Positions 1 through 64,000 of a stretch of DNA of 64,000 nt are shown here, one piece after another. The notes under the pieces are model-generated. The model saw nothing but the letters and a program-made list of their open reading frames with translations. It did not search any database and had not been told where the DNA came from. This stretch comes from Liolophura sinensis (lineage: Eukaryota > Mollusca > Polyplacophora > Chitonida > Chitonidae): positions 22,761,501-22,825,500 of the forward strand of contig NC_088303.1 of NCBI RefSeq assembly GCF_032854445.1. The letters are read 5' to 3'. The number at the start of each line of letters is the position of its first letter. Positions within the stretch are counted from its first letter, which is position 1. Made by a program: the position numbers and the translations under genes.

Positions 1-2789
1 GTCTGTATCATTTACGGACCACCACAGACGTAAAATTAGTTGATTTACAAGCCGTGTAATACTCAACGAAGGTATCACAAATTGTGTCAGACAGTAGCAT
101 AACGTCTCGGCCCAAACCGCAATTCAACTCCCCAGTAGACCCTAGGCATACTAAGACATGCTGTTCAAATTATACAAATACATTTTTTTCCTTGATTTTA
201 GAGTTTAGTTAGCAGTTTGTAAATAACAAATATCAGAGTCAGCAAAAGGTTCATTAGGGATGCCGAAAGTTGATGGGAATGAGAAAACGGCATCTCACCA
301 GACAGACAATGCTTAAAATTATCTGATAATTGCTTAACCTTATGATATAATTTTTTTTTCTCTAAGTTTATGAGAATTGAAAATTTGAATTTGTTCCTTT
401 GTCTTTTCTTGCATACACAGAATGACTTTTTCTGCTTTCTTTTATCAAATACAGTAAAATTATTGAAACCTCGTGTTGAAGCCGAGGTTTTTTTCATGAC
501 GTCCGCGATAGCTAGGTCATCACTGCTCTCATCTTAGAAGCCACCACCTAAAAACGGAAGCTTTACGTTCAGCGACAATGGTATGTCTAGATCAGCCTTG
601 GTGGTGCCTAGATTCACTTCAATTTATTTAAGAATTGAGCATGAATCTATGTTGTATAACAATCCTATTGTAATTTTGTAAATATTTACATGTAAAAGTG
701 TCAAAATCACCAGCACAACCCTCCGGAGGTTACGACCCGAACTAGCTAGCCGTGCATCTGCAAGCTACTTACTAAATTTAGATAAACTGTAAACTGTAAA
801 TGACATAGCAGGCTTATTCTATCAATAGTTCAAGCAGTGGAAGAAATATCCTTCCAGTAGGCCTATGTACAATTTCCGAGAAAGCTATTTATCACTTGGA
901 CCTTCTTTGCCGAAGTCCACAACTTTTATCTGCCATAGGCTACTGCTTTTGCTATAATTTGGACAATACCTTCGAAGTTAGAGAACTGGAGTAAACGTGA
1001 AGTCTCCTTGCTAGCGATAATGGAGCCGTACTGAAGCTCTGTCAAGACAAAGTTTCACTAACCTCTTAATGGGTTGAAAAAAATACTGAATGCCAGTTTA
1101 AGATACTTTGAATGGTAGTCTTTCAGTGAACTTAAACATTAGTCAGGTGCTGTCTTTCAGTTTAAGCTGTAATGCAATATTACACCGACAATATCAAGAA
1201 TAAGAGAACATTATCCGAACATCGTAAACAACAACAACGCCTTCAACTCATGAAGCTGTTCGTCTCAGCTACGCGTAAAAAAATGTGAATATCCCGTTAG
1301 AACTTTCAGTGAATCTCTTCCAGTGTTTCCAGAATAAAACAAGTCATATCGATGTCTCCAAGCATGACATGTTAGACATCGCCGTGGCCTTTTGTATACC
1401 ATGGTTAATGGCTGGTTGATGACAGCTATCCTTCGAGAGTCAGAGTCAATAGTGGGATCTGCACGCTTTGTGCCAAAAGACTAGTAACACCCAATCTCTG
1501 ATCGATTTATTTCGAAGACAAAACATATATCGCTAAGTTCAACCAATTATCTTTAGGAAATGCGATTGTCTTATAGATATTTTTTGAATGCCCACGTTTC
1601 GAGACGTTGAGAAGTTTCGCGAACGATTTTCTTAGACATCCTACCCAGAGTCCTCGTCTAGGATTAGACGGCACATGGTTTCTTGACAAACTCTTTATCT
1701 GTTATTGTATTCTAGACAAGAGGCCTTGTCCTAATATAAAAAAAGAAATGTCTGAGGTGACGGTGACATACCGGTATTATATAGTCTAACCTGAGAAGAA
1801 CATTTCTAAAGAGACACTCGTAACTATGCAACTGAGCTGAAAACTGAATCAACATTTGGAAACGACTGGTGTCTCGAAGGCAGGGGAAGAGGGGTTGGGA
1901 TAGATTCCGTCATCTCAATTGACTCGCAGATGATAGGCGTCCTCTGACGGTAAACTTTCCTTCCTTTTTCCAGATATCGAAGGCGTATTTTTACATTCAA
2001 TACTTACACAATGAGTCTCCCAAATCTCATCAAAATTTGTTTCATGTTCCAATATGAAAGATCATTTAAATTCTTACTGTACAAACACTACTGTATTTAT
2101 TTATTTCATTACAGAGATTTCATTCTTCACTAAATGTGATTTTGTTTCATAATATTGAAGTGTATTAAATAATTTTTTCACATCAAATATATTTTCTGTT
2201 TTGTTTTTTAATATTGCAACGTTTGGCTTGCCTTAGGCAAACCGCAAATAGTAAATATAATCCTGGGAAGTCAACAGCAATTGTTCGTAATTATGTCGAG
2301 GGTCGCCACACAAGAATTTAGGCACTACAACATGGGTCGGTGAAGGTATGTAGGCTACAGCTTCCGCAGTCAGTTAGACGCCTCACCAGGCTCAGTGGTA
2401 AAATATGACTTCACCTTATCCATCCCTGAGGCGTGTCGGCCATGCCTTCTTCCGAAACAATCCAAGGTATCTTCTGAAGCTCACATTTCCAAGTAGTGTA
2501 TTTGATGAACAAGAGAAATCATACCAGCCCCATGGTTTAATTCATATCCAGAACAAATTAAGAAACAAATATAAAAGGTCAGTGCTATGTAGGTGTATTT
2601 TGATCAATGCAGCTGGTCAAATGACAGGTTTACCAATGCGGTGCCCGTTAAAAAAAAGGGAAATCCAAAGGCTTATTGGCCACATCGCCATGGTCGTGTC
2701 CTTAGCCTAGTTGATCGTGGTAAACAACATGTTGCAAATTAAAGCGCGTTAATATCGGCACAACACAAGAAATTTGTATTCTAATCAAA

Positions 2790-2847
2790 GGAGGTGAGGT
2801 GATGAGGTGGGCTGAGGTGATGAGGTGGGGTGAGGTGATGAGGTGGG
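2790..2847. repeat. 18-bp tandem repeat, 3 copies
   Basis: Three consecutive copies of a purine-rich unit, GGTGAGGTGATGAGGTGG, are read directly, with one C for G change at the start of the middle copy. The G-richness lies on the + strand. No function is inferred. Confidence 0.85.
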
Positions 2848-3232
2848 AATTCGGCCCATAGCTGAGACGGAATGTTTGTCCGGCTGAACGTATTCGACAT
2901 CAGCTGTCTATCATCCGTTGATCGCAAACTGAAAACTGGGTCATCAAACAAACAGGTGATTACATGTAGGTACATGCATTTTGTGGAGAATTATCTTAGA
3001 ACAAACAACAAAGTCATAGTTTTTAATCAGGAATGTAGTTGTGCCCTCAAAATATCTTTGCACAAAGGTAGAGAAGTGTACAGATACTTATTCTGTGCAA
3101 TTGTATTCTTGGGCATATTTTTCTTCATCACTATATCAGGATGTAAAAGTGTCCAAATCTGCATAAAATAGACAAAAATGCAGACTGGAGCATTTTCAAT
3201 TCGCTGTACCATGTATAACGATAGCAATATTG

Positions 3233-3334
3233 ACACTCTATTACAACCACATTATACAGTCAATATCTTGTATGTTTTAACATACACTCTATTACAAACA
3301 CATATACAGTCATATCTTGTATGTTTTAAACATA
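3233..3334. repeat. Tandem duplication of about 50 bp
   Basis: Two adjacent copies begin with ACACTCTATTACAA and end with TCTTGTATGTTTTAA. They differ by a few small indels, which indicates an older local duplication. Confidence 0.8.
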
Positions 3335-3529
3335 AAAAATATTTTGGGCCGATCTGATGCATCAGCTATAAGCTAACTCCCCGCTTTGACGCCCCACTTC
3401 CTTTTCACCCAAAAATTTCCCACCACCAGAAGGCAATGTCCAATCCAATACATACACCAGGTACTAAAGTCCTATGTTCCAGTCCGGTCAGAAAGCATAG
3501 CGGGGAGGACTTGGTAGTTGTAACTACGG

Positions 3530-3753
3530 AGTCTGGAATAGTGGCCCATGTGGTGAGCACGGCAGTGCGGTGAAATGACCCAGGAGATTCAGCAATGCGT
3601 TCGCTGTGAATTCAGGTCCAGCAGAAGCTAGTTTCCTCTCCGGCCGTACGTAGGAAAGTTTTCCAGCAACCTGCAGATGGTCGTGGGTTTTCCCCGGGCT
3701 CTGGCCGCTTTCTCGAGTATGGCGTAAAATACCAATCCAAAAACTGAATAAAT
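3530..3753 (+). repeat. SINE family A copy, internally deleted
   Basis: This is a degenerate copy of the tRNA-derived SINE that recurs through the window (called family A here). Readable parts are the tRNA-like head (AATGACCCAGGAG, then GAATTCAGGTCC at the B-box position), the middle (GCAACCTGCAGATGGTCGTG) and the end of the tail (GGCGTAAAATACCAATC). About 45 bp between the CCCGGGCTCTG block and the tail are missing compared with the full copies at 22.4 and 38.4 kb. Several short open frames here are only by-products of the repeat. Confidence 0.85.
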
Positions 3754-6397
3754 CCCGGGAATGGGATGTGTGCCTGAACGGATCGCGCAGTGACATTTGC
3801 TTTGATTCCTTAAGGACATTAATTGATTCATAAGGATACTAGAGTCGGTTTATGGTGATGATCCTCGATAATATTTGAACCAAGACTTCCAAAAAACAAT
3901 CGTGTCTCACGTAGAATAGATCTGGAACAGTTGAAGTTCTCAGTAGATGAGAACACCACAGATGCAATGAACTTTATTTAGTCGTTATGGAACATGTAGC
4001 AACGTAAAATCTATCCATACACAGTTCCATATTCTGCAAAAGTCTCTGATGGAATCAACCTACACACATATTGCACATGTATGCGCAGCATTAAAAAATT
4101 AAGCTCTGCAAGCAACAGATACCATTGCACGGGGACAAGATCAACCACGTGCACTATCGTTCTTCAATGAGTCAAACCCGATTTAACAAGCTACCATCTT
4201 ATCTATTCACAAAGAATCTGTCGATGTCTTTAATCCTGTAAAACTAGTTAGAGCCTCTAAATGCGGCCATGCAGACAGATAGGATTTGAAAACTTCTCCC
4301 TAAAAGATTTGACACACGCTCAGCTTGATCCGTACACTGGTATCGATGGTTATATTTAAATTTAATTCACTTTCTGCGGATCAATTCAGAATTCACCATC
4401 ACTCGTTGGATAGAATAGGCAGACAACCCGTTTATGGCAGTGTTGAGACGCAGAGCTTCCGGTACCGATGTGGGCCTCGTTTGAGTCCTTAGGATAGTCA
4501 TGTCACGCAACCCCAACCCCTCACGGTGACTGTACGGAAAGTCCAAAGTTACAAAACTTAGTTGCGGTGTTAGCAAGTTCCCAACGAAAAGAAGACTATA
4601 GACTATATTTGCACGTTTCACGACTAACCAATCCTTCCAACTTCAGCTGGTTAGGCTACATATGAACCTAGTTACAGTGTATTAATATTAGAAGCAGTAT
4701 CTTTCCATTATATGTGAAAGTATGGAGAGATGTTTCTCTGAAGAAAGTCATATGTCAAGAATCTTTTCTTCTACTGACCGTGCTCACGTAATAAACGACA
4801 AGAGTGGCTTTTAGTATCGGCTCATATTGGCCAATTACCATTGATCGATGATTCCCTGTGAACCATGACCGTTCATTCACTTCTCTCTCCCTATGTTGTA
4901 AACTTGTAAAACATCAAACCACTTTAAAATATCGATTAGAGCTAATGGCGCCAAAGATTGTGTAACAACAAACTCACGTGCAGTACACAAAGAGTCCAAA
5001 CCTCACGTCGACGTATTGAACATGCTACACATTATAGCATGTAGAGACAAATACAAAATGTAAGCTGAACATGATAAGTGCTAAATGATAAACCTTTTGG
5101 TTAAAGAAAAGTAGTCGCGACATTTAGAAGAGAGCCTCAGAGATGCGATACGGTGTTGTAAAGCCTTAAACTTCCGGTGAGAATCACAGCAGGTTCGTTT
5201 AATTAATCCGTGTATTGTCCTTCAAACAGAATTATTGATAGCATTAAACAGAAACATTCCGTATAATTACCTGCAAGCGTTAAATAAGCGTTTAAACCAC
5301 ATTTGAAATTCTGACATTCAAAACAGAATGTGCATCCTTGCGCATGGATTTGAATTGAATATCGTCGTGGACACACCAGATTTGGTTACGATGTTTCGAT
5401 GTGAATTGATTGCAACCCACATATGTAGATGGTTTCAGAAATTTGATTCAGTTCGGTTCGATTATATTATGACTGCGCATGCGTACAAGACGCGACACGG
5501 TTTCCCAAAGCTCCAACGGAAGTGTGACATATCCTGTCATTAGGAAGGAATTTTAATTCAACAGAATCCACTGTGTCCACGTCGATGCACACTGGCAGAC
5601 TGTGTGACAACGTTATTATATTCCGGCTGAATGCGAATAGATTCGAATGCATTTGGATTACAAAAAACGTATCTAGTTTGTCAACGGCATAATTAGTAAA
5701 ACCAGTGCATATTACCTTGTTGGGAACAGAGCTTTACGTTCTTCGACAACTTCTTGGCTATCACACATCTATAAGATATTCACAATACTATATACATTAT
5801 ACGTCCTCGTATCTTCCAATTCCTTGAAACAATGGCCATTCAAGCCACAAAATGTCCATAGGACTATATGTACTTACCGGCACTGTAGACATAACACAAG
5901 GATTCAGAAGTTACATCGATTTTGTGGCAGTTTGAATACTGAATTAGATTTTACAAAACATCAACAAAATGTGTCTTAATCATTATGCATGTACCAATTA
6001 ACTTGAGATATTCCTGTTCGGTACGTCTTTAAGGAGAAAACACTGCGTATTTAAGCAATGCCTGTATAGGTACGTGTACCTGAACAGACAAAAGAGCTGT
6101 TTTCACAGGTGGTTTGCTAAAAAGCGGCGAGTGCAAATCGATTGTTTCCTTCCATCTTATATTCTAGTGATGGTATTTTTCTTTATTACAGGAACTTTTG
6201 AACTTGAAAGCAGTAACAGAAAGCCTTTAGTTCACTTACTAAGTATTTTGCCTAACGTGGATAAATAAGTTCCTTAACTTTGTTCAATAATTATCAATTT
6301 TCTCTGTCTACTGGTGTCGTTGAGAGACAGAGATTGTATATGTTGTTTCAAAAGCTGACAGCGTTTCTGCGTCTGTCACATACTTTGTATGGTCATC
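3754..6397. other. Gene-free stretch
   Basis: No supported gene, RNA gene or recognisable element. The longest open frames (up to about 84 codons) do not resemble any protein family and lie in low-GC, non-repetitive sequence. Confidence 0.6.
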
Positions 6398-6495
6398 GCT
6401 TCCTTCACTGATTTGCTTTTGATGGGCGCTTCCTTCACTGATTTGCTTTTGATAGACGCTTCCTTCACTGATTTGCTTTCGATGGGCGCTTCCTT
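6398..6495. repeat. 30-bp tandem repeat, about 3.3 copies
   Basis: The unit starts GCTTCCTTCACTGATTTGCT and ends TTTGATGGGC. Three full copies and the beginning of a fourth are seen. Because 30 is a multiple of three, the minus strand stays open as ten-residue repeats (KQISEGSAHQ-like), which explains the 92-codon open frame there. I see no evidence that it is translated. Confidence 0.9.
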
Positions 6496-6904
6496 GAACT
6501 AAGGAAACCATGACACTTACTTTGTTTAACCTGTACCATTTCGTGACTTTCTTCTTCGTGGGGTATACACAGGGTAAGTAACACAATATTTAGGAGTGCT
6601 TACCACAGATACTTACTGTGGTTGTGTACTTAACAAAAGTGTAACAAATATTTTACATTGTGTTAATTACAGAAAATTAATGAAAGATTTTTTCACGACC
6701 TAAAAGAGCCATTGATCTTTTCATATAATGTCCGTCAACAAATCCTATAGAGGTAAAATTGTGGAATATTTGAATATCTTCTGCGGACTCACAGAAACGT
6801 TTTAACTAAAATATATGAATACATACTTATATGGACATTGCATATCAGTTTGTCAGTGATCTCCCACCACCAATTTATTTTTCTATGTGTAGGCCCTGTA
6901 TTGT

Positions 6905-7111
6905 ATTTACTTATTTGATTTGTGTTTTACGCCAAACTCAAGAATATTTCACTTATACGACGGCGGCCAGCATTATGGTGGGAGGAAACCGGGCAGAGCT
7001 CTGTGGAAACCCACGACCACCCGCAGGTTGCAGCCAGACCTTCCCACGTTCGACCTGGCGGGAAGACAACATGAGCTGGACTTGAACCGACAGTGACCAC
7101 TTTCGGGAGAG
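6905..7111 (-). repeat. SINE family A copy
   Basis: Family A SINE in minus orientation. On the + strand one reads the tail first (GTGTTTTACGCCAAACTCAA, then TATTTCACTTATACGACGGC), then the middle (CCAGCATTATGGTGGGAGG), then the B-box side of the tRNA-like head (AGCTGGACTTGAAC). The head beyond the B box is replaced by the tail of a second SINE that follows directly, so this copy is either 5'-truncated or was interrupted by the neighbour. Confidence 0.9.
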
Positions 7112-7390
7112 TATCCTAGGCGTGTGTACATTTACTATGTCTTCTTACGGCAATGCCGCCGAAGTGCTGCCGCCACTGAAGCATCATGCCGAAGACACCT
7201 GACATGACACCCCACCCAATCACATCATACTGACACCGGGCCAGCCAGTCCCGTTTCCTTGGTCTAACCTTGCAGTTCTGAACACTGTAAAGAGAGGCAG
7301 CAAAATGTACCATTTATAAAGTCTTTGGTCTGACTCGACCCGGATTTGAACCTAAGTCTCCCGGCTTCGATGCGGATCCTCTTTTCCTCT
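7112..7390 (-). repeat. SINE family B (subtype 1) copy
   Basis: A second tRNA-related SINE (family B here). Read on the minus strand it has a tRNA-like head with a clear B box (GGTTCAAATCC near 7349), then GGTGTCAGTATGATGTGATT and GGGTGGGGTGTCATG, then CTTCGGCATGATGCTTCAGT, the core shared by all family B copies in this window. The region after the core (AGAAGACATAGTAAATG) matches the copy at 13.9-14.1 kb. It abuts the family A copy on its 3' side. Confidence 0.8.
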
Positions 7391-7598
7391 GTCAAAAGAA
7401 TTATAGGTATTGACAATTTATGTATTGACAAAATACGTTGAAAAATTGTTATCTTTTATTTCACCCGCCCTGAAACAATGAAACCTAATATTAAAAAATT
7501 TAATTTAATTATTAATTTGTGCGCAGCCACCTTTCTAACACCATACTAATCAAACAACAATATGTAAATAAGCATATCTGTTTGCCTTCCTGTTTTAG

Positions 7599-7832
7599 GG
7601 AGAAAAAATTTAGCTCTTAGGAAACCTGCCTATCAAAGCAGTACGACGGAATACTCGTTTGGAGGTAGGACACACTTGGGCGTGGCTGACTACGCTGTGG
7701 ACGGGAATCTAGAGGTGGAAGAAATAGGATCCACGTGTATCCGTGCAGGCTGGGATCTTAACCCCTGGTGGGCGGTGGATCTGCAAGATATCTACAGGAT
7801 AGACGAAGTGGCCATTGTTACCCGAAATTGGG
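7599..7832 (+). CDS. F-type lectin-fold protein, exon encoding first half of the FTP domain
   Basis: This exon encodes 77 residues that begin KNLALRKPAYQSST and contain YAVDGN and NPWWAVDL, the diagnostic opening of the fucolectin / F5-8 type C-like (FTP) fold used by F-type lectins, usually secreted carbohydrate-binding defence proteins. Acceptor TGTTTTAG and donor GGTAAGG are both clear, and both junctions are phase 1, as expected for a shuffled extracellular module. The exon reads directly into the next FTP exon. The usual CxHT sugar-site element is CIRA here and the CC pair expected after it is missing, so classical fucose binding is doubtful. The 5' exon(s), including any signal peptide, were not found in the 7.6 kb upstream. 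Confidence 0.88.
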
Positions 7833-7920
7833 GTAAGGCCCTATTCCAGAAGTCTTTTGTAAAATATTATTATCTCCTGTTGAATAATTAACAAAATAAT
7901 ATGCATGAATTTTTTTGTAG

Positions 7921-8157
7921 GCTTTATAATGACGAATTTCTCTGTCGAGTTATCGGCCTTCACTGATGGGACCCCGAATGGCTTCATAAATCCAGTCACT
8001 TGTTTCTACGAGAGCGGCTGGGTACCACAGGGTGTTACCCGGGTGTATCCGTGTTCTACCAGCACTATGGCAAGATTCGTCAAGGTCACGCGCTGGGATT
8101 GGGCAGCCGACAGGGTCATGGCCTTCTGCCAAGTCATGGTATACGGCAGTGACACGG
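7921..8157 (+). CDS. F-type lectin-fold protein, exon encoding second half of the FTP domain
   Basis: This exon encodes 78 residues following TTTTTTTGTAG and ending at a GGTATTA donor, again in phase 1. The peptide contains NFSVELSAFTDG, PVTCFYESG, VYPCST, MARFVKVTRWDW and AFCQVMVYG, corresponding to the second half of an FTP domain. The closing strand of the jelly roll, with its late Cys (AFCQVMVYG), is intact. Two of the family's usual disulfides look preserved (PVTC with YPC; the exon-1 CIRA Cys with FCQV), while the adjacent-cysteine pair is lost. Only 88 bp of intron separate this exon from the previous one. F5/8 type C is the alternative label; the FTP assignment rests on NPWW and on the CQVMVYG ending. 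Confidence 0.88.
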
Positions 8158-9152
8158 GTATTATATTTTTACTTGTTTATTGTCAATTTATTAACACGAT
8201 TGTTTCCATTTTGCACAGAACTTAAGAACAAGCCTACATGTAAACCATTTTTTTCCCGTTAAACTGCTCGTGCCGCACTTGGCCAACTGCACAAGACGAC
8301 TTCCTTACTTAAAGCCTGAATAAGAAATCATTATTTATCTGATCGTTGTGTAACGTTAAACCCAAAGGTTTTCCACGCATGGTGGTCAAATTCTTGGCTG
8401 GTGAAAAGCGGAGTGCCCCAGGTACAGCACCTTACAAACGAGCTTTCCCATGTGGTCTTGAACGAATGTTAGACTGCAAAAGCGGCATCAACAGCGTCGT
8501 ACAAGCGGCTTGTTCTCACCAAGCTCCTGTGAACAATGAGAGCGGGGAAATTCCGGGAAAAGTCCGGGACTAAATCCTAAACCTCGGCCCTCCTAGCGAT
8601 TAAATGAAGGAATGAGCGGTTACGAAAATTTTGTTTTAACGATCGAGAAACAAAGGTCTTAACTATTTGGGCACTACTCTCAATTCTATGCAGTGAAAGT
8701 CAGCCTTAATTCTATGCAGTGAAAGTCAGCCTTAATTCTGGGCAGTGCAAGTCAGCCTTAATTCTATGCAGTGAAAGTCAGCCTTAATTCTGTGCAGTGA
8801 AAGTCAGCCTTATTTCTATGCAGTGAAAGTCAGCGGTAAACTCAGTTTTAGCTACGCATTTCAAGAAATATATGTGGTATTTTTTCAGAACGATATTCTA
8901 TGCAGTGAAAGTCAGCCTTAATTATATGCAGTGAAAGTCAGCCTTAATTCTATGCAGTGAAAGTCTGCCTTAATTCTATGCAGTGAAAGTCTGCCTTAAT
9001 TCTGGGCAGTGCAAGCCAGCCTTAATTCTATGCAGTGAAAGTCAGCCTTAATTCTGGGCAGTGAAAGTCAGCCTTATTTCTATGCAGTGAAAGTCAGCTG
9101 TAAACTCAGTTTTAACTAGGCATTTCACGAAATATATGTGGTATTTTTTCAG
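8158..9152 (+). other. Intron of the lectin-fold gene, dominated by a minisatellite
   Basis: This 995-bp intron separates the FTP exon from the PAN-like exon. The first half is unique sequence; the second half is the 26-bp minisatellite listed separately. It contains two near-identical acceptor regions ending in TATTTTTTCAG: the true one at 9142-9152 and a copy at 8878-8888. Confidence 0.85.
8681..9097 (+). repeat. 26-bp minisatellite in two blocks split by a copied splice acceptor
   Basis: The unit runs ATTCTATGCAGTGAAAGTCA then GCCTTA. About six copies lie at 8682-8834 and about eight at 8895-9097. Between the blocks is a 59-bp segment (8836-8894) that is almost identical to 9100-9158, the segment containing the real acceptor and the first bases of the next exon. 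The offset is 264 bp. The repeat unit itself resembles the start of that exon (ATTTCTCAGTGAAGAGAGTA), so the array probably grew from it. Confidence 0.9.
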
Positions 9153-9379
9153 AACGAGATTTCTCAGTGAAGAGAGTATCACCAGCGGTGTCTCAAAGGG
9201 AACTCCTGGAAGTCGTTCGGACCCCGAGTCTGCTAGCTTGTGTAGTCTACTGTCGGCTCTCACCTATTTGTACATCCTTCTATTTTGACAAATATCACGG
9301 TTGTGAACTACTCGTCGAGGGAAGAGGAACGGCTGCCATTAATATTTCTGAAGGGACAAGATATAAGTTTGATGTGTAG
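9153..9379 (+). CDS. F-type lectin-fold protein, terminal exon with PAN/apple-like module
   Basis: The terminal exon joins in phase (one base from the FTP exon plus AA gives Glu) and encodes 74 further residues before TAG. The peptide starts RDFSVKRVSPAVS and has the spacing of a short PAN/apple module: ACVVYC, then ICTSFYFD, then HGCELLVEG, which is the family pattern of a Cys pair in a helix followed by C-x-S-F-x-Y/F and a C-x-L strand. PAN modules mediate protein or glycan contacts in secreted proteins, and an FTP fold followed by PAN would fit a secreted recognition protein. I saw no AATAAA in the next 200 bp. The PAN call is weaker than the FTP call because the module is short. Confidence 0.78.
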
Positions 9380-9664
9380 GGTGAACCCTTCAAATGCTCT
9401 TGCGTGCACCTAACAGTTGTTTACATTTCGACCCGTGTATTATTTATTTCCATACCAACACATTTAGAGATTTTCCATTTAGACTAAACCTGCAATTTTG
9501 TTAATTCCGATAATGCACACATGTTTTAGCCAGTTCAAATATATATGGCGCGTTTAAGTTGTTTTGAATTTGTTTTTATATGATGTGTAAGGTGTACAGA
9601 TTTACTCTGTGCTTCCCATCGGGATTTGAACACGGATATCCCCATCCAAAATGTAGCACTCTAA

Positions 9665-9793
9665 GGTTTAGCAGCAACCTGCTGATGGCCATGGGCTTTC
9701 CCCTGGCTGTGCCCGGTTTCTTCCCACCATAATGCTGGTCACGGTCGTATAAGTGAAATATTCTTGACTACAGCGTAAAGGACCAATGTGAAA
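9665..9793 (+). repeat. SINE family A copy, 5'-truncated
   Basis: Readable blocks are AGCAACCTGCTGATGGCCAT, CCCACCATAATGCTGGTCAC and GGTCGTATAAGTGAAATATT, followed by a tail ending AAAGGACCAAT. The tRNA-like head is absent. About 50 bp upstream sits an isolated GGGATTTGAACAC, which could be the B box of an unrelated SINE on the other strand. Confidence 0.85.
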
Positions 9794-10337
9794 ATGTGTC
9801 ACTATGAACGAAGTAAATACCAGTTTAAAGAACTTAAATGTCGCTACCATTAGGAAAGACAAACCACTGTTGAAAAATGAAACAGTGTTGCACTGTATCT
9901 GCAGTAAGACTGAGTGAATACCAAATGTTTGCACTGTATCGAGCAGGTGAAAAGGAGACAAATTACTCAGAAGGAAAGCCTATCATTTCCCTTAAGAAAC
10001 GATTTTGAAGAGAATTTTTCAACATGATTTGGAACCATGCAGCATCCCCTCAACAGAACACAAAGGACCTGATATGGTACGGCGGGGAATCAGTCCCAGT
10101 GCAAGAAACTGTTCACCTCAAGAAGCGAAACTGACTATAGCTGTGAGGGACAGCTGCTGATATTCTCGTAAGGCCACTTATTTTATTCAGTTCTGTTTTA
10201 CTCTTCTTTTACTGTTATATGGCAAGCGTTAGACAAACAAAGCTCCAAACATGCACTGAGGCGACGTATAAGTCATTAAATGGAAAATTGGTATCAGTCA
10301 TTAAATGGAAAATTGGTAGCCTACTGCAGTCAAAATG

Positions 10338-10339
<2 letters not shown>

Positions 10340-10422
<83 letters not shown>
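10340..10422. repeat. (TA)n microsatellite
   Basis: About 41 uninterrupted TA dinucleotides, followed by a short TTATATAT extension. It creates an artificial open frame of alternating Ile-Tyr codons that is not a gene. Long alternating TA tracts can form cruciforms and are often unstable. Confidence 0.97.
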
Positions 10423-10430
<8 letters not shown>

Positions 10431-11101
10431 GCAACTTGTTGTCCACAGTGACGTCTTTAATTCACTGCACTATGACGGATGCCTGAGAGACTATGACAGA
10501 AATACGGATTTTAAGCTTGTCAAAATATGACAAAACTAATGACATTTTTAAAATTTATACTTTACATATGAAGACAAAAGTTACCCAAAACCAAACTTTG
10601 TGATCACTTAAAAAGGCACACATGAAGATTCAGTAAAGATCTTCATATTGTAAAACAACAGTGCTTCATTTGCACGACAAATTTTTGATCAAGAGTGCAT
10701 TTTTGGCGGCTTATTACTAAGCAAGCATCTCTTTTTATGGTAATATAACTTTTATGGGTAGCTTACTTCGATCAAGTTTTGTACTTCTGATTTGGAAATT
10801 TACAGAACTGTAAGATTGTTGAAATTTACACTTTCTTATTGTACCTCTCTTCGGCCAATTCTCCCCCTTACCGTACCAGGTCCTTTCTCGACACGGTCTA
10901 CAGTGATGCCATCGGCCCTATTCTACTCCTTCAACCTACCCCTGGGTAGATGAGGCTTACATCAGCAAACCTGGCGTATGTACACCATAGTATAAGTTAT
11001 TCCATCGTTATCCTTACTATCGTCTTATTCAAAGAATAACTTTACATCACTTTCTGCATATAAACTACGGTGTAACGGAGAAGTTACACCTGCAATACCG
11101 G

Positions 11102-11198
11102 TATTTATTTATTTATTTGATTGATTGATGTTTTACGCCGAACTCAAGAATTTTTCACTTATAAAACGCCGGTAAGCATTATGGTGGGATGAAAGCGG
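11102..11198 (-). repeat. SINE family A, 3' fragment
   Basis: Only the tail and the beginning of the middle remain: a TATTTATTTATTTATT run, GATGTTTTACGCCGAACTCA, and AAGCATTATGGTGGGATG. The 5' two thirds of the element are absent. Confidence 0.85.
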
Positions 11199-11609
11199 AT
11201 TTCGAGTGTTCAGCATCCTAAATCAAATAAAAATATTCTGCAGGTAACAAAAATGAAATGTGAAATACGTACACCCTTTCGGGACCCGCCACCAACTAAA
11301 CAAATCATCAGCTGCGTCACTATCCTGACAGATTCTACATTTTAAATTGTCAGAACAAGTCTTTATCCAGGATTGCGATGTTAGCCTGTCTTTACTTTCT
11401 AAATAAAATTTTATACGACTAAATTAAGTGCTGTTTCATATTCAATCAAAAGGAAATCGACATTAATATAATTTTCTTCAGTATAGTCTAAAATATGAAA
11501 AGTATAGGCTAATATTACTTTTAATGAAATGATTTTACAAGAAATTTATTCTAGGCACTCGTTTAATCAAATTTTAAATTTATTTTCATCAGGCACATTG
11601 AATGGTCTG

Positions 11610-11815
11610 AGCTATTCTACATAAGCCATTCTGCTAGGGGCGTGTAAATTGCTACTATTTATGCATTTACATGAACAGTTAAAATAAAACCCTGACTGAG
11701 CTAAACTGACAAGACGCCGTATCTCACCGGTTACATGTGACCATTTACCAGCTATCACACTGTCGTTGCTGCTCTGGTTTTACTCTCTATGCTGTACATC
11801 TTGAATTATATTGTA
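11610..11815 (+). repeat. Direct repeat, copy 1
   Basis: This copy matches 11981-12185 at roughly four bases in five, in the same orientation. Shared blocks include AATTGCTACTATT, GCATTTACA, ACTGACAAGACGCCGTAT and ATGACTGTCGT-like stretches. It carries no recognisable coding potential or tRNA-like promoter. Confidence 0.8.
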
Positions 11816-11980
11816 TTCCTGCGTAAATCAGGATTATGCTGGTGGATTAAGAATCCCCGAGGCCTGGTCCCGTTGCATTGTTTTAATGTGCTTGTATCTT
11901 AAATGTCATGACAAAACAGCATTAGGAGTAATTCTAGACCAGTGACGTCTAATAAATTGCAATTAACATCACCGCATTTT

Positions 11981-12185
11981 TTTCTAATTCTACTTAAGCC
12001 ATGGTGCTAGGGGGCGTAAAAATTGCTACTATTCATGCATTTACAAGAACAGTTAGAATAAAACCCTAACTGAGGTAAACTGACAAGACGCCGTATTTCA
12101 TCGATTAAGTGTGACCATTTGCCAAGTATGACACTGTCGTCCCTATTCTCGTTATACTCCCTCTGCTGTACGTCTTTAATTACAT
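11981..12185 (+). repeat. Direct repeat, copy 2
   Basis: This is the partner of 11610-11815 (offset about 370 bp). The sequences between and outside the two copies do not match each other, so this is a duplication or a pair of dispersed-repeat copies, not part of a longer array. Confidence 0.8.
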
Positions 12186-13904
12186 ATACAACCAGATAGG
12201 CAGGGGTTAATTTAACAAACACTGTGTATCTTGAAGAATGTACAGTTCCCTCGGACAGGTTTCTTCGGGATTTTGCACGTGAAATTCCTTTTATGTTTAT
12301 GTTGGTATCCTTATGAAATACTCGATTAAATTTAAATCTTTAAATTTAAATCCTTAAAATTTTTAATTTAAGTCATTTCAGTACGAAATCACGTGACATT
12401 GAAGTTTTAATATGGCGATATTTGTAATAATCCATTTCTGAATTAGATTCTAGTCCCAAAAGAAAGGGTCAAAAAATGTCTTTCTTTGTCACCTGTAATG
12501 TTTTTTCCGCATAAAAACTGGGTGTATCATCATTTGGTCAATAAAAAATTGAGGTAATATTATGCAATCGTAAGCCGAACGCATTGCCTGCAAGCGTTGT
12601 TTTCTCGTTTAACATTTCAAACTTGAAATCATCATCAATGAGGCACGATGCATGAAATATTTAATATATTTCAATATTTAATACCCCCTTCTACATGTAC
12701 TTTAAGGTATAACCATGTCTTCTGAAAAGTGTGAGTTTTAAAGGCAGACAAATTAATTCTCTGTGTTCAGACGCTTGAGCGTAAGAAAGCCTCAATCGTT
12801 ACTCAGGCTGACTCAAAAACATTATATCAGTGTTAGCTTTGTTAATGTAGGTCTACTTAATTGTACTAATTATTTAAATGTTTTTCGACTTGGTGTTTTA
12901 AGCTGTTATGGTAATTGATTCGATATAAAAATATCTACTGATCGTTAACTACGATGTGTTTGAGTGTAATTTTGGTACTTGGTTTGATTCATGTACACGG
13001 AATCATGCTAATTCAACGGAACTCCAAGTTCTTATAGGGCTCTGTGTTTTTACTTTTGACCCTTGAGCTGTTTTGAAAAGGAGATGAAACTTGAAGAAAG
13101 CTAAAACTTAATCAGAACACCCGAAAGAAAATTTTAGCGCTGGTTTGGTTGATGTATGCAGAAAGTGATCACACTTGTTAACACTAAATTAAATATCAAT
13201 CTGATAACAGGTGATATTAATGTTTCCCACCATCTATGGTCTCCCCGTCCTGACATTGACTGTAAACCAAGGGGAGTAATTACTAAGTTCTTATCGGCAA
13301 ATTAAGGGTCCTAACATCATGATTAAAGAAGACTTAACGTCCAAAAATCAGCAACTTCTAAAATCGGCTTCCAACAATCCACTACTTTTATCAACATGGT
13401 CTAGTGATGGTAAGATATAAAGGGGAAAACTACGACGAACAGGTTCGTCAAATACGATCTAATTTGTGCTTTGAAGAACTAAGTGGCACGAAAACACCTC
13501 CCCACAGAATTATGACTGAAACGTGTCAGGCCAGAAATATTGGTGGGAATCGTGCGCCACTTGTATCAACCTCTGGAACTTCGCCAGCAAAGCCTAGCTA
13601 TTGGTCAACACAGAATTGTGTAGTATAATGTGCAGGTATCTACAGAACACAATTATACTCCCTGACCTCCAACCCTGGGCAATATATAACTAGTCTACCA
13701 GCCGCCATACTACTATGTTGGTAGCATTTCTTACATGAGCTTTGTTCGTGGTCCGCCCACTGTATGTAATATATGCACCATAAGTAATGTCCATTGATCG
13801 CGCACAAAATTCATGGTACTATGAACTGACAGCTGATCCAGTGTATAATATCTATGACCGTATATTGTATAAAGATATGGAATGGATCGTATATAGGATT
13901 AGTT

Positions 13905-14122
13905 CTATTTTAGTTTGGTACTCAGAGCTTAGATCAAGGAAACAGGACTGGTTGGGCCGGTGTCAGTATTATGTGACTGGGGTGTCTTTGGCATGATACT
14001 CCAGTGGTGGAGGCACTTTGGCGGTATGACCTCGCCTTGCCACAAGAAGACACGGTATATGTACACACACCTAATGACTCCGCGTCGTCATATGACTGAA
14101 AAATTGTTAAGTATGACGTAAA
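13905..14122 (+). repeat. SINE family B (subtype 1) copy with 3' tail
   Basis: Readable blocks are AAGGAAACAGGACTGGTTGG, CCGGTGTCAGTATTATGTGA, TGGCATGATACTCCAGTG, AAGAAGACACGGTATATG, and a tail GTCGTCATATGACTGAAAAA then TTGTTAAGTATGACGTAAAA. The tRNA-like head is missing or too degraded to see. This copy links the subtype-1 core to the 3' tail found on subtype 2 at 33.9 kb. Confidence 0.85.
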
Positions 14123-15358
14123 ATACCAAGCATATATACATACACAGCCATTGTGAGTCAAGAAATGCCTGGGCTTCAGTACATGCGAGACCTCGCTATA
14201 TTAAATAGTTTTGAAACACAAGCAACAAAAATATATCAAGAGACAGAATTAAGGTAAGTTTATACCACAAACACAGCAAAAGTATTACAGCATGAAGACA
14301 ATGTGGTAACAAATTTGCTCCAACAGCCTGCAATAAAAATGTCATACGAATTTTAGAAAAATGTTGTCTCAAGGTGCTTTTATACACTATTTAAAAACTC
14401 AAGTGTTGTCTGTTATGTGACTGGAATCGTTTTGTTAAGAACTTAATAAAGTTTCACGCAAATAACGCCGCCTTATAAAGAGATACAGGCTCGACGCTGA
14501 TTGGTAGACAGTGGACATAGGATTTCCCGGGATAAAAACCACAGCCTTGGTCACGCTTGTTTGGCATAATTAAAGGAGAGGAAACTTTAAACATCAATCA
14601 GATACCATTGAAAAGAGTACGCTTTTTCTAGCAGGTGCATGCCATAACAAAAATTCCAATATGTACCTCAAGTTGATAAACTATAAATAAAATCAGCGCC
14701 AAAATCAGCTGTGGGCAACTCCATTTTGCCTAAGAACTAGTCCTGAAATCTTCTGTGTTAGGAGGAGAATTGCCGTCGGAAACCACTGAAGTGCAGTTGG
14801 TACATTTCCGGTAGAACTCTTCTTCCCAGAAGGTAGCGAACAGTACAGTTCGTTTTCCGCTCGACGATCGGGAAACCGTAATGTTGGACGTAGGTTCCGA
14901 GTTCACACGAACGAGCCGGCAGTTTTAACGACTCGCATTTGTTGAGAGGCGATGGACTCAGTGATTTATGCCAGCTTTGCCCTTTTCAGGCTTTACGTGT
15001 ATGGCGAGGAAAAACGGCAAAATTATGCAGCAGGCACCACCAGATGGAAAAAATGTGCTCTTTTCAGCCTACAGTGTCATGTTTTTAAGTTTTCTTCTCC
15101 TTTAAAATTGCAGACGAGTCAACGCTTAGTCGCAAGACGCCTGGTCTTGCCTTCTTTTCTTTTAGCGACAACTCCATATGCCTTTTAAAACCGTATGACC
15201 AAAGTTACAACGTTACGAAAAATAGGCCTTAAAAACTCGGTTTGTTAAAGTGAAATCGTCATATAGCCAAAAAATTAGCATGTGCCCTGAAAGATTCCAG
15301 GCATGTACGTGTCTCCGTGAAATGACATCAAAGGCTGGTTATTTGTTGTAGAGTCCAT
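14123..15358. other. 3' flank of the minus-strand zinc-finger gene, no separate gene
   Basis: This stretch lies downstream of the TAG of the minus-strand zinc-finger gene and presumably includes its 3' UTR. No TTTATT (AATAAA on the gene strand) was found between 14.5 and 15.36 kb, so the transcript end is not located. No other gene is supported. Confidence 0.5.
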
Positions 15359-17121
15359 CTAAATAAACTGTGGATGTGGTAGTTGCAGAGCACTAGTATT
15401 ATTGACGTAACTTTTCGTGCGCGTGAATTGTGTATAGCCTGGGGATTTCATTGGAATGATGTGGTGATGATACGGCGGCACGAGATCTCTGTGGTAGTTT
15501 CTTTCAGAAAAGTTTGTCGTGCTCTTCCTGAGACAGTTTGTTCTGGTGCCCTCGATGATGGAAGAAGCGTCAGGTAGGATTTCGCCCTCCTCTCTATCAT
15601 TACTTTCCGTTTGAGTTTGCTGAATGTCTTTGGTCCACTCTCTTGGATTTAACACGGGCTGTAATCCGGAGTTTCCCCAGTTGCTTTTATGGTGACTTTT
15701 CATGTGGCATTTCAGACTTGTTCTCTGAGAGAACGACTTTCCACAGAGCGTACAGGAGAACGGTTTCTCTCCTGTGTGCAGCCTCATGTGTGACTTCAGG
15801 TAACCTCGCTCCGCGAATCGCTTACCACAGATTGTACACAGCTGGGGTTTCTCTCCTGTGTGTCGTCTCTGGTGTCGATGTAGCTCGACTAATTGTCTGA
15901 ACGCTGCATCACACATCGTACACTTGAACGGCATTTCCCCTGTGTGGGTACGCAGATGGTTTTGGAAGGCTGTGCGTTGCTTGAAAGCCTTACCACATTC
16001 GTTACAAAGGTATGGTCTTTCTCCAGTGTGGACGCGATCATGGAGTCTAAGCGCCGAGGCGTTTGGAAAAGTCTTGTCGCAGGTCTCACACCGGTGGCTA
16101 TGAGCACGGATATTCCTACCATTCCCAGTCCGGTTCCATCGGAACGGCAGAACGCCTTCTATGGCTTCTTTGTGTAGCTGAAGATGAAGTCGCAGCTCAG
16201 TAAAAGTCGCGAAACTCTCTGAGCAATTGCCACAATCGTAGCACTTAAGCGTATCCACTCCACTTTCTGATGTTATATTTGGAGATCCTGGTCTTGATTT
16301 CCTTGGTCTGCCACGTTTCCGTGGGCTTACTTTTTCTTCAACCGAGTTTAAGCTATTTTCATGGCCTTTTTGGGATTCATTTCTAGGTTTCCGATATTTA
16401 CTGGCTTTATCTGCCTTTTGAATTTTGCATTTGCTACCATGTTTATGATTCCTCTGCGGCAATGCAATTGTCACACTACGCTGGGCACATTTCGGGGCAC
16501 CTTCTATTGCTAGTTTGTGTTGTTGTAAATGAAACCTCAGCTCTCTAAATGTTGCAAAACTTTCCCTACAGTTACCACAGTCGAACTCTTTTCGTTGAAC
16601 AACATCTGAAGCCATCGTGGTAACATCTTTACTGCCACAATGTACAGTTCTTTTCTTCCTTGTGACACCATCTTTGTTAGAAGGCATTATAGGTTTTTCT
16701 TGCGCCAAAGCAGAATTCATGGACAGTGGTACAGTTTGCGCAAGCTGTTCACCATTTCTTAATTGAGATTGTCCTTCTTCACCCTGCTGCAGATGGATGG
16801 TTTCTGATGCTTCCTCATCTAATTCCTTCTTCATGATACTCTGGCCTCCGGTTTTCGGCACTTGGCCATCCGAATGTCTGTCACCAATCTTAAATAAATC
16901 TGGCGCTATTTGGATGGCACCTACATTATCATCATCTGCCTCACAATCATCCGCATCGGACATTTCCACAGAGGAACAACCTTTGGAATTACAATCTGAA
17001 TGGTTCATCAACACACTTGGACTGATGTCGTCATTCTTGAAGTCATCACCTTCGTCACAAGACTGCGTTGTCGATCCGTGACGTGACAGAGATAATCTTG
17101 GCATTTCACACTTTCTCAACC
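15359..17121 (-). CDS. Seven-finger C2H2 zinc-finger protein (paralogue 1), main exon
   Basis: With its first exon this encodes a predicted 619-residue nuclear DNA-binding protein. In full-protein numbering there is an acidic, serine-rich N-terminal region, an isolated degenerate finger (about 212-234, CGNC..FATFRELR), an AT-hook-like patch RKRGRPRKSRP (about 300-310), a second isolated finger (about 327-349), then five tandem C2H2 fingers (about 377-510) joined by TGEKP-type linkers, and a His/Pro-rich C-terminus. The exon opens at TTTTCAG in phase 1; upstream in-frame ATG in the intron is not the start. Fingers 4 and 5 of the array are identical in their base-contact positions to those of the plus-strand paralogue at 26.7-28.5 kb. 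I do not recognise a named orthologue; a transcriptional regulator is the expected role. Confidence 0.93.
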
Positions 17122-19265
17122 CTGAAAACATATTTGAAATATATAATTCTCACAAGATGCAGAACCGTTGCTTTGAATTGACCAGTAACAACGTCGGGAT
17201 CTACACGTCGCACTTGATATATGTCTTTGATTTTCTATGAATAAATAATTTATACAGTAAATTTGCTGAGATGTTATATTTGCTGTTTTCTGCCATCCAC
17301 CTGTGGCCTTCTGTCTGATGCTGAGAAAAATGGTTGTAACGAAACTAAGAGATCTAAGTAAGACAAAAACCGTGATGCATGCATGATTTTTATTAAAATA
17401 ATATACATGTAATATCAGAAGTTCATTACCTAGAAGTATGCAACTTCCCTATAGCTAGTCTCCGTGACACTTTACGCTTTTCCTCGACCTCTAACACATT
17501 ACGTGACGTATCTGCGCAGCCATGTATTTTTTTTCTTTCTATTGCGCAGTAAACGTTTAAGAAACGGCTGATGCATGGTTGGAAAAATGTTCCACATGCT
17601 GTTGTGTAGAAAAAGACTTTAAAAATTACGACAACGGACAGTCAATTGGTTCTTAACTGCACAGCAACAATGATTAGGGACATCGTAAGTTTCGGTTTCA
17701 GAGTTTCGGTTTCAAGTTGTGGCCAGTTCTTATAGGAGGCGTTTACATTAGATTTCCCATGATTCAGTTCACAATTTCCACCCAAGACGTTGGCATATTT
17801 GGCATACTTGGTTCGGGTTATTCGTTCAGCAAGATTAATATCCCAACGCGGTCGTTTCTGTCACACTCATTGACGTGTGGTAATCAAATGATGTTGATTT
17901 TTATATTCTGTTGAACTCTAGTGCGCTTACGAAGCAAGGGCGTCGCCAGATGGCGTAGCCTAGACAATCGTGTGACATTATTCGTCGTTATTGTTACATG
18001 ATTGGTCCATATGGGCTGGCGACACCACGTTTCCGAATAATCGTAAACGCCTCTAGTGTCTGGGTACAAAAAAAAGACGTACTGAGAAATTCACTATTAC
18101 CCAATTACTAGTGTAGAAAGGCCCAGAACCTATAATCTGACATTCGGAATAACAAGCATAACAGCACAAGATAAACAGGCCAAACACCCGGGATTCGACA
18201 TAATGATTAATAATCTATCAAACTGAAGCTCATAATTAAAATGGCTAAATCACATTTATTAGTGTTTTTGACAAACAAATTCTCTGTTGTTTCAAAACCC
18301 TAAACCTTTAGCCTTTCTTGGATGCTAGGGTATTTATCTGTACAACATAATTGTACTGGGCATTAATTATGATAACAAAACTGTCTTATATAGGAAATCA
18401 GAATCTACTCTAACTGGCTGCTACGTTTAATATATATATCTATTTAAAACAAAGGTGAACTGATGATTGACTAAAATCAGAACGATCTTGGGTCTGATTT
18501 ATTCAAAAGAGCTGAATAACTGCACACAAATTTATGACGGATGTATTTCTGAACATCTGGAAGCTTGCCTCTTTAGAAAACATTTATGCTGGCATTATAT
18601 TAAACAGGGCGTAAATAGACTACACGACTGAGAGCAACTGTTCTTTTTACAGACTGGAAGCAACTGGAAAGCACCCGATCGGACGCTGATTTTACTCAAT
18701 TAACGTAAATTTGCAGTCTGGCTCAGCAGTTTCTGGGCGCCGAACATGTCCTACAATTCTGTGACTGGAAGCATCCAGTTGTGTCCAGTTCCGTCGATCT
18801 ACGCGTGCCTGCGCCACAGTTGGTCAAAGTTGCTCACGATCAGAAGGTTTGGTCAATCTTTAGAACAGATGCGTAAAGCTCCGCATACAAGAGAGATTGA
18901 GACCCGACTCGACTCAACTCAACTCAACTGGTCGTATGGAGTTGGTCCCAGTCGCTGATTGCCCTACGACTTTAGGACTGACTGGCATACAAGTAACGAG
19001 TGGAGTAGAACTTCAGTTCAGTCGCGTCGTTAGTTCACATACAGGATCGCTCAGGACCCCATACAACATGTCGACTCGAGCTGAGTCCTAAGCTCTCGTG
19101 TATACCCGTTTTTTTTTCTCCTGAAAGTCAACATTCTCGAGTTGGAACCACTTACATGTACTTCCGGTCGCAACAAGATCTACTCCCGGCTTTAGACATG
19201 CTTTTAAGTGAATTCAGACACATAATCTGACACCATATCATGTTACAGGTGTCCTAAACACTTAC
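17122..19265 (-). other. Intron of zinc-finger paralogue 1
   Basis: A 2.1-kb intron between the first coding exon (donor GTAAGTG) and the main exon (acceptor TTTTCAG). It contains no SINE or tandem array that I can recognise. A weak inverted pair, AGGCGTTTAC near 17736 and its complement near 18050, might mark a small DNA element, but this is too short to call. Confidence 0.85.
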
Positions 19266-19362
19266 CTGCAATTATGAACTTCCATTTATGTTCAGCAAAG
19301 ACATCTCTGATAGCTTTCTCTTGCAGCCTGTTGACGACAAGTGTCAGTTCATATAGCTTCAT
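19266..19362 (-). CDS. Zinc-finger paralogue 1, first coding exon (conserved N-terminal module)
   Basis: This exon encodes 32 residues beginning MKLYELTLVVNRLQEKA and ending KFIIA, plus one base of a Gly codon completed by the next exon. The donor is CAGGTAAGTG. The peptide matches the first exon of the plus-strand paralogue at 28 of 33 positions, with the same length, the same phase and the same downstream splice, which is strong evidence that it is real although it is too short to stand out as an open frame. The ATG at 19362 was chosen because the two upstream ATGs in frame (19467 and 19458) run into a TGA. I do not recognise this module as a named domain; it is mixed hydrophobic/charged and looks helical, so a dimerisation or cofactor-binding role is possible. 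Confidence 0.85.
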
Positions 19363-19518
19363 GCTTCCCTGCAGCTTGTTGCAAATCAGTGTCAGTTTAT
19401 ACAGCCCCAAACCATCTCAAAGCCTGTTGAAATCCATACTAATTTCATACAGCTCCATGCTTTCCATCTTGGCTTGGACCATTAACTTGGACGTCTTTTA
19501 TGACGGTCTTCTTTCCTC
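19363..19518 (-). promoter_or_regulatory. 5' UTR of zinc-finger paralogue 1 with an in-frame tandem triplication
   Basis: Upstream of the ATG the exon continues to a likely acceptor (CGTTTTACAG, exon side 19518), implying a further 5' non-coding exon. Positions 19363-19458 are two diverged 48-bp copies of the sequence that begins the coding region (copies start at 19458, 19410 and 19362). Copy 1 reads MELYEISMDFNRL then TGA; copy 2 reads LGLYKLTLICNKLQGS and runs in frame into the true ATG. The region therefore looks like former or duplicated coding sequence now acting as leader. Confidence 0.8.
19417..19467 (-). CDS. Upstream ORF resembling the protein's own N-terminus
   Basis: The ORF spans ATG at 19467 to TGA at 19419-19417 and encodes 16 residues: MESMELYEISMDFNRL. 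It lies in frame with, and 55 bases before, the zinc-finger start. The plus-strand paralogue begins MGGMELYE at the equivalent place, so this is probably the ancestral start region. Whether it is translated is unknown; if so it would force leaky scanning or reinitiation at 19362. Confidence 0.45.
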   Translation of the reverse strand: MESMELYEISMDFNRL

Positions 19519-19574
19519 CTGTAAAACGAGAAATATGGAAAACAATCAAATGATAAGAAGGAAGAGGGTGTGGC

Positions 19575-20015
19575 TTGGAACATTGTATGTAATGGACAGT
19601 GTCCTTCAGAACAGAGGGTGTCGCATGTAACAGACAGTGTCATTCAGTGTCCTATGTAACAGACGGTTTCATTGGGAACGGAGAGTGCCATATGTAACAA
19701 GCAGTGTCGTTCGGAACACGGGGAACTCGTATGTCCGGAACAGTCTGTCGTCTGGTATTAATATCAACAGTGTGTCGTTCACAATAGAGGGTGTCGTTCG
19801 AAATAGAGAGTGTTGTATGCAAAAGAAGGGTCATTCGAAAAAAAGATTGTCACGTAAACTGTTTGAAATGTCTGCAGCAGTGGTTGTTTGGGGCAGATGG
19901 TGTCGATTGGAACACAAGGCGTTGCATAAACATTGGCTTTTTTTGGAACAGCTGTCGATCAGGACAAGGTGTGTCGACTGGATCACAGGGTGTTGTTTGG
20001 TGCTCTTCTGTACAG
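19575..20015. repeat. Degenerate GTGTCGTT-type minisatellite
   Basis: There is recurrent, irregularly spaced (about 20-28 bp) sequence of the type AGTGTCGTTCGGAACACGGG with many variants. It lies just upstream of the first exon(s) of zinc-finger paralogue 1, in its promoter or first intron. Open frames on both strands here reflect the repeat. Confidence 0.7.
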
Positions 20016-20656
20016 TGAGACCAAAGAGAATTTCTGAAAATCAACATCCACTGATGTATACACTAATTGCACAGGTATTTAGTACAAGGTTTAAAATCGT
20101 GCCTTTCGCGCAGCAGTACAGAACAGGGGAAACCCTGTCAAGTTTTGCACACTAATGTTCTCATCCTTGTCAAATACTAAACTTGACAGCCCAAAACGTC
20201 ATTTAATTCAGTCGAACAAGATGTTCACATAGAAGTAAATTTCTCACAAATACATGTCTGTGTTGTAACATTATAATGGCACTGGAGTTAAATTTCGCCA
20301 CAATATGGATTACACATTGCCGCGTTAAGCCATGATCATTCCTTCACTGGATGAAATCTGTTATTTTCTTTTCTCTCTACACAGATTTGTTGGGGACAAT
20401 TCTACGCGGGTTTCAGCAGATTGAAAGGAAAGGGATTGATGACCAATTCTTAACATCTTAATATTAGCAGCCAGAAGTCCCCAGGCATGTCACATGAATT
20501 ACTGTTGTGTCACACCCTAGATATGTTAGATGTATTACTTTACTCTAGTTACAGGACAGTTTACTGATGGAAAAGCACGACTCAACATTATCCTGTATAT
20601 ATAAATAGTCCATGACCTCAACCTTACCGAGCTGGTAATACCTCCACATTTACACC

Positions 20657-20778
20657 ACACATATTGGGAAAATCTTTCTTATGGATATACATCTTCTTGG
20701 CTTATCAACACCACATTTCCATGTAGTTAGTAACATGGTTATCAAGTGAATGACATCAACACATTAAGAGTTTAAATA
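20657..20778 (-). repeat. Left inverted repeat flanking the Penelope-like remnant
   Basis: The reverse complement of this segment matches 21366-21434: shared blocks are TTGATGTCATTCACTT and GTATATCCATAAGAAAGA, then TTTCCCA. The right copy lacks about 65 internal bases. Inverted partial copies at one end are a known feature of Penelope-like insertions. Confidence 0.75.
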
Positions 20779-20941
20779 CAACAACTGTCAATGGGTAGAA
20801 TAATGCACAAACACATCTGTATACTGTCTTCACCCACCTGAATGGACACCCAGCAGACAAAGAAATAGAAGCCAGACCATGCTGAAATCCCACCTGCAGG
20901 CTACAGGAAAGAGAGAAGCCACCAAGCCCCAACCACTCAAA

Positions 20942-21257
20942 GGAGTTGTATACCAAATAAAATGCACTTGAAACTTATCCTACATCGGAGAAACTGGAAG
21001 GCTCCTTGAAACTCTAGTTAGGAAACATAACTCAACCGTAGAAAAATCTGATTCCAAATCCGCCATAAGTGACCACATCCAAGAAAATCCTTGCCACAAC
21101 ATCAACTGGAACACAGTCACATCACTGAACTCCAATCATCCCAACTGGTAGAAACGGAAACTACAGGAAGCTATCTAGGTTAAGAGATTAAAGCCAAGCC
21201 TGAACAGATATCAAGGTTTTTACCTCCCTTCAGCTTATGATCTGATAGTCCTCCAAA
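20942..21257 (+). pseudogene. Penelope-like retroelement remnant, GIY-YIG endonuclease domain
   Basis: One frame reads GVVYQIKC, then SYIGETGRLLETL, RKHN, SAISDHIQE, NINW, KRKLQEAI, KPSLNR and LPSAYDL. These are, in order, the landmarks of the GIY-YIG endonuclease that closes Penelope-like elements (the VYQI..C entry, YIGETGR, a conserved H and N-W block, W-KRK-EA and KPSLNR). Three in-frame stops (after KCT, after NHPNW and after QEAI) show it is dead. The upstream reverse transcriptase is not recognisable; the 160 bp before it are only faintly similar. No intact copy is present in the window. Confidence 0.85.
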
Positions 21258-21365
21258 ACGACAAGGAAGCCCACCGAATCTAAACCTGTTAATCCCTTAA
21301 TACCAGAGTACTGCTTAATCACATCTATCCCTTGTTCTACCCATGGACATTAGTTTCTCTAGTTG

Positions 21366-21434
21366 ATATATTTAAGTTCTTAATGTTTTGATGTCATTCA
21401 CTTTGTATATCCATAAGAAAGACTTTCCCAGTGT
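21366..21434 (+). repeat. Right inverted repeat flanking the Penelope-like remnant
   Basis: This matches the reverse complement of 20657-20778 with a gap of about 65 bp. It lies about 110 bp past the endonuclease remnant, where the element's 3' untranslated end is expected. Confidence 0.75.
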
Positions 21435-21654
21435 ACTTCCTTCCCAACTTCTAATGCCACTCAAACATACCACGCATATTTACTAATGTCTACATGGACT
21501 GCTTCCTACCAAGATTATAAATTTAATAAAGTATTTAATCAAGTATTTTAAGGTATTTAATTACACAATGTATGGCTATGAATCAGTCAAGGGCCCTGGT
21601 GTGCTCAATCGACTAAAGCATTGGAGCCAATTGGTCCCTAATTTGGATAGACTT

Positions 21655-21776
21655 GCAATGCGAATAAGCATACAATACGAATAAGCATACAATACGAATA
21701 AGCATACAACACGAATGAGCATACAACACAAATGAGCATACAATGTGAATAACCATACAATGCGAATAAGCATACA
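21655..21776. repeat. 18-bp minisatellite, about 6.5 copies
   Basis: The unit is ACGAATAAGCATACAAT with variants (AATGAGCATACAACAC and AATAACCATACAATGC). It is divisible by three, so it also leaves an open frame on the minus strand. Confidence 0.9.
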
Positions 21777-22363
21777 GAAAAGACTGTTTTTCAGTCCTGT
21801 CTTTTATTTCTGGGCAAAAACTATCTCCCTAACAACATCACCATTTGCCATGGGTATAGCCCAGACTATCACAGATTTGATACTGTGGTAAAGCCAAATA
21901 GCCAAGACATCGATCCGGGTCAGCTTTTTCAACAAGTCTGTTTTGAGAGACTTGTTTTTGATCGCAAACTACATCTGGGCATGTGCGTGTTCCCACCATT
22001 TACCGGGAGTAACAGTTGACATGTATCAGCATCTAGTTATCAATTATCTGCTGAGGTAAGGTAAGGGTAAAGCTTTTCAAATAATAAACAGTTTTGAAAC
22101 AGCATATTACAAACGGTAAGTCGCTAAGGGTCTCCTGATGTCAGATATCTGCAAATTTGTTTTCAACCATATCTTAGTATATATTAACATAGTTCAACAC
22201 TAAAAGGCTAAAAATAATTGCTTTTTAACATTGAATATATATACCAAACATACATAAAACCACCAGCAATAAAGATTAATCTAATTATGTTCAAAGACAA
22301 TGGCATGTACCAAAGAGCATATCTCTTTGTATTTCTCATATGTATAAACTATCATGTAAAACC

Positions 22364-22660
22364 ACCCTCAAGTGATTTATTTATTTATTTACTTCATTGG
22401 TGTTTTACGCCGTACTCCAGAATATTTCACTTATACGATGGCGGCCAACATTATGGTGGGAGGGAACCGGGCAGAGCCCGGGGGAAACCCACGACCATCC
22501 GCAGGTTGTTGGCAGACCTTCCCACTTACAGCCGGAGAGGAAGCCAGCATTAGCTGGACTTGAACTCACAGCAACCGCATTGATGAGAGGCTCCTGGGTC
22601 ATTACGCTGCGCTAGACCGCTAACCAATTGAGCCACGGAGGCCCCCCCGACCCTCAAGTG
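22364..22660 (-). mobile_element. Full-length SINE family A with target-site duplication
   Basis: The element occupies 22375-22649 (275 bp), minus orientation. The two flanks are perfect 11-bp repeats ACCCTCAAGTG at 22364-22374 and 22650-22660, the signature of LINE-type target-primed insertion. Read 5' to 3' on the minus strand: a run of C/G, GGCCTCCGTGGCTCAATTGG with an A box (TGGCTCAATTGG), a B box (GAGTTCAAGTCC), the middle AACCTGCGGATGGTCGTGGG, the tail AAGTGAAATATTCTGGAGTA then CGGCGTAAAACACCAATGAA, and a short TAAATAAATAAAT end. It is a non-autonomous RNA polymerase III element and needs an unseen partner LINE. Confidence 0.95.
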
Positions 22661-23634
22661 TTAATATAAGGCACCCCGCATGTGTTTTTGAAAATATCAT
22701 ATATAACATTACTAAAAAGCTAAATAAATGTAACCAAAATAGATCGTAAACTTTGGACGATTAATTTGTCACTGTCATTGTTTAAAATTTCCCAAAACGT
22801 GCGTAGGGTGTCCTAGAGGGATGTACAAGGCTTGTTTTGAGTCGCTGCCTGCGTCATTAGTGGTAACATTCATAACGTTCTGCATGTTCTTGTTCCATTG
22901 TCTTACCATATAATTAGAAAGGTTTTAATTAGTCTATAGTCTTTATATGATCAGTGTACTCTATTTGTTATGGGGTTTTTTTTGATGGGTTGGTTGATGT
23001 GATGTGTAACATAGAGACCAATATATCGTTAAATACAGATATGCACATTTTCTGACAAAAGTCACATCAGGATACCCTTAACACGTACCGGTATTCCACT
23101 TTCTGGACTGATGCCGCAGAATGATGTTCCTTGCCATGTTGTGGGTGACAGACACAGTGTGCGATCAGGTACAAGTCTCAGATTTGACTTCTTCAAAACA
23201 TCAACTTGAAACAGCGGCACATTGCCATGTTTACAACATTCCTTATTTTGTTAACGAGAAAACAACAACTGACAGAGCCTACAGTTCGCCAGTTGTCAAG
23301 TTTCACTTACCGCATCAAATCTTTGCCACTAATCAAAAATGGTCAAAACAACTTTTACATATGTGGAAAATGTTAGACAAAGAGAATAATGGCTTAATGG
23401 TAAAGTACCATGGCACAAAATGCCAAGAAAACGCAACGTCTTTGGAATAGAAATAGCTGTTTTGTATCATCAATATCAGGGTGCGCGCGGCTACAGTTGT
23501 TACATTAAAATTCAAATTGCAGTAACTTACGAAACGGACTTAAAATTGATGTTAAAATTCTTATATGTAGATTGACTGATGAAAAGTTGATCAATTAGGA
23601 TACTGTTATCACAGGTCCGCTGTTATATTAGAGA

Positions 23635-23715
23635 AAAACTCTGGATTCGAATCCACTACCTGAGCTTCAGTCACGGCAAAGCAGCGCTTTAACACCATTT
23701 GAGCCATTAGCCATT
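23635..23715 (-). repeat. Possible tRNA-like SINE head
   Basis: On the minus strand TAATGGCTCAAATGG is A-box-like and is followed about 45 bases later by GGATTCGAATCC, a perfect B-box-like palindrome. No cloverleaf can be closed into a credible tRNA, and no core or tail of families A or B follows. It is probably a decayed SINE head. Confidence 0.4.
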
Positions 23716-25062
23716 AGATATGATGAATATTATAGTCTTGATGTTAAAGCTGCTGAGCCAATCCTCTGCACAGTCTTGGTCTAGGCTGGGACTATTATAT
23801 ACTATAGTCGTAGGTCAAGGTTAAAACAAAGCAAATTCAACCCAGGTGAAATAGGCATTGCGAAAGATTTAGTATAAAACATGAAAAATATAGAATTTGG
23901 GTAAGACTTTCTTTCCGGAAAAGTATTCAGAATGTGTCTCGCCTTCAAATATGATAGCGTCGGTGTCCTGTGTCACTTTGAGCGTTAGGAATCGGCGAAA
24001 ATCAGGACTTCGCCAATTTGGCTCCATGTTATCACCTCCTTCTCCAAGCCAGGAACACGGGAGCTCAATACTATGAATAAGTGACAGGGGGCTTATATAT
24101 AGCGATATCCATTTAGGTATAACAGGAATGAATTATATAGATTGACTTCACAACAAGTAATACACATACAAATTAAGTTCAGTCAGAATGTTTTGTGAGG
24201 GGTTTTTTTTTTGGGGGGGGGGGTTTATGATCAATATAGCCTATACCGCTGATCCCAGTGTGTATCGATTCGAGCCAGACGTACACATCTGATTTGTCCT
24301 TCGATATCAAAGGAGACAAAAAGAAATTATGGCCGCATTTATGTTTTACACGTCTTGAAAAGTGATCCTCGTAAGCAAATATGCTCATATGGATTTTAGT
24401 TTTATAAACAGTTATGCAGACTAAGCCGAATCATATATTAACCTTTGCAACACGTACGATACATGAACACAAACTACATACCGGTATTTCAAATAAAGCA
24501 AGTGAATCGATGCTGGAGTTGTAACACTCCGTATTCTACTTTTGACAGACATGAATAGGAAAAATAATGTTACGTGCACTATACTGAACAGCACGCGAAT
24601 CCGGTTTCATACTTTAATAACGAAAGTCCTTTCCGTTTTTAATACCATTTTTATACTTTATTAGCCGACGCGCGATAAGGACATGGCCACCAGCTGTCAG
24701 GTTTTATTTTGCTTAACGTATTTTGGCCACACCTTTTAAAATTCAAAACAACGTGAAAAGCATATCTGGCAGAAGGAAAGCTTAATCTTCTCTAGATTTG
24801 CACAGCGTTATATCGTGGTAAGTGATATTTAAATAGTGTATGTCTAACTCATTTATGTTGCTGGAATTGATAATTTGTTGTTGGTGAACACGTCAAATCA
24901 TCAGGTCAAGTCAGTGACTCTCTGATTACACACACCGGTGGTGTGTTCAAACGCGATCTTTTACGGCACGATAAAATGAGACAGAAGTCATATAAAGCGA
25001 GTGGTTGCTTCAGTTCGTGTGCCGCTTTAACAGTTATATATTTGTCTTATTGTTGTTTTAAA

Positions 25063-25098
25063 GGTTGTTTTACGCCGCACTCAAGAATATTTCACTTG
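25063..25098 (-). repeat. SINE family A tail fragment
   Basis: GGTTGTTTTACGCCGCACTC then AAGAATATTTCACTTGG matches the family A tail. Nothing else of the element remains. Confidence 0.75.
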
Positions 25099-25546
25099 GA
25101 GTACAGCGTAGCTCTGTAGGGCTGTGATTACGTATACTATAAATTCTGTAAGCTTACCTTAAACACCTCTGTACTTCCCTTGCTGGCTTTAACATACTAC
25201 TGCTGGGCACCAAGTAATTTGTCTGTCCGTAGTCATAGTCGTCCCAGCTTTCAATTCCAGGTAGGTGTTCCCATGTGTCATCACTAATAAATCTGCACAA
25301 GCATGAAACTCGATAAATTCTAACTCCAGCTGCCAAAGGGAACTTTTATGTTGGCGTTCAGAAATGTGAGTTTGAGAGACATGGATGGACTCAAACGTTG
25401 GTAGTATAGTGGTATGAAAATATGAGAAATATGTGCAGTTTTCTGCTTAAATAAAATATCTCCTGCAGTGTATATTGTTATAAACTGTCAAATATCATCA
25501 TGATTTGTTTTACTTTTTTATTTTATTTTCCCTACCCACCTAACAG

Positions 25547-25590
25547 AGACATTGATTGTAATTGTGTACACCTGATGTTAGATGGGAGGA
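25547..25590 (+). promoter_or_regulatory. 5' UTR part of the first coding exon, zinc-finger paralogue 2
   Basis: The exon side of a likely acceptor (CCCACCTAACAG) begins at 25547, implying a further 5' non-coding exon. TAG at 25579 closes the frame immediately before the first ATG (25582). The next ATG at 25591 has G at -3 and +4 and gives exactly the same 32-residue module as the paralogue; starting at 25582 adds only MGG. Confidence 0.65.
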
Positions 25591-25687
25591 ATGGAACTGT
25601 ATGAACTGACTCTGGTTGTCAATAGGCTGCAAGAGAAAGCTATCAGAGATGTCTTTGATCAACATGGGTGGCAGTTTATAATTGCAG
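25591..25687 (+). CDS. Zinc-finger paralogue 2, first coding exon (conserved N-terminal module)
   Basis: This exon encodes MELYELTLVVNRLQEKA...WQFIIA (32 residues) and one base of Gly, then donor GCAGGTATGT. It joins the main exon in phase 1 to give ...FIIAGVKHC. It matches the first exon of paralogue 1 at 28 of 33 residues; the differences are at positions 2, 23, 24, 26 and 28. Translation may start three codons earlier, at 25582. A SINE begins 43 bp after the donor without disturbing it. I do not recognise the module as a named domain. Confidence 0.87.
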
Positions 25688-26710
25688 GTATGTATTTAAG
25701 ACATCATGCCCTTATCAGATGATGTGACTGGCCCGGATAGCACAGTTGGTAGAGCGTCCGCTTCGGGACCGGTAGATCCAGGATCAATCCTTGATCAAGT
25801 CACACCTAAGGCTTTAAAAGAGGAAGTTGTAACTTCCTCGCTTGGCGTTCAGCATGAAGGGGATAGTGCAATGACTGATTGACCCGTATCAGTATAATGG
25901 CTCGGGCTCGGGCGGGGCGTCTTACTTGCCTTCGGTAAGTCATCTCAGTGAAGCAGCTTACGAAGAGATGTTAAACTTAAGTAAAAATTTCAAACCTTAA
26001 ATCTGTTATATTTTATATAACAAGGTCAAAATATTGCTTGGCAACGTAAGTTCTGGGTAAGCTGTTGTACAACAAATTTCAGCTAGTACAACAGAAAGGA
26101 ACATACTAAATTTAATGCTTGAAGTTTTAACTTAAGTCTAAGATTGCTTCAGGATCCCAAACCCTGCGCGCCTTTAGTCATAGCAGCTATTACTATAAAA
26201 TCATTACATAAGCCTTGTTCATATTTCCAGTTTTGTTTTGTAAGACCCAACATTTTGAAGCCTTAGGAAATCAGCAACGTTGAGTTTGTTACATCACAAT
26301 TTACATGTGATGATTCAAAGTTCCTTGTGATGTCATGTTTCGCCAGCATTTCAATGCAGTGAGCTCAGACTGCAGGTCTGCATATTATTTGCAAACATTA
26401 ATGACGTATTGAGCCTGCACAAAAATCTGAAGAAGACCTTTTGTGAGACTCCAATGTTAAGCACAAAAGAATTTACAATCATTTAGTATCACAGAATACA
26501 GGTTATGTTGATGTTTGGGCTGTGACTCTTGACAGTGTTTGAAATGATAAAGCTTAAGTGGTTCCACTTAAGTTGTGACTCCCTGCTCCATTTAGGTGTG
26601 TGTCACTGCTTTAGTGTACTGGTACATTGTAGATGAAAAATCCAGAGGACAGATCATACATGTAAGTTAAGTATAGAAAACAAATCAGCCTTTATTAAAA
26701 TCTGTTTCAG
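25688..26710 (+). other. Intron of zinc-finger paralogue 2
   Basis: A 1,023-bp intron with a GTATGT donor and a TCTGTTTCAG acceptor. It carries a family B SINE near its 5' end; the rest is unique. It is shorter than the equivalent 2.1-kb intron of paralogue 1, but its position and phase are the same. Confidence 0.9.
25731..25982 (+). repeat. SINE family B (subtype 2), internally deleted
   Basis: The tRNA-like head GCCCGGATAGCACAGTTGGT and AGAGCGTCCGCTTCGGGACC is followed by a B-box-like GGATCAATCC. Next come AACTTCCTCGCTTGGCGTTC, AGCATGAAGGGGATAGTGCA, CCCGTATCAGTATAATGGCT, CTTACTTGCCTTCGGTAAGT and CATCTCAGTGAAGCAGC, then a shortened tail (GATGTTAAACTTAAG). The same order occurs at 33948-34294. 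It is not a functional tRNA gene. Confidence 0.88.
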
Positions 26711-28473
26711 GAGTGAAACATTGTGCAATCACCAGGTTACCACTGCCAAATCGCATTCCATCTGACAGTAAAGATGAGCCAGAGCATTGCTTAACCAAAG
26801 GAACTAATGTGGAGGAAGAGGCTACAGAAGCAAACATGGGTAAAGAGTACTCACTGGTATCCATGGAGGTCAAAAAGTTATCAGATGATGAATATGTGGA
26901 TGTTGATGATGGTGCAGACCTCCCAAATACTCCAGGCTCTTCAGATTACAGCCCTACCATATCTGAAGATGATGACAATGATGCAGATTTCCATGTTCAA
27001 ATGAAGAAAGTTAGATCTGTTGAAGAGAAGAAAATAAAGCAAAACAGACAATGTAGACACACTCGAAAAATGCATGGTAGTTCAAAAATTAAACGCTCAG
27101 AGGGCAGACAATTGCATAAACAGCAGACTTCATCAACCACACCTGTAGAAAAGGACATGCCTAATTCTGTTATTAAGGATAAGGCTGAAGAAACTGGAAC
27201 TACTCTTTCAGAAGAATTCCAGTGTCGGAATTGCAGCGAAAGTTTCCGAACCTTCCGAGATTTTCGTCTTCATCTAGCCAATCATAAGCTTGCAAACAGC
27301 GAGGTCAGGAAGTCAACAAGTACCCTGGGTAAATTCATTCCTAGACGAAAAGGTATGCCTAAGAAATTTAGAGCTAGTGAACAGCACAGTAGGGTAAACA
27401 TAAAAGTGGAAAGTCCATGTAAGTTTTCAGCTTTGACAGGTGATGAAGAAGAGAAGAAATCCTCTTCTACTATTGACATGCCTGTGAGTGACAATGCAGA
27501 AATTGGTACGAGCAATTCGCAGGAGTTCCCTTGTGGTGTTTGTTCTGAAGTGTTTGCCACCTTCAGGAAATTGCGTCTCCATCTACAGGGACATAAAGAA
27601 TCTGCTGATGTCCCTTTGAGTTCCCCAGCAAAGAGAAAATCAGACATGCCAGTGAGGAGAATCACTGCACAAAGCAGGGTATGTGAAATTTGTGGGAAGA
27701 GCTTCCCTAATGCTGCAGCACTCAGGGTTCATGACCGTGTCCACACTGGGGAGAGACCTTATCTCTGTAACCAGTGCGGAAAAGCCTTTAAGCAAGTCTC
27801 AGCTTTTCAAAGCCATCTGCGCACCCACACAGGGGAAACCCCATTCAAATGCACGACATGTGAGGCAGCTTTCAGACAATTAGGTGAGCTACATCGACAC
27901 CAGAGACGACACACAGGAGAGAAACCCCAGCTATGTACGATCTGCGGTAAGCGATTCGCGGAGCGAGGTTACCTGAAGTCACACATGAGGCTGCACACAG
28001 GAGAGAAACCGTTCTCCTGTGCACTGTGTGACAAGTCTTTCTCTCAGAGAACAAGTCTGAAATGCCACATGAAAAGTCACCACAAAAACAGCTGGGAACA
28101 CTCACGACGTATGCCAGTTCCTGGAGATGGCAGCAGAAACGAAGCCTTCAGCCTCCCCAGAAACAATACGCTAGAAGACGGGGAGATCCAACCAGAACTT
28201 ACTGGCCTCATTCCCATGGACTCCCAAAAACAAAGTAAGCAAGACCATGTTAACAGCCCTGCAAAAATTGATCCAAAAATTGAAGTACCACTGTCAGCCT
28301 ATCAGCCACAGTTAATTCCACCTGACCCTACAGTCTATAATCAGCATGTGAAGAGTTACAACACCAACGCCAATCTTCCCCTGTCAACGTACCCACCATT
28401 CACCCACCTGGACTCAAATGTTCACTCATGGATGCATTTTCATGGAGATCTGAATGGGACTGGTGTTTATTAA
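26711..28473 (+). CDS. Seven-finger C2H2 zinc-finger protein (paralogue 2), main exon
   Basis: With its first exon this predicts a 619-residue protein. In full numbering there is an acidic stretch (about 90-125, many Asp/Glu), a basic linker, an isolated finger at about 202-224 (CRNCSESFRTFRDFRLH), a second at about 305-327 (CGVCSEVFATFRKLRLH), then five tandem C2H2 fingers at about 356-490 with TGE-P linkers, and a Pro-rich tail. Architecture, intron position and even exon length (1,763 bp) equal those of paralogue 1, but the AT-hook-like patch is missing here. The first triplet of this frame is GTG (Val), an internal codon, not a start. The array can contact about 15 bp; F4 and F5 contact residues are identical to paralogue 1 and F2/F3 nearly so. 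A sequence-specific transcription factor is inferred. Confidence 0.94.
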
Positions 28474-28543
28474 GTAGCTGTAATCATGCATGCTGGAATG
28501 GCTTGTAACACATTATCCTGAGTTCACTTAAAATGGTGCAAAA

Positions 28544-28549
28544 AATAAA
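28544..28549 (+). terminator. Polyadenylation signal of zinc-finger paralogue 2
   Basis: AATAAA lies 71 bp after the TAA stop, inside GCAAAAAATAAAATAACC. It is the first canonical signal downstream. The 34-bp minisatellite starts shortly after and is probably outside the mature transcript. Confidence 0.6.
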
Positions 28550-28602
28550 ATAACCTACCAACATGCATGTCCACATGACCCGAGATGTCAACACGACTGC
28601 TT

Positions 28603-29385
28603 ATGACTACTGATATGTCAATATGTATAATAGTCTGTCAGCACTGATATGTCAATATGTATAACAGCCTATCACTACTGATATGTCAATATGTATCACT
28701 TCCTATCACTACTGATATGTCAACATGTATCACTTCCTATCACTACTGATATATCAATATGTATAACAGCCTATGACTACTGATATGTTAATATGTATAA
28801 CTTCCTATCACCACTGATATGTCAATATGTATAACAGCCTATCACTACTTATATGTCAATATATATCACTTCCTATCACTACTGATATGGCAAAATGTAT
28901 AACAGCCTGTCACTAATGATGTGTCAATATGTATAACAGCCTGTCACTTTATGTATAATAGCCTGTCAGCATTGATATGTCAATATGTATAATAGCCTGT
29001 CACTACTGATGTGCCAATATGTATAACTTCCTGTCACTACTGATATGTCAGTATGTATCACTTCCTATCACTGCTGATATGTCAATATGTATCACTTCCT
29101 ATCACTACCAGTATGTCAATATGTATAATAGGCTGTCACCACTGATAGGTCAATATGTATAACAGCCCATCACTACTGATATGTCAATATGTATAACAGC
29201 CCATCACTACAGACATGTCGGTATGTATAACGGCCTATCACTACTGATATGTCAATATGTATAACTTCCTATCACCACTTATACGCCAATATGTATAACT
29301 GTTCGTCACTACTGATATGTCAGTGTGTATAACTGCTCATCAACACTGATACATGTACACCTATGTCAATATGTATAACTGCCAA
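28603..29385. repeat. 34-bp minisatellite, about 23 copies
   Basis: The unit is CACTACTGATATGTCAATAT then GTATAACAGCCTAT, with a frequent variant ending GTATCACTTCCTAT. The two variants alternate irregularly. The array begins just past the 3' end of zinc-finger paralogue 2. Related copies reappear at 29566-29680 beyond two SINE fragments. Confidence 0.93.
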
Positions 29386-29403
29386 GTATCACTGAAACAC
29401 TTC

Positions 29404-29486
29404 CTTTGCGGATGGTCGTTGGTTTCCCCCAGGTTCTGTCCGATTTCCACCCACCATAAAACACCAATGAAATAAATAAATAAATC
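29404..29486 (+). repeat. SINE family A fragment, internally deleted
   Basis: TTGCGGATGGTCGTTGGTTT, then CCCACCATAAAACACCAATG and AAATAAATAAATAAAT are read. The segment between CCACCATAA and the final AAACACCAAT is missing. It sits inside the 34-bp minisatellite. Confidence 0.85.
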
Positions 29487-29499
29487 ACTGAAACATGTT

Positions 29500-29562
29500 G
29501 TCGCCATATGACTGAAACATTGCTAAGATGTTGAACTCTAAGCACTCACTCACTCACTCACT
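29500..29562 (+). repeat. SINE family B 3' tail fragment
   Basis: GTCGCCATATGACTGAAACA then TTGCTAAGATGTTGAACTCT and AAGCACTCACTCACTCACTC is the family B tail, followed by its (ACTC)n end. It lies directly after the family A fragment. Confidence 0.85.
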
Positions 29563-29565
29563 GAT

Positions 29566-29680
29566 ACATGTATGTGAATGTGTATAACTGCGTTTCGCCG
29601 CTCTGTCAATATGTATAACAGCCTATCACTTCTGATGTGTCAGTATACATATAACTGCAAATCACCACTGATGTTCACTT
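29566..29680. repeat. Continuation of the 34-bp minisatellite
   Basis: Diverged units (TCTGTCAATATGTATAACAG, TGATGTGTCAGTATACATAT) continue the array after the SINE fragments, so the SINEs appear to have landed inside it. Confidence 0.75.
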
Positions 29681-29995
29681 AAACTGAGGTGTGCATGAGG
29701 ATAGCAGACTCCCACGTGTTGGTAATAGAAGTTACCTGGCAGTAAGAAAGACGAGCATCCCGCTTCCCCAAAGCCTTTCACTTTGAGAAGAATAGAATGT
29801 GCGTTTGTCCAGATTCTGAATCTGAATCATCATCAGTTAAAAATATCTTTTTTCTTCACAAAGTTTACTCTGATGTTAAATTACTGAAGTAATTGCATGG
29901 ATAAAAACTGAAGTGTAAAATTAAAGCAAATATTCACTGTTTTAGCACATATTGTCAGCAACATTGCATAGATCTATTGTAGCCATTGTATATTT

Positions 29996-30151
29996 ATATA
30001 GTTATTTTATTTATTTATTTATTTATTTATTTGATTGGTGTTTTACGCCGTACTCAAGAATATTTCACTTATACGACGGAAGCCAGCATTATGGTGGAAG
30101 AAAACCGGGCAGAGCCATGACCATCCGCAGGTTGCTGAAATATAGTTATTT
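29996..30151 (-). mobile_element. 5'-truncated SINE family A with target-site duplication
   Basis: The element at 30008-30139 is flanked by perfect 12-bp repeats ATATAGTTATTT (29996-30007 and 30140-30151). From the right, it begins inside the middle region (AGCAACCTGCGGATGGTC on the minus strand) and ends with a (AAAT)n tail. The missing head together with an intact duplication shows that truncation occurred during insertion. Confidence 0.9.
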
Positions 30152-30532
30152 CATTAAATCGATGTTTACGTTGCATTTATTGAACAATTACTCGACAACT
30201 GTCAGGTTTATGGCTGCACGAAACCTTCATCCGTGTAGTTTGGATAAGAAGTTCTACTCTCATCTGCCTGGGTTTTTGCAAAATACCACATTTATGTCCT
30301 GCTTTAAAGTAGATCCAAACTGCAGATGGATGCTTTGATGTCCCCTGAACCCATTCCCATGATTTAAAACGTCGAAAACGGAAGGAAAACGACAGAACAT
30401 GGTCAGTAAAGATCAGAAAATCTACTCCGCTACGATCGAGCCACCGTCGACCTTGTGAGGTGATACTTTTTTAGAATACCAAAGATTAACTTGATTGTTA
30501 GTTTAACCGCCATTGTATACGCAGTATACAAT

Positions 30533-30638
30533 GCGTTTACATGGTTTTGATGTAGTGTGACTGGGTGGTGTCGTTTTATTTTGACTGGGGGACTCGTGCA
30601 GTATGATTGGGTGGTAAATAGTGTCAATGTACTTAAAC
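30533..30638 (+). repeat. 106-bp segment duplicated at 33121
   Basis: This segment is identical to 33121-33226 except for one T/C. It contains GTAGTGTGACTGGGTGGTGT and GCAGTATGATTGGGTGGTAA, which resemble the core of family B SINEs. Confidence 0.92.
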
Positions 30639-31339
30639 AATCGCCTGGCCCGACTGCATGGATGCTCGTGTCGCATCCGTTATCGCTCAACTTGGCTATA
30701 AAAAATTTATAGTCTGTTTACTGCGAAATCTCCACAGGAACTACCATAATTCAGTGGATGTCCAATTCGTGTCAGACAAACCAGAAGGGAGCGCATTGAT
30801 GTCATCTACGTTCATCGTATCGCCCAGTCGCTATGCTGTAGACGTTTACTCTAATTTAATACAATTCCGGTAGCCTGTCTTTCAAAATATTTGTTGTAAA
30901 ACTGTTAGATTAAGTCACACAATACATCGTCTGGAAAAGCACATAGTGGGTAGGCCAAATGCATGGATTCTGCTATACTTTGCAAGGCGTTTAAATACGT
31001 AATCCCGGCAGGTGTTCACGGCATGACGCCAACCGGCTTTTGCTGGATCTCCGTTGTTGTTTGAAAATTGATGTTATTACTGACATACAACATCCTTTAA
31101 GCAGTTTGTGGTCGGAATAAGAAAATGTTCAAACAGAACATTTCTAAATTGAGAACTCCTCTTTACTCGAGGTAAATCTTGTCCACATCAAGGTTAAGAA
31201 ATATATTGGTCTGAAGGAAATCTGTGTGACTTTGCCTTCTCACTATATTCTGATTCGTAAACGGTGTAATTGGGGTTCAATTCCACATCTATTCACACCC
31301 AACTTCCTAAGACTGTAACATTAATTGCTAGGCCTGCCA

Positions 31340-31500
31340 AGCAGCTCGATTGTCACTCAGCAAAAAAGAAACGGGCCAAGTACTAGTCGGCTTGGTATAA
31401 TGTGATTGAGTGGGTCATCGTGTCTGGTGCCTTCACCAGTGAAGCAGCATCGTAAAAATGTTGGCATTGGGTCTGGTCTGCTACAAAGGTCATGGTATGA
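31340..31500 (+). repeat. SINE family B core fragment
   Basis: AAGAAACGGGCCAAGTACTA, GGTATAATGTGATTGAGTGG, CTTCACCAGTGAAGCAGC and CTGCTACAAAGGTCATGG follow the order of the family B subtype-1 core. Head and tail are not recognisable. Confidence 0.65.
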
Positions 31501-32805
31501 CCGAAATAATGAAGTGGTTTATCATGTCATTCGTGGTCATCGCTGTATCATCCCTGATAAGCAACCGCCACATGATCGAACAAAATTTGATACTTTCGCA
31601 TGCGCATTTACGACGTACAAGGCGCTGTCTTGTGACTGAGGTGAGTGGTGGTCTGTGTCGAAAACTCTCTTCCTAAGACTGCTTTATCGTGAAGAGTGTG
31701 TTTTGACAGCGTTCTGTCTGTCAACTTCTTATATTTGCATTCTCCTAGATGGGCAAAGTTTCAGAAACTAGATCCGGGAGTTCCCATGACAGACTGTCAG
31801 TAACCTGTAAATCATGTCGACTTCACTGTTGAACCAATCCCGTGTCACGGTGTTGAGAGTTGGGAATAGCACAGGCGAAAGCGAACGAACCAGTAATCGT
31901 ATTGATACTGATCACTGCGCCGACATTCGTATACCAGCCCTCAAGCAATATGTAGGCCTACGGTCAAACTCCCGGTCAATAATCCCAGGGTCAACAACCA
32001 CAAAAGAACTTTAAAGAAGGCAGCCCAAGTAAAGTACGAAATTAGGACGGAGTCATGTAAAGAGAAGTCGTCAGCAGTTTCCAATGATGTTCGAAAAGTG
32101 CAATAGGCTTATTTTCACCAGACCATCAGGTTGGAATAACGGTGAAATATACCATAAACAAATAGGTTTACACGCCAACTACTTTCTGTATTACTGTTAT
32201 TATTACTAATATTAGTATTGTTAAAGCCACAACAATTCTTAAAGATAAGTTCCATTGAGGAAATCCCCGATGTGTCCGGAGGTGAGCAGGTGGAACCGGT
32301 TTAATATGTACAAATCTTGAAATCGAAGAACAAGGGCGGTAAATCGATGACCAATGTTGATTTCACATTTATCTCCCCTTCATTGCGTGTGTAAATCATG
32401 GCCGCGTGCTTCGAAAGAGTATTTGCCGCCGTAGTATAAGTGAAATGTTCTTGGGTACTGCGCAAAACATAAATAAGTCAAAAGAGTATCAGGGAATGGA
32501 TTAACAGTAATCCAGGATAATGTTCCCCTGACTTTGTATTAGACTGTGCCTGGTATTAAGACTGAATCCTGACTTGACTTATACTGTTGAACAAGTTGCC
32601 TATGTCGTTTTCGCATGTATTTGTTGGATTAATGTGAGTGTAGTTATATGTCATAATCAAGGCTTTTTCACATCTCGGTCAGTATAATGGATGGAGGGCA
32701 CCGGAGTGCCCGAGGTAAAACACTGACATCCAGCTTTCTCATGTGTGACGTACAGATATGTTCGCCATATCGGTGGAGAGGAAAAAAAGGCCTTCAAGGA
32801 ACGTA

Positions 32806-32880
32806 TATGCGGCTAGCGGCCACACACGCGTAGTCGACGGCTATATACGGCCAGCGGCCACGCGCGCCTAGTCGACGGCT
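32806..32880. repeat. CpG-rich tandem duplication, unit about 37 bp
   Basis: Two copies of a segment containing GCGGCCAC, GCG, TAGTCGACGGCT are adjacent. It is unusually CpG-rich for this window. Confidence 0.8.
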
Positions 32881-33120
32881 TAATTATTGTCACCAAGCCC
32901 TTACAGACATTGAGAGCCTTTGGAATATCCAAGGCCGATTTTAGTTATTGTACTGTAAATGGATGATTCTGCGAAGGGTAGTACCTGTTGTATTCCATAT
33001 CCTCAGTTGATACTGATGGAATATTTTCCTCTCGGAAAAGATGATTACGGATGGATATCACACCCACTGAAAGACAGGTGGCCACAAACCGCACACAGCT
33101 GTTTCTTGGCAGTATACATG

Positions 33121-33226
33121 GCGTTTACATGGTTTTGATGTAGTGTGACTGGGTGGTGTCGTTTTATTTTGACTGGGGGACTCGTGCAGTATGATTGGGT
33201 GGTAAATAGTGCCAATGTACTTAAAC
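33121..33226 (+). repeat. Second copy of the 106-bp duplicated segment
   Basis: One mismatch to 30533-30638. It is followed at once by the 30-bp minisatellite, whose unit also contains GTGACTGGGT and TGGTGTCA. Confidence 0.92.
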
Positions 33227-33239
33227 TGTGTGGTGCATG

Positions 33240-33815
33240 ATATCGCACACTGCCTGGGTTACTCATGGTGTCGGCCACAGTAAATGGATAACACATTGTG
33301 TCGAATGCAGTGACTGGGTTACACATGGTGTTAGACACAGTCACCGGGTTCAAGTGGTGTCGGATGCAGTCACTGGGTTACATATGGTGTCAGATGCAGT
33401 CACTGGGTTACATATGGTGTCATACATTGTGACTGGGTTTCACATGGCGTCATACACTGTGACTGGGTCACACATGGCGTCACACACTGTGACTGGGTTA
33501 CACATGTCATATATCGTGACTGGGTTACACATGGTATCATACACTGTGACTCTTACACATGGCACCATACACTGTGACAGGGTTACACATAGCGTCATAC
33601 ACTGTGAATGGATTACACATTGTGTCATACTTTGTGACTGGGTTCCACATGGTGTCATACTTTGTGAATGGGTTACACATGGTGTCATACACTGTGACTG
33701 GGTTACACATGGTGTTATACACTGTGACTGGGTTACACAAGGCATCATAAACCGTGACTGGGTTACACATGGTGTAATACCCTCTGACTGGGTTACACAT
33801 GGTTTCATTCAGGCA
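33240..33815. repeat. 30-bp minisatellite, about 19 copies
   Basis: The unit is GACTGGGTTACACATGGTGT then CATACACTGT. The first copies (33240-33330) are strongly diverged and grade into regular ones. Because the unit is a multiple of three, long open frames exist on both strands (up to 204 codons); these have no start context, domain or composition of a gene. Confidence 0.93.
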
Positions 33816-33933
33816 CATGGTGTTGGTGTAGGCCTACTGTAAGAAAAGTGGTGAATTGGAAGCATTCATGCCCATTGTAGGCGAAGATGTAAATATATCG
33901 TGCTTTGGCGCTCTAAAAGTGTGTAGAAATGGA

Positions 33934-34308
33934 GATGTAAATAGTGAGCGAGTGAGTGCTTAGGGTTTAAACGTCGTACACAACAGTTTTTCAGTCATAT
34001 GACGACGAAGGAGTCCTTGGAGTGTATGTACGTGTAATGTGCCTCCTTGAAGCAGGACGGATTTCCTGCCGCTCTTTTATCTAGTGCTGCTTCACTGAGA
34101 CGACTTACCGAAGGCAAGTAACCCGCCCCGCCCGAGCCATTATACTGATACGTGTCAACCAGTCGTTGCACCATCCCCTTCATGCTGAAGCCAAGCGAGG
34201 AAGTTACAAGCGAGGAAGTCTTAGGTGAGACCCTACCCAGGATTTACCTTTCCCGAAGCAGAAGCCCTACCAACTGAACCATAGGGGCAGGTCCGATGTA
34301 AATAGTGA
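33934..34308 (-). mobile_element. Full-length SINE family B (subtype 2) with target-site duplication
   Basis: The element at 33948-34294 (347 bp) lies between 14-bp repeats GATGTAAATAGTGA (33934-33947 and 34295-34308). On the minus strand: head TGCCCCTATGGTTCAGTTGG (A box), GGTAAATCCTGGG, AACTTCCTCGCTTGGCTTCA, GTATCAGTATAATGGCTCGG, CTTACC-side block CTTGCCTTCGGTAAGTCGTC, TCAGTGAAGCAGCACTAGAT, then tail GTCGTCATATGACTGAAAAA, GTACGACGTTTAAACCCTAA and GCACTCACTCGCTC. It is the best complete copy of this family here. Confidence 0.93.
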
Positions 34309-35679
34309 AAATACAGAAAATACAGAAGTGTGTAGAAATGGAGATGTAAATCGTGTCAATATCATAAGAGCTGTAAAAGTGTGTAGTCATTATTATGGAA
34401 ACGGACATGGCGAAACAAGTATGGAGCTATTTACGAAAATGGCTCTTATGAGGTTGTAAAATTATGGAACTAGCTATAACTAGGAGCCATGGGTTTAAAA
34501 GCGCTCTGGTTATTGTGCAGTGCAGTTGCAGGATTATAAGCCCCACGTATTGGCCCCACGAATACGGGTCCACAGGTCTAACGATTCCCTGACGTATCAA
34601 GCAGAACTGACCCACCCTTACTAGTGGTGTTAAACGGTAGGTCCAACGGATCTGTGACTATGGACTATCGACTTTCGATCATTTTGTATCATGCAGTTCA
34701 AGAGTTTGAACGAACAACTCTAAAAAAATTTTATTTCATAACTTGACCGGTATTTTAGGAAGTTAGCATTTCGGTTCACAATAGCGATGCTGTAGTCGGG
34801 TTTACATACCCAAATAGAAGAAAACCTTACGGAGATACTAAAACACGCCGCACACCGTACACTCTAAAACGGGAATTACTTCGGTAAATCGGTGACAATT
34901 TTACCACCTCACAAATTCCCTCATAGGATACGCTCCCAGAATCCGAAAATATAGAACCGAGAAGCTACGAAGGTATGGACCTGACAAAGAGCGGTAAAAG
35001 TCATTCGCAATGCTTTACTTATGTGCGAATGTAAATGACCATTAGATGGGGTGTTTGGAGTTGCCAAAGTTTTGCCTTTGCCTGGGACGTGATCTTGGAT
35101 GAGATGCCGGTGTTGATGACGAGTCGAGCAGACGGGAAGAAAATATACCGAAAATTGAGGAGCAAAGGTCGAGAAGTTGATAGACGTGAAAACGACTGGA
35201 AAGTTAGCAGGATGTAGAGAGGCGCGTGGCAAGGTGTCATAAAGCTATCATCACCACGACCAATGTTGATGTTTACTACTTGCAGGGGGCCTCTGGGTTT
35301 GCTCGAAGCTTCCAGACTGGATCCACCCGGCAGATGGCCCCTGTGGAAGCCTGTACTGAGTTGTGGAATGTCTAGGAACTAAGATCCGTCGTCACAAGAG
35401 TTGTAGGTTAACATGGAGTAATAAAGTGTATAGCTCATTAAGCCATATTGTTCTGTTTAGATTGATTGTGGACCTTATGTCATCCCAGAAGGTTTCCGAA
35501 ATACCAGGTGCTATTTGTTAATACAAGTTGTATCTACCAACGAAAATCCGCTGCGAATCCGAGTGGAGCTGAATTCGAGCTGTCAACCCTAATGCCCTAG
35601 AGCTCTAGTGTCTCTTTCATGCAGAACCTAATGTGGTGGGTTCTGCAGGTACCTCAATGACAAGACTAGAGACAAACTG

Positions 35680-35790
35680 GCTTGTTAAACGCCGTGCTCG
35701 AGAATTGCTCACTTACTTCTGACCAAAACAGAAGACGTTGGATTCGAACACGCGCCCTTATTGGTCCAGGGACTGATAGGCGCAGTAAAC
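35680..35790 (-). repeat. Short composite SINE-like element
   Basis: On the minus strand a B box GTTCGAATCC (near 35735) is followed after about 35 bp by AAGTAAGTGAGCAATTCTCG then AGCACGGCGTTTAAC, recognisably the family A tail. Neither the family A middle nor the family B core is present, so it is a head-plus-tail element or a deletion product. Confidence 0.6.
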
Positions 35791-36979
35791 TAGCTTTCAA
35801 CTGTCGTGGGCAAGTTAGCATAACATACAGCCCATCTGTGTAACGGACATTTTTACATGCTGACAAGAGCCAATATGTCAACGTCAGGTGTCAACGAGCA
35901 AGAAAATATTGTGACACTAGCCTCTTACCGCTGCCACATTTACAACATGTCCTTCACTTGTCACACCGCTCAAGTGTTATACTATTCTTGTAGAAGTGGC
36001 GTAAATAATCAGTGTCGATGTATGTATCTTTCCCAAATGACGAAGTGCTCCAGCACACCTAGAACTAACAAAACGTTATTTTAACCAGATAACGGGTAAA
36101 ACACATCATTTTATAAAACATGTATGATTAATTAGGCTGCATGACGAGAAAAGTGGTAACAATTGTGCATTTTATGAGTACCAAATTTGCCACAGGAACA
36201 CACCAATATTTTGGTCAAATCTATATAGTGGGCCATGGCAGATTTCGCCGTTCACATAAATGCGCAATATTTTTACTATATGCCGCCTCATTATGTGAAA
36301 CTGGTGGACTTTCTTTTATTAAAGTATTTGAGATTGTGAGAAAATATTTCTACTTAAAGTTTCTAATTTTTTTCTTATCTTGACAATACACTCAGTTATC
36401 ACATTATCAGAAAATCGTCATGTATCATCCTCTCAGGACTCCTCGTCGTCATATACTAGTAACTGACAAATTAAAAACAAAAACACGACGGTAAACCGAC
36501 ACATCCATACATATATCAACATGTATCACACTAAATTTCAAAACTCTGTATACGTAATAGATTTTCTTAGTTTGACAATACATACGGCTATCATGTTAAC
36601 ATAAAAAGTCCGCTAATCTTTCCCTTTTATATTAAACGTAATAGATTGCATCTCATAATTTGTTTTAGACAGAACTGCCTACCATCAATGTTTTACGAAA
36701 GTACTTTGAGGCACTTTTATGGCCTTTATTGACTGATAATAAACCCAGATATTTGTGTATAAAATGACATCTTCGGATATCATAAAATATATGGATCAGA
36801 AGTTATATCTTGATGATGTAGTGTCAAATACAGAATGGCATCTTTATTTTTAAAAACCCCTAGTTTTTTTCACCACCAGGCGTGCCATTGGTCTCGTCGT
36901 GTAGTTCAACACGATGTTAAAACTTGAATTTATACTGAGAAGCCGGTTAAGGACATCATCGTACCATCGTAAGCTGGAG

Positions 36980-37560
36980 GAGGTGTACGTCTTTAGTGAC
37001 GTTGTACAGCCGTTGTACGGCACCTGTTGCCGTAAGCTATTGGGCCCGGTTTCATGAAGCGCACTGAGTTAAGTAAGCCCTAAACTACCATGGCAACCTA
37101 AGTTGTAGAGATATAAAGTGCACTTAGCTAAGGGATGCTTAACGCTAAGTACGCTTGATTAAACCGGTCCCTGGGCAACGGTGAGGAATGTACATCGTTT
37201 CGGTGACGCAGTAAGGACGTTGTATAGCGTTGGTGCCGTGAAGGTACTGTGCAGCGGTGAAGCATGTACATTGTTTGTTGACTTACACCGGCGGTGTACA
37301 TGGTGAAGGTATTGTATAAGATATTGTACAGGTCTGGTGCAGGCGTCGGTGGCGTTAAGTAGATGACGTACAATGGCGGCGATGTATACCTTGGGTCTAT
37401 GGGGTTATGAAAGGGCGATGCTGATTGTGTCATTGGCCTGCTTGTAGAACTATAAGCTGTAACCGTTATTTCCCTGTTCAAGTGGCTCTGGATGCCTGTG
37501 AATAACAGGAGAGCTTCTCGAAGAGACAAGTGTTGCGGTTAGGGTGCAACGTTGTACCGT
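36980..37560. repeat. Degenerate GTTGTAC-rich repeat region
   Basis: Short motifs such as GTTGTACGGC, GTTGTATAGCG, GTTGTACCG and GGTGTACATGG recur irregularly, usually 20-40 bp apart, with GGTG blocks between them. It looks like an old minisatellite interrupted by the small inverted-repeat element at 37.04-37.18 kb. Confidence 0.5.
37042..37176. mobile_element. MITE-like element with terminal inverted repeats
   Basis: The left end GGGCCCGGTTTCATGAAGCG pairs with the complement of the right end TTGATTAAACCGGTCCCTGG (shared CCGGTTT.AT.AAGC). The interior is also partly palindromic (TTAAGTAAGCCCTAA and GGGATGCTTAACGCTAAG). At 135 bp it fits a non-autonomous DNA transposon. I could not identify a clear target duplication. 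Confidence 0.65.
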
Positions 37561-38033
37561 TGTACGGCCGGCCAGGTAAAGCAATGCTGTGTTTTCATAT
37601 TTTTTGCAAAGTTTTCACGAGAATGCGGGAAGTGTATAGCCTCAAACCTGTCAGAGACTGACGGCAAACTACAAATCTGACAACTTCACATAAATCATTT
37701 CTGAAAGAATAGCTTGTACGAAGAGGGGGCAAACGGAACAAACGTTACACTCAATTGCCCCGTATATTTTACAGCTCTTCATGCAGTTTTCAAGAGTTCT
37801 GCTCCTTAACGCCTAAGATAATAAAAATAATATTTGCTTTCTGAGCTGTTGCAGACCAAGGCAATTCCACACAAAAGGTTCGTGTGTGAGTCTCTAACTC
37901 GTGACAAAGTATACCGTATTTCACCTAAAATTTAGCATATTTCAAGTAACACATTTTGCTTGAACCCCGATTTGATTCATCTTCCCTATACAGGGCAACT
38001 TTAAGGTTTTATTCTGAAGTTTGATTAATTTCT

Positions 38034-38253
38034 TATCCGTTGGCAGCCAGCATTATGGTGGGTGGAAACCGAGCAGAGCACGGTGAAAGCACACGACCTT
38101 TCGCAGTTTACTAGCAGACTTTCCCACGTACGGCGGAAGAGGAAACCAGCATGAGCTGGACTTGAACTCACACCGACCGCATTAATGAGAGGCTCTTGGG
38201 TCATTGCACCGCGCTGCAATGACGCTAACAGCATCGGCTACGGAAGCACCCCG
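38034..38253 (-). repeat. SINE family A copy lacking its tail
   Basis: GGCAGCCAGCATTATGGTGG, AGCATGAGCTGGACTTGAAC and AGAGGCTCTTGGGTCATTG identify family A. The tail block is absent and the head ends in a scrambled tRNA-like segment. It lies 150 bp from a much better preserved copy. Confidence 0.88.
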
Positions 38254-38386
38254 CCAAATGATTATATAAATTGTTATGTAATTTCTATGATGATGTCCAT
38301 TAGTCAGTGTGTTTTTGTTATGAATTCTCCACGGTTAGGAAAACACTACTCTGCAAACTGAAGCACCAACGGACAGACAGAAAGCT

Positions 38387-38668
38387 CCATTCGTACTTTT
38401 TTTTTTTTTGATTGGTGTTTTACGCCGTACTCCAGAATATTTCACTTATACGACGGCGGCCAGCATTATGGTGGGTGGAAACCGGGCAGAGCCCGGGGGA
38501 AACCCACGACCATCCGCGGGTTCCCACCTTCCCACATACAGCCAGAGAGGAAGCCAGCATGAGCTGGACTTGAACTCACATCGACCGCATTGGTGAGAGA
38601 CTCCTGGGTCATTACGCTGCGCTAGCGCGCTAACCAACTGAGCCACGGAGGCCCCCATTCGTACTTTT
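38387..38668 (-). mobile_element. Near full-length SINE family A with target-site duplication
   Basis: The element at 38401-38654 is flanked by 14-bp repeats CCATTCGTACTTTT (38387-38400 and 38655-38668). The minus strand gives GGGGCCTCCGTGGCTCAGTT, GGTTAGCGCGCTAGCGCAGC, B box GAGTTCAAGTCC, AAACCCGGGCTCTG-type middle and AAGTGAAATATTCTGGAGTA with CGGCGTAAAACACCAATC. It ends in a plain A run, not the AAAT repeats of the other copies. About ten bases of the middle (the TGCCAGCAACC block) are altered. Confidence 0.94.
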
Positions 38669-38869
38669 AGACAAGCCACAAATAATATACGATGATATGT
38701 ACACTTTATTGTTTATATTACACAATGTATAAAAATCTTCTTATATAGACATATACAGATAACATAACATACCTTGTCTTTTTTTATTGTAACAAGTTGC
38801 GTAATTGACTTGGCAAAAAGCTAATGATTTCCGTACAGCAAAGATCACCCAAAATACACCTGGCTGTAG

Positions 38870-39250
38870 TTCATACTTCTCCACAAAGAACGCATGGTCA
38901 CAAGGTTCATGCGTGAACCTAACCACATAAAACGTATAGTTACATGGTTCACGCTTGAACCTAACCACAAAGAAGGCATAGTTACAAGGTTCATACGTGA
39001 ACTTAACCACAAGGAAACGCATGATTAGAAGGTTCATATGTGGAGTAAATCACAAAGAACTCATGGCTACAAAGTTCACACGCGAACTTAACCTCAAAGA
39101 ACACATAGTTACAAGGTTCATATGTGAACTTAACCACAAAGAACGCACTGTTACAAGATTCATACGTGAACTTAACCACAAAGAACGCACTGTTACAAGA
39201 TTCAATCGTGAACTTAACCACAAACAACACACGGTTACAAGGTTCACACC
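38870..39250. repeat. 42-bp minisatellite, about 9 copies
   Basis: The unit is AACCACAAAGAACGCATAGT, TACAAGGTTCATACGTGAAC, TT. At 14 codons per unit it stays open on both strands (NHKERTVTRFIREL repeats on +), giving false open frames of up to 98 codons. Confidence 0.93.
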
Positions 39251-41934
39251 ACTTTTGATGAACGCCATATGCTTCTCATACATATCATAATGTATAAAAC
39301 CCAGACTCAAAGTTTACATAGCTTGTGTGGTTACATTTCTGTTCAACCAAGTCAATGTTTGTAGGAACTTTTTGGATTTAATGGAGTGAGTGAGTGAGTG
39401 AGTGCTTGGAGGTATTTAATGGAATACTACGATGTGTTTGAATTTTTTAGGTCTTGGTATCTTCATTAAAGTTCAAGTCTGTAGCCAAACGTGTCTGGTA
39501 GGCCTATTGGCTACATGCAACTAGCCTATTTCATTCTTATAATCAGGTATTACCATGCAAATGAATTATTTAATATTGTTTGCACGATTATTTACTGATT
39601 TTGAGCACAGATTTTTTTTCATATTTTTTAATCCAAAAATTTTAGATTTGATTGAAAACTAGTTTCTTAAACATATAAAATGATATATAACATTATTAAT
39701 TCTGCTACAAACTGCATCTTAAAGTTAAAAGGTAAAAATGGATCAAAACGTATATCTCTTTTATATAAACAAAGCAGTTTTTGACCATCATCATTATCAT
39801 GTCCTTATTCCATTTAGCATCATATACATCCTAAGTCAACAAAATAACACATATTATTCTGACTGAATGACAATTATAGAACCAATTTGTACAATTGTAA
39901 CAAAAACTACAGATATATTTATCAACAGACATTTTTCCAAAATCAACCCGTATTTCTTGCAAAGTACATGTATCAACGTGTTTTTAAGGTTTTAGGAAGC
40001 GAACATCATTCTATTCCAGTCTCGGTTACAACCAGCTTCCAAGTCATGCACTGTAACCAGATAGGGAAGTTAAAGAGGTTTTCTCTAAAGGAGAACAGCT
40101 GTTGATTGTCCTACAGAAATACTTCTTTGCCACTGTGGTCAAAGTTTGTTAACTCCACACATTTGCGATTCGTAACAACTCATCAAAGCAATTAGAAATA
40201 AACGTGCACTCAACAGGTCCTGCCTGAAAGCCTCACGTCCACATCATCTATCGGAGAGTGTGAAAATTAAGTCCATTCGTATGTTTTAGGAAGTGTTTTC
40301 CCGCTTTACTTTTGTCTGACGAAACTGCTTCCGTTAATTGTTGTTATTCATAATACTTCCCTCAATCAGTTTCGATTTGGACAAAAAAAGAAAACGTAGT
40401 TCCGTGTAAGAAGATAATCATAACCCTTCACAAACATGTCTAAATGTTGTGCTTTTTTTAAATTGAAGTTAAGCGAAGAACTCATGTGGAGTGTGGCAAA
40501 GTTTATGCATATTTGTTTTAGCTTGGATGGTACTTTTTACCTGGTTTTCACACCTAATGGCTCCCTTCATTGAATTCAACACAATTCATTATGCACAAAT
40601 ACGCAACACCTGTGTTTGCAGTCAAATGCAATATCTTATAGTTATGATAACCACGCCATATATGCTCTCATTGACAACACTTCTCCACATCATCTGGCAT
40701 AAAGACACTATCACTGAAATACCTGCCTTCAGTTTAGAGATCTTCAGATTTTTCGTGATCAGCCGTGATATCTGCACTTAGTCCTCACCTTGCACTTGAC
40801 TGCGCTGCACGCACGTGCTTCTGTTTGAACCAGATTACCAAATATCAGCCTGAATACAACAAGCTAACTAATTTCCCCTCTACTCTAGCTCCCATCCAGA
40901 CGTGAGAACACACAAATTGAGGAGGCGACCTAATGACGTTCCCATCTGCCGAGGGAAATATATCACTGACACTGGGTGCTCTGCGGACTGGTCTGCCCCT
41001 CTTTTACGTCCTCTTCTCAGGCACATCAAGCCCCGTTTTTAATAGACAGTCTTGAAAACGTATAAACACAGAAGCTGTGTGCATCTATTGGCGAAGCGCC
41101 CCATTACCCGCCTCTCCAGATATCAAGGGGAAGCCATAAAGTGTATCACTTTAATGTAAATAGCCTTGGAGTCAGAATAAAACTTTGACGCACGCCACTC
41201 CCAGCTTGTAAACCCCGTTTCAAAGGCAGGCGCTCGAAAACACATGATAATCTACAGTACATTAACTCACTGGCATTGACTGTCGAGCATTTTATAACGT
41301 GATGATCAAATAAGGACGGGCTCCAGAAACTTCCAGTGTCGTAAAACTGTTACGCCTTGCCACATGATTCGTCTGAAGGCTTCTCAAGACCTCCCTTTCG
41401 CCCCGCAGTGTCGCGTAAAAGTATCCAGTGGCCTAAAAGCAGCGAGGGCTGTTCTGCGCAAATACTGAAGATACTGCGAAGAGTTGCATATATGTTCTTA
41501 AATTAAAATGTTTGAGAATATTTACACTTATGTACATTTTCACACATGTTCTACAGTTTTGATGTTTGATAATAACCTGGTAATGTCCTTTAAAGAGGGT
41601 TTTCTATGAACATTCATGATCCCATAACGTAGCTATTCCCGACACAACGCGAAAGTTGGTTACATCTGAGGCTGTCACAGCATCACTGTAAGTCACACCC
41701 CCAAGCACTATGCGGTCGACCATATGTGGAACAATGACTTCTGTTAAAACTGTGACGTCTTGTTATATGGTCGACGTTTCTTATATGATTTTAGGAACTG
41801 TTCTGTTGCTTCATTGGATCTCTTACATGAGTTAAGCAAACTATGTTGTTCCTGGAAGAGAAAAAAAAGGTGACGATTTTAAGTCACGTTATTTCAATGA
41901 GCGCTGTAAATGGCATGAGGTAGGCCATTGTGTC

Positions 41935-42408
41935 TCACAAGCACGTGTTTTCGTCCACTATACGTTTGCACTCCTTACACTTCACATAACAGCACCAGTG
42001 AAATTTGCACAAACAGCGTTCAACAATTTCAATTTTTCTTGTTTTGTGACCTCGTCCACAGCACATCAAATCGCAGCCATCGATAGCCTTGGAGGTCCCG
42101 TTACATATCCTTCCCGTTGTCCCTAGTGAGCCTATCTTGGGGTTAGTGTCGCAGTAGTCAGGGGAAGGAACCAAGTAAACCAAATCCTCAGGCGTATGAG
42201 GTTTGAAATTCGCGTTTCGCGGAACCAATCGTTTGGCACTCCCTATTCTTTTGGGACTCAGAGTAACTTCCGTTGCACCGTCAAACTTTTCTTTCAGTCT
42301 TCGACCAATTTCCCGGAAAGAAGGCATGGCTTTCCAGCATGTCTTCATTTCGCATGAACCAGACACTCCGTGACATTTGCACTCGACTTTCATGAGGTCT
42401 TCGACTGA
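41935..42408 (-). CDS. Wnt4: Wnt4 ligand, last coding exon
   Basis: This exon encodes the C-terminal 157 residues and TAG of a secreted, lipid-modified Wnt ligand that signals through Frizzled receptors. The exon opens after TTTTTCAG in phase 0 with [19 protein letters not shown]; the Ser in HGVSGSC is the conserved acylation site of the family, needed for secretion and receptor binding. Further landmarks: [39 protein letters not shown] (a glycosylation site and a strong Wnt4-type signature), CCGRGH and the Cys-rich end [13 protein letters not shown]. Sixteen cysteines lie in this exon. Similarity is better to Wnt4 than to any other subfamily I can recall, hence the symbol. The final residues are ENTCL. 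No defect is seen. Confidence 0.96.
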
Positions 42409-44519
42409 CTGAAAAAGACAGCAAACAGATAAATTATAATATGTTTGACAGGACATGAAATATTAAACAATGAACGAACAAATCCGACTCAATGCCACTT
42501 TGGTAATACTGCAGCCTTTGTGGCGAGAGCATGTTTTTATCAGGAGACAGTAATCGTTTAAAGTTCGATAATTATAACATCCAAAATTAAAAACAGACGG
42601 ACATGTTTGAAAACAGCTTAAACGTCAGTTGAAATTCGACGTGTTATATCGTGATGTCCAATACAGGCTACATATGATTCGATACGTTGATATAAAGTTA
42701 ACAAATATTCCTCATATGACTAGTAGCTAATATGATGTTCTTTTAAATAAGGGGCGAAGATTTACAGATTTTGTTCTGGGATCAAAACAAAACAACCACT
42801 GATGTCTACATAGCAATGAAACCAGACTTTAAAGGGGGAGGGGGGTGCCAGCCTGAGATGCCAGGGGTGGGATGACAGTTTAGGAGTGGGGATCAACACA
42901 TGTCCAATTGGCCACACGTAATTTATGAGACCATTAAGATTTTACGCGGTGATAAGACAATGGTTTATGTGAAAGCTTGGTGCAGTAATGTCTGGTTTAA
43001 TGTCACGGTGTGGTCGTTTCCATGGTGGTAAAGGGCTGAGCGTCACGGCCTGATTACCCGAGGGGTTCCTCCCCTCCCACGCAAGGCCATGCACCCACGG
43101 AGCTTACTTACACTCAACCTGTAACAGGCTCTGTAAGATGAGAAAATAATGATCGGGAGCCGGATGAGCTGATGATCAACAACGACAAGATCCTCATGTG
43201 AGGAGTGCCCCATGAGTGATGAATGGGGATATAGTTTAACATAGTTTGATCTAGGGGACGTATACATAAAGTTATGTAAACACGTACAGTGTATGTCGTT
43301 ATCATTGCACAGTATTGCTAAAATCTGAGCTACATTCGTATACCAATCGCCAACTATAACGGCCAGGTTCCAGGTCAATTATCGCAGACCAATTTTCAAA
43401 ACCAAGATTAACATAAACCAACAAGAAAATGTATGAAGTAAGGATTGAGGGTGGAGTCATGTAATTTACAAAAAGCAGTCAACAGTTATCAATGATGTCG
43501 GAGAGACACGAGAAATGGTCAGGGCAACGTGGAAATAACAAGTGCACAAAAAATCAGACTGGTAAAGCAACAGCTTCATTTAAACTACAACCCAACAAGC
43601 TATTATTGCCAAGCAAGTTATTGACCAAACAGTACAGGCTGGCTCACGCTTAGACAATCGGAGACAAGGATGAAAGGTAGGGACTAATTCTCAGCTTGTT
43701 TACGACAAGATGCCTACACAGAAGCATCGGCATGATTTCCTACAATGTTTCAATAGACATATATTGTTTCCACGACCGCATCTCACGTGCGTCGAGGTCA
43801 AAAGATGAGGTCAAGAAGCAATTAGCTCACAAAGATGACGGCAAGAGAGCACAGGTGTGCAGAGAAGGAATAATGAAAGAGTTTTATCTAAAATACCACG
43901 GACACATTGGAACACACCGATGATAAATACAAGCGGATGTGGACTTCCCGTGGATCATTTACCGAGTAGTTCTCCAGGGATACCACAGTTGTGCTACAGA
44001 TGTGCCTAACAAAAAAGACAGTGGTACATGGGTGGATAAATATAATATAGCACAACAAAAACACAACTCACACAGAGTGTATTAAACCCTGTTCAGTGAG
44101 TCTACTCCAAAGCCAGGCAAGGTGTCGACCATTATGTACCCGCTGGAAGCATTCCCTTTTGGGCGGTTTACGAAGGACATGTTAACAGCTTTTTGCCGCA
44201 TGTAATTGTTTCTTCTGCCACACAGTCCCTCCGACTCCACCCATACTTGCAATATCCAAGCATAACAATTTCGTAAAATTAGGTAATGCACTCCTTGAAA
44301 GCCTGAGTTGATTTCAGTAATTTTCCGCATTTTTATCCTGTAGCATACAGAAGGCTTCCATAAATTCTTATATTTCTGTTGCACTATTGTACGCAAGTCT
44401 GCGTCGCTTGCCAGGAATAGGTTGGTGTGAGAAGGTCAATTGACTTTTATTTCAAGCAAAAAACATATTAGGAAATTTTAGTTTCCTTCCTTTCAAACTC
44501 GTCTCTCATGACAACACCT

Positions 44520-45305
44520 GTGAGCCTTGGTAAATGAATAAAGAGTGCTATACAGGATCTCATAAACCTTAACCTATTGACAAGTAATGTCAGACAAGAT
44601 CATATGAACCTTAGCCAATGGACATGTGATATCATGCAAGATCCTGCGAACCTTAGCCAATGGACATGTGATATCATGCAAGATCCTGTGAACCTTAGCC
44701 AATGAACAATACACGTCAGACTATGCCATATGAACCATTGGCGATATACAAGGGATATAATAAAAAAAAAATCGCATGATCCTTAACCAATGTATAAGAC
44801 ACATCAGACAAGATTCTTAAGGTGAACCTTAACCAGTGGACAACAAACAGTGCAAAACTATATGAACCATAGCAAATAGACAAGAAAAATCAGACAAGGT
44901 CGCATAAACCCTAGCCAGTGAACAAGTCACATCAGACAAGACCATATAAATCATAGTAAATGTACACGGAATATCACGAAACACCCTATAAACATTAGCT
45001 AATTAATGAAAAAGAGTATTAAGTTCAGGCCATCAGCCGACAAAACAATATCCAAAGCCAAAATCCCTCAAATCTGTTACATCCATAATAATATCATTAT
45101 CTCTAAAAATACAAATGTATATGTATATAATTTTACCGGCAGGTAGTAACCTGGGAATAAAAGTAGTCAGGAGTTCCAAATGCTGTCTGACAGACATGAG
45201 TCTTAACCTGCTGACAAGGGATACTTCATTTATATACCTGATCGTTGTTAAACGCCATACTAGACAAGGGATATCAGAGATGATCCTATGAACTTTAAAC
45301 CACCG
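44520..45305. repeat. Degenerate 42-bp minisatellite in Wnt4 intron
   Basis: The two best copies are an exact 42-bp period (GAACCTTAGCCAATGGACAT then GTGATATCATGCAAGATCCT) at 44606-44690. Older copies with AACCTTAACCAGTGGACAA, CAGACAAGATC and similar blocks extend on both sides with irregular spacing. Confidence 0.8.
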
Positions 45306-47037
45306 GACGGGCAAAATGAGACCACGTGGTCCCTACCGGCTACTGCACAACTGGTAGATCACATGATTAACGTAAAAAAACCACGTGGTAACCTCACTAA
45401 CCATTTGACATGCGAAAAGGCTTTTCTTGAAACATAATCCATAATGGCATTTATAGTTTGTGCCTTTAGAATAAAAGCGCCTTGGTGTACACCCGCTTTA
45501 ACGTAATAGAATGATCTGTTATAATACTAGAAACATAATGCATACTAGTAATAGTTTTTAATATTTGAAATTTATAAGTTAGGTATGGGGATCATTAGCC
45601 TAATGAACTGTAGACAAGAATGTAATATGACATTAACAGCCGCCTGTCAGAAGAGTAGTTCATCACTCCTGCCGAGTTAAGCCTCAAAGTTGTACGGTCC
45701 TAAAATTCCCTGTGGCAAGGTCAATGGGTTCATTTTGCATTGTTCCGTGCTTAGCAAATGGCAGGATGACGAATGACGGAACATCTGTGTAGTATTTTCT
45801 GGTAAAGTCGACATGCCAATTACACTCACATTGGTTCACATTTTGTTTCTCAGAACAAAGAGCAAAGGCATGGTGAATGTAAGTATCCATGTAACCCGAG
45901 AGTGCCATCCTTGTTAAACCATTCCAAAGATCAGTCTTCTAGATACGTATTTAATTCAACAATCCTTCTAACTTAACTGGTACTAAGACTTATAACTATG
46001 TAGAATTTCTTCGTAATTTGAATCAGAAAATGATAAATAACGTTTGGTTAAGAGACCAAATTGTAAAATCATGCTGTAACTGATTTAATTGGGATTTTGT
46101 TTGTCAGACAATTTAGTTGCGCATAAAGACTTTTAAATCATGTTACTTTTACAAATAAATCCTCAAATATCAGATGTTGATTATTAAGTCAGAGTTATTT
46201 GACGACCAAAATAAATCAGAAAAGAAACCTGCTGTCTGTTTCACACAGATGTACTGAATTAGTACACTTTTAGACAATTAAAATCAGTTTACGGTTTGAC
46301 GCATGACAATTGATGGAGGTCCATACCACTGTCATGTAAGCGCTGTACGGTAACCGTAGTAAATTTGAGTTACTGCAGGCTTTGGGCGATGATAAATTTC
46401 CAGCCATGGAGATATATGGAGCACGAATGGTTCCAGCATAGCAAAGAACGTTTCGCATTCCTGACCATTACCGGGAGCTCTAGGTTTCCGAGCTGACACT
46501 ATGCTTTGATAAATCTCCCAGTGAAAATGGACCGAGTTGCATCAGGTGCACGTCGTTACCTCACACATTGGCCCTGGTGAGTCTTAAGGAGTTCCCACCT
46601 CAGTCAAGTGAAGCACTGCTTTTAAACAAACGAATGCAAACTTTCAAAAAAACATTGTTGAGTCACACTGAAAATCTACACACTGATGATTAGGGTTGAA
46701 GACGACAGCTTCGTTCCGTTTGTCATCACTTTATGACCCATTGATTACGCAACATAATGCCCCTACTAAACCTCTCACCTTGCTGTAGCTGATCTCTGCA
46801 TATTTTTTTAATTTCCACACTAAAAAGAAACAATGTACACCAACATTGAGTTGTTATGGCTTCCTGTATTCTGTAAATAGTTTTTAATTCATGATATATA
46901 TCAAATGTCCTGACACTGGTTGTGTGCTATTTTTATGCTTTTCTTTTACGACTTAAAAATGTTCCCAAGATCGTATCTATTACTGATGGGATGCCGATAT
47001 CCTATCAGCAGACGGTACCGGGTTAGGCTGCGCAGTG

Positions 47038-47250
47038 TGACGTCATCGCCCATTTTCCCTCCCAATAGAAACTAATATGTCTAGTTAATTCAACTATCTA
47101 GAAATTTATTGAAACATCACCTCTGCGCTGCGATTGGGTAAATGCATATAAATCACCGCAAGACGCTCGGAGAAATTTCACACTCCCTAACTTACTCTCA
47201 ATTCTCATGGTGTAGTTTGGAGAAGACGGCTAGTCGCCAATAGGCAGGGT
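47038..47250 (+). promoter_or_regulatory. Promoter-like cluster inside the Wnt4 intron
   Basis: A perfect CRE palindrome TGACGTCA (47038-47045), an inverted CCAAT box ATTGG (47133-47137), ATGCATAT and a TATAAAT (47147-47153) occur in order on the + strand. About 95 bp later a CAGGGTGAGTGAG could act as a splice donor (GT at 47249). This would be antisense to Wnt4. No downstream coding exon could be assigned, so it may be a non-coding transcript start or chance. Confidence 0.3.
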
Positions 47251-49481
47251 GAGTGAGTAAGCGACATCATTTCTCTCATATCTGCCCGATGAGGTCTTAA
47301 CGATGATAGATGGAGGAACCCAATTGGCCGCACTGTGCTCACCACGGACACAACGTGAAAATTTACGGCCCCACTTTTGGCTTTAAGGAATTTACACCAT
47401 GCTGTTTATGTTGGTTTCGGCTACGATTAGACAAATGGCTTACAGAATCGACTCTGGAAACCTACGCAGGAAACCCTTCAAAACTGTACATTGACTAAGA
47501 CATCTACCTCTAATGGATAGTTAATATCTTGTTTTGAAAAACAACAGCTGAAATCCCCAGGTGACCTGACTTGATGACGCTTATAATGTAGAGAGGGGAA
47601 GCAAGAAGTAAGACTTTGGCTGGCTTTTCAAAGAACCGGGCCTTAATTGGAAAAGGAATTTGTAGATTCTCGAGGGGCCATTGCCCACCCGTAAAACTGA
47701 TCGCCTTTGTAGAAGTGAAAACATTTTGGAATATGACGTGAAACAACAGCCAATAAATAAATATATTTTCAACGTATCTTTACAAGTGCAATATGTTGTA
47801 AGCCATTATAAGGATATTCCCAGGATGCTTTATGATTTTTTTTACAAATAGATATAATCTAAAGTCAGAGGTACGGGTGTCACAGAGGGGTCGATGTGCT
47901 TGTACCGGACCCCCTCTCGGGCTGTTGTCAGCTGTGGGTGTCGGATGTAGAGACCGGAGATCGCCCGCCGGGGAGAAGTTAGCAGCCAGGATTGCTGGAA
48001 CACCTGGAGGTACCGTTATCTGGAGAAAGTGACTGCTATGATAACCCTATATGTCTGCGAGGATGTGAGCCTACGTACATATATGATGTGAACTGTTATG
48101 TCTTATTTATGCCGGCAGTTTACCACAAACCAAGGAAGCTCTTTTCATCGTGTACTCTTCCGAAATAGCTATAGGAATACGTCTTCATTCAAGTCTTAGT
48201 TGATTTCTCGTCTCCGGGTTTCGTTAATAAATAGTAATAACAGCTGTCGTGGAAGGTAAAAAGCAAGCTTTTTGTACTGACTGTGCATGTGAACATTTGA
48301 GTAAAAGATTACGTCATGCTACAGAGACGATTGCAATCCATCCGCGTCACTTGTGTGTGTATATATATACTGCTGGAAACGAAACTGGAGTCAAGCGATG
48401 TTTGGCTTGTTATCCCTATAGTACCGACTATATCTGACAAAGTCATCAGAAAGTATATTCCAGGATTCTATGGAATTACAAAACAAATCACTAACTAGAA
48501 AAGTACAATTATTTCAAGACACCAAACACCATGTTTAAGCCAAAATTAACTATTTATCTTGCGTTTTTTAAACATGCAGTATCTGTGTACAGGCCACCTT
48601 GTCCACACTGTAGCGAAATGGCACTTCGGGGGTGTTCACCGAGTTCCGAGCAAGATCAACTATGACGTAAAAAAAAATCGACCGTCGACTTAAAATATGC
48701 ATAATATAGAGGGGTAATTAACAAGTATAAAAATACTCCCAAAATGAAAATTTTTTAACAAAAATTCCGTGGCACAATTTTCTACATTTGGGCATAGAAA
48801 CATAATCTTTGTTTTATAGTTCCTTTTCATGTATCCTTTAAGTTCGTTATCAAAAAGTAGATATCTCGCGTCATGTATGTAAGGAGTTGCCAAACAGCAA
48901 ATCTTAATTTACGTTTATTTAAATAAATCTGAAACCTAATTTGCTAAGACGACGCTTCATCTTCAGGCCTTGGACTATCATAAACAAGCCTGATAATGTG
49001 ATAAATACAACAAAGTCTAAGAGAGCCGGGCTCAGCACAGCGCCCTGTTTGTTGCCAATGGAAGCGCTTCAAGTCACTATATACCCCTGTTGTCATCTGA
49101 AGAAGCCTTCCTCCAGTAGGAGTTGGCCCGCCGGGGGATAACACCACACGCTGATCCCATTAGATACAATGTATCAGTCTCACACACAAATAAACCAGGA
49201 GAAGAGACTTTGATTTATGTCTGTAACTACATCAGACTGATTCCTTCCATCCAGATCTCCCTCACTGCCATCCCAATCTCCCAATGTTAAGTTGCCCAAG
49301 TGTACGCCAAGGAGCCCAATGCAGCCAAAAGGATCAAATTTGCATATCGCCATAGAAATTATAATGATAGTTGAATCAGAAACCCCCAACCGCTTAACTT
49401 ACTAACTTTACTTGTAAGTTTGATTACTTATACTGTGCATATTAGGGACACATACTTGATTACAATCAGTACATTGTGTAC

Positions 49482-49720
49482 AATCTTTGTATATAGTCCG
49501 TATATATCACCCTTATAGTCCGTATATATAACCCTTATATATAGTTCGTATGTATAACCCTTGTATATAGTCCATATATATAATCCTTATGTAAAGTCCG
49601 TATATATAATCCTTATATATAGTTCGTGTATATAATTCTTGTACACGACGTTAAACCCAAGCCTACATATAATAATGCCTGTATATAGTCCGTGTATATA
49701 ATACTTGCATATGTATATGT
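49482..49720. repeat. 26-bp minisatellite in Wnt4 intron
   Basis: The unit is TATAGTCCGTATATATAACC then CTTATA, with successive AGTCCG/AGTTCG blocks at 49495, 49517, 49543, 49569, 49595 and 49621. Diverged copies follow to about 49720. Confidence 0.88.
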
Positions 49721-50721
49721 CTGTCTCGTCTCACATCCACAGCACCTGAGAGTTTCACTTTAATACCTTCAACTGTCGGATGAGAATGAAAGAACTTGCG
49801 GCGCTGTGTGTTGTTTGTACGACATATCATCACAAACCACTGCTTTTATCCAACCTGAAGAATTCAGCCCTTGATTCGAACCAGGCACTGGGCGTTCGTT
49901 TTAGTCGTTTACATTCCAATCTGTAAGTATCCTCTAGTGGGTTTTATGCTCGATATTTACCAAGCCCCATGAATGCGAAATTCTGTGTTCTTTTCCCTGT
50001 TGCGATGTCGGGGACATCAGCGTGTGTATGTTATTCCGCATAGCACAACATTCCCCCTGTATGCCGCCTTGTATCCACACCAACACACCCTTTGGTTTAA
50101 TAACACCATCTCTTATGATCCCACCTATAGAGATATTCAACACAAGGCTGTAGAAACATCGGTAGACAAAAACAGGCAGTCGTTTATCTGACTCATAAGT
50201 CTTGTCTCAGCTCGTATATATGTTTTAAAGTACATGTAGGTGCACTCTAAATAGATATTTATCAGTCTCACGGACCCGCGTCTTAATAAAAGGATCTGTT
50301 CGTAGAGATTCGTGTAGTCGTACATGCAGATAGATGGATTAACATTCTGTCAATCACGCCAGGAATTCAGATGAATTCAGGCACCAATACACTACGCACG
50401 CGTTCGACAAAATAAAAACAAAATCAAATCCAAATATCAGTTATGTATAAAAAAAAATGTTACCTCAAGAATTCAGTATGTAAAATTATTATGTGCATTG
50501 TTTAACTGACACAGATTTTGATGGGAGGAGTCATTGAATAGCTTATTTGTAGCAGGAAATTAACAACAACCAGATCAAAGTGGATGTGAATGAAGTAACA
50601 ATTGCCTTTATATGCATGTCTGTATATGCATGCATATTTATAAACATACATATTCGCGGGTGTGGCTCAGTTAGGGCTGGAGTTACACCATAGCCCTGGC
50701 CTTAGCCCCCCTCACTTCCTC

Positions 50722-50744
50722 CTTCACCCCCACCCCCACCCCCG
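50722..50744. repeat. C-rich tract, G-quadruplex candidate on the minus strand
   Basis: CACCCCCACCCCCACCCCCG gives at least three G5 runs with one-base loops on the minus (Wnt4 coding) strand, and a CCCCCC run just upstream supplies a fourth. Intronic location. Confidence 0.5.
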
Positions 50745-52631
50745 TTTTCGACAACTCTTAGTTTCTCTCACACCCATACAAGCTAAGATGATATTCCCAT
50801 CAGCCCACAGTTAGTTACAGGCATCATCCTTGTTTGTTTACGAGTGTTTATATACACATAACAGATACACTTTCCATGCATTCTGGGAATGCATGACGTA
50901 CGATTTATGGACGTCAAAGCACATCTCTGCCACAGACAAGGATATCTGTTGTAAGCAGGCTGCTCTTGTAGTGGAAGTCAAAGATGTGAGACGCAGAAGT
51001 GAAAGACGCTGTATTCACCTCAGCCGCTTACTAGGCTGTTTGCCGATTTTTTGACTTCGTGATTTATTTTTAAATCAATGCCCAGCTTGTAAATTATTTC
51101 ATACTTTCTTTACTGACTTATTTTATCTATGGAGTTATATTATTTTATCTATGTACTGAATATATCAATTGCTTTATACCTGAATGCGCGGATAAATTAA
51201 CGTTTGAATGACGAACGAATCCATCTGTAAACTGTTGGAAAATAGATTGGTAAGGTTATAGCTGGGTGGATGTTTGATCGTGAATTTGGTTGAAATGACC
51301 GATTTTAGACTGATCTAATGAATTTTCTCTCCGTGTATGACATGGTTGACTTGTACTTGCTTGTGTGGAGAAAGTAATATACTTTACAGTTTTACTGTCC
51401 ACATCCCTCGAATTTGACTGCAATAGTTTAAAACATTGTGGGCTTGAAATGCTGAATTTTCGCTTTGCTTTTTGATGCATTGTTTCCGTTCAAAAAGTTT
51501 ACATTGTTTACGAAGTTACAACATGAACAGTACCGTGAATCAATGTGCATGCGCCACCTGAAAGTTGACTAGGTAGCGGGCTGTACATGTACCTGGCGGA
51601 ACCCTGTGGTGTGTAACAGCTGACAGTGACATACAACCCACACAGTCATCTGTACATGCCCGCGATAACATCATGGCCTGTTTGTTACAGTAACGCCACA
51701 GCGTTCCAGCCGCATAAACCACCTTGTTGCTAAAGCCATCAATTTTTACACACACAAACATACCCGTCCATCATTAGCTCAGTCAGTGTATTTTAACATG
51801 CACTTTCCTCAGCACTCTATCTTTCGCCTCCTGCTCAAGTCCTGTTTTTCTACTCTTCCCAAAACGTGGGCTTGACACCGGAAAAAGTATCAAGTAGCTT
51901 CTGAATGGGGACTGACTTCCAATGACCTATCACAGACGTGTTAACAAAATACAAAAGCTATCAATCTGTCAGTACCTGCTATTGGTGGAAAATTAATGCC
52001 AAGGGCCTCTGTCACAGATACCGGCGTTTAGAAAATAAACAATGGCGGAGTGACATTATTTCTGCATTCGAACAAAACCTGGCACTTTCGGCTGACTATG
52101 TGCAGACACCGGCGGCAACAAGCTTAATGTTCTCACCCGCATACCACTGCATTAACTGGCTTCTCGGTGCACAAATAAATACATCAGAGAAGAATGGCTT
52201 TACCGGAAATGTTCAAAACATTAAGAAAACCAAGTGTTACCTGGTAAATAAGAATTTAGTTGTAAAAAAGACAAGGTGTGGCCCCTTGGAATAGAGGATA
52301 TCAGAGACCAATGTTGACGCACATAACTTTCAAATAAACCAAAATTGTGACATTTAGCGCTTTGTATGGAAGTTCGTGATAAGCACTTTAAGTCGGAGCT
52401 GGAGACCAACATGTTGAGGTAATTTACAATGCCACAATGAATGTTCTTTATTTTTATAAATCACTGGAAATAAGGGTTAAATACATGCAAGCTGCGGAAG
52501 CTGCACCGACTATTGTGTAGTACATTTCCTTCTATTAGAACGGAATTGGTAATTCATTAATATCACATAACACATTTCAAATTATGATAAGAGTTCTTCT
52601 AATTGGTGTCTAAAAAATCTGATTGCTGTCA

Positions 52632-52938
52632 ATACAACTGAACTGTCAGGTTTCGCTGAATAGCCTAGTATCACAAAATAGCCAGCTATCGCTAAATGGC
52701 CAGCTATCACTAAATGGCCAGGTGTCATTGAACTGTCAGGTATCACTCAATAGCCAGGTACAACTAAATGACCAGGTGTCATTGAACTGTCAGATATCAC
52801 CGAATAGCCAGGTATCACTCAATAGCCAGTTATCACTGACCAACCAGGTATCACTGAATAACCATTTATCTCTGAATAGCCAGGTATCACTGAATAGTCA
52901 GGTATCAGTAAATAGGCAGATATCACTCAATAGTCATA
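52632..52938. repeat. 18-bp minisatellite, about 17 copies
   Basis: The unit is CAGGTATCACTGAATAGC with many variants. It reads as six-residue repeats (QVSLNS) on the + strand, producing a false open frame of 114 codons within the Wnt4 intron. Confidence 0.92.
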
Positions 52939-52997
52939 GAGGTATCATTGTAACATTTTTATCGTAAATTGAATAAAGCATCGATTTTGCGTGAAAC

Positions 52998-53415
52998 GTG
53001 ATACTCAGTTGGTTTATTACACGAGGCACTCAGCTGAATTGTTAGCCGCAACATACTCAGATGATTTATTACACGCAGTATGCAGCTGACTTATTAAATG
53101 TGGTACTCAACTGAATTATTAACCGTGATATACTCATATGATTTAATACACGCAGTATGCAGCTGACTTATTAAATGTCGTACTCAACTGAATTATTAAC
53201 CGTGATATACTCATATGATTTATTACATGCAGTATGCAGCTGACTTATTAAATGTGGTACTCAACTGAATTATTAACCGTGATATACTCATATGATTTAT
53301 TACATGCAGTATGCAGCTGACTTATTAAACGCGGCACCCACATGACTTATTAGACGCGGTACTCATCTGACTAACCACACGCAATACTCAACTGATTTAT
53401 TAAACGTGGCATTCA
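52998..53415. repeat. Minisatellite with 77-bp higher-order unit
   Basis: Basic units of about 25-27 bp (TACTCAACTGAATTATTAAC type) are organised as triplets. The block starting TACTCATATGATTTA recurs at 53131, 53208 and 53285, exactly 77 bp apart. Units become irregular at both ends. It lies 60 bp after the 18-bp array. Confidence 0.9.
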
Positions 53416-54811
53416 CATCAAAGTGAAGAGGTAGGTTAGCGTTAGTCAATTCACATGCTTGCTGAATTTCTGCTCTTTTTCGTTAAGGGTAAATAAACAA
53501 TGACCATTCAGATGCCTACAAGCTACCGTGACAAAAATCAAACGTGTTACTAACTTCTCAACTGCTTTCTTTGAATTAAAATAAAATGGCCTTAGGGGTT
53601 GAGGCAATGCAACTGCATGCTGACATATATGTGATATAAAAACAAGGGTTAAACACATTGGAGTTAAACCCGCGGATCGAGCGTGTGGCTAAACTGAGGA
53701 CTGGTGGGTTTTATAAATGCGCTAACTCCTTCGTGTCGTTCATATCCGGCCCTATACCCCAATTCAAACATCTATCATCGAGCTGAGATATCTAGATATC
53801 TATTCGAATAGCTACAGCCAACAGGCAATGTCACTTCTTAAGGAGAGTACCGCTTCACCCAGCCAGAGCTTATAGCCTCGTCAACTTATTCTCATCTGGG
53901 TAAACTTGATGGCGGCTTAAGCTGATCGTCCCAAGGATCTGCTGTGTCAAAGCAGGCTTTTCAAAGGAGATTAGCGATGGGTTAACGGGAAGGCGTACTG
54001 CCCACATTGGCCTTCCCTCCATTGTGTCTCCCCAGCGATCCCCATACCTGTCCTACCCGTACCCACGCTATTCCCTCACTCTCAACGCTACCTCACAACT
54101 CTCGCTCAGCTCGCAGACTCCAAAGATTATCCGGAACGTGATGTTTACGTCGATGAGATTCGGCTATTATTTTATAGGAATTCCCTTACTCGTTTCCTTC
54201 TCAAATTGAAGGAGTCTTAGTGTCGAACTACAAATCAGCTCATGAAGCAGAGGACATCTTGACTTTTGTACATGATTTACGCGGCATCTGCCATGTGATG
54301 ACATGAAACCGCATGGCAACAAACGGGCGCTGCTTCAGCTATGTTGCCTCCTATCTAACTCCCTTTTTATTTTCCTCCGAACACGTCAATAGTTTGTGGT
54401 CAATTTGCCCAGTTCTTTTGTTAGAACGTCGGGTCTCAGAGACATGACAATGAACGAATGCCTTCTTAATCCGGGTGTTAGGTCAAGAAAACCAAGCAAC
54501 TTGGCAAGTTCGTGCTAAATGTGTTTCGCAAGAATGAAACCATCGTGGATGAACGTAACAGTGACTTGAAGGCTCAAAGAACAATGAGACAGTATGTAGG
54601 TTGTGAGATCTGAGTTAGCAATGTATAAAGTAAATCATTCACATAATTAACTCTTTGTGTCTCCCATGCCACGTGCATGGTTGATTATTTGACTACTGAG
54701 TAAATATCTTACAAAATGTAACAAAATAACTAACGGTACTGAGAGCCTGATTTGTCAAGTAATTAGATCACTGAAGTGAGCGGTCGTATATATCTGCAAG
54801 TTCATCATACT

Positions 54812-54842
54812 CACCCCCCTCCCCCCCCCCCCCACACACACA
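54812..54842. repeat. C/CA simple repeat
   Basis: A run of about 25 C interrupted by one T, followed by (CA)n. A similar G run occurs at 55260-55272 and C runs at 62913-62933. Confidence 0.9.
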
Positions 54843-56270
54843 AGCTGTCTTTCACATCTACAAATTGAATCAAATGCATATAGCAAATATTCAGACAGCA
54901 GGGACACTCAGATAACAGACCATTTCACACGGTATTCACGTATCAATTGCAACAGTCAGGGGACAATCTTTAAGGCACAATAAAAGTTTTACTTCAATCA
55001 TTGTCGTATATAAGAATGTTGAAACTTAACTAGGGGAAATGTTGTGAAATTGATAGTGAATTGATATTGAAAACTGCGGCTTTGCAATCAAAGTGATGAA
55101 CATAATTTTGATTAAAGAGAACTTATAAAATGACATGGTGCTTGATTTGGTTACTGAAAAAATCTACGCGCCTGATCATTCCTTGATTCTCTTTACATAA
55201 TTCTGCCCTAATTTCTTACTTTATATACTTTCTTACTTGTCCACCGTTTGTTTTTTTTCGGGGGGGGGGGGGAGGAGAAGGGATTGGTCATGCGATTACT
55301 TCTACCGTATCTACCGTATTTGGATCAGTTGTCTGGTACATATTGTAGAATCCAAGCCTGTAGATTTACGCTCCACGTGTCTAGGCTTTTCCTCCAAGAG
55401 AATCGGATGTTCCCCGATTTTCAGCGGTGAGAGAGAGAGACCTGAAGATCTCAGAAATAGCTCCTGTCATCTATCATTGTCTGGGAACTTCCCAAATCGG
55501 GGCCCCGTGCCAGACATCACAAACTATGTATTTTGTCTTTCACTGACATCAATTATCACCCACAGATTATCAGCAATGTGCCTTTTACCTTCCACGCCTC
55601 ACTGTTAGCTATTTTCCATGTTTGTCTTTCATTTATCTATTTATCCAATGATTAATCAAGGTCACTGGCATGGTAAACCGTAGATGATTAACATGGAAAC
55701 GATAAATCTCTGCGAACAGTTCTGGTCTATATACAGAGATGGATTCTTAGACAAAGGGTACCAGACTTACGAGAAGGATGGAGCGCTTTTCGGGTCAAGT
55801 TTTTCTGTCTGTTCTCTTGGCAGAAACTCTGACAGATATCTCTCCAAAAAAATGAGTTTCAAGTTTTCTCGAAACACAGGGTGGAGTGGAGAGTTAGTGT
55901 TAGAGAAAGGGGAGGTTGTGTAGGCTTATACACTCCACAGTTTGTGCTACACAAAATTAGACACTAAGCTACACCTCTGTTTAAATATGTGGCGTCAAAT
56001 GTTTCAGCACACATATAGTCAAGCAATAACACGATTTGTTGTAACATTTATTGATGCATTTGTGCCCTAAATGTGACCTCACCGGAAACACAAACCTATA
56101 TTTAGACCCCTACGAAAATCTGTCATTCGAGTGTGGTAAGCTACATGAATGCACTTGTTGAACGCTATGCTGAAATACCATTCTTTAATGACCTCAGTTT
56201 AATAAAAAACAAAAACACCCATGTACTGTAAAAATGTGAACATGACTAGGTAATAAAAAGTTACACTTAC

Positions 56271-56542
56271 CCTTCGCCCTGCACCATTATTATGTAAATT
56301 CATTAATTGTCTTAGTGATGTTTTGCGTCCCCTTTCTCGTGCATCCACGAAAATCTTTGAAAAAGCAGATCCATATGCAATATTATCTGAGCACCCTGAC
56401 CACTCAAATCCCTGCGAACTCCGTCCCTGAACTGTCCTGTCACAGCCGCATTTCTGGAGCTCTCCTGAGCTACAGGCTCGCGTGACCGCATGTGCCACAC
56501 CTGCTGACGCAATGGCGTGGACAAATGCTGTTTCCCTCGTTC
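56271..56542 (-). CDS. Wnt4: Wnt4 ligand, internal coding exon
   Basis: Internal exon of 272 bp: two bases completing Gly, then 90 codons, ending AGG before GTAAGTG. The peptide runs [20 protein letters not shown], then [28 protein letters not shown] and ending [12 protein letters not shown]. The order TRACS, KCGCD, WSGCSDN and MNLHNN is that of every Wnt ligand; the whole block is closest to Wnt4. The upstream acceptor TGTTGTTAG and the one-base/two-base phase join correctly to the exon at 63867, and the phase-0 donor joins correctly to 42408. Four cysteines are contributed here. No frame disruption is present. Confidence 0.96.
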
Positions 56543-56910
56543 CTAACAACAGAAAAACACTGGATAAAACATTTTTCCCAAATATACAATATAGTAAGAA
56601 AAATGTGCAATAGCTCATGAAAAGAAGAGATTTGCAATCCACAAAACATACAATATGGCATATAGAATATGTAATATCTCACGAATAGAGATTTTTTTAA
56701 TACATCATACAACGAGATTTTGTAACACACAAAACATACAATATGGTATGGCTAATATTTAATACATGTTGAAAACAAGACATTTCCAACACGCAAAATA
56801 TACAATACGTGAAAGACCGGGCATCTGCAATGGAATTAAGCATTGCGATATTGTGAGTTTGGCAGGGGAGAAATTTCAGAACAGAAGTAAAGAGTAATGG
56901 AGTGTTTAAG

Positions 56911-59285
56911 AGTAAGTGCAGTATTATGTGATGGTTGTTTAATTTGGGGTCGTCATTAGGAGGTAGTGGATGTAAGATCGACACTTAGTGCAGTATTATG
57001 TGATGGCTGGTGCCCTTTGTGTCGTCATTAGGAGGTAGTGGATGTAAGATCGACACTTAGTGCAGTATTATGTGATGGCTGGTGCCCTTTGTGTCGTCAT
57101 TAGGAGGTAGTGGATGTAAGATCGACACTTAGTGCAGTATTATGTGATGGCTGGTGCCCTTTGTGTCGTCATTAGGAGATAGTGGATGTAAGATCGACAC
57201 TTAGTGCAGTATTATGTGATGGCTGGTGCCTTTTGTGTCGTCATTAGGAGGTAGTGGATGTAAGATCGACACTTAGTGCAGTATTATGTAATGGCTGGTG
57301 CCCTTTGTGTCGTCATTAGGAGGTAGTGGATGTAAAATCAACACTTAGTGCAGTATTATGTGATGGCTGGTGCCCTTTGTGTCGTCATTAGGAGGTAGTG
57401 GATGTAAGATCAACACTTAGTGCAGTATTATGTGATGGCTGGTGCTCTTTGTGTCGTCATTAGGAGATAGTGGACGTAAGATCGACACTTAGTGCAGTAT
57501 TATGTGATGGCTGGTGCCCTTTGTGTCGTCATTAGGAGGTAGTGGACGTAAGATCGACACTTAGTGCAGTATTATGTGATGGCTGGTGCCCTTTGTGTCG
57601 TCATTAGGAGGTAGTGGATGTAAGATCGACACTTAGTACAGTATTATGTAATGGCTGGTGCCCTTTGTGTCGTCATTAGGAGGTAGTGGATGTAAAATCA
57701 ACACTTAGTGCAGTATTATGTGATGGCTGGTGCCCTTTGTGTCGTCATTAGGAGGTAGTGGATGTAAGATCAACACTTGGTGCAGTATTATGTGATGGCT
57801 GGTGCTCTTTGTGTCGTCATTAGGAGATAGTGGACGTAAGATCAAGACTTAGCGCAGTATTATGTGATGGCTGGTGCCCTTTGTGTCATCATTAGGAGGC
57901 AGTGGACGAAAGATCAATACTTAATGCAGTATTATGTGATGGCTGGTGCCCTTTGTGTCGTCATTAGGAGGTAGTGGATGTAAGATCAACACTTAGTGCA
58001 GTATTATGTGATGGTTGGTGCCCTTTGTATCGTCATTAGGAGGTAGTGGATGTAAGATTGACACTTAGTGCAGTATTATGTGATGGCTGGTGCCCTTTGT
58101 GTCGTCATTAGGAGATAGCGGACGTAAGATCAACACTTAGTGCAGTATTATGTGATGGCTGGTGCCCTTTGTGTCGTCATTAGGAGATAGTGGATGTAAG
58201 ATCAATACTTAATGCAGTATTATGTGATGGCTGGTGCCCTTTGTATCGTCATTAGGAGGTAGTGGATGTAAGATTGACACTTAGTGCAGTATTATGTGAT
58301 GGCTGGTGCCCTTTGTGTCGTCATTAGGAGGTAGTGGATGTAAGATCGACACTTAGTGCAGTATTATGTGATGGCTGGTGCCCTTTGTGTCGTCATTAGG
58401 AGATAGTGGACGTAAGATCGACACTTAGTGCAGTATTATGTGATGGCTGGTGCCCTTTGTGTCGTCATTAGGAGGTAGTGGATGTAAGATCAACACTTAG
58501 TGCAGTATTATGTGATGACTGGTGCCCTTTGTGTCGTCATTAGGAGATAGTGGACGTAAGATCAATACTTAATTCAGTATTATGTGATGGCTGGTGCCCT
58601 TTGTGTCGTCATTAGGAGGTAGCGGATGTAAGATCGACACTTAGTGCAGTATTATGTGATGGCTGGTGCCCTTTGTGTCGTCATTAGGAGATAGTGGATG
58701 TAAGATCAATACTTAATTCAGTATTATGTGATGGCTGGTGCCCTTTGTGTCGTCATTAGGAGGTAGTGGACGTAAGATCGACACTTAGTGCAGTATTATA
58801 TGATGGCTAGAGCCTTTTTGTGTCGTCATTAGGAGGTAGTGGATGTAAGATCAACACTTAGTGCAGTATTATGTGATGACTGGTGCCCTTTGTGTCGTCA
58901 TTAGGAGGTAGTGGATGTAAGATCGACACTTAGTGCAGTATTATGTGATGGCTGGTGCCCTTTGTGTCGTCATTAGGAGGTAGTGGATGTAAGATCGACA
59001 CTTAGTGCAGTATTATGTGATGGCTGGTGCCCTTTGTGTCGTCATTAGGAGGTAGTGGATGTAAGATCAACACTTAGCGCTGTATTATGTGATGGTTGGT
59101 GCCCTTTGTGTCATCATTAGGAGGTAGTGGACGAAAGATCAATACTTAATGCAGTATTATGTGATGGTTGGTGCCCTTTGTGTTGCCATCAGGAGGTAGT
59201 GGACACAAGATCAACACTTTGTGTAGTAGATGGTTGGTGCCCTTTGTGTTGCCATCAGGAGGTAGTGGACGCAAGATCAACACAA
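56911..59285. repeat. 72-bp satellite array, about 33 copies, with 360-bp higher-order duplication
   Basis: The unit is GTGATGGCTGGTGCCCTTTG, TGTCGTCATTAGGAGGTAGT, GGATGTAAGATCGACACTTA, GTGCAGTATTAT. Most copies differ by only one to four bases. Variant patterns recur exactly 360 bp (five units) apart: ATGTAATGGCTGG at 57287 and 57647, TGTAAAATCAACAC at 57331 and 57691, GGTGCTCTTTG at 57441 and 57801. The first unit (56911-56960) and the last three (59080-59285) are diverged; the last ones carry GCCATCAGGAG instead of GTCATTAGGAG. It starts about 370 bp from the Wnt4 exon. Confidence 0.96.
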
Positions 59286-62200
59286 GATTTGGACACAGAA
59301 ATGTTTAACACATGTTTGTTTAACACAAATGTTTGTACGTTAGTGGCATTTTGTGAAGCGTATGTATGGTTTGTCTGTAAGTTCATGGTACAAGGGTAAA
59401 GAATAATCTTCAAGTAAATTTGTAGCAAGTTTCAGAGTTTTGATAGATCTACTATTGTGCTGTCGGCTGCCATACCCAGTTGTGTCTCTTTAAAGTAAGA
59501 GTCATATCAGGTACAAACCAACACACACTATGGAGCTTCCCGTTTTTCCTTTTACGTTGCATATAGAAGTGTAGCCCATTCATGTTTGATAATTCTGTTC
59601 TTTTTGAATGCATATGTTTGGATTCCAAGGTATGTATATATACACATGCATGACCGGCGGTTTGCTTTTTGTACATGTCTTATTAGGGACTGTAAATTCC
59701 AGATGAAAAGCGACGTGAATGTTGAGTACAAAAGAGAAGGTCTCTATCTCGAACACCTCAGAGTGTCATTGTACCAACAAGGTGCGCGGAACGATGTAAG
59801 TACATACTGGATTCATCACACCCACAAAGGACGTGACAATCGGCCTTTTTGCATCGGTACATTTAAAATCAAATTATGTTTGCCTTTTATCGAAAAACTC
59901 GTTACAGGGTTCCTGCTAAGATGGGAAACCCAGCGTTAAAGATGATTTTATTACAACAATAATTTGACCGCGTTGGTTAATGTGATACGAAAGGTCGCGA
60001 AGAGCAAACAGTTCCCGGCCTCTTCCGCGCTGAGACTGAGGTCTGGCGGGACGCTCCTCCGGGCCATCCAGAGCCTCTGTCACGACATACCCAATGGACA
60101 CCCGAACCCGAGGGCTGAAGAGACATAAGAGTAGTATAGGCCCTAGGCTTTTCAAAGATCTAACGGCAGACAAAAGCATCTCCCTCTAACCTCGTAAACT
60201 ACCACACAACATTTGGCTTTCTCGTCGACCAGTGAGAATTGATAGGCGACACGCTTGTTGAAACCGACCCAAAGCGTGCTGGGCACACCACCCAGTTTTT
60301 CCTCTACAAAACAAGCCCCGTTCATTGATGCAAAGAGGTGGAAAATATCCATGTTGTTGTTGCAGTTAAATCAGTGTTTCAAGGGTTTGAAATCGTCTGA
60401 AACGTAGACCGGTCAAATCAAGACTCGTCTTGGGGTTTCCACTCACATCGACCTTTGATTTCTACCCTCAAACTCAAAGTCCACACTCTGAACTGATTTC
60501 TACAATTCATACTTTCCACTTCAGGTCATCTCTTTCAAACTTTATATCAGTTCAGATTGTTACCAGATTAAATTTTGCGACCATTCAATTTCAGTTTGTC
60601 AATTTATTACATTGCAATCTGCTTTTAAAAATCCTTCTCAGTGTAATCTACTGAAATGGCAATTCTGAGCATCGGTAAGTTGATTTGCATATTATTCAAC
60701 CCAACGTGTAGTGGCGACGTCATTGTATAAGGGACGTTACTAAATCACCATGAGATCGAAGTGCTGTAGTACATATAGCGCTTTAACTCAGAAAAAAACG
60801 GCATTGCCTTATGTGGCTTGTTAACGCTGGCAATCAAAGCCCCAGGTCCGGAAGAATTTCGGTCTGGCTTACCGCATGCTCACAGAGTCGTCAGGACTGT
60901 CAGTATTTCTCTAACATTTCCATGCAGTTCCTCCAGGCAAAAACCACAGATCATTCTAACTTGGCTTGGCGGCGAAAAGCCGGCCTGTTGTTGTTGTTTT
61001 CATATCCATACCTTTAACCTTAGCTTATCCATTGCCTAAGGATCTGAGATAAAACAACGGGAATCTGACGACATCAGATAGAGTGCAAATATATCCCCCC
61101 CTAACATCCCCACCCCCAGGCAAGTCACGTGCCCAGGCAAGGCTGAAACAATACTGTGAAGGTAACACGGTGCACTGGTTGGACATGTTGTTTCATTCAG
61201 TATTTAATTATATTAGAACTTAAATTAAGTCGTTTTTATCTATGATTACGTGTGAATAGCCATATGCCAGATATACCTAAAAGAATATGTTTCTGGGGCT
61301 ATAGTAATATATCAAGGCATAAGGAAAGTTGGGCATCACCAATCCATTTTATATCAGATTGACAGCGGTTTTAATATCTTGATGACTTACATTATATTTT
61401 TTATATTTATCTTTCGCTGAGAATGTAATTAAACAAACCATCAACATTCTTTGAACTTCAGTGCGGCGCAAATCAGAAAGCCTTCCTATTACGCAACAAA
61501 TATGACGGACATATAATGACAAAATGCAAACAGATATGGGCCGAAAATAGTTTATATTTTATGTGATATCCTGCATTACAGTTTACATTTCTTTGTAACC
61601 AACAGAAAATTAACTTACCCGTGATAATAAACAAACCGATAAAATTACAATGAAGTCCCTCGATCCCCCACCACCCACACACCCACCTAATTACTGTTGG
61701 TTATCGTAAAAGAAGGAATCTAGACATAATAATACCATGGATTCAGGAATTAAGGCCGATATTTAATCCTCGCGTACGGTCAACAATACATAGATCGAGA
61801 TTTATTTCTTTTATATGTATTTATCTCCATCTATATCTGTTGCTGTCCATATGGACTACACTGCTTCAAAAGAAAATATTGAATCTGCCTTTTCGCGGTA
61901 AATAAAGATCAACGAACCAGCCGCTTGGATATAACACAGCGGAGGCATCCAAACGCCGGCGGAAAGTAAACAGTCTCCAGGGACTATATCTTTCAACGCG
62001 GAATTACACAGACAAGCCTGTTTACATATCACTCTGGAGATAACTGGTCTTGAGTGTTGTCATGAATTTGGTATATTAGCTGTAGACTCAAACGGCCAAC
62101 ATGTGCTTCCTATCTGAGCCACCTTGCATATCCCCGAGTATTTGAGAGTCGTAAATCTTGGCTCATCCCTCGTTTAAGACGGATTGCCAAGCACTGGAGG

Positions 62201-63317
62201 GTTTACGGGTTCACGGTCTCCACCAGACGTACATATTGTTTGTGCGCAAGTGCAGCCTGTAATCGGTCTCATGGTCAGTATCTGTGTGCTGCCAAACTCC
62301 GTGTAATAGAGCAACTAAAATCACATATGTATGTATGTATAAGAATTCTCGAACTCGAACTGAGGAAAACGATCTCCTCCCAAGTTTCACATTAGGCCTA
62401 TGTGAAAGCCTAAACGAGACGATCTGAGTGGATACTCCACATCAGCATGCATGAAAATAAGCCACTGTTTAACTACAATGGCTATAGTTATAGCTCACAT
62501 AACATTGTAACTTCATTCACAGTAATCCTTGCAAATATTGACACTCTTATTGTTTTACAAATGCATCTCTAATACTTAATAGTTAATATTGAACTGGTAT
62601 TTAATAGTTTACTTTCATGCCAAAGTATCAAACGGAGTGACTTGGAAATATTTTCATGCGATACAAATGCAAAACACATTACTTACTGATTCTGTTCAAC
62701 ATACGGTATACCGCATGAATAGATTGTTTATACGGTGCCATGTTTATCAGCATGCACAGTTATTGGCCTTAACGCCCATGTTTGTCTTGAAAGGATACAT
62801 TTCCCCTAGATTTGATATTATAGATTTTTTGTTTTGTTATTATCGTATAGATATTGTGAGAATGTTCTCACATATACACATAGTGATTAAGGACTTCTTG
62901 CTCATTCATCTCGCCCCCCCCCCCCCATCCCCCCCACACCCTTCTACATGCTGTTTCACATAGTATTTTCCCTCATATACTATATTATTTCGGAGACTAT
63001 ATTATATTACCATATATATCACCTCAGCTTGTCACCGTAGTGAACGTGTTGAGGTGTACAGGGTAAACCCGGTGAGGACGTATGTAAACTGACGGCTGAT
63101 AGCATCAGCTCCGGCCAGGACTAAGCAACCTGCTAAGTGAAATACAACACCATGGAAACGATTCAGTTTTCATATATAGATACTGAAACGTAAATATAAC
63201 TGAAAAAGATTTATATTTATTCCGCGCAAAAAGAAGGGCAGAGCACGAGAGGCTTTAATTTCCCACGAATGACATTGTGTTAAAACTTGCTGACAAGAGC
63301 TTAACTTTCTGCCTAGC

Positions 63318-63385
63318 CTTAACACACTTTGTGGCAAACGTAACACACTTTGTGGCAAGCGTAACGCACTTCGTGGCAAACGCAA
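63318..63385. repeat. 21-bp tandem repeat, 3 copies
   Basis: The unit is TAACACACTTTGTGGCAAACG with variants. It lies in the Wnt4 intron about 480 bp from the upstream exon. A GATT-type simple repeat follows at 63479-63506. Confidence 0.88.
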
Positions 63386-63866
63386 AATACTTGGAAAAGC
63401 AGCAGTCGAAGTGATAGAGTAACTACTGAGTCATAGACTGACAGACTAGTTAACTGGCGAACTTATTGGCTCAGTGGCTGACTGACTGATTGATTGATTG
63501 ATTGGCTGTTTCATCAGCATTGTTGTTTCATTGGTAGGAAATGTTTGACTGCTCAGTACATGGATTGATTCAATTATCTTTGTATAGTTGGCTTCTCTGT
63601 CTACTTGGCTTGTCTAACTGTCTGTTTTATGGAAATGTCTGACTGTGTCATTAAGGGGCATATTCGGTTTTTCCGTTGATTGGTCTGAATGTCTAATTTT
63701 CCATAGTGTCTGATATGTCTGTTTGTCCGACTATGCCATTAAGGTATTTGGTTTGTCCCAGTGTGTGATATATTGGAGATTCTGAAAGCCTGAACCGGAA
63801 CATGCACCCAAGCACGAATATACATTAAATAAGTTCAAAAAAGATTTGAAAAAAAAAATTAATTAC

Positions 63867-64000
63867 CGTGATTGAGGGCGTTTCCGAAGACGGAGATGGC
63901 ATTGACGGTGCTGCAATTCCAGCGCCTGTTCCTGAACTGATGTTGACATTCTTCGATGGCGATGTGAGCACCTAATTTGACACTGTCCATAACCTCCACA
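63867..64000 (-). CDS. Wnt4: Wnt4 ligand, coding exon cut by the window edge
   Basis: The visible part encodes 44 residues and one base of Gly: [20 protein letters not shown], then [20 protein letters not shown] and ALNH. EECQ.QF..RRWNCS is the family-defining N-terminal signature; NCS is a conserved glycosylation site. The donor is CACGGTAATT at 63866, phase 1, joining the exon that ends at 56542. The exon continues past position 64000, so the signal peptide and the first 60 or so residues lie outside. With the two other exons, about 292 of the roughly 350 residues usual for a Wnt are present. Confidence 0.95.

Follow-up and report, generated by a model that had tools for sequence, protein, structure and literature searches.

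Threefold tandem repeat across the start region of a probable chiton zinc-finger gene, with a candidate uORF derived from the N-terminal codons

A unit of 48 bases occurs three times head to tail on the minus strand across the start region of one of two zinc-finger paralogues of the chiton Liolophura sinensis (NC_088303.1). Within the window, i.e. the whole analysed stretch of 64,000 bases, the units occupy 19458-19411 (copy 1), 19410-19363 (copy 2) and 19362-19315 (copy 3). From the comparison with the single unit of the second paralogue we consider it likely that the start region underwent an old expansion, with copy 3 being maintained by selection and copies 1 and 2 forming a drifting leader that carries an upstream open reading frame (uORF) by descent.

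The pairwise identities of the units were 28/48 for copies 1 and 2, 30/48 for copies 1 and 3 and 32/48 for copies 2 and 3. The best 48-base match among 200 mononucleotide shuffles of a 601-base region, compared at lags of 30-99, was 28. The peak of the repeat itself in this region was 33. The overall best of the region, 35, was not assigned to a place or lag; an unrelated degenerate array within the region likewise reached 33 at lag 48 (peak at 19691). A sequence-only reading of the window had described three 16-codon units starting at 19458, 19410 and 19362 on the minus strand, and identities of 28 to 32 out of 48, with shuffles at or below 28, bear this out.

At lag 48 the array scored 61/96 over 96 bases. 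The window was then scanned at lags of 20-120 with omission of 22 merged Tandem Repeats Finder arrays, including margins of 150 bases, and of the array's own stretch. Fifty-two positions scored at least 58/96; 24 of them were matches at lag 42 (44859-44882), just past the margin of a 42-base array at 44565-44708, and the other 28 were matches at lag 84 within both zinc-finger exons (15686-15722 and 27893), where 84 bases is the length of the finger repeat. Outside the omitted stretches, comparable scores in the window were confined to the zinc-finger repeats and the edge of the known 42-base array. The lag-48 likeness spans about 19470 to 19320 with background level on either side. The array is absent from the list of Tandem Repeats Finder, a tool with a stated limit of about 70% likeness. 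Adjacent copies, constant spacing and a likeness beyond chance, as expected of a tandem duplication, were all present and confirm that the repeat is real.

Other arrays were seen in the window. Degenerate short units such as GACACTGTCTGTTACAT extend over 19541-20000 (minus reading), upstream of the paralogue 1 exon, and Tandem Repeats Finder covers parts of them (19618-19673 and 19772-19813). At 56915-59283 the same tool found 33 copies of a 72-base unit with 93% matches.

As judged by the paralogue, copy 3 is the coding copy. It was identical to the paralogue unit in 41/48 bases, and six of its seven differences were at third codon positions (1, 0 and 6 at first, second and third positions). 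Copies 1 and 2 each agreed in 33/48 bases with differences spread over the codon positions (5, 4, 6 and 4, 5, 6, respectively). Over 13 codons the amino-acid identity of copy 3 to the paralogue exceeded a neutral null with random placement of differences (P 0.0022), that of copies 1 and 2 did not (P 0.50 and 0.67). The excess of third-position differences in copy 3 over copies 1 and 2 taken together had a one-sided Fisher P of 0.037, all these comparisons being based on small samples of 48 bases per copy and two paralogues. Hence copies 1 and 2 look like neutrally drifting leader sequence. Because their BLOSUM similarity to the paralogue was slightly over the neutral mean (P 0.098 and 0.104), a weak or past coding constraint on them is possible. 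The assignment of the third unit as the true beginning of paralogue 1 thus held up. The proposed best fit of the paralogue exon to copy 1 did not, given 41/48 for copy 3 versus 33/48 for copy 1. Only the nine bases ahead of the inner ATG favoured copy 1 (6/9 versus 5/9), a prefix too short to support such a fit.

In paralogue 2 we place the matching exon at 25547-25687 on the plus strand; it holds one unit only and two ATGs, 25582 and 25591. The latter, flanked by G at both -3 and +4, has the best context of the paralogue, and its counterpart is 19362. The context of the former is weaker (T at -3, G at +4), and an in-frame TAG directly precedes it. Thus the start of the protein need not have moved, and the paralogue lends no support to the suggestion that the ancestral start was at 19467. 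From the likeness of MGG to MES, the outer ATG is a possible ancestral start. The upstream part of the paralogue exon aligned with the leader of paralogue 1 no better than chance in three placings (P 0.086, 0.669 and 0.643), which leaves the left edge of the expansion and the ancestral start unfixed. Paralogue 2 also has an out-of-frame ATG ahead of its start, at 25575, so paralogue 1 is not alone in having upstream ATGs.

The first exon joins in the same phase to a zinc-finger exon in both paralogues, at 15359-17121 (minus) in paralogue 1 and at 26711-28473 (plus) in paralogue 2. Both zinc-finger exons were matched by Pfam C2H2 models, and the gene with the repeat is probably a zinc-finger gene. 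The genome (609,464,459 bases in 632 contigs) was searched with the first-exon peptide of paralogue 2, which matched at just these two loci at E up to 10, and with a 265-base DNA query, which matched itself and the paralogue exon. Because only two loci carry the exon genome-wide, by protein and by DNA, a dispersed repeat or mobile element was rejected. Two hand-typed N-terminal exon peptides gave no Pfam match near the cut-off (one a DegS match below it with E 0.12, the other none), and a PDB sequence search with a 77-residue query from paralogue 2 gave nothing with an E of 10 or less; the idea that the N-terminal exon encodes a known domain was rejected on these grounds. NCBIfam gave no match for three proteins, as expected of a prokaryote library.

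Three further observations concern other sequences. In the intron of paralogue 2, the stretch 25722-25990 has by eye a tRNA-like head and a tail that suggest a SINE; ARAGORN found no tRNA in it. COX1 matched seven times on a single contig, at intervals of about 15.5 kb, and once on a contig of 15,209 bases; it has internal TGA codons and is open under the invertebrate mitochondrial code. The repeated COX1 is probably tandem mitochondrial sequence, an assembly artefact or otherwise. The last exon of a Wnt gene is located at 41935-42456 on the minus strand (Pfam wnt, E 6.1e-65), which we take to be most like Wnt4.

The candidate uORF comprises 16 codons and a TGA at 19417-19467 (minus); it has 13 codons when read from 19458 and 21 from 19482. 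The ATGs at 19467 and 19458 and the TGA ending at 19417 were present as first read, and copy 2 indeed has no ATG and is open into copy 3. From either ATG the frame is thus closed by a stop that lies 54 bases before the main start at 19362, and both ATGs are flanked by A at -3 and G at +4. The first reading had missed two more in-frame ATGs (19482 and 19437) and two out-of-frame ones (19448 and 19415), bringing those between an acceptor-like site at 19518 and 19362 to six. The frame of 19482, 19467, 19458 and 19437 ends at 19417, that of 19448 and 19415 at 19392. Provided that the leader is part of the mRNA, the view of a leader uORF copying the N-terminus of the protein is supported, the likeness being due to common descent by duplication. 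With its good start contexts the 16-codon uORF may dampen translation, and a positional damping by the leader is plausible. The comparison of 13 codons with the paralogue, a weak one, gave no clear sign of selection on the uORF peptide. Apart from the likeness to the protein, which descent accounts for, nothing here speaks for a role of the peptide. The idea of a self-mimicking micropeptide, i.e. a uORF product that copies the conserved N-terminal segment of the zinc-finger protein, competes for its partner and limits its own gene through ribosome capture plus a decoy peptide, appears extremely improbable. A structured RNA leader was rejected: the fold of 19263-19518 was not unusual (z-score -0.37), and Rfam gave no match at the gathering score over 19200-26000.

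As to the age of the expansion, at the seven sites where copy 3 differs from the paralogue copies 1 and 2 both carry the paralogue base at four and the base of copy 3 at two, with one site split. Because they share the paralogue base at four of the seven, the data fit an expansion before most of the changes in copy 3, close to or later than the split of the paralogues; one older than the split, with subsequent loss in paralogue 2, is possible. Jukes-Cantor distances of 0.44-0.61 between the copies versus 1.0 between the paralogues (96 fourfold sites) suggest that the expansion is younger than the split or near it in age, but the sample is too small for a dependable date.

The first proposal of a tandem expansion that crosses the start region in frame is supported, and the following sequence of events would account for the data. 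In one paralogue, an old tandem expansion of the 48-base unit over the start codon and the first codons would have produced three in-frame copies. Copy 3, contiguous with the remaining coding exon, would have stayed under purifying selection and would supply the start at 19362, with the upstream copies 1 and 2 turning into 5' leader and drifting. In copy 1, two well-placed ATGs and the TGA end would have been retained, making it a uORF through descent. On an mRNA that includes the leader, scanning ribosomes would meet several upstream ATGs before 19362, which would therefore be reached by leaky scanning or reinitiation. The leader would then probably lower translation independently of the peptide.

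Much depends on the extent of the exon. Its coding part in paralogue 1 presumably is 19266-19362 (minus); the GTAAGT donor that follows ranks at the 99.99th percentile among the window's GT sites. The coding part is identical to the coding exon of paralogue 2 in 83/97 bases with 4, 2 and 8 differences at first, second and third codon positions. The whole exon would reach from this donor to the acceptor-like site (19266-19518). Splice sites were scored with generic weights, not ones drawn from chiton data, and acceptors were ranked among the 7,199 AG sites of the window. The acceptor-like site at 19518 was at the 99.83rd percentile and its paralogue counterpart at 25547 at the 99.53rd, which suggests that a single exon holds all three copies. 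Yet both zinc-finger exon acceptors were at about the 95th percentile, as modest as a site at 19327 inside copy 3 (95.5), so the scores are a guide rather than proof. There is a small but appreciable chance that copies 1 and 2 lie outside the mature mRNA, owing to a downstream transcript start or to splicing at the CTGCAG (19368), and that no uORF exists. The AG of this motif, with C at -3 and G at +1, is six bases ahead of the start at 19362, and neutral drift of copies 1 and 2 is also compatible with intron or intergenic DNA. However, CTGCAG ranked only at the 80.8th percentile versus 99.83 for 19518, and the paralogue has its strong acceptor-like site at a similar distance upstream of its start. 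Splicing at this weak site, which had been named as the case that would refute the leader, thus looks unlikely from the sequence.

A slightly slimmer chance is given to a regulatory role under selection, in which the uORF would repress the zinc-finger protein through its position and its ATGs would be kept by selection. The favourable contexts of 19467 and 19458 agree with this, as does the greater conservation of uORF start codons over uORF coding regions stated in a survey of 478 eukaryotes, although the same paper describes uORFs as generally deleterious and depleted (PMC7889888). That the repeats are N-terminal coding sequence, with readthrough of the TGA or near-cognate initiation after it yielding a longer protein of two or three units, is very unlikely. 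Between copies 1 and 2 there is just one TGA, and copy 2 is open into copy 3; yet a neutrally drifted copy with this degree of divergence stays open with a probability of 0.61 and two such copies hold at most one stop with 0.75, so the open frame needs no explanation, and the differences in copies 1 and 2 do not cluster at third positions. Thus we favor the view of an old start-region expansion with a leader uORF by descent.

The chiton repeat is ordinary turnover of a start region. It offers an example of how a single event, the tandem duplication of a start region in frame, can create a uORF, and paralogue 2, which keeps one copy, serves for comparison. Should the leader be present in transcripts, whether uORFs of such origin affect translation could be put to the test here; if it is not, the repeat is ordinary sequence turnover. 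A narrow phrase search of the literature had no start-codon duplication among the titles of the 15 papers listed out of 370, which is not evidence that the phenomenon is unreported. The candidate uORF resembles the canonical uORFs of eukaryotic 5' leaders in being a short frame that starts at an ATG of its own and stops before the main start, and in a coding part that appears to behave neutrally, as uORF coding regions do overall, less than 1% of which might encode conserved peptides (PMC7889888). It differs in its origin, tandem duplication of N-terminal codons of the gene itself and not point mutation. With a diverged minisatellite-like tandem duplication in an exon it shares short head-to-tail units at a constant spacing of 48 bases, but the chiton array has only three units, one of which is still coding and spans the start codon.
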